In this document: positions 1-17,557 of the stretch, piece by piece | Position numbering within the stretch: position 1 is the first letter of the stretch | How the letters are laid out: each line of letters begins with the position of its first letter | Source: Granulicella sp. | GTDB taxonomy: Bacteria > Acidobacteriota > Terriglobia > Terriglobales > Acidobacteriaceae | Length of the DNA: 17,557 nucleotides | Assembly (NCBI GenBank): GCA_003133205.1 | Contig: PKWK01000097.1 | Span: 1 to 17,557, forward strand | Direction: 5' to 3' | Translations under genes and position numbers: made by a program | The notes under the pieces: generated by a model | Database searches by the model: none | The model's input: only the letters and a program-made list of their open reading frames with translations | What the model was told of the DNA's origin: nothing

Positions 1-64
1 CGTCAAGTAAATACCCCTATTGAGGGTTGATCGGGCAATGATTCGCACAAGCTGATAATACCAC

Positions 65-192
65 GCTCCCATTTTGGGAGCAAACTACCCGCCCGCACCC
101 TCGAAGGGTCGTGCAGAGGAACCCTGCGGGCACCCTGGAAACGACCTCGCGGCATCAAGACAGATAGCGGGGCTGGGGTTCCGTGGGGAACC
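65..192. repeat. Cluster of short hairpins upstream of the mobC-like gene (possible oriT remnant)
   Basis: Three perfect short inverted repeats lie in the roughly 160 bp before the mobC-like start. They are GCTCCC/GGGAGC around a 5-nt loop (65-81), ACCCT/AGGGT around CGA (97-109), and GGTTCC/GGAACC around GTGG (177-192). Small relaxosome proteins such as MobC are often encoded beside the origin of transfer, and oriTs carry inverted repeats next to the nic site. The oriT reading rests only on this position and on the hairpins; no nic consensus was recognised. Confidence 0.3.
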
Positions 193-225
193 TCGGGGAA
201 ACCTGCTCGGGATGGAGGGCGAAGC

Positions 226-673
226 ATGGCGAAGGGCGACACAGAATACCTGGCGGCACAGGCCGCGAAGCGGGCGGAGTTCCGGGTGCATCACGTCGGG
301 ACGAAGCTCAACGAGCGGGAGCTGGGGGCGCTGGAGGGGCTGCCGGCGAAGCGGAGCCAGACGCAGGGCGAGTTCATCCGTGGCTTGATCCTCGCGGAGA
401 TCGAGCGCGACCGGGAGGGTGTGCGGGCGAGCGTGGAGCTGGAGGAGATCACGCCGGCCGGTGCGGCTGCTGCTCATCAACCTGCTGCGTCCCGTGGCGA
501 CGGGGCAGCCGATGCCGGAGAAGACCTTCGACGGTTACATCGCCGAGGTGAAAAAGCGCAAAGCCGATGCCGCCCAGGGCATCGCAAAAGACCACGCGGC
601 GCGGGCTGAGCATCGCTGGCGAACTATCCTCCGCTGCGCAGTCCGTCAAGGCTCTGCGATGAACGCGCCTTAG
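226..673 (+). pseudogene. MobC-like relaxosome accessory protein, frameshifted
   Basis: The first frame starts at ATG 226 (MAKGDTEYLAAQ) and gives a compact basic N-terminus with a ribbon-helix-helix look: a short strand (TKLNERELGAL) and then a helix ending in GEFIRGLILAEIERD. This resembles the RHH region of plasmid mobilisation MobC proteins, which help a relaxase nick oriT. Near 445-460 the frame becomes low-complexity (alanine/arginine-rich). The natural-looking sequence continues in the next frame as RLLLINLLRPVATGQPMPEK, followed by a lysine-rich helix, and stops at 673. A net one-base shift therefore splits one gene of about 148 codons. No relaxase gene follows. The RHH/mobilisation assignment is moderate; the frameshift is well supported by the change in amino-acid character. 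A sequencing error or programmed frameshifting cannot be excluded. Confidence 0.5.
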
Positions 674-693
674 CTCTGGGCTAGGTCAGGTCA

Positions 694-715
694 GGTTCGA
701 TCCCGTCTCTTGCCA
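694..715 (+). other. tRNA 3'-end-like fragment (possible attachment site)
   Basis: The sequence reads GGTTCGATCCCGTC, a T-loop with its 3' stem, then seven bases TCTTGCC and A. This is the layout of a tRNA 3' end: TTCGATC loop, CCGTC stem, acceptor strand and discriminator base. The 5' T-stem strand just upstream (TCAGG) pairs at only two of five positions, and no matching 5' acceptor GGCAAGA precedes it. It cannot be a whole tRNA gene. Many integrative elements insert at tRNA 3' ends and leave such a partial copy. A chance match is possible over 22 bp. Confidence 0.35.
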
Positions 716-756
716 CGATCTTTTCAATCACATACGGAAACAAGCAGAAGAACGTT

Positions 757-777
757 ACCCGCATTTCACCCGCATTT
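757..777 (+). repeat. Tandem direct repeat ACCCGCATTT, two copies, 11-bp period
   Basis: ACCCGCATTT occurs at 757-766 and again at 768-777, separated by one C. It lies 41 bp past the tRNA-like fragment. Short directly repeated arm-type sites near a core are typical of tyrosine-recombinase attachment regions. That role is inferred; the repeat itself is exact. Confidence 0.6.
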
Positions 778-1149
778 GATTGCCGCTGGAGTGTTCGGGG
801 TTGAATTTCTGTGCTTTGTTACGGTAGCTTTTCGCGCCGTGACGCGGTGTGCGTTTCGGTTCTTGGGGTGTTGGGGTCGTTGGCAGGGTTGGGCCTCGAC
901 GGCATGAGGTTGCCGGAGAAGGACGCGGTGGGTGTTCGGTGGTGTATGGCTGGCGGCGGGATTCCGAGCGAAGGAGCAGCAGACATCGGCACCAATCCAT
1001 TTCAGGCATCAACCGTTGTGCCATAGGCGCAAGTGCAAACCTGACCGCCCGATCCGCCATGTCGGCGAACGGGTACTCGATTGGGATGAGATTCAACGGA
1101 TGCGACCAGACTTCGTCTCGCTCATAAAGCGGCTGCACATCGGTCCGGG

Positions 1150-1170
1150 CAAGCGGAAAGTTTCCGCTTG
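1150..1170. promoter_or_regulatory. 21-nt perfect inverted repeat overlapping the receptor promoter -35
   Basis: The arms CAAGCGGAAA (1150-1159) and TTTCCGCTTG (1161-1170) are perfect reverse complements around one central G. The right arm runs into the TTGACA box at 1168-1173. There is no T-tract after it, so it is unlikely to be a terminator. A second operator, or a hairpin left from the upstream element, are the likely readings. Confidence 0.5.
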
Positions 1171-1197
1171 ACACTCCTCTGCCTAAGCAGCTACCTT
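1168..1197 (+). promoter_or_regulatory. Candidate sigma-70 promoter for the uptake cluster
   Basis: A perfect TTGACA -35 (1168-1173) is followed after 18 bp by TACCTT (1192-1197), a weak -10 matching TATAAT at three positions. Transcription would begin near 1204, leaving a leader of about 215 nt before the receptor ATG. The placement is supported by the LacI-type operator, which lies immediately downstream where it would block initiation. Confidence 0.45.
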
Positions 1198-1206
1198 CCA
1201 ATGTCA

Positions 1207-1220
1207 TAGAAACGTTTCCA
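1207..1220. promoter_or_regulatory. LacI-family operator
   Basis: The 14-mer TAGAAACGTTTCCA contains the perfect 10-bp palindrome GAAACGTTTC with a central CpG. It matches the general LacI/PurR/CcpA-type pattern TGNAANCGNTTNCA at nine of ten specified positions, with A for G at 1208. It lies just past the predicted -10 of the promoter before the TonB-dependent receptor gene, a classic repressing position. The LacI-family protein encoded at 9847-10875 is the obvious candidate to bind it. I saw no second copy before the other genes of the cluster. Confidence 0.65.
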
Positions 1221-1420
1221 CCAAAATATCCACGGAGAAGTTACGGATGCTTCGACAATATGCCAATAGGACCCCAATCTAAGCTGCCAGGGTGCGGCTA
1301 ATGCCGTCCGCATGGAAAGCTTTCTATGATACAGGGCTATGTGTTACAGGTTTTGAAAACGCAAGGATCTTAAACTTCGGAAGCGGCAAGGCAAAGCTGG
1401 TTCTGCTTGCAGGAGAAGTC

Positions 1421-4400
1421 ATGAATCGAAACTATTGGATACTATTTTTCACGGCCTGGATCGTCCTCGTGAGCGGGACGATCCAAGCGAACGCGCAGGC
1501 CGTGTCGATTGGGCAGATCAACGGTCGTGTGACGGATGGCTCCGGCGCGGTCATACCGCGGGCCAAGGTCCAGGCAACGCAATTGGATACCCATACGGTG
1601 CACGATGCGGAGGCCGGCGACCAGGGAGAGTTTGTCTTCAATAGCCTACCTATCGGGTCGTACGAGCTGAGCATCAGCGCGCCCGGGTTCAAGGAATACC
1701 GGCGTCCCCGCATCGACCTCCACGTCGGCGACAACACCCAGATCAATGCAACGCTCTCAGTGGGCGAGGTCAATGAAGTCGTGACCGTCTACACGGCGAC
1801 AAGCACGGTGGATACTACGGACAACACCATCCGGCAGGTGATCGGTCAGGCGCCCATCGTCGACCTTCCTTTGAATGGACGGCAGCCCACGCAACTGGTG
1901 CTTCTCTCGGGCGCATCCATCACGGTGCCCTCCACCGCCACCGGTGACATCAATACCAGCAAGAACTTCTACAGTTCCACCACGATCTCCGTCGCGGGCG
2001 GGCAGGCAAACGGAACCAACTACATACTCGATGGTGGCGACAACAACGATCCGATGACGAACGTGAATCTGCCGTTCCCGTTCCCAGAGGCGTTGCAGGA
2101 GTTTAGTGTTGACACAAGCACGCTGCCTGCTCAGTACGGCCTTCATCCGGGCGGTGTCGTCAACATCGTCACGCGCTCGGGTTCCAACAGCTTTCATGGA
2201 GATGCATTCGAGTACATCCGCAACTACGCTGTCAACGCCCGCAATTACTTCGCTACGACCACGGACAGCCTAAAGCGCAACCAGTTTGGCGGTGACATCG
2301 GCGGGCACATCGTTCGCGACAAGCTCTTCTTTTTCACGGGATATCAGGGGACGCGCAACCAGCAGAGCCCCACCTCCATCAGTTACGTGCCGACGCCGGC
2401 GATCTTGCAGGGTAACTTCAGTACGTTTGAATCTGCAAGCTGCGTGGCAAGCGGCAGTCGTACGCTCATCAATCCCAGCACCGGCCAGCCGTTTTCTCCG
2501 GCGAACCAGATTCCGACATCTTCCTTCAGCCCGCAGGCAGTGGCTTTGACCAAGTATCTTCCGCAAACGAGCGACCCCTGCGGAAAAGTCCTCTACAGCA
2601 TCCCCACCACGGGAAATGAGGACCAGATCCTTGGGCGAATCGATTCCGTCATCAGCAGCAAGCAGTCTCTCTTCGGCCGCTACTTCTTCGATGACTATCG
2701 GAATCCGGGCGTCTTCCAGAACAACAACCTCTTGCTCACCACCCGGGCGGGCAATCTCGAACTGGCACAGTCATTTACGCTTGGGCACACGTATGCCTTC
2801 ACGCCAAACACGGTGAACTCTCTCCATCTGACAATCACGCGGCTTCGCAATAATCGAGGACCTGCTTCCAATGTGATCAACCCTGGAGCCCTGGGAGTCA
2901 ACTCCTACGATTATCTGCCGAACAACTTGCAGGTCACGGTCGGAAGTCTGTTCAGCGTCGGATGCGGCAGCTGTTCACCGGCCCACATCAACCGCGATGA
3001 ATTGCAGGTCGCGGACGATGTGAACCTAGTTCACGGTCCTCATTCCTTCGTCTTCGGCGTGGATGTCATCCGCGCCCGGCTGAACAGCCTGACTCCCTCG
3101 GATGCAAATGGCAACTTCACCTTCAACGGAACCTTCACTTCCGATGCGATGGCAGACTTCCTGTTGGGCAACCTGAGTAATTACGACCAGAGTGCACCAC
3201 TGGCCACCAACTACCGCGGCACCTTCTACGGCTTCTATGGCCAGGATACGTACAGGGTGACGCACAAGCTGACGATCAACGCGGGACTGCGCTGGGAGCC
3301 GTATACGCCGGCCACAAATACGAACGGGCTGGGCGCAGACTTCAGCATGAGCGCTTATACCGCGAACCAGATCAGTTCCGTATACGTCAACGCGCCGCCG
3401 GGAGTGAGCTATTACGGCGATCGAGGCGTCTCCAAGTCGTTGACGCATAACTATTGGCCGAATTTCTCTCCACGTATCGGTGTCATTTATGTGCCCGGGG
3501 CAGAAGCACACGATACATTCCGCGCCGGCTTCGCGATCCTGACAGACACGCCCGAGTTATATTTCGCGCAGCACTCGGTCTCCAGTCCCCCGTTTGCGGA
3601 TTCCATCTACCTCACGGCGCCGGCCGGAGGCTTTGCGAATCCGTGGGGCGGCTACGCTGGCGGAAACCCTTTTCCAATCGCTTTTCCGCCGTCGAAAACC
3701 GCACCGTTCCCAACCTTCGGCCAGTACGTCGCGTATCCGCCAGACGTTTTGATACCAACCCACGTCGCGGAGTGGAACGTCAGCTATGAGCACCAGTTCC
3801 CTGACGGCTTCCTGCTCAAGGCGACCTACCTTGGAAATTCGACGACTCACATCCTCGGTTCGGATGAACTGAATCCCGCGCAGTACATTCCCGGCATGTG
3901 CGGAGCGACTGCCTGCTCGACGACGGCCAACACCAATCAGCGGCGAATCCTGAACACGATGAATCCCAACGCGGCCAACAAGTTTGGTGACGTCGAAGAG
4001 TTGTCCAGCGAGGGGAACGCATCGTACAACGCCTTCCTAGTGACAGCCGAGCGTCGCCTGGCGAACGGCTTCACGCTGCTTACGAACTACACCTACTCGC
4101 ATTGCCTGAGCGATCTGGACTTCTCCGGTGATCCGTACCAGCCGATCTACGAACAGCCGTTCAATCGCGCGGCCGACTACGGTAGCTGCTCATTCGACGT
4201 GCGCCATCTGTTCAACACATCGATTGTCGCCCGGAGTCCTGAAGTGGGTTCGAAGTTCACCAGGCTTCTGCTCGGCAACTGGCAGATGGCTCCGCTGATC
4301 CGCTACCAGAGTGGGCTACCGGTCAATATCCTGACAGGGACCGACCGTTCTCTCTCGGGGCAGAATCTGGATCGGCCCAACCAAGTTCTCTCCGACATCT

Positions 4401-4711
4401 ACACCGTGAACCGGGGACCGCGTTCATGGGTGAATCCAGCAGCCTTCACCCCGAATGCCCTGGGAACCTTTGGGAATCTGTCGCGTAATGCCGCACGCGG
4501 ACCGGGCTATTTTGAATTTGACGCTGCGGTGGATCGCCTCTTTCCCATCCACGAAACTCTCAACGGGGAACTGCGCCTGGATGTGTTCAATGTTCTCAAC
4601 TGGGTCAACTTCGGGAATCCGAACGGAACCCTATCCAGTTCAAACTTCGGCAAAATCACAACCGCCAACGACCCGCGCATTCTTCAACTTGCGGTGAAGT
4701 TGCATTTCTAA
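1421..4711 (+). CDS. TonB-dependent receptor, Oar-like, with carboxypeptidase-regulatory-like domain
   Basis: This outer-membrane active transporter or porin-like receptor is powered through TonB. I chose ATG 1421 because AGGAGA lies 5 nt upstream and a signal peptide begins there: MNRN, a hydrophobic stretch at residues 5-19, and a likely cleavage after ANAQA near residue 27. The frame is open upstream to 1292, but those 43 codons would sit in front of the signal peptide. Residues of about 30-115 form a CarbopepD_reg-like beta domain (INGRVTDGSGAVIPRA; NSLPIGSYELSISAPGF). Next comes a plug-like region at about 135-250 (VDLPLNGRQ; YILDGGDNND; GGVVNIVTRSGSN). The rest is a large beta-barrel ending in the aromatic C-terminus LQLAVKLHF. 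At 1096 aa it is normal for the Oar-like family. It is the first gene of the cluster, directly behind the promoter and operator. The substrate cannot be read from sequence, but a saccharide is likely from the neighbours. Confidence 0.93.
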   Translation: MNRNYWILFFTAWIVLVSGTIQANAQAVSIGQINGRVTDGSGAVIPRAKVQATQLDTHTVHDAEAGDQGEFVFNSLPIGSYELSISAPGFKEYRRPRIDLHVGDNTQINATLSVGEVNEVVTVYTATSTVDTTDNTIRQVIGQAPIVDLPLNGRQPTQLVLLSGASITVPSTATGDINTSKNFYSSTTISVAGGQANGTNYILDGGDNNDPMTNVNLPFPFPEALQEFSVDTSTLPAQYGLHPGGVVNIVTRSGSNSFHGDAFEYIRNYAVNARNYFATTTDSLKRNQFGGDIGGHIVRDKLFFFTGYQGTRNQQSPTSISYVPTPAILQGNFSTFESASCVASGSRTLINPSTGQPFSPANQIPTSSFSPQAVALTKYLPQTSDPCGKVLYSIPTTGNEDQILGRIDSVISSKQSLFGRYFFDDYRNPGVFQNNNLLLTTRAGNLELAQSFTLGHTYAFTPNTVNSLHLTITRLRNNRGPASNVINPGALGVNSYDYLPNNLQVTVGSLFSVGCGSCSPAHINRDELQVADDVNLVHGPHSFVFGVDVIRARLNSLTPSDANGNFTFNGTFTSDAMADFLLGNLSNYDQSAPLATNYRGTFYGFYGQDTYRVTHKLTINAGLRWEPYTPATNTNGLGADFSMSAYTANQISSVYVNAPPGVSYYGDRGVSKSLTHNYWPNFSPRIGVIYVPGAEAHDTFRAGFAILTDTPELYFAQHSVSSPPFADSIYLTAPAGGFANPWGGYAGGNPFPIAFPPSKTAPFPTFGQYVAYPPDVLIPTHVAEWNVSYEHQFPDGFLLKATYLGNSTTHILGSDELNPAQYIPGMCGATACSTTANTNQRRILNTMNPNAANKFGDVEELSSEGNASYNAFLVTAERRLANGFTLLTNYTYSHCLSDLDFSGDPYQPIYEQPFNRAADYGSCSFDVRHLFNTSIVARSPEVGSKFTRLLLGNWQMAPLIRYQSGLPVNILTGTDRSLSGQNLDRPNQVLSDIYTVNRGPRSWVNPAAFTPNALGTFGNLSRNAARGPGYFEFDAAVDRLFPIHETLNGELRLDVFNVLNWVNFGNPNGTLSSSNFGKITTANDPRILQLAVKLHF

Positions 4712-4823
4712 CAACAGGTTCCACAGATTGTGCTTCCATGGCTCTGTAGGAATCGGACGGCACAACACTCACACGACGCCATACGCAAATCAGCAGCTAC
4801 ACCCACCCGCACTGGAGGATACA

Positions 4824-6530
4824 TTGAAGCAATACAAGACGCGCGCCCTTGAAGTCCATGATTTCGTCCGAATCTGGGATCTTGCAGAAGTTCGGAGGCG
4901 CCTCGCCTTCATGGTAGCCAACGACATGAATGCGCTCGTACTCCATGAGCCAGGGATCGTCGACAAGCTCGTCTTTCCCGCCCAGTTTCTGGGCGGTGAG
5001 TCCCGCGGTGAGAACCTCTTCGAGCTGTACCAGCAGATCGATCACAATATTTACTACTATGCGTTACGTGAGAACCTAAATCCGTTCCGGCGCGACTATC
5101 TTACGCAGCTGATCGCTGAAGCACGGGATGCGGGGATCGACGTGTACCTGGAAGACAAGGAGCTGTGGTTCAAGGACTTCATCCTGAAGAGCCACCCTGA
5201 AATCCTGAAAAACGGTGTCTTCTGTCCGAGCAAGAGCTTCTGGTGGGAGGATTTTCTACCGGCAAAGTACCGCGAACTCTTCATCATGCTTCCTGACCTA
5301 GCCGGGGTGGTAACTTCCTTTGGCACGGGGGAGAGCAGGCTCGCCATCAGCAACATGTTTGCGTGCGATTGCGAAGAGTGCAAGAACATCAATCCCGCGA
5401 CCTGGCATCGCAACATGGTCCGTGGAATGTACGGTTCGTTCCGCGATGCCGGCAAGAAGCTAGTCATCCGTGACTTCATCTACCAGAAGGAGGAGCAGGA
5501 CCAGTTCGCGCAGGCGCTTGAGATTCTCCCTATCGAGATTGCGTTGTCCTTGAAGAACACACCCCATGACTTCTATCCCACCTTCCCGGACAACCCGCTG
5601 ATTGGCAAGGTTGGCAGCCGCGAACAGTGGATCGAGTATGACGTCTACGGGCAGTACTTCGGCTGGGGCATCGCTCCCAGCATCATGACCGATGACCTGA
5701 CGCATCGCCTGCAATACGGTCTGGAGAACAACGTCAGCGGTTACATCATGCGCACAGACTGGGAGGGAGTGCAGGACTACTCCTGCTTCGATACCGCGAA
5801 CCTCATCAACCTCTATGCAGCGGCAATTCTGGGCAGGAACCCGGACGCCGAGAAGAGGGAGATCTATACCCGCTGGATTGTCGAGGAGAAGCTTACTGCG
5901 GAAACCACGTCGCCCAAGGCCCTGAAGGATTGCGTGGACTGGGCGATGAAGGTGATGGAACAAACCTGGCCGCTGATGAAGAAGACAGCCTTCGTGAATG
6001 GCACGGTCTTTTCTGACAACAGCGCATTCCACGTCAATCTTGGTCAGCCGACCTGGGTCGCAGAGACGCATCACAGCCTGAAGAACTGGCAGACCGGAGC
6101 CAAGGATGCCCTGGCGATGGATGACGACAACGTGCGTGCCATCCTGACCGAGAAGGATGAAGCCCATCAATTGACGAAGGCTCTCTTCGAACAAGTATCC
6201 GAGGGCAATCCCGGATTCAAGCAGGAGGTCTATGACGATCTCGTGCAGCGCTTCGACTTCTTCCGTGTGTACGCCGAGGGTTTCCGTCTGACGACGCGGA
6301 TTTATATCTTCGGCAGATTGTTAGAAGAGAGGAAGGACAATCCTCCCAGCTTCCTTTCACAGTCTTTGCCTGAACTGCTGGAAGATGGCATTAGCCAGTT
6401 GAAAGAGTACCAGGCGAAGCTGACGGCCTCGGGCTACTTCAGAAGCTATCCCGCCAATGTGCTGCTTGGATACGAGCGCCTCTCCTGCTACTTGAAGGAT
6501 GCGCAACGGAGGCTGACAGCAGCATCCTGA
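4824..6530 (+). CDS. Putative cytoplasmic glycoside hydrolase-like protein (distantly GH67/GH115-like)
   Basis: About 568 aa from TTG 4824. I chose this start because GGAGG lies 5 nt before it and the conserved-looking sequence begins directly after; an in-frame ATG at 4728 has no ribosome binding site and adds 32 low-complexity residues. There is no signal peptide, so it should act in the cytoplasm. The N-terminal half alternates strands and helices like a TIM barrel (RIWDLAEVRRRLAFMVANDM; NALVLHEPG; AGIDVYLEDKELWF). A GTGES segment carries an acidic residue at E170, and a CxCxxC motif follows at residues 181-186. Later text (WIEYDVYGQYFGWG; DTANLINLYAAAILGRNPDA) recalls the C-terminal part of GH67 alpha-glucuronidases, including the 'aNLYAfGrlaWNP' region. 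The final 150 residues are helical. Family placement is by resemblance only, and the catalytic residues are not assigned. It follows the receptor by 112 bp and probably acts on the imported compound. Confidence 0.6.
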   Translation: MKQYKTRALEVHDFVRIWDLAEVRRRLAFMVANDMNALVLHEPGIVDKLVFPAQFLGGESRGENLFELYQQIDHNIYYYALRENLNPFRRDYLTQLIAEARDAGIDVYLEDKELWFKDFILKSHPEILKNGVFCPSKSFWWEDFLPAKYRELFIMLPDLAGVVTSFGTGESRLAISNMFACDCEECKNINPATWHRNMVRGMYGSFRDAGKKLVIRDFIYQKEEQDQFAQALEILPIEIALSLKNTPHDFYPTFPDNPLIGKVGSREQWIEYDVYGQYFGWGIAPSIMTDDLTHRLQYGLENNVSGYIMRTDWEGVQDYSCFDTANLINLYAAAILGRNPDAEKREIYTRWIVEEKLTAETTSPKALKDCVDWAMKVMEQTWPLMKKTAFVNGTVFSDNSAFHVNLGQPTWVAETHHSLKNWQTGAKDALAMDDDNVRAILTEKDEAHQLTKALFEQVSEGNPGFKQEVYDDLVQRFDFFRVYAEGFRLTTRIYIFGRLLEERKDNPPSFLSQSLPELLEDGISQLKEYQAKLTASGYFRSYPANVLLGYERLSCYLKDAQRRLTAAS

Positions 6531-6579
6531 CGCCGCTGCGGTTCCCTTTAAATGCACGACCATCACCAAGGAGGAGATT

Positions 6580-8562
6580 GTGAAGCTGGAGAAATCGATG
6601 CCGATGCGTGGGATACGCATCCCGCGCGATGTGTACCGCGATAAAGTGCTTGGCTGCTGGCTCGGCAAAAACATCGGCGGTACATTGGGGGGACCACTCG
6701 AGGAGAAGTTTGGGCGCGACGAGTTATTCAATGTTTCGTGGTATCCGGACCTCCCCGAGGGGGGCATCCCGAATGACGATCTTGAGCTGCAACTCATCTT
6801 CTTTCAGGCCCTGCAGGATGTCGGCCCGGGCCTCACTGCGCGGAACCTCGCGGATTACTGGCTGGATTGCGTACGCTATAACTTCGACGAGTACGGGCTG
6901 AGCAAGACCAATCTCGTGAAAGGTCTTGTTCCCCCCGTTTCGGGATGGCACAACAACTGGTTTCGGGACTGCATGGGCAGCCCCATCCGCTCGGAGGTCT
7001 GGGCGTGTGTTGCTCCGGGAGCGCCGGAGATCGCGGCCCGTTATGCATTTGAGGATTCCATCTGCGATCACGGCGGGGGCGAGTCGGTGTTCGGCGAGAT
7101 TTTCAATGCGGTGGTGGAGTCATGCGCCTTTGTGGAGAGTGACAAACTCAGGCTTACCGAAGCGGGGCTCAGCGCCATTCCCGCCAGTTCGCTGACCGCA
7201 AAAGCGATCCAGCGGGTCGTCGAGCTCTACCGGGGTGGGGTGGATTGGGTCACCGCACGCAACACCATCAAGGACGAGTTCTATCTGGCGCTCGCGCAGT
7301 ATTCCCCAATCAACATGGGCTTCCAGACCATCGGATTCCTCTACGGCGAGAATTTCGCCGACGCAATCTGCAAAGCGGTCAACTGCGGCTGGGATACCGA
7401 TTGCACCGGCGCCACGGTCGGGGCGATGTTCGGCATATTGCTTGGGGCACGAGGGCTGCCAGATGCCTGGGTCGCACCGCTTCGCGATGAAATCAGCACG
7501 AATCTGCCCAATGGCGGCATTCGTCACCTGCGTGCGCCAACCGATATCCGCGCTTTGACGGACCAGGTGTGCGGAGCCGCTCCCACGGTCCTCCACTACT
7601 GGGGTTCGGATACGGTGCTTGCTGCAGCAGGCTCCGCGCCAGCGCCAGAAGTGGCGCCGCAGTTTCATCTCGATACAGATTGGCTTGCGAGCTATGACCC
7701 TGGCACGATTCGCTGGGATCTAAGCACCCTTCGCTGCGCGCTCCGCTACCACCATCACGCTGCCATCCTTGGCTCGGAACCCGCCGTCTTTACAGTGGAG
7801 TTGGAGAACCCGCATCCGGAGCCTGTTTGCGGAACGATGCAGATCCATCTGCCTGCGCACTGGACGCTGGGCTCAGATGCCGGCTCCGAGGAGTTCAACT
7901 TACCCGGTCAAGGTCGGCTCGCTCGCCAGTACCGCGCGTCTGCTTCGCCTTCTGAGATCTTCGACTCCAATCTCGGCACGATCCAAGTCCGGCTGGACGA
8001 ACGCCCCGCCTTAGAGGCGTTGCCCCTCGTTCTGCTCGGTGGAAACCGATGGCTCGTCTCTCCGGTCGACACCGAAGCCCGTGATGCCGATTCGAGTCGA
8101 GCGGCTCATCGCGGCCTGATGACCTCGTGTCCGACCGGATGGCTGGAGTTCTGGTCGCCCGGGAATGAACTGATGATCGAGCCGATGTTTCAGGGCAGAC
8201 CAGGCGTCATGAAACTGTTGCATTGCATCGAATCGCCTTCGGAGCAGGAGGTCATCATTGGGTTCTCAAACAATAGCCGCATGAAGATGTGGCTCAACGG
8301 CGAGTTCCTGCATGAAACACGGGAGACCACCCCAATCCGTCCAAATCAAGGGAACGGCGGAGGCGACGGTGCAAACTATACGGAGGCCATTCTGAGAAAG
8401 GGAATGAACCAGGTTCTGATTCAACTGGAAAGATTCGATACACCGGTTGAGGCTCACTTCACCTTGGGCAAGCCCGATCGCACCTACTTCAAATGCCTAG
8501 GCCATGCCATTCTGGGATTGAGGCGCTCTCTGCTGCCCTGGGATCGTGAGTCTCTCGCTTGA
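6580..8562 (+). CDS. ADP-ribosylglycohydrolase-fold protein with C-terminal jelly-roll-like extension
   Basis: 660 aa from GTG 6580, with AAGGAGG 5 nt upstream. Residues of about 20-330 match the ADP-ribosylglycohydrolase (DraG/ARH) fold. They include DKVLGCWLGKNIGGTLGGPLE near the N-terminus with E41, an IPNDDLELQL segment (N65, D66, D67), and the hallmark NCGWDTDCTGATVGAMFG at 268-285. The last places D272, D274 and T276 at the second half of the binuclear metal site. The usual TDD of the family is NDD here. Residues of about 380-530 are beta-rich (FTVELENPHPEPVCG). Residues of about 545-640 (RMKMWLNGEFLHE; LRKGMNQVLIQLERF) resemble the sugar-binding or PA14-like jelly rolls appended to glycosidases. 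There is no signal peptide. The gene starts 49 bp after its neighbour. Classic members remove ADP-ribose from proteins. In a sugar operon, and with this extension, hydrolysis of an N- or O-glycosidic bond in a small metabolite is more likely, by inference. Confidence 0.8.
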   Translation: MKLEKSMPMRGIRIPRDVYRDKVLGCWLGKNIGGTLGGPLEEKFGRDELFNVSWYPDLPEGGIPNDDLELQLIFFQALQDVGPGLTARNLADYWLDCVRYNFDEYGLSKTNLVKGLVPPVSGWHNNWFRDCMGSPIRSEVWACVAPGAPEIAARYAFEDSICDHGGGESVFGEIFNAVVESCAFVESDKLRLTEAGLSAIPASSLTAKAIQRVVELYRGGVDWVTARNTIKDEFYLALAQYSPINMGFQTIGFLYGENFADAICKAVNCGWDTDCTGATVGAMFGILLGARGLPDAWVAPLRDEISTNLPNGGIRHLRAPTDIRALTDQVCGAAPTVLHYWGSDTVLAAAGSAPAPEVAPQFHLDTDWLASYDPGTIRWDLSTLRCALRYHHHAAILGSEPAVFTVELENPHPEPVCGTMQIHLPAHWTLGSDAGSEEFNLPGQGRLARQYRASASPSEIFDSNLGTIQVRLDERPALEALPLVLLGGNRWLVSPVDTEARDADSSRAAHRGLMTSCPTGWLEFWSPGNELMIEPMFQGRPGVMKLLHCIESPSEQEVIIGFSNNSRMKMWLNGEFLHETRETTPIRPNQGNGGGDGANYTEAILRKGMNQVLIQLERFDTPVEAHFTLGKPDRTYFKCLGHAILGLRRSLLPWDRESLA

Positions 8563-8613
8563 AATGGAGCGTCGTTTATCGCGGAGCGCGCGCAGCCAGG
8601 ATATGAGACCAAG

Positions 8614-9690
8614 ATGATGCTTGCCTCCGTCGCAACCCAACTCTCGACAGCGGGACTGATCATTGCGGGCGTCATGTCCTGCACCAATGTGCTGATGGAA
8701 GTGGCGCGCAAGAAGGCCGTCACCCAACGATCCCTTCTGCCCGTCATGTTCTGGAGCCACCTGTTTGACGCCCTCGTCTTCGGGCTCGTCCTGCTGGTGC
8801 GGCGTTGGCATACATCGGCAATCACCATCCAGGATGCGGGCAATCTATTCGGAATCATGGGGCTGCACCTTGCGCCGCTTCCCACCTACTGTATCTATCT
8901 CGCGATCGATCTCCTGATCCTCTCCCTCTGCAATTGGCTCTTCTTTCGCGCGCTGCAGGTCTCACCCATGTCCACGTCGGTGCCGTTTCTCGCGTTCACC
9001 TCGGTACTGCTGGTACCTGCAGCCTTCCTCATACTTCGAGAGCTTCCCAGCGCAGCCAAACTGCTCGGCGTTCTCCTCACCATCGTCGGCTCACTCGTCA
9101 TGCACAGAAGGCTCTTCGCCACTGGCTTACTTGCCCCGGTGAAGGCAATCTTTCACGAAACAGGAAGCCGGTACATGCTCACGGTCTCGCTGCTCCTGGC
9201 TATCTCCAGCCCTTTGGATAAGAGGCTTGTGATGATGACAGGAGTGTTCACCCAAAGCTTCGTGTATGGCGTTGGAATGTGTGTCTTCTTTCTTGCCCTT
9301 GCTCTCTCTCATCGCGATCCGCTCTGGTCGGTGCTGAAGTCGGGCCTGCTCTGGATCGCGCTTGCCGGAATTCTGGACGCCATCAGCCTTCTCCTACAGT
9401 ACCAGTCCTATCACTATCTCGATGTCGTCATTGCCGTCAGTATCAAGCGTGCAGGAATCGTGTTATCTGTTCTGTTTGGCTGGCTCTTCTTTTCGGAGCG
9501 CGATCTTGTGAATAAGTTGATCGCCACCTCGGTAATGTTTATCGGTGTCGTCATTCTGTACTTGCCAATCACCGTTCCGCAGGCAGTCGCCGCCGCCGCA
9601 GCGACTCTGTTGGCCATGCTGGTCGCGCTGACATTGACCGGCGACAAGGCGCCACGGAGAAAGCCTGCGGAGTCAGCGGCGCCTAGGTGA
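8614..9690 (+). CDS. DMT/EamA-superfamily inner-membrane transporter
   Basis: 358 aa with ten or eleven hydrophobic segments, at roughly residues 10-30, 43-61, 86-111, 119-140, 146-163, 185-200, 212-233, 246-265, 274-296, 301-320 and 322-345. These form two repeats of about five helices, as in the drug/metabolite transporter superfamily. The second repeat ends with the family-like sequence IKRAGIVLSVLFGWLFFSER. I used ATG 8614. A weak AGGA lies about 12 nt upstream, and the adjacent ATG at 8617 is an alternative. It begins 51 bp after the ADP-ribosylglycohydrolase-like gene, so it is probably co-transcribed. DMT proteins can import or export. In this operon it may bring the periplasmic substrate inward or expel a by-product. 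No MFS or ABC sugar transporter is present in the window. The direction and substrate are unknown. Confidence 0.75.
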   Translation: MMLASVATQLSTAGLIIAGVMSCTNVLMEVARKKAVTQRSLLPVMFWSHLFDALVFGLVLLVRRWHTSAITIQDAGNLFGIMGLHLAPLPTYCIYLAIDLLILSLCNWLFFRALQVSPMSTSVPFLAFTSVLLVPAAFLILRELPSAAKLLGVLLTIVGSLVMHRRLFATGLLAPVKAIFHETGSRYMLTVSLLLAISSPLDKRLVMMTGVFTQSFVYGVGMCVFFLALALSHRDPLWSVLKSGLLWIALAGILDAISLLLQYQSYHYLDVVIAVSIKRAGIVLSVLFGWLFFSERDLVNKLIATSVMFIGVVILYLPITVPQAVAAAAATLLAMLVALTLTGDKAPRRKPAESAAPR

Positions 9691-9846
9691 GGCCAGACCA
9701 TGGGGTTCCTCAAGGTTATTACAGCTAAGGCGCATCCATTCTCCTGGCAACCTGCGTGCGGCCGGATTTTAAGGAGTGTCGATCTAAAGCCTTCTTTTTA
9801 TCGGGAGGGGTTGGGCCGTAGACTTATCTTATCAGCGGAGGCCTAG

Positions 9847-10875
9847 ATGGTATCCATACACGATGTTGCGCGCAGGGCAAAGGTCTCGATTGGGACGGTA
9901 TCCCGCGTTCTCAACGAGAGTCCGCAAGTCACGGTTGCAACCCGAAGGAACGTAAAACGTGCGATCAACGAGCTGGGGTATAGCCCGAACCCCTCGGCAC
10001 GTGCGCTGCGAAGCAACCGAACCCGCCTGATAGCGTTGACCATTCCGGAGCTCACAAACCCGTACTTCGCGGCGATGGTCGAGGGGGTGCAGCACGTTCT
10101 CGCACAGGCACAGTTTCAACTCATCCTGTGCAATGCGGGCGCCGATGACAAGGCAGAGCCGGAGTACCTGGACATGCTCGCGAGACGCCAGGTTGACGGC
10201 CTGATCGTCGCATCGCGACGCTTCTCCGCGGCAACAGAGAGTCAGAAGTATCTACTTTCCCTGGGCAAGAAAGGATTTCCGATCGTCTCCCTTGGTCAGC
10301 GCTTTAACGCAGATCCATTGTACTTCGATTCCATCAGCACGGATACGTCCACGGGAATGCGCGAGGCGATGATGCACCTTCTCGAGGCGGGTCACACCGA
10401 GATCGCCTATTTCGGTGCCCCGGAAGGCATCGCCACGCTTCGCCTCGATACCTATAAAGCTGCGCTGGCTGAACGCGGCATCCGCGTTTCCTCGTCTCTT
10501 ATGTTTCGCGTCGACCCAACGCTCGAGAACGGGTTCAAACTCGCTGAAACCTTGCTAAGACGGCGTCATCGTCCCACCGCGATCATGGCTGTCAACGATA
10601 TCGTCGCCATAGGTGCGTTGATGGCATTTCAAGAACACGGCGTCTCCATCCCCGAAGAGATGAGCATCGTCGGCTTTGACGACGTGCCTCTTGCGTCCAT
10701 CATCCGGCCTCACTTGACGACTGTTTTCCAGCCCAAGTACGAACTGGGGCGCCTTGCCGCGGAACGCCTCCTTGGCAGGCTAGATAAGAGCGTGACCACT
10801 TTTCGCTCTATTTCCCTTTCATCGCGCCTCGTGGTTCGTAGTTCAACGGCACGTGTGCGCCTGAAAAAGCACTGA
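9847..10875 (+). CDS. LacI-family transcriptional regulator
   Basis: 342 aa from ATG 9847, with GGAGG 5 nt upstream. Residues 3-24 form the LacI helix-turn-helix (SIHDVARRAKVSIGTVSRVL). The hinge helix SARALRS carries Leu54, the residue that intercalates at the central CpG of LacI/PurR-type operators. From residue 60 onward a periplasmic-binding-protein-like sensor domain follows (LIALTIPELTNPYFAAMVEG; QVDGLIVASRR; AIMAVNDIVAIGALMAF; MSIVGFDDVPLASIIRPHLT). It is complete and of normal family length. It lies 156 bp after the transporter, last in the cluster, and could be co-transcribed or have its own promoter. I saw no clear operator at its own start. The operator at 1207-1220 is its probable target, with a sugar from the pathway as likely inducer. 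Confidence 0.93.
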   Translation: MVSIHDVARRAKVSIGTVSRVLNESPQVTVATRRNVKRAINELGYSPNPSARALRSNRTRLIALTIPELTNPYFAAMVEGVQHVLAQAQFQLILCNAGADDKAEPEYLDMLARRQVDGLIVASRRFSAATESQKYLLSLGKKGFPIVSLGQRFNADPLYFDSISTDTSTGMREAMMHLLEAGHTEIAYFGAPEGIATLRLDTYKAALAERGIRVSSSLMFRVDPTLENGFKLAETLLRRRHRPTAIMAVNDIVAIGALMAFQEHGVSIPEEMSIVGFDDVPLASIIRPHLTTVFQPKYELGRLAAERLLGRLDKSVTTFRSISLSSRLVVRSSTARVRLKKH

Positions 10876-11102
10876 CATTCCGAACGACGTCATGCTCACA
10901 GTGACGCGGCCCACGCTGGGTTTGCTGATGGAAAGATCCTGTCTGCAGGAAGATTGAACAACGCGAATTCGGCAAACTCCACGCTCAATTTCTCGAATCC
11001 TGTCATCGTTAGCCTCTTGTGCTTCGCCAAAATGCCGGCGGCCTTTAGTTTCATAGCTTTCCATCCTGGCCGCGGGTTGGTGCATCGGGCGACTCCTAAC
11101 CG

Positions 11103-11837
11103 TTAAGACTTGCGATTTCTCGGTCGGATGGAGTTTTGGCGAGGCACAACACACGAAACGATGCCGGCAAGTACACCGACCTTGAGGAAGATGCGGCCAA
11201 ACTCCTCTTGCCGCCGCTGAAGCAGATAGAGCGCTCCTACAGCTGACATCACGAATGCGCCCGTAATCACGGCGCCTGACATGTTGTGCGCGTACTGTAG
11301 CCAAGCCCATGGATTTCCCAGAAGGGCCCAAAAGCTGCTGACCTCATAAAGGCCGTTCGGTAGAATCCTGTATCCCACCGGATGCTGCATCCAAGCGTTC
11401 GCTACGATGATAAAAAAGCCCGATATCCAAGAGCCCAGAAACACAAGGAATGCTGCCGCCCAGTGCCACCATTGAGAGAGCCGCTTTTCGCCGAAGAGAA
11501 ACAAGCCGAGAAAGGCTGATTCAAGAAAAAATGAGAAGATACCCTCCATCGCAAGAGGCATCCCTATGACGCCCCCGGTACGGCGGGAAAATTCCGACCA
11601 GTTTGTTCCGAATTGAAACTCCATTGGGATGCCGGTGACAACTCCCAGGAGAAAGTTGACGGCAAATATCCGGGCCCAGAACCGGGCGGCCACACCGTAT
11701 TTCTCATCCCGCTTCCAGATGGCCATTGTCTTCAGGACGACAATCAGCAGCGCCAGCCCCATGGTTAGCTGAGGAAACAGATAGTGATAGGTAATCGTGA
11801 AGGCGAAATGAATCCGATCGAGCGATAAAGCGTCCAT
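11103..11837 (-). pseudogene. cydA: Cytochrome bd ubiquinol oxidase subunit I, C-terminally truncated
   Basis: The N-terminal half of CydA, read right to left from ATG 11837 with GAGGAGA about 7 nt upstream. The start and first 230 residues look intact: RIHFAFTITYHYLFPQLTMGL with the heme ligand His18, GIPMEFQFGTNWSEF, FFLESAFLGLFLFGEKRLS with the conserved Glu, and YAHNMSGAVITGAFVMS with the second heme-ligand His. After GVLAGIVSCVV the family sequence stops near 11155 and is replaced by about 14 unrelated residues. Full CydA has about 450-520 residues. The Q-loop, the methionine ligand of heme b558 and the later helices are missing, and no cydB follows. This is a deletion or rearrangement scar, and the product cannot be a working oxidase. 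The unrelated sequence to the left holds no identifiable insertion element. Confidence 0.88.
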
Positions 11838-12777
11838 TCACACTTCTCCTCGGGCTGTCTGCGTCATACCAGTCGCAGCTGACCCGGCGCTGCAAGGAGT
11901 ACAGAACTGCCACTAGGGGAAACGGCCAGTTGCCTCACAGTCAGCTACGCTACATCAAGCACAGCATGTCTGGTGATCATCTCTCGCCGTGAAGCTAAGA
12001 ATATACAAACTTTCACTGTAGTGCCTTTCAGTAGAACAATCTATGACTTAAGTCGGCCTTTTGGGATAGCCATACTTGCTCAGCCACCTGATGAAATTCA
12101 CCTCGACTGGCGAGAGCATTGTAGTCGGCCCATCGCGACCGCATTGATTGTCAGAGGTCTCATCCTCTTACTCCTGCCTGCTATCCCTCCCTATATCCGA
12201 GAACTGATCGTGATCTCTCACACGCATGGGTCCAGTCGCTTCTCCCAAATTGGTTGAAACCGCATGACGACGCACCAGCGTTTGGCTCGGTGGGATTGCT
12301 CATCCTCGGCATCATCGTGTACTCCCTGACAAAGAGAGGCGCACTTCGACACCAGGAGATTGGTTGACCGATCGACCATTGTCCGTGCAGGCAGGAAATA
12401 GAGATGGAGAGGGAACAAGGAATGGGTTGTTCGGATAAAGCTTCTAACCGCGCTTAAGCAACACCGAGCCAAACTACACAGGGTCAAGTACGGATGTTCT
12501 ATTGCTTCCGTTCCCAGCAGGGAAGATAACTTGATCATGGTCTCGGCGATGTCGCTCTCTCCGAGATTGCGGAGTTGCCCAGCGCGTGAGAATCGCTTGA
12601 GACATACGTGCCGTCTCGAACAACCTTGGGCCTACGATCCGCTTAGCGCCAGCACCCTGCATCGCAGCACAAGGTCGAAGAGAAGTCTCGCGTTGAAGGG
12701 AAAAGACAAGGTGAAGTGCCAGACGGTTGGATAAATTCTGAGTTTTGAATCTAGCGCTAGAGAACGAGTTATCTCGC
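11838..12777. other. Long intergenic region, probably decayed genes
   Basis: About 940 bp without a convincing intact gene. From 11973 to 12366 the plus strand shows a possible broken small membrane protein in two frames: IATALIVRGLILLLLPAIP in one, and FGSVGLLILGIIVYSLTKRG in another, ending at a TGA near 12366. On the minus strand around 12430-12620 a fragment reading RNLGESDIAETMIKLSSLL looks protein-like but has no start or recognised domain. The remainder shows nothing I can identify. Together with the truncated cydA this suggests an eroding segment. Confidence 0.4.
12750..12761. promoter_or_regulatory. 12-bp perfect palindrome upstream of aceE (candidate operator)
   Basis: TCTAGCGCTAGA is self-complementary and lies 30 bp before the aceE start codon, in an AT-richer stretch that likely holds the promoter. 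A regulator of pyruvate dehydrogenase could bind here. No specific regulator family is identifiable from the site, and a palindrome of this length can occur by chance. Confidence 0.35.
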
Positions 12778-12791
12778 ATGAATACAAAGTT

Positions 12792-12795
<4 letters not shown>
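12778..12795 (+). other. Five-codon mini-ORF overlapping the aceE start
   Basis: ATG AAT ACA AAG TTA TGA encodes MNTKL, and its stop overlaps the aceE ATG in an ATGA junction. The first ten bases, ATGAATACAA, are repeated at the aceE start (12792-12801), so the segment looks like a 14-bp tandem duplication of the initiation site. AGAGAACGAG upstream is better spaced for this ATG than for the aceE ATG, so re-initiation or coupling is possible. Whether it is translated is unknown. Confidence 0.35.
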
Positions 12796-15461
<2,666 letters not shown>

Positions 15462-15479
15462 TCCGTTTTCTAAGTGTCT

Positions 15480-15524
15480 TTTAATCGGGACGTCACGAAG
15501 TGGGTATCGACGACGGGGATTAAA
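15480..15524. repeat. Imperfect inverted repeat between aceE and chdC
   Basis: TTTAATC (15480-15486) pairs with GATTAAA (15518-15524). Inside them CGTC (15491-15494) pairs with GACG (15509-15512), which gives a two-part stem with internal loops. It lies 19 bp past the aceE stop and could end the transcript, but the outer stem is AT-rich and no T-run follows. Confidence 0.3.
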
Positions 15525-15654
15525 CAAAAGGAATGACACAATCTCAGTTTGCCAGCGGGGCTTTCCGATACACCATGATCCGTACATCAGGCATGCCATT
15601 GCTTGAAATCTAGTCGTGGGATACAGCATCCATGTCGAATTGTGCAGGAGCTAC

Positions 15655-16521
15655 GTGGAAAGAAAGGAAACTCGATTGAGTGAACTACCTTCTGCCCCAC
15701 TAACACTTGAAGGTTCAAGCGCGTTACACCAGACGTTCCACTTTGATTGGAGAGCCTGGCGCCGCCTATCTACGCCCGAACGTGAACGAATTAGCGACGA
15801 AGCCACGAAATTGTTGGGATTGTTGGAGCGCGGATCATGCGATGATCGATCGAACGGTTCTGCTGTGTATTCCCAAATAGGTCACAAAGGTGATCTTTTG
15901 ATGATTCATTTCCGCGAGTCAATCATTGACTTAAATCGTACCGAATTGGCGCTGGCTCAGATGGAACTGCATGATTTTATGGAAGTAACATCCTCCTATC
16001 TTTCAGTGGTTGAATTCGGATTATACGAGTCTTCGACGAAGACCTATGCTGCGCTGGACGCCGAGGGACATAAGCCGCATACACCTGAATGGGAGTCTGC
16101 CATCCAAGCCGTTGTATCGAGGCAAACCAGTGCTATGGCGGGTCGCCTTCGTCCGGTGATCCCCGATGCGACGTACGTTTGCTTTTACCCCATGGATAGG
16201 AGGCGTGGCGAGCAAGTGAACTGGTATACGCTATCGATGCTCGACCGGCAGCGCATGATGCGGGAGCATTCCGCTATTGGACGGCGCTATGCAGGCGAGG
16301 TTCGGCAGATCATTACCGGCTCTATCGGATGGGACGATTGGGAATGGGGAGTGGATTTGTTCGCCGAGGATCCTCTGGTTTTCAAAAAGCTTATCTATGA
16401 AATGCGCTTTGATCAAGCGAGCGCTATGTATGCAGAATTTGGAGCTTTCCATCTTGGGATAAGGCTACCCTCTGCGGAACTTGGGAAATGGCTAATGGGG
16501 GACTTGAGGCGTCCAGAATGA
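15655..16521 (+). CDS. chdC: Coproheme decarboxylase / chlorite-dismutase-family heme enzyme
   Basis: ChdC (HemQ) performs the final step of the coproporphyrin-dependent heme pathway, converting coproheme to heme b with peroxide. The C-terminal half carries the family signature: FYPMDRRRG with the catalytic Tyr178, NWYTLSMLDRQRMMREHSAIGRRYAG with the proximal heme ligand His205, ITGSIGWDDWEWGVDLFA, and EMRFDQASAMYAEFGAFHLG. The Tyr-to-His spacing of 27 residues equals that of Gram-positive ChdC (Tyr145/His172). The Lys found four residues after Tyr in those enzymes is Arg here. I preferred GTG 15655 because AGGAG lies 4 nt upstream. TTG 15676, behind AAAGGAAA, starts closer to the conserved PLTLEG, and GTG 15616 lacks a ribosome binding site; both share the frame. 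It lies about 190 bp after aceE on the same strand. Confidence 0.9.
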   Translation: MERKETRLSELPSAPLTLEGSSALHQTFHFDWRAWRRLSTPERERISDEATKLLGLLERGSCDDRSNGSAVYSQIGHKGDLLMIHFRESIIDLNRTELALAQMELHDFMEVTSSYLSVVEFGLYESSTKTYAALDAEGHKPHTPEWESAIQAVVSRQTSAMAGRLRPVIPDATYVCFYPMDRRRGEQVNWYTLSMLDRQRMMREHSAIGRRYAGEVRQIITGSIGWDDWEWGVDLFAEDPLVFKKLIYEMRFDQASAMYAEFGAFHLGIRLPSAELGKWLMGDLRRPE

Positions 16522-16527
16522 TTTGCA

Positions 16528-16551
16528 AGGTGGGGTGATTCTAGTCCACCT
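16528..16551. terminator. Weak hairpin between convergent chdC and metH
   Basis: AGGTGG (16528-16533) and CCACCT (16546-16551) form a six-pair stem with a 12-nt loop, seven bases past the chdC stop. There is no T-tract on either side. The position between convergent genes fits a terminator, but the structure is weak. The rest of 16552-16756 shows nothing recognisable. Confidence 0.25.
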
Positions 16552-16756
16552 CCTCGTCTAGGCAATCTCGTCGGTACTGCAGAATCGATAGATTGCTTGG
16601 CGCGATATCACGCAGCGTGCTCCTGATGCCGGCAAGCGCCACCAACGATGAGCCGATCGAACAGGCTCACACAATTGTCAATTACGTGTCTCGAAAGGTT
16701 CCGGAGCACAGATTCCCTTGAGTCCAGATGGCCACTAGCGGCCCCAGGTCCGGATG

Positions 16757-17557
16757 TTATCCCTCGGGGTCGTAGTTCAGGTTTTGTCCAAGCCACCGCT
16801 CGACCTCGGCTACGCTCATACCCTTACGTTCGTGATAATCGGCGACCTGGTCGCGGTCGATCTTGCCTAGGCTGAAATACCGCGATTCCGGATGGGCGAA
16901 GTAGAGCCCACTCACGCTCGAGCCGGGCCACATCGCAAACGACTCCGTAATCAGCATGCCGGTATTAGCCTGCACATCCAGTAAACTCCAGAGCGGGCCC
17001 TTTTCCGTATGATCTGGGCACGCCGGGTAACCCGCAGCCGGCCGGATCCCCCGGTACTTCTCTTCGATAAAATCCGCGTTGCTCAGGCCCTCCGCACAAC
17101 CGTAACCCCATTCATCACGTACCCGCTTGTGCAGGCATTCGGCAAAAGCTTCAGCGAGGCGATCTCCGATGGCTTCCGCCATGATCGCGTTGTAGTCGTC
17201 GTTCTCGGCCCTGTACTGGTCGCACAGCTCCTTCAGGCCGATCCCGCTGGTTACAGCGAAACCACCCATATAGTCGGGCAGCCCTGTTTCCTTCGGCGCT
17301 ATGAAGTCGACAAGCGACCGGCATGGCTCGTTACCTTCCCTGTTTGCTTGCTGGCGGAGGAAGTGGAATCGCTCCAGCACCGTTTTGCGCGCACAGTCCG
17401 TATACAACTCGACATCGTCGCCCACGGCGTTTGCAGGAAAGAAACCGTACACGCCACAGGCCGTAATCAGTTGTTTCTCGATGATCACATCCAGAAGCGT
17501 ATTAGCATCGGCGAATATCTGGCGCGCCTGCTCACCTTGCGCCTCGTGTTCAAGAAT
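16757..17557 (-). CDS. metH: Cobalamin-dependent methionine synthase, C-terminal activation domain (partial)
   Basis: The reading frame is open to the right edge of the window, so the 5' part of the gene, with its homocysteine, folate and cobalamin domains, lies outside. The 266 residues seen are the AdoMet-binding activation domain, which reductively remethylates inactive cob(II)alamin. The evidence is the stretch ITACGVYGFFPANAVGDDVE, then LADYM-type text LPDYMGGFAVTSG, EAFAECLHKRVRDEWGYG, the AdoMet-binding motif RPAAGYPACPDHTEK, and ITESFAMWPGSSVSGLYFAHPESRYF. The C-terminus ends in AEVERWLGQNLNYDPEG before TAA at 16757-16759. It is convergent with chdC and unrelated in function to it. 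Confidence 0.96.
   Translation of the reverse strand: MLEHEAQGEQARQIFADANTLLDVIIEKQLITACGVYGFFPANAVGDDVELYTDCARKTVLERFHFLRQQANREGNEPCRSLVDFIAPKETGLPDYMGGFAVTSGIGLKELCDQYRAENDDYNAIMAEAIGDRLAEAFAECLHKRVRDEWGYGCAEGLSNADFIEEKYRGIRPAAGYPACPDHTEKGPLWSLLDVQANTGMLITESFAMWPGSSVSGLYFAHPESRYFSLGKIDRDQVADYHERKGMSVAEVERWLGQNLNYDPEG

Follow-up and report, generated by a model that had tools for sequence, protein, structure and literature searches.

ADP-ribosylglycohydrolase (ARH)-fold proteins are mostly read as ADP-ribose removers. In the 17,557-nucleotide stretch of DNA analyzed here (the window), a gene of this fold lies in one run with genes for a TonB-type receptor, a glycosidase-like protein, a permease, and a LacI-family regulator. 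What does such a cluster take up, and which bond would an ARH-fold protein cut in it? The features needed to answer this are as follows.

1150-1170, strandless: perfect 21-nt palindrome (10-nt arms, 1-nt center), candidate operator
1168-1173, + strand: TTGACA, candidate -35 hexamer, overlapping the 21-nt palindrome
1209-1218, strandless: GAAACGTTTC palindrome, candidate LacI-family operator
1421-4711, + strand: TonB-dependent-receptor-like outer membrane protein (CarboxypepD_reg and OMP_b-brl_4, PF25183)
4824-6530, + strand: GH67-like barrel enzyme, 568 aa, predicted inverting alpha-uronidase
5331-5333, + strand: codon of E170, aligned with the GH67 general acid
5568-5570, + strand: codon of D249, aligned with GH67 D364 (Geobacillus numbering)
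5634-5636, + strand: codon of E271, aligned with GH67 E386 (Geobacillus numbering)
6580-8562, + strand: ARH-fold enzyme, 660 aa, with two C-terminal beta-sandwich domains
6772-6780, + strand: codons of N65-D66-D67, counterpart of the ARH T-D-D metal motif
7393-7404, + strand: codons of D272-T273-D274-C275, counterpart of the ARH D-x-D-T metal motif
8614-9690, + strand: EamA/DMT-family inner membrane permease
9847-10875, + strand: LacI-family regulator

The five + strand genes run from 1421 to 10875 with gaps of 112, 49, 51, and 156 bases, confirming the gene set of an earlier sequence-only reading; the receptor start is better placed at ATG 1421, although the longest frame opens at GTG 1292. 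Clear ribosome-binding sites precede 4824 and 6580. No signal peptide was seen by eye in either hydrolase. In Bacteroidota-type SusC/SusD polysaccharide utilization loci the receptor is accompanied by an adjoining SusD-like lipoprotein, whereas no SusD-family match was found in any of the five cluster proteins, and just 112 bases separate the receptor from the barrel gene. Among the scanned genes of the window, neither a uronate-catabolic gene nor one for SusD, a ribokinase, or a nucleoside transporter was found, and no RNA family or tRNA was found in the window. Just beyond lacI, a gene for cytochrome bd oxidase subunit I (11103-11837, - strand) covers profile positions 1-224 of 418 and then continues into unrelated sequence. 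The cluster thus borders a broken gene, which may mark an insertion or rearrangement border. Farther along, a chlorite-dismutase-family protein (PF06778, 15616-16521) adjoins a pyruvate dehydrogenase E1 gene (12792-15461), and the window edge leaves open a gene for vitamin B12-dependent methionine synthase, of which the end is present (activation domain, PF02965; 16757-17557, - strand).

The glycosidase-like protein proved to be a GH67-like barrel. All three GH67 catalytic carboxylates are kept in it, spaced exactly as in that family (79 and 22 residues), which makes it, as judged from its sequence, a likely inverting alpha-uronidase. The GH67 alpha-glucuronidases Geobacillus AguA, a cytoplasmic enzyme, and Cellvibrio GlcA67A share with it the barrel, the helical C-terminal region, and these carboxylates, but identity over the structural alignments is 11-15%. 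The window protein has no match to Pfam GH67 at E 0.01 or 0.1, and the GH67 middle domain gives weak matches in 18 of 28 relatives (best 1.3e-5). The GH67 N-terminal domain is missing: the chain opens at the barrel, and the aligned GH67 residues begin at 139. Foldseek ranked classical GH115, a less likely kin of the barrel, lower, and the GH20/GH84 rows had larger rmsd values (mostly 6-9; one core-domain row at 3.4). The GH138 alpha-galacturonidase BP0997, a rhamnogalacturonan II enzyme, belongs to chains of 694-860 residues, compared with 568 for the window barrel.

In an alignment of 92 rows (91 matches and the window protein, with one repeat, L065 being from the same genome as L001), Cys 134, 181, 183, and 186 are near-invariant (88 of 92 rows each). 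Three of the family's cysteines form a CxCxxC motif directly past the catalytic acid, at a point where the GH67 sequences show an alignment gap, and the four may form a metal site. The window probably belongs to Acidobacteriota; among barrels that carry an organism name, one of Opitutaceae (P0022) is the nearest, and a plasmid collection yielded only two matches, both distant. More distant barrels occur together with genes for tripartite tricarboxylate transporters, short-chain dehydrogenases, a lactate-racemase-like protein, and a 2-hydroxyacid dehydrogenase, a set of neighbors in keeping with acidic substrates. Two to four GH67-like paralogues occur per locus in, for example, L021, L024, L034, L035, L043, L048, L050, L055, and L057. 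In several multi-copy loci the paralogues come from widely separate tree branches, and some adjoin genes for tripartite tricarboxylate transporters. The family appears to be a large and unexplored one whose substrates are acidic.

The second hydrolase carries an ADP-ribosylglycohydrolase domain (PF03747, residues 25-295) well above the cut-off. Like the DraG/ARH ADP-ribosyl hydrolases, it retains the catalytic fold and the carboxylates of the two-metal site (E41, D66, D67, D272, and D274, present in 24 of 24 aligned ARH proteins), positions that we take to bind metal. Unlike them, it has Asn65 (24 of 24) and Cys275 (23 of 24) in place of two Thr ligands, a GWDTDC signature, a 300-residue C-terminal extension with the two beta-sandwich domains, and a sugar-operon context. 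With Asn and Cys at the Thr-ligand positions, its chemistry may differ from that of DraG/ARH enzymes. The NCBIfam equivalog cut-offs were missed by far, at 27.8 versus 337.05 bits for DraG and 26.5 versus 490 for Tri1.

The sequence-only reading would have been refuted if the two hydrolase genes were not conserved as neighbors. They are conserved: a barrel-profile scan of GTDB species genomes yielded 60 loci (flanks of up to 10 kb), and an ARH gene lies directly downstream of the barrel in seven. These seven are exactly the loci that reach 50% identity. The ARH gene is absent from the remaining 53, with no six-frame stretch of at least 60 residues matching even at E 10; four of these (L025, L028, L053, and L057) have fewer than 1,500 bases beyond the barrel match. 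The paired loci come from Spirochaetales DFE_TRE1, Rectinema subterraneum, and five Lachnospiraceae, and the named strains are R. subterraneum SURF-ANA1, Schaedlerella arabinosiphila DSM 106076, and Mediterraneibacter massiliensis Marseille-P2086. A 98-row tree unites all 18 barrels that have an ARH partner (seven loci, 10 database proteins, and the window) in one clade with 100% SH-aLRT. The tree took in 10 of 19 contig-matched proteins; rows at or below 350 bits or outside 500-720 aa were dropped, and the ARH-less status of five database proteins in it is an assumption.

The 19 contig-matched proteins come from a comparison in which location on one contig was inferred from equal lengths alone: the longest contig equals that of an ARH cluster for 19 of the first 82 barrel clusters and for none of the remaining 38, compared with ~0.5 matches expected by chance over the whole comparison. 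The window's own pair is outside the 19, as its two clusters list different longest contigs. One of the 120 ARH rows (P0210, contig 4280) was left out, and the count is unaffected because 4280 is not among the barrel rows. By the same criterion of equal length, DMT and ARH clusters share a longest contig in six cases (~0.4 expected), four of which exceed 19 kb (92282, 60448, 73202, and 19378), and the length 92282 is common to the barrel, ARH, and DMT lists. When the ARH protein was instead sought in 247 Spirochaetota, 240 Verrucomicrobiota, and 397 Lachnospiraceae genomes, its full-length form was found in three, each with the barrel upstream; these (G001, G002, and G763) are the genomes of L001, L004, and L006 and thus add no new cases. 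The other above-threshold genomes hold a lower-scoring ARH subfamily (339-414 bits; 501-823 aa, mostly near 520), which was rejected as a pair member, as a barrel was found in none of 29 examined loci (flanks of up to ~1.5 kb). In Verrucomicrobiota, a separate and common ARH-fold subfamily of 501-588 aa (L072-L091) occurs in 27 of 240 genomes at E <= 1e-100, and a GH67-like gene is near none of 20 examined loci.

The neighbors of the pair in related loci bear on the substrate. An ABC importer is present in all seven paired loci, with SBP_bac_1/8 and permeases in the five Lachnospiraceae; the importer of the two spirochaetes is of the oligopeptide type. Upstream, a histidine kinase was identified by Pfam in L004, L005, and L006 and by cluster in L003 and L008. 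An SGNH/GDSL hydrolase gene follows the ARH gene in L001, L004, L005, and L008 and is fused to it in L003, that is, in five of the six loci with sequence past the ARH gene (it is absent from L006, and L002 ends at the ARH gene). Both spirochaete loci have divergent genes including an ABC ATPase, LacI, a radical-SAM protein, and a sulfatase. These sulfatases open with the catalytic domain (at residue 15 in L001, which has a CAPSR motif, and at residue 8 in L002) and so look cytoplasmic. The ABC, SGNH, and sulfatase genes of the relatives are absent from the window. In the nearest ARH-less barrel clade (L015, L016, and L027; SH-aLRT 88), a GH31 gene is present in all three loci, as if it took the place of the second enzyme. 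The ABC importers, together with the SGNH hydrolase or signal-less sulfatase, argue that a decorated, acidic oligosaccharide is taken apart in the cytoplasm. Cleavage in the cytoplasm had been proposed from the window, and the missing signal peptides of both hydrolases and of the spirochaete sulfatases support it.

ARH-fold genes also occur in other sugar operons. A distant ARH match was found in 34 plasmid records, of which five were inspected, one of them lacking annotation; in each of the four annotated records ABC-transporter genes adjoin the ARH gene, accompanied by LacI in three and ribokinase in one. These are from Sinorhizobium (LacI, ABC), Mycolicibacterium (LacI, ABC, ribokinase), Enterobacter (LacI, solute-binding protein), and Agrobacterium (UgpC). 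The proteins of Sinorhizobium sp. B11 and Enterobacter hormaechei (699 and 711 aa) share the GWDTDC signature, whereas that of Mycolicibacterium arabiense, which lies with the ribokinase, has 408 aa and GWDTDS. Like the window, the plasmid LacI/ABC operons combine LacI and an ARH protein with transport, here a solute-binding protein or full sugar importer; no GH67-like gene is named among their annotated neighbors. The Sinorhizobium plasmid (L093, 5756-9076) carries two tandem ARH-fold genes of unequal lengths in one LacI/ABC operon, which also holds CoA transferase and CoA ester lyase genes. In Escherichia coli, yegTUV combines an ARH-fold gene with a transporter and a sugar kinase, and its associated YegW/GgaR is said to sense ADP-glucose (PMC10819704). 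Staphylococci have an ARH-permease-ribokinase set, whose ARH gene of 987 bases is about half as long as that of the window (PMC3637587, PMC3900703). Both sets have a kinase instead, and no GH67-like partner is named in the accessible portions of these papers. The presence of an ARH-fold gene in a sugar or nucleoside operon is therefore not new, and the supposition that the fold is foreign to sugar loci was only partly right, given the LacI/ABC operons, yegTUV, and the staphylococcal sets. Nothing on the pair was found in a literature search that also covered ARH in polysaccharide loci, most subscription papers being outside the search; likewise, no report of a union of an ARH-fold gene with a GH67-type enzyme was found in the literature searched.

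Upstream of the cluster, no counterpart of the 21-nt palindrome arose in 200 shuffles with up to three mismatches allowed, and a chance origin is not expected. The TTGACA at 1168 has no good -10 hexamer, and a consensus promoter scan listed nothing in the upstream region. The GAAACGTTTC palindrome is presumably of the central-CG type of LacI-family operators. Since chance alone would place 0.56 matches (up to one mismatch) in the window, only the position of this site supports it; this operator type had no match in 96 loci examined, which leaves it without footprint support.

We consider it reasonably probable that the cluster is a LacI-repressed unit for a small glycoside with an alpha-linked uronic acid, cut by both hydrolases in the cytoplasm; its reading as an uptake-and-catabolism cluster is supported. 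Beyond the observed gene content, folds, catalytic residues, and pairing, we infer the substrate class, order of cuts, permease role, and operator function as follows. The glycoside would cross the outer membrane by way of the TonB-type receptor and the inner membrane by way of the DMT permease or a different porter; to our knowledge, a role in oligosaccharide import is not well established for DMT permeases. The GH67-like enzyme would then cut the alpha-uronosyl bond by inversion with its conserved acid/base carboxylates. The ARH-fold protein is probably a glycosidase acting on the same molecule, and would use its two-metal site on a second glycosidic bond. ARH enzymes act on alpha-ribofuranosyl bonds, which suggests an alpha-furanoside as the most likely target. 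LacI would leave the operators once a product or the glycoside binds.

The same action on alpha-ribofuranosyl bonds would also suit a cluster that uses a ribosyl or nucleoside-like compound (ADP-ribose, a nucleotide sugar, or an alpha-ribofuranoside) from which the GH67-like protein trims a uronate. The Mycolicibacterium operon with its ribokinase, the staphylococcal sets, and yegTUV (PMC3637587, PMC3900703, PMC10819704) point the same way. We nevertheless regard this as unlikely: the scanned window genes include no ribokinase or nucleoside transporter, and what the relatives add, namely a sulfatase, an SGNH hydrolase, and ABC importers of the sugar or oligopeptide type, points to oligosaccharides. 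Nothing found points to the ADP-ribose-like substrate that had been suggested for the window; with an alpha-uronidase-type partner, and with sulfatase and SGNH hydrolase in relatives, a decorated acidic oligosaccharide fits better than a nucleotide. It is very unlikely that the ARH-fold protein removes ADP-ribose from protein (or arginine), regulating the operon or a transporter as DraG does nitrogenase. The strong PF03747 match, the DraG/ARH fold, and the metal carboxylates would allow it, but the equivalog scores, the replaced Thr ligands, and the C-terminal extension speak against it, as do the sugar-type transport genes adjoining ARH genes in the annotated loci and the lack of an ADP-ribosyltransferase among the proteins scanned or listed there.

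The five genes could also adjoin by chance, with the hydrolase pair as one conserved unit and the receptor, permease, and regulator serving other functions. The gaps before lacI and 4824 are the widest in the cluster, DMT permeases of the window type are numerous (232 relatives at E <= 0.001; among the 120 matches listed, the three that carry an organism name are Acidobacteriia/Terriglobia, Bryobacteraceae, and Candidatus Solibacter), the receptor family is common in Acidobacteriota, and the pair goes with ABC importers instead in the seven genome loci. All five genes are nevertheless on one strand behind the palindromes, and the shared DMT-ARH contigs far exceed expectation, so we hold chance adjacency to be decidedly unlikely.

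Returning to the acidic glycoside that we favor, a bolder and more tentative proposal, which we hold at somewhat below even confidence, is that the pair founds two unrecognized carbohydrate-active families. The first enzyme would be an inverting alpha-uronidase that resembles GH67/GH138 and carries a Cys4 site close to the acid, and the second a true glycosidase that has the ARH fold but altered metal ligands; jointly, they would dismantle a sulfated or acylated uronide in the cytoplasm after its import. Conserved association with an enzyme of the alpha-uronidase type offers a testable route to show that one branch of the ARH fold is a nutritional glycosidase, and could give a substrate to many proteins now annotated as ADP-ribosylglycohydrolases.
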